DNA of 5,430 bases from a bacterium (GTDB taxonomy: Bacteria > Blakebacterota > Blakebacteria > Blakebacterales > Blakebacteraceae). The stretch covers positions 1-5,430 of the forward strand of contig JALGWK010000152.1 in NCBI GenBank assembly GCA_025774205.1. Direction: 5' to 3'. Under the pieces are notes generated by a model that ran no database searches, was not told where the DNA came from, and was given only the letters and a program-made list of their open reading frames with translations. A program made the translations under genes and the position numbers. Below, piece after piece: positions 1 to 5,430 of the stretch (position 1 is its first letter; every line of letters starts with the position of its first letter).

Positions 1-768
1 TCATGTCGAGACCGCCGATGTCGTCCTCGTTCAGTCTGCCATCCCGGTCGTTGTCGATACCCTCGCTGACCACCCGGTAAAAGGATCCCTCCGTAACATC
101 CCTGCCTCTTCTGATCATGATCCTGGCATCGTCCCCGCTGATCAGCATGTTCCCCTCGGGATCGGGAATGCGCATCCGGGTGATGTAGCCGTCGCCGTTC
201 AGGTCTTCAGCGGGGTCTTCATCGGCCTGACCGTCATCGTCATTGTCAACCGGGTGGACGGTGCTGCGGAGTGAGACATCCTTCAGCAGGGCCAGATCGG
301 CACCGTCGGGATTGAACTTGGGGCGCAGGTAGAAGACCCGCGTGTCGAGCAGGCGTGTAACTTCCGGATCTTCACCATAGCGGTCGAGCAGGTATCCCAT
401 CAGGTAGAGCGTTACCGCCGATCCGGTCAGCTCCCCGGAGTGAATATTCCCGTCGACATAGAAGCCGGGTTTCTCTTCGGCAGGTCTGTTATCGAAGTTG
501 TGGTGACCTCCATCACCATCAGGTTCACGCCCAGATAACTTTTCCCGATCGAATAGAGGCTGGTCAGATGGGGATATTTCTGAGCGTAGCGCTGCATGAT
601 GATGTTGGTTTCGTCATTGGAATAGTACCGGTTCCAGTCGACCCGATCGTCCTGAAGGAGATTCTCACCTGATTGACAACCAATGGCGCAGAACAGGAGC
701 AGGGGAATCATCGCGGTGAGTATCGAACGGAATTTCTCCCGGATGATGAGCAATGCTGACAGGTGCAT
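1..768 (-). CDS. M14-family zinc carboxypeptidase, lipoprotein, N-terminal part, frameshifted and truncated by window edge
   Basis: Likely an exported, lipid-anchored metallocarboxypeptidase (peptidase family M14) that trims C-terminal residues from peptides. Reading from 768, the first 31 residues form a signal peptide with a hydrophobic core (IPLLLFCAIG) and a lipobox-like AIGC, giving a lipidated Cys31. The start codon is set by GGAGG nine bases upstream. The first frame is convincing to about Thr89 (SYLGVNLMVMEVT), then turns to nonsense and stops at 427. From 499 to the left edge another frame stays open for 166 codons and carries the family hallmarks: VDGNIHSGE, with zinc ligands His (440-442) and Glu (431-433), then FNPDG and acidic Asp/Asn/Gly-rich segments. 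The last full codons read GLDM, just where I expect the NRNF substrate-binding motif to follow, so the catalytic Glu and third zinc ligand lie outside. The break may be a sequencing error or a genuine pseudogene. Family assignment is confident; functionality is not. Confidence 0.85.
497..504 (-). other. Frameshift site within the M14 peptidase
   Basis: On the minus strand the bases around the break read GTC ACC AC AAC TTC. The upstream frame (ending MEVT) and the downstream frame (starting NFDNRPAEEKPG) join cleanly if two bases (AC, 501-500) are extra, or if one base is missing. Both sides look like continuous M14 protein sequence, so one small indel explains the whole disruption. There is no homopolymer run and no obvious slippery heptamer, which argues against programmed frameshifting. 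The CACAAC context would fit a dinucleotide duplication or an assembly/sequencing error. Confidence 0.75.
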
Positions 769-777
769 GTTCCAGAA

Positions 778-782
778 CCTCC
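778..782 (-). promoter_or_regulatory. Shine-Dalgarno of the M14 peptidase
   Basis: GGAGG on the minus strand lies nine bases before the ATG at 768-766. It decides the start in favour of Met1 over the internal Met20, which would leave too short a signal peptide. Confidence 0.75.
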
Positions 783-872
783 ACTCAGGGTATGGATTCA
801 GTGGGCAAGAGTAGCGTATTTATTCGAAGAGGACCAGCAATGGCCTCGCTGGTTCCTCCGGGCATTAGTGAC

Positions 873-878
873 TAGATT
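873..878 (+). promoter_or_regulatory. Possible -10 element for a leaderless ABC-F transcript
   Basis: TAGATT matches the sigma70 -10 consensus at four of six positions, including the key TA...T. It ends eight bases before the GTG start at 887, so transcription would begin at or next to the start codon. No purine-rich Shine-Dalgarno is visible between here and the GTG, which fits leaderless translation. No good -35 box lies at the right distance (849-856 reads CTGGTTCC), so this remains tentative. Confidence 0.3.
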
Positions 879-886
879 GTGTTCCC

Positions 887-2896
887 GTGATCCTGACCCT
901 CACCGACATAGCGAAATCATTCGGCGACCAGGTCCTGTTCGAGGACGCTGCGCTGCATGTCGGAGTGCGCGACCGGTTCGGACTGGTGGGTCCGAACGGA
1001 TCGGGCAAGACGACCCTGCTGGAGATCGCGGCGGGGAAGCAGTATGCGGATCGGGGAACGGTCTCCCGGGCCAAGGGCACGGTCGTCGGATACCTCAGGC
1101 AGGAAGCAATCGAGATGCGCGGTCGGTCGATCCTCGAAGAAGCTATGACCGCCGCGGGCGAACTCACGACCATGGAGCATCGCCTCGAGCTGCTTGAAGA
1201 GGAACTGTCGTCGACGGAGGAGGGGCAGGACCAGGAGAAGCTGCTCACCGAATATGGACGACTGCGTCAGCGGTTCGAGCATGCGGGTGGCTACTCGCTG
1301 GAAGTCGAAGCCCGGGCGGTCCTTTCCGGACTCGGTTTCAAGGAATCGGAGTTCGATCGCAGGACTGAAACCTTCTCGGGCGGATGGCTGATGCGCATCG
1401 CCCTGGCGAAGCTGCTGCTCAGGCGGCCCGACCTGCTCCTGCTTGACGAACCTACTAATCACCTGGACCTGGAATCGGTCACCTGGCTGGAAGGATTCCT
1501 GCGTTCCTATGAGGGGGCCATCATCCTCGTCAGTCACGACAGGGCCTTCATGGAGGGGCTCGTCGACCATGTGGCTGAGATAGACCAGCGGACCCTTTCA
1601 GTTTACAAGGGTTCCTGGACCAGGTTCGAAAAAGCACGAGATCTGGCCCACGAACAGATGAGGAAGACGCATGCCGCGCAGGTCAGGGAGATCGCGCATA
1701 TGCAGGCGTTCGTGGACCGCTTCCGTTACAAGAACACGAAGTCCCGGGCCGCCCAGGACAGGATACGCCGGATCGAGAAGATCAAAGAGGAGATGGTTGA
1801 ACTCCCTCAGGAACGAAGGAACGTTCGCTTCACCTTCCCTCAGCCGCCGCGTACGGGCAATCAGGTGATCGCCCTGGAGGGTGTGAGCAAGGCTTTCGAG
1901 GATAACGTAGTCTACGACCAGCTCGACTTCGCCCTCTATCGCGGAGAGAAGGTTGCCCTGGTGGGCCCGAACGGGGCAGGGAAGTCCACCCTTCTGAAGA
2001 TGATGGCTGGTGTTCTGGCTCCCGATGCCGGAGACATTCGTCCGGGTGTACATGTCGAGACGGCCTACTTCGCCCAGCACCAGCTGGAAGCGCTTGAAGT
2101 GAAGAATACCGTCTACCGGGAACTCGATAGAGTCGCTCCGGGTTGGACGCAGTCTGAGATCCGCTCCCTGCTAGGTGCCTTCCTCTTCCCGGGGGATGAT
2201 GTTGAGAAGAAGGTCAGTGTGCTCTCCGGGGGGGAACGCTGCCGCCTGGCTCTGGCCAAGATGCTTGTGCAACCCGCTCCCTTCCTCTGCCTGGACGAGC
2301 CGACCAACCATCTGGATATCGCCTCCAGCGACGTGCTTGAACAGGCCTTTCAGCGGTTCGAAGGCACGATCGCGTTGATCACCCATGACCGGCATCTCAT
2401 CCGGGCGGTGGCCAACAAGATCGTGGAGATCCGGGCCGGTGGGATACGGGTCTTCGAAGGGGACTACGACTACTACCTCTATAAGCGAGAGCAGGAGCAG
2501 CAGGCAGGTCACCTGGCGGAGAAGCCGGCAGCAGGTGTTGATCAAAGCCAGCACGAGCCCCCTGGAACAGGATTCGATGGCAGCGAGGGCGGAACCGGTC
2601 GCCGCAAGAGTGCCGAAGAACGGCGGGCGGAGGCGGAAACCAGGAACCGTGCCTATCGCGCCCTCAAGGAGCCCCGCGAACGGGTCGCCCGTCTGGAGAC
2701 TGAGATGTCCAGCCTGCAGGAACGCCACGAGGTGCTTACGGCGCAGATTGCCGATCCGGATGTGATCGGGCAGAAGCAGGTTTATCAGCAGGCACTGGCG
2801 GAATACGCCGTGCTGGAAACCAGGCTGGAGGAGACTGAACGCGCCTGGATAGAGGCCGCCGAGGAACTGGATCGGCTTGAGCGCGAGTTTTTTTAA
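887..2896 (+). CDS. ABC-F family ATPase (YheS/Uup/YdiF-like ribosome-associated factor)
   Basis: A 669-residue soluble protein with two ABC ATPase domains and no membrane segments, the hallmark of ABC-F factors, which bind the ribosomal E site and relieve stalled or difficult translation. Domain 1 has Walker A GPNGSGKT (35-42), signature FSGGW (163-167), Walker B LLLLDEP (183-189) with catalytic Glu188, and H-loop His217. A basic helical linker at about 245-320 contains [16 protein letters not shown], the usual P-site-tRNA-interaction region. Domain 2 has GPNGAGKS (360-367), LSGGE (446-450), LCLDEP (467-472) with Glu471, and His500. A hydrophilic tether (about 540-575) leads to a C-terminal coiled coil (about 575-669) ending [13 protein letters not shown], very like the tail of YheS. 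Both sites look catalytically intact. The length is slightly above E. coli YheS. GTG at 887 is the only start after the in-frame stop at 869-871, and it places the conserved beta strand correctly. The linker looks like a housekeeping type rather than an antibiotic-resistance type, but that is inference. Confidence 0.95.
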
Positions 2897-2914
2897 CAGG
2901 ATTTGAAGGTCCTG
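2897..2914. repeat. Short inverted repeat in the convergent gap
   Basis: CAGGA (2897-2901) and TCCTG (2910-2914) form a 5-bp stem with an 8-base loop between the two converging stop codons. Read on the minus strand the stem can extend to seven pairs with one G-T wobble. A run of seven T (2888-2894) precedes it on the plus strand, but no T-run follows the stem in either direction. It is therefore not a canonical intrinsic terminator, though it sits where one is needed. Confidence 0.3.
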
Positions 2915-2921
2915 CTGTCTA

Positions 2922-3656
2922 TCAGACGATTATCTCCACCTCTGTGGTACCGATAAAAACCGATAGGCCCGATTTGATCACGAAAGCGGGGCCGGTGGCG
3001 GCTGAGGCAACTTTAACCTCACCTCCCGCGGGTACCGTGACGGCATAGTTGACCGTCTTCGCATCTTTGTCCTCACCACCTCCGAATCTCCCGAGGACTC
3101 TGACCTTATCTACCTCGCCGTTCTCATCAAAGGCGATGGCACTTGCAACTGTGCCGTTTGTGCCTGCCGCACCGGCCAGTGCCATGGTGATGGCTATTAC
3201 GTCCATCTTCACCGTGATATCCAGAATCGTATCTTCCGGCTCGGGTGGATCGATAGAGAGGAAAGCTTCATACTTCAGATCACCGCTTGGCTGCAGATTG
3301 GTCGCGATCGGTTTCCTGAATACACGGCCGGGGTGTCCCTGTCCGCCAAAGACGCTTTTGATCCTTGCCCAGGCACGTTTGACCCATCCTGTCGCCCACC
3401 ACCGTTTAAAGAGGTTCGCGTAAGTGGCATATGAGACCATTCCCACCACATCGACGGTGATGCTCTTCCCGGCAACGGTCAGGTTCGTCGCGTCACCCTG
3501 TGAATAGATCCAGACGGCAGCAGGACTGGCCAGAGCGCCTGCCTGATCTTCCGGATGAATGTATAGAAAAGGTTTCCCCGTTCCGTTGTTCACCTCGACA
3601 CTGCCCGTGTGTGGGTCAATCCGGGGCTTCCTGCGCCACTCTATAACAGTCGCCAT
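2922..3656 (-). CDS. Hypothetical protein, 244 residues, unknown function
   Basis: I do not recognise this protein. The start at 3656 is well supported: AAGGAGGAGG lies just upstream of an ATG, and the protein begins MATVIEWRRKPRID. An in-frame Met 32 codons further up (3752) has less plausible sequence and no such site. There is no signal peptide or clear membrane helix, so it is probably cytoplasmic. The N-terminal part (about 1-70) and the C-terminal part (about 140-244) alternate short hydrophobic strands with Gly, Asn, Asp and Pro turns, suggesting beta-sandwich folds. The middle (about 75-105) is a basic, Trp-rich helical stretch (NLFKRWWATGWVKRAWARIK) that could touch membrane or nucleic acid. 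The C-terminus, with VTVPAGGEVKVAS, resembles generic Ig-like or phage-structural beta repeats, but too weakly to name. It is convergent with the ABC-F gene and divergent from the membrane-protein operon, sharing its control region. Confidence 0.8.
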   Translation of the reverse strand: MATVIEWRRKPRIDPHTGSVEVNNGTGKPFLYIHPEDQAGALASPAAVWIYSQGDATNLTVAGKSITVDVVGMVSYATYANLFKRWWATGWVKRAWARIKSVFGGQGHPGRVFRKPIATNLQPSGDLKYEAFLSIDPPEPEDTILDITVKMDVIAITMALAGAAGTNGTVASAIAFDENGEVDKVRVLGRFGGGEDKDAKTVNYAVTVPAGGEVKVASAATGPAFVIKSGLSVFIGTTEVEIIV

Positions 3657-3662
3657 ATCGTA

Positions 3663-3672
3663 CCTCCTCCTT
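3663..3672 (-). promoter_or_regulatory. Strong Shine-Dalgarno of the 244-residue protein
   Basis: The minus strand reads AAGGAGGAGG, containing two overlapping GGAGG cores nine and six bases before the ATG at 3656-3654. This fixes the start there and argues that the gene is really translated rather than being a shadow of the opposite strand. Confidence 0.85.
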
Positions 3673-3764
3673 AAAAAGGGATACAGGCACTGAAGAATGG
3701 AAACAAGTGGAAGATCAGCAATGTCAGGGAGTGGCACTTCCGCAGCGCCCAACCGGGGTATCGA

Positions 3765-3795
3765 GTCAGTTATGTCGGGGGGACAGGTCAGTAAT
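3765..3795 (+). repeat. Direct repeat GTCAGT(T/A)AT upstream of the membrane-protein operon
   Basis: GTCAGTTAT at 3765-3773 recurs as GTCAGTAAT at 3787-3795. The start-to-start distance is 22 bp, about two helical turns, so both copies would face the same side of the DNA. The second copy runs into the -35 box of the predicted promoter. This arrangement suits a dimeric or tandem-binding regulator, but two nine-base copies could also arise by chance. Confidence 0.3.
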
Positions 3796-3802
3796 TGACT
3801 GA
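3788..3802. promoter_or_regulatory. Candidate operator: dyad over the -35 box
   Basis: TCAGT (3788-3792) and ACTGA (3798-3802) are perfect inverted arms around AATTG, centred at 3795. The right half covers the -35 hexamer TTGACT (3795-3800), so a bound protein would block polymerase or contact it there. No regulator gene is visible in the window. Confidence 0.35.
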
Positions 3803-3824
3803 TCCCTGGGTGTAATGATATGCT
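3795..3824 (+). promoter_or_regulatory. Sigma70-like promoter of the membrane-protein/vWA operon
   Basis: TTGACT (3795-3800, five of six matches to -35) is followed after 18 bases by TATGCT (3819-3824, four of six to -10). An extended -10 TGn lies at 3816-3818. Transcription would start near 3831, giving a leader of about 66 bases before the ATG at 3897. It is the best promoter match I see in the window. Confidence 0.5.
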
Positions 3825-3883
3825 TGGCCGAAATTGAGTTACCTGATCCTGCCCAGGGCGGTTTTCTCATCCGCGAACCCTAC

Positions 3884-3889
3884 AAGGAG
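3884..3889 (+). promoter_or_regulatory. Shine-Dalgarno deciding the membrane-protein start
   Basis: AAGGAG lies seven bases before the ATG at 3897. It favours that start over the in-frame TTG at 3834, which sits right beside the predicted transcription start and has no such site. Confidence 0.75.
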
Positions 3890-3896
3890 CAAAATC

Positions 3897-5159
3897 ATGC
3901 TTCCACAGGTTCAAGATTCTGCCACTCTGGACTTTAGCGGAGTCGGCGCAATCATCTTTGCCCCGCTGTTGTGGATACCCGACTGGCAGGCATTGATGAT
4001 CGATTTCGCCTGGTACGGTGGTTCCACCTTCGAGGTGATCCTCAAGTGGATCATTCTGCTTCCGCCTGTCCTGCTGCTGGTGGCGGCCATATGGGTCACC
4101 ATGATCTCCCTCTACACAGTTCCCTTCAGGTACGGACGCATAGAATTCCTGACCGCATTGGTCACTTCATGGTGGGACGCGGGCCGCTCCGTCTGGTTCT
4201 ACTGGGCAGGGATTGTCCGCCTCGCGGTCGTTCTTGTGGGCTGGATCTGGGGGATACTGAAAACGTTCGTTAAGCTCGTCGCCGCGGTTTTCAAGGGTGC
4301 TTTCAAATCGCCCCTGCTGGTACTCGACTGGACATCACGCAAATACTTCAAGCCCGGCGTGCCCTGGGTGGCATTCCTTGGACTTCTCTTCTGGGCGGTC
4401 ATAGAAGGAATAATCTTCACATTCACGCTGACGCCCACGATGATCGAAGTTCTGGCGGGCATCACCGGATACGAACCCAATCCGGCAGTGATGGCGCCCA
4501 TCCTGTTCATTTTCCTCTTCTTCCTGATCCTGGGAAGCTTCGCATGTCTCCATGCCCTGGCGGATGCGTTCCGGCAGAGGAAGACCCTGATGATATTGGA
4601 GATGATCTTCGTCGAACTCTTCGTGATGTTCTTCGAAGTCATCTTCCTCTACCGGGAACTGATCGACGCCGTCACCCCGTGGATCGCGCAGCAGACCGGC
4701 GGGCAACTGCAGCTCGGTCTGGTGGCCACTCTTCTTCTCGCCTCGTTCGGGTGGGTTGGAGTGCGCGGCATGACCTGGTTCCTCTTCGGCCGCTACGGAA
4801 CACCAGCCCTGCTGGCGGTGCTGTCCCGCCAGACGATAACCCGGGATGAGGAGGCGCCGCGGCCTGCCATGGCGGCACCGCCTCCACCCGACCTGTGGAG
4901 AGGACCGATCACGGCCTTGAAGGAAGAGACCGAGTGGTTCAAGAAAGAAGGCCGGGAGGTTTTCGCGCTGATCTCACTGCCGGTGCTCCAGCTCCTGGCG
5001 GCGGCAATGAATTTCATCACGGTGCTGATACTCGCCCGACCGATGTTCTCCTTGCCGTTCAATAGTCTTGAAGAGGTTCGCGCAGCGACTCCGAAGATGT
5101 TCAGCTCAAAGGGCGCTCCTCCGGCATCGAGCCACTCGAACGAGGGAGGAATGCGATGA
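3897..5159 (+). CDS. Polytopic inner-membrane protein of unknown family, partner of a vWA lipoprotein
   Basis: This 420-residue protein matches no family I can name. By hydrophobicity I count about seven membrane segments: roughly 49-73, 100-122, 156-179, 198-222, 230-252, 271-297 and 355-380. A further hydrophobic stretch at 14-30 and an amphipathic, Lys-containing stretch at 121-138 could lie along the membrane. The fifth segment is unusual in holding three glutamates (235, 240, 247), and segment three holds Glu170; such acidic residues in lipid often serve ion passage or helix contacts. Between segments six and seven lies a charged, proline-rich loop (about 312-350) containing APPPPD and EETEWFKKEGRE. 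The C-terminal tail (about 381-420) is hydrophilic and low in complexity. The gene overlaps the next one by ATGA, so the two products are probably made together and act in one envelope complex. Transporter, channel or scaffold roles all remain possible. Confidence 0.85.
   Translation: MLPQVQDSATLDFSGVGAIIFAPLLWIPDWQALMIDFAWYGGSTFEVILKWIILLPPVLLLVAAIWVTMISLYTVPFRYGRIEFLTALVTSWWDAGRSVWFYWAGIVRLAVVLVGWIWGILKTFVKLVAAVFKGAFKSPLLVLDWTSRKYFKPGVPWVAFLGLLFWAVIEGIIFTFTLTPTMIEVLAGITGYEPNPAVMAPILFIFLFFLILGSFACLHALADAFRQRKTLMILEMIFVELFVMFFEVIFLYRELIDAVTPWIAQQTGGQLQLGLVATLLLASFGWVGVRGMTWFLFGRYGTPALLAVLSRQTITRDEEAPRPAMAAPPPPDLWRGPITALKEETEWFKKEGREVFALISLPVLQLLAAAMNFITVLILARPMFSLPFNSLEEVRAATPKMFSSKGAPPASSHSNEGGMR
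5145..5149 (+). promoter_or_regulatory. Shine-Dalgarno of the vWA lipoprotein gene, inside the upstream gene
   Basis: GGAGG lies six bases before the ATG at 5156, within the last codons of the membrane-protein gene. Together with the ATGA stop-start overlap it points to coupled translation. Confidence 0.75.
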
Positions 5160-5430
5160 GAGTGAGGAAAAAAGTCGCCTCGCTCGTTGCGGGTGCGATA
5201 TTCGCGGTCCTGCTGGCGGCTTGCGTCAACATGGAGGACAACACCCGTCTGTCCAGGTTCACGCTTGTCGTGGGAATCGATGTCAGCGGATCGTTCAGAT
5301 CCACCGGCAATTACGAGGAAGCGATCGAATTCGCCGCCACGTATATCTACTGTCACCTGAACGGGCTGGGGGAGCTGCGGGAGCCGACAGCGCTGTTCGT
5401 CGGCCCGGTCGGCGGTTCTCAGCCGGGGGA
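5156..5430 (+). CDS. vWA-domain lipoprotein, N-terminal part, cut by window edge
   Basis: Ninety-one codons are present, open to the right edge. The start has basic residues (MRVRKK), a hydrophobic core and the lipobox LAAC, giving a lipidated Cys23, so the mature protein should be tethered to the outer face of a membrane. After only about 12 residues comes a hydrophobic strand and VGIDVSGSF. Asp42, Ser44 and Ser46 form the DxSxS start of the metal-ion-dependent adhesion site (MIDAS) of a von Willebrand factor A domain, which usually binds a protein ligand through a divalent metal. A helix (NYEEAIEFAATYIY) follows, as expected for the fold. The MIDAS Thr and second Asp would lie beyond the edge. 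The gene is coupled to the membrane protein upstream. What the domain binds is unknown, and no MoxR-type ATPase, the common partner of vWA proteins, is visible in the window. Confidence 0.85.
   Translation, partial: MRVRKKVASLVAGAIFAVLLAACVNMEDNTRLSRFTLVVGIDVSGSFRSTGNYEEAIEFAATYIYCHLNGLGELREPTALFVGPVGGSQPG

Follow-up and report, generated by a model that had tools for sequence, protein, structure and literature searches.

A polytopic membrane protein (gene A) and a vWA protein with a lipoprotein signal peptide (gene B) are encoded side by side as a conserved pair, and the two genes make up a real, conserved, and apparently undescribed envelope system. Since they remain adjacent in at least five phyla, their products very probably act as a two-part envelope machine. 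No earlier description of the pair was found in profile libraries or in the open-access literature, a search of papers on Rokubacteria included. The window, by which we mean the whole stretch of DNA that was analyzed, is an entire contig of 5,430 bases from an incomplete genome (3.09 Mb in 527 contigs, 85.9% complete, 4.8% contamination). The features that bear on the pair are given below, where A proteins encoded with a B gene are termed paired and those encoded without one are termed orphan.

3795 to 3824, plus strand: promoter-like site TTGACT-18-TATGCT with extended TG, upstream of gene A, matching the consensus at 9/12 positions
3884 to 3889, plus strand: Shine-Dalgarno sequence AAGGAG of gene A, seven bases ahead of the ATG, read from the sequence
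3897 to 5159, plus strand: gene A, polytopic membrane protein of 420 residues (AlphaFold pLDDT 83), from the open reading frame, searches, and model
4404 to 4406, plus strand: codon for E170 of A, an invariant acidic residue inside a membrane helix, found by alignment in 76/76 paired and 17/17 orphan proteins
4614 to 4637, plus strand: codons for E240 (near-invariant) and E247 (invariant in the alignment) of A, in the fifth hydrophobic segment (VELFVMFFEV)
4656 to 4667, plus strand: E254 to D257 of A, acidic pair at a predicted periplasmic helix end and candidate MIDAS docking site, from the paired/orphan comparison
4668 to 4721, plus strand: predicted periplasmic loop 258-275 of A (TPWIAQQTGG..LG), about eight residues shorter in many orphan A proteins
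5144 to 5149, plus strand: Shine-Dalgarno sequence GGGAGG of gene B, within gene A and six bases ahead of the ATG, read from the sequence
5156 to 5430, plus strand: gene B, vWA protein with a lipoprotein signal peptide, truncated by the contig end; signal from the sequence, fold from the homolog L009
5222 to 5224, plus strand: codon for Cys23 of B in the lipobox LAAC, read from the sequence
5279 to 5293, plus strand: DVSGS, the first MIDAS motif of B (D42, S44, S46), read from the sequence

The open reading frame of gene A runs from the ATG at 3897 to the TGA at 5157-5159 and translates into a product of 420 residues. The start codon of gene B (5156-5158) overlaps this stop as ATGA, a four-nucleotide overlap. 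A preliminary description of this DNA had read the overlap, the Shine-Dalgarno sequence of gene B inside gene A, and a shared promoter as signs of joint expression. The first two are confirmed, at 5156-5159 and 5144-5149, and the overlap is more than chance because it recurs in 48 of the 65 distinct homologous pairs. As for the promoter, a site is present upstream of gene A as a consensus match only, one of two promoter-like sites counted by consensus match alone in a region where shuffling predicts 0.5. Gene B is truncated after 91 visible residues because the contig ends at 5430. The remainder of the window holds an M14 zinc carboxypeptidase on the minus strand (2-768), split over two frames (430-768 and 2-400) by a frameshift or an assembly error; an ABC-F ATPase with a long charged C-terminal extension at 887-2896 (ribo_prot_ABC_F above cut-off); and, tail-to-tail with the ABC-F gene, a minus-strand open reading frame of 244-276 residues without a family match (2922-3752).

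Scanning one genome per species, 84,980 species in all, recovered 41 A loci (39-62% identity). They come from Gemmatimonadota, Rokubacteria, Acidobacteriota, Methylomirabilota, and Nitrospirota, with Manganitrophaceae among the last. In nearly all 41, a vWA gene follows A directly. Profile searches detected B in 20 of 200 genomes of Gemmatimonadota, 33 of 95 of Methylomirabilota, 8 of 198 of Nitrospirota, and 8 of 132 of a further phylum, and A in 4 of 199 Acidobacteriota genomes. The pair occurs in at least five phyla, namely Gemmatimonadota, Methylomirabilota/Rokubacteria, Nitrospirota, Acidobacteriota, and one further phylum. Paired pieces number 129, many of them covering the same locus, and contain 76 distinct paired A proteins. 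In pieces L001-L086, A lies immediately ahead of each B and stands alone only in L038, L039, and L042. Exactly one B was present in 11 of 12 genomes picked for carrying A. The preliminary description had proposed looking for side-by-side conservation in other genomes; it is found across these phyla but not in the window's own phylum of four genomes, where A is present in the window's genome only and absent from the three others. The distance matrices of A and B are correlated (rho 0.84), as shared descent alone would also produce. Retention of the pair across several phyla, mostly in single copy per genome, points to a likely basic role in the envelope.

In the tree, gene A of the window groups inside Gemmatimonadota, though the genome is assigned elsewhere; either a contig misplaced in this bin or a transfer of the pair may account for this. 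When the ABC-F gene of the window was used to test bin membership, no clear ortholog was found in any of the phylum's three other genomes.

Examination of 134 proteins encoded around 36 loci revealed no constant third gene beside the pair. DUF819, BON, Mpl, lytic transglycosylase, TypA, alpha/beta hydrolase, and CstA recur locally only. Some neighbors have an envelope look, namely the lytic transglycosylase, Mpl, and BON-domain proteins of Rokubacteria and YceG in two Gemmatimonadota. In bacteria, MoxR ATPases are generally found together with vWA cofactors (PMC3893208). A MoxR/Bat reading of the recurring partner was nonetheless rejected, in keeping with the earlier statement that the partner is not MoxR: no MoxR family reaches three members among the 134 neighbors, and the left side of the window pair, the only side visible, is free of MoxR. 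At several Nitrospirota loci, the pair lies amid a conserved gene set (L127, 7330-13119; L129; L130; partly L132) whose members we take, from the look of their sequences, to be a hydroxymethylpyrimidine-kinase-like protein, a multi-helix membrane protein resembling haem-copper oxidases, and an alpha/beta hydrolase.

The product of gene B begins with a signal peptide and the lipobox LAAC (residues 20-23), from which about 11 residues lead to FTLVVGIDVSGSF, the first MIDAS motif. Of the MIDAS, just the DxSGS part lies within the window, and the Thr and second Asp were read from relatives, which at full length have about 250-270 residues and a single vWA domain. In L009 numbering, D41, S43, S45, T124, and D154 are invariant or nearly so in B homologs, the D, S, S, T, and D each reaching at least 97% across 75 B sequences. 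The AlphaFold model of the homolog L009 (37 sequences; pLDDT 86.7, pTM 0.82) has 83 matches in the PDB at E <= 0.001, with vWA domains in the top rows and 8xt5 the best at 6.4e-6. With VIA-align, the vWA domain of RGLG1 (6k88) was matched at Z 14.5 with an rmsd of 3.5 Å over 193 residues, many other vWA domains falling within 1-2 Z units. The model clearly predicts a vWA fold with a complete MIDAS. By profile, no usable match was found in Pfam, NCBIfam, PHROG, or PADLOC; Pfam VWA_2 was sub-threshold (E 0.045, 2 of 37 members), and HicB, YxiJ, and DUF7351 were discarded as families for B, their matches being at chance level.

Beyond a single N-terminal hydrophobic segment, B is a soluble fold through to its C terminus. 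A lipobox-like Cys is present in 37 of 65 distinct homologs and absent from the scanned stretch of the other 28, mostly from Rokubacteria, and thus a lipid anchor does not characterize B as a whole; the Rokubacteria proteins likely carry an ordinary signal peptide. The vWA module had been described as following the lipid anchor with almost no spacer, which holds for B of the window, with Cys23 and DVSGS so close together. Four Rokubacteria/Methylomirabilota genomes have a further B copy without A nearby (L141:1449-3073, L142:8866-10517, L143, and L144). In L141-L143, this lone B directly follows another secreted vWA-like gene (IIFLDFSGSI...TDIF...SDMIED) that has no Pfam family, a second and different vWA pairing. 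A comparison of B copies with and without A nearby, covering only three sequences, found no conserved position lost.

Alignment-mean hydropathy gave seven hydrophobic segments in A (51-68, 105-123, 159-173, 201-217, 237-251, about 280-288, and 364-375), although the second is doubtful as a membrane crossing. The preliminary description had likewise counted seven and could place the protein in no family. The profile libraries agree, returning no characterized family and no usable match in Pfam, NCBIfam, PHROGs, or PADLOC. The best Pfam entry was DUF2304, partial and below cut-off (E 0.0019), and Ca_hom_mod appeared in one member only (E 0.0029). A role in anti-phage defence was dropped, PADLOC having returned no match. 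A profile search against PDB sequences yielded nothing usable. The AlphaFold model of A is helical, with a very long helix at 81-150 (pLDDT 83, pTM 0.53) and only moderate confidence at 240-280. Structure prediction on the single proteins, also proposed earlier, thus gave a clear vWA model for B and, for A, no convincing solved relative (Foldseek best E 2.2; VIA-align best Z 6.7, to long-helix proteins), an absent match not being proof of a new fold. ABC-exporter helices and long helical bundles were discarded as fold relatives of A, the matches being weak.

Loops 184-198 and 258-275 of A contain on average 0.5 and 0.7 Lys or Arg residues, versus 2.9 for 224-232 and 6.1 for 298-350, and we place the first two loops outside because they are poor in these residues while the latter two are rich. 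From this we infer that residues 254-275 lie on the outer side. The orientation of the first two segments is ambiguous, since 76-97 and 119-155 are both rich in Lys and Arg. The invariant residues in the hydrophobic segments include E170, E247, and R290, and E240 is found in 75 of 76 paired A proteins. Such invariant charges in membrane helices suggest ion or solute movement. From these features, we take conduction of ions or solutes, or coupling to ions, as the likeliest activity of A, which is the weakest step of our best explanation; an enzyme or scaffold is possible instead.

Many Rokubacteria genomes carry a second A copy without B, often between genes for a lytic transglycosylase and Mpl. 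At this transglycosylase-A-(B)-Mpl locus, B is present in L017, L031, and L034 and absent in L038, L039, and L042, a natural loss series. We compared the 76 paired A proteins with 17 orphans. D257 is present in every paired protein but in only two orphans (L150 and L153), E254 in every paired protein versus 7 of 17 orphans, and G274 in 75 of 76 versus 4 of 17. Depending on the line, the orphans have E, A, S, T, R, or H in place of D257; ten have Glu, which could still bind metal. Many have also lost eight residues from loop 258-275. In genomes that carry A without any B (G049, G300, G302, and G319), E254 is replaced by Gly or another residue and D257 by Glu. The alignment establishes a link between the presence of D257 and E254 in A and the presence of B. 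Five of 14 lost positions fall within 250-278, a modest enrichment in a stretch picked post hoc (hypergeometric p = 0.03), and I173, K342, and E344, elsewhere in A, are also altered in orphans. The orphans belong mostly to one Rokubacteria branch and represent few independent loss events, the maximum-likelihood tree needing at least two changes of orphan state.

Our best explanation, which we hold tentatively and just short of an even chance, is that A and B are subunits of a single inner-membrane/periplasm complex and would be in physical contact. B would be exported, in most lineages as a lipoprotein, whereas many Rokubacteria apparently use an ordinary signal peptide. It folds as one vWA domain whose metal site is complete. 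The MIDAS metal of B would be completed by an acidic side chain of A, in all likelihood D257 helped by E254, and so form a metal bridge. The candidate site is the periplasmic end of the fifth hydrophobic segment, with B docking on the 254-277 loop; at present, D257/E254 as a docking site is a lead drawn from the alignment. In its favor are the link of both residues to the presence of B and their retention in a far paired clade that is less similar to the window than the orphans are. Against it weigh the modest clustering of lost positions, the few independent losses, the two orphans with D257, the Glu replacements, the changes elsewhere in A, the moderate model confidence at 240-280, and the B copies that lack a nearby A. 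Docked in this manner, B may hold or gate A, and would assemble or regulate an ion- or solute-conducting or ion-coupled protein. The paired/orphan contrast provides specific residues to mutate, so that what a bacterial vWA protein does outside the cytoplasm can be tested directly; prokaryotic vWA proteins are poorly understood (PMC3893208). The carriers are uncultured bacteria of soil, groundwater, and sediment, in which neither gene is family-named in the libraries searched.

The preliminary description, whose main claim holds, had instead supposed that the vWA domain senses or recruits a ligand next to the membrane protein. In its present form, that idea keeps the A-B complex but turns the MIDAS of B toward an external ligand such as a peptidoglycan-linked protein, an outer-membrane protein, or a substrate, with A a sensor or relay inward and the 254-277 loop touching a non-MIDAS surface of B. 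The pairing and the fold evidence for B speak for it as well, some of the neighbors are envelope-like (lytic transglycosylase, Mpl, BON, and YceG), and lone B copies retain the MIDAS. Yet no recurrent ligand candidate is found around the 36 loci, and D257 and E254 suit a metal partner. The evidence favors A itself as the MIDAS partner of B, and we regard an external ligand as one possibility, and a rather unlikely one.

We also considered that A might be an enzyme or a scaffold in the membrane, serving cell-wall or lipid metabolism, with B a maturation or assembly factor and no channel involved. The flanking of second A copies in Rokubacteria by lytic transglycosylase and Mpl would fit, as would the vWA proteins of the NorD and ViaA class (chains 9qh8 and 9qh6), which take part in assembling membrane enzymes (PMC3893208). 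However, wall-related neighbors occur at this one Rokubacteria locus only, the neighbors at other loci being unrelated, and an AAA+ ATPase, the partner of cytoplasmic NorD/ViaA, does not recur near the pair, so that we consider this reading unlikely. Highly improbable is co-transcription of A and B without contact, in which the D257/E254 pattern would have arisen as a duplicated A diverged in the usual way once selection on it relaxed: although the orphans come mainly from one branch and differ at further sites, the pairing, overlap, and correlated divergence persist across phyla and varied genome contexts, and a more diverged paired clade (32% identity to the window, with orphans at 39%) retains D257, E254, and G274.

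Among known systems, the closest solved folds to B are vWA domains of the RGLG/copine type (6k88 and 8xt5), which are intracellular eukaryotic proteins at 17% identity and share the fold only, other vWA domains being nearly equal. BatA and BatB are envelope-located bacterial vWA proteins with a MIDAS, in which the membrane helices are on the vWA protein itself and a MoxR ATPase stands alongside. B differs in having an N-terminal signal only, with no flanking membrane helices, and in that MoxR is not recurrent. NorD and ViaA resemble B in the vWA fold (9qh8, Z 13.2) and in a link to membrane proteins; they are cytoplasmic, have a large N-terminal part, and work with an AAA+ ATPase. RavA-ViaA is one such vWA/AAA+ ATPase pair (PMC3893208).

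The vWA domain of alpha2delta binds an Asp in the first extracellular loop of CaV channels, the kind of contact that we propose between B and D257/E254 of A. In CaV2.2, the D122A substitution leaves very weak co-precipitation with alpha2delta and abolishes the increase in current (PMC6231325). The A-B pair resembles this system in having an extracytoplasmic vWA protein, lipid-anchored and with its MIDAS intact, beside a polytopic membrane protein with a candidate outer acidic residue. It differs in that alpha2delta carries Cache domains and is GPI-anchored, whereas B is a Cache-less protein of about 255 residues with one vWA domain, and A has no detectable sequence relation to channels. It is quite improbable, in our estimate, that A represents a new bacterial family of ion channels or ion-coupled proteins with B as its extracytoplasmic vWA subunit, MIDAS-docked on D257/E254, in an independently arisen counterpart of CaV-alpha2delta. 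Taken as an analogy, the resemblance of the A-B pair to CaV-alpha2delta is one of mechanism, not of kinship.
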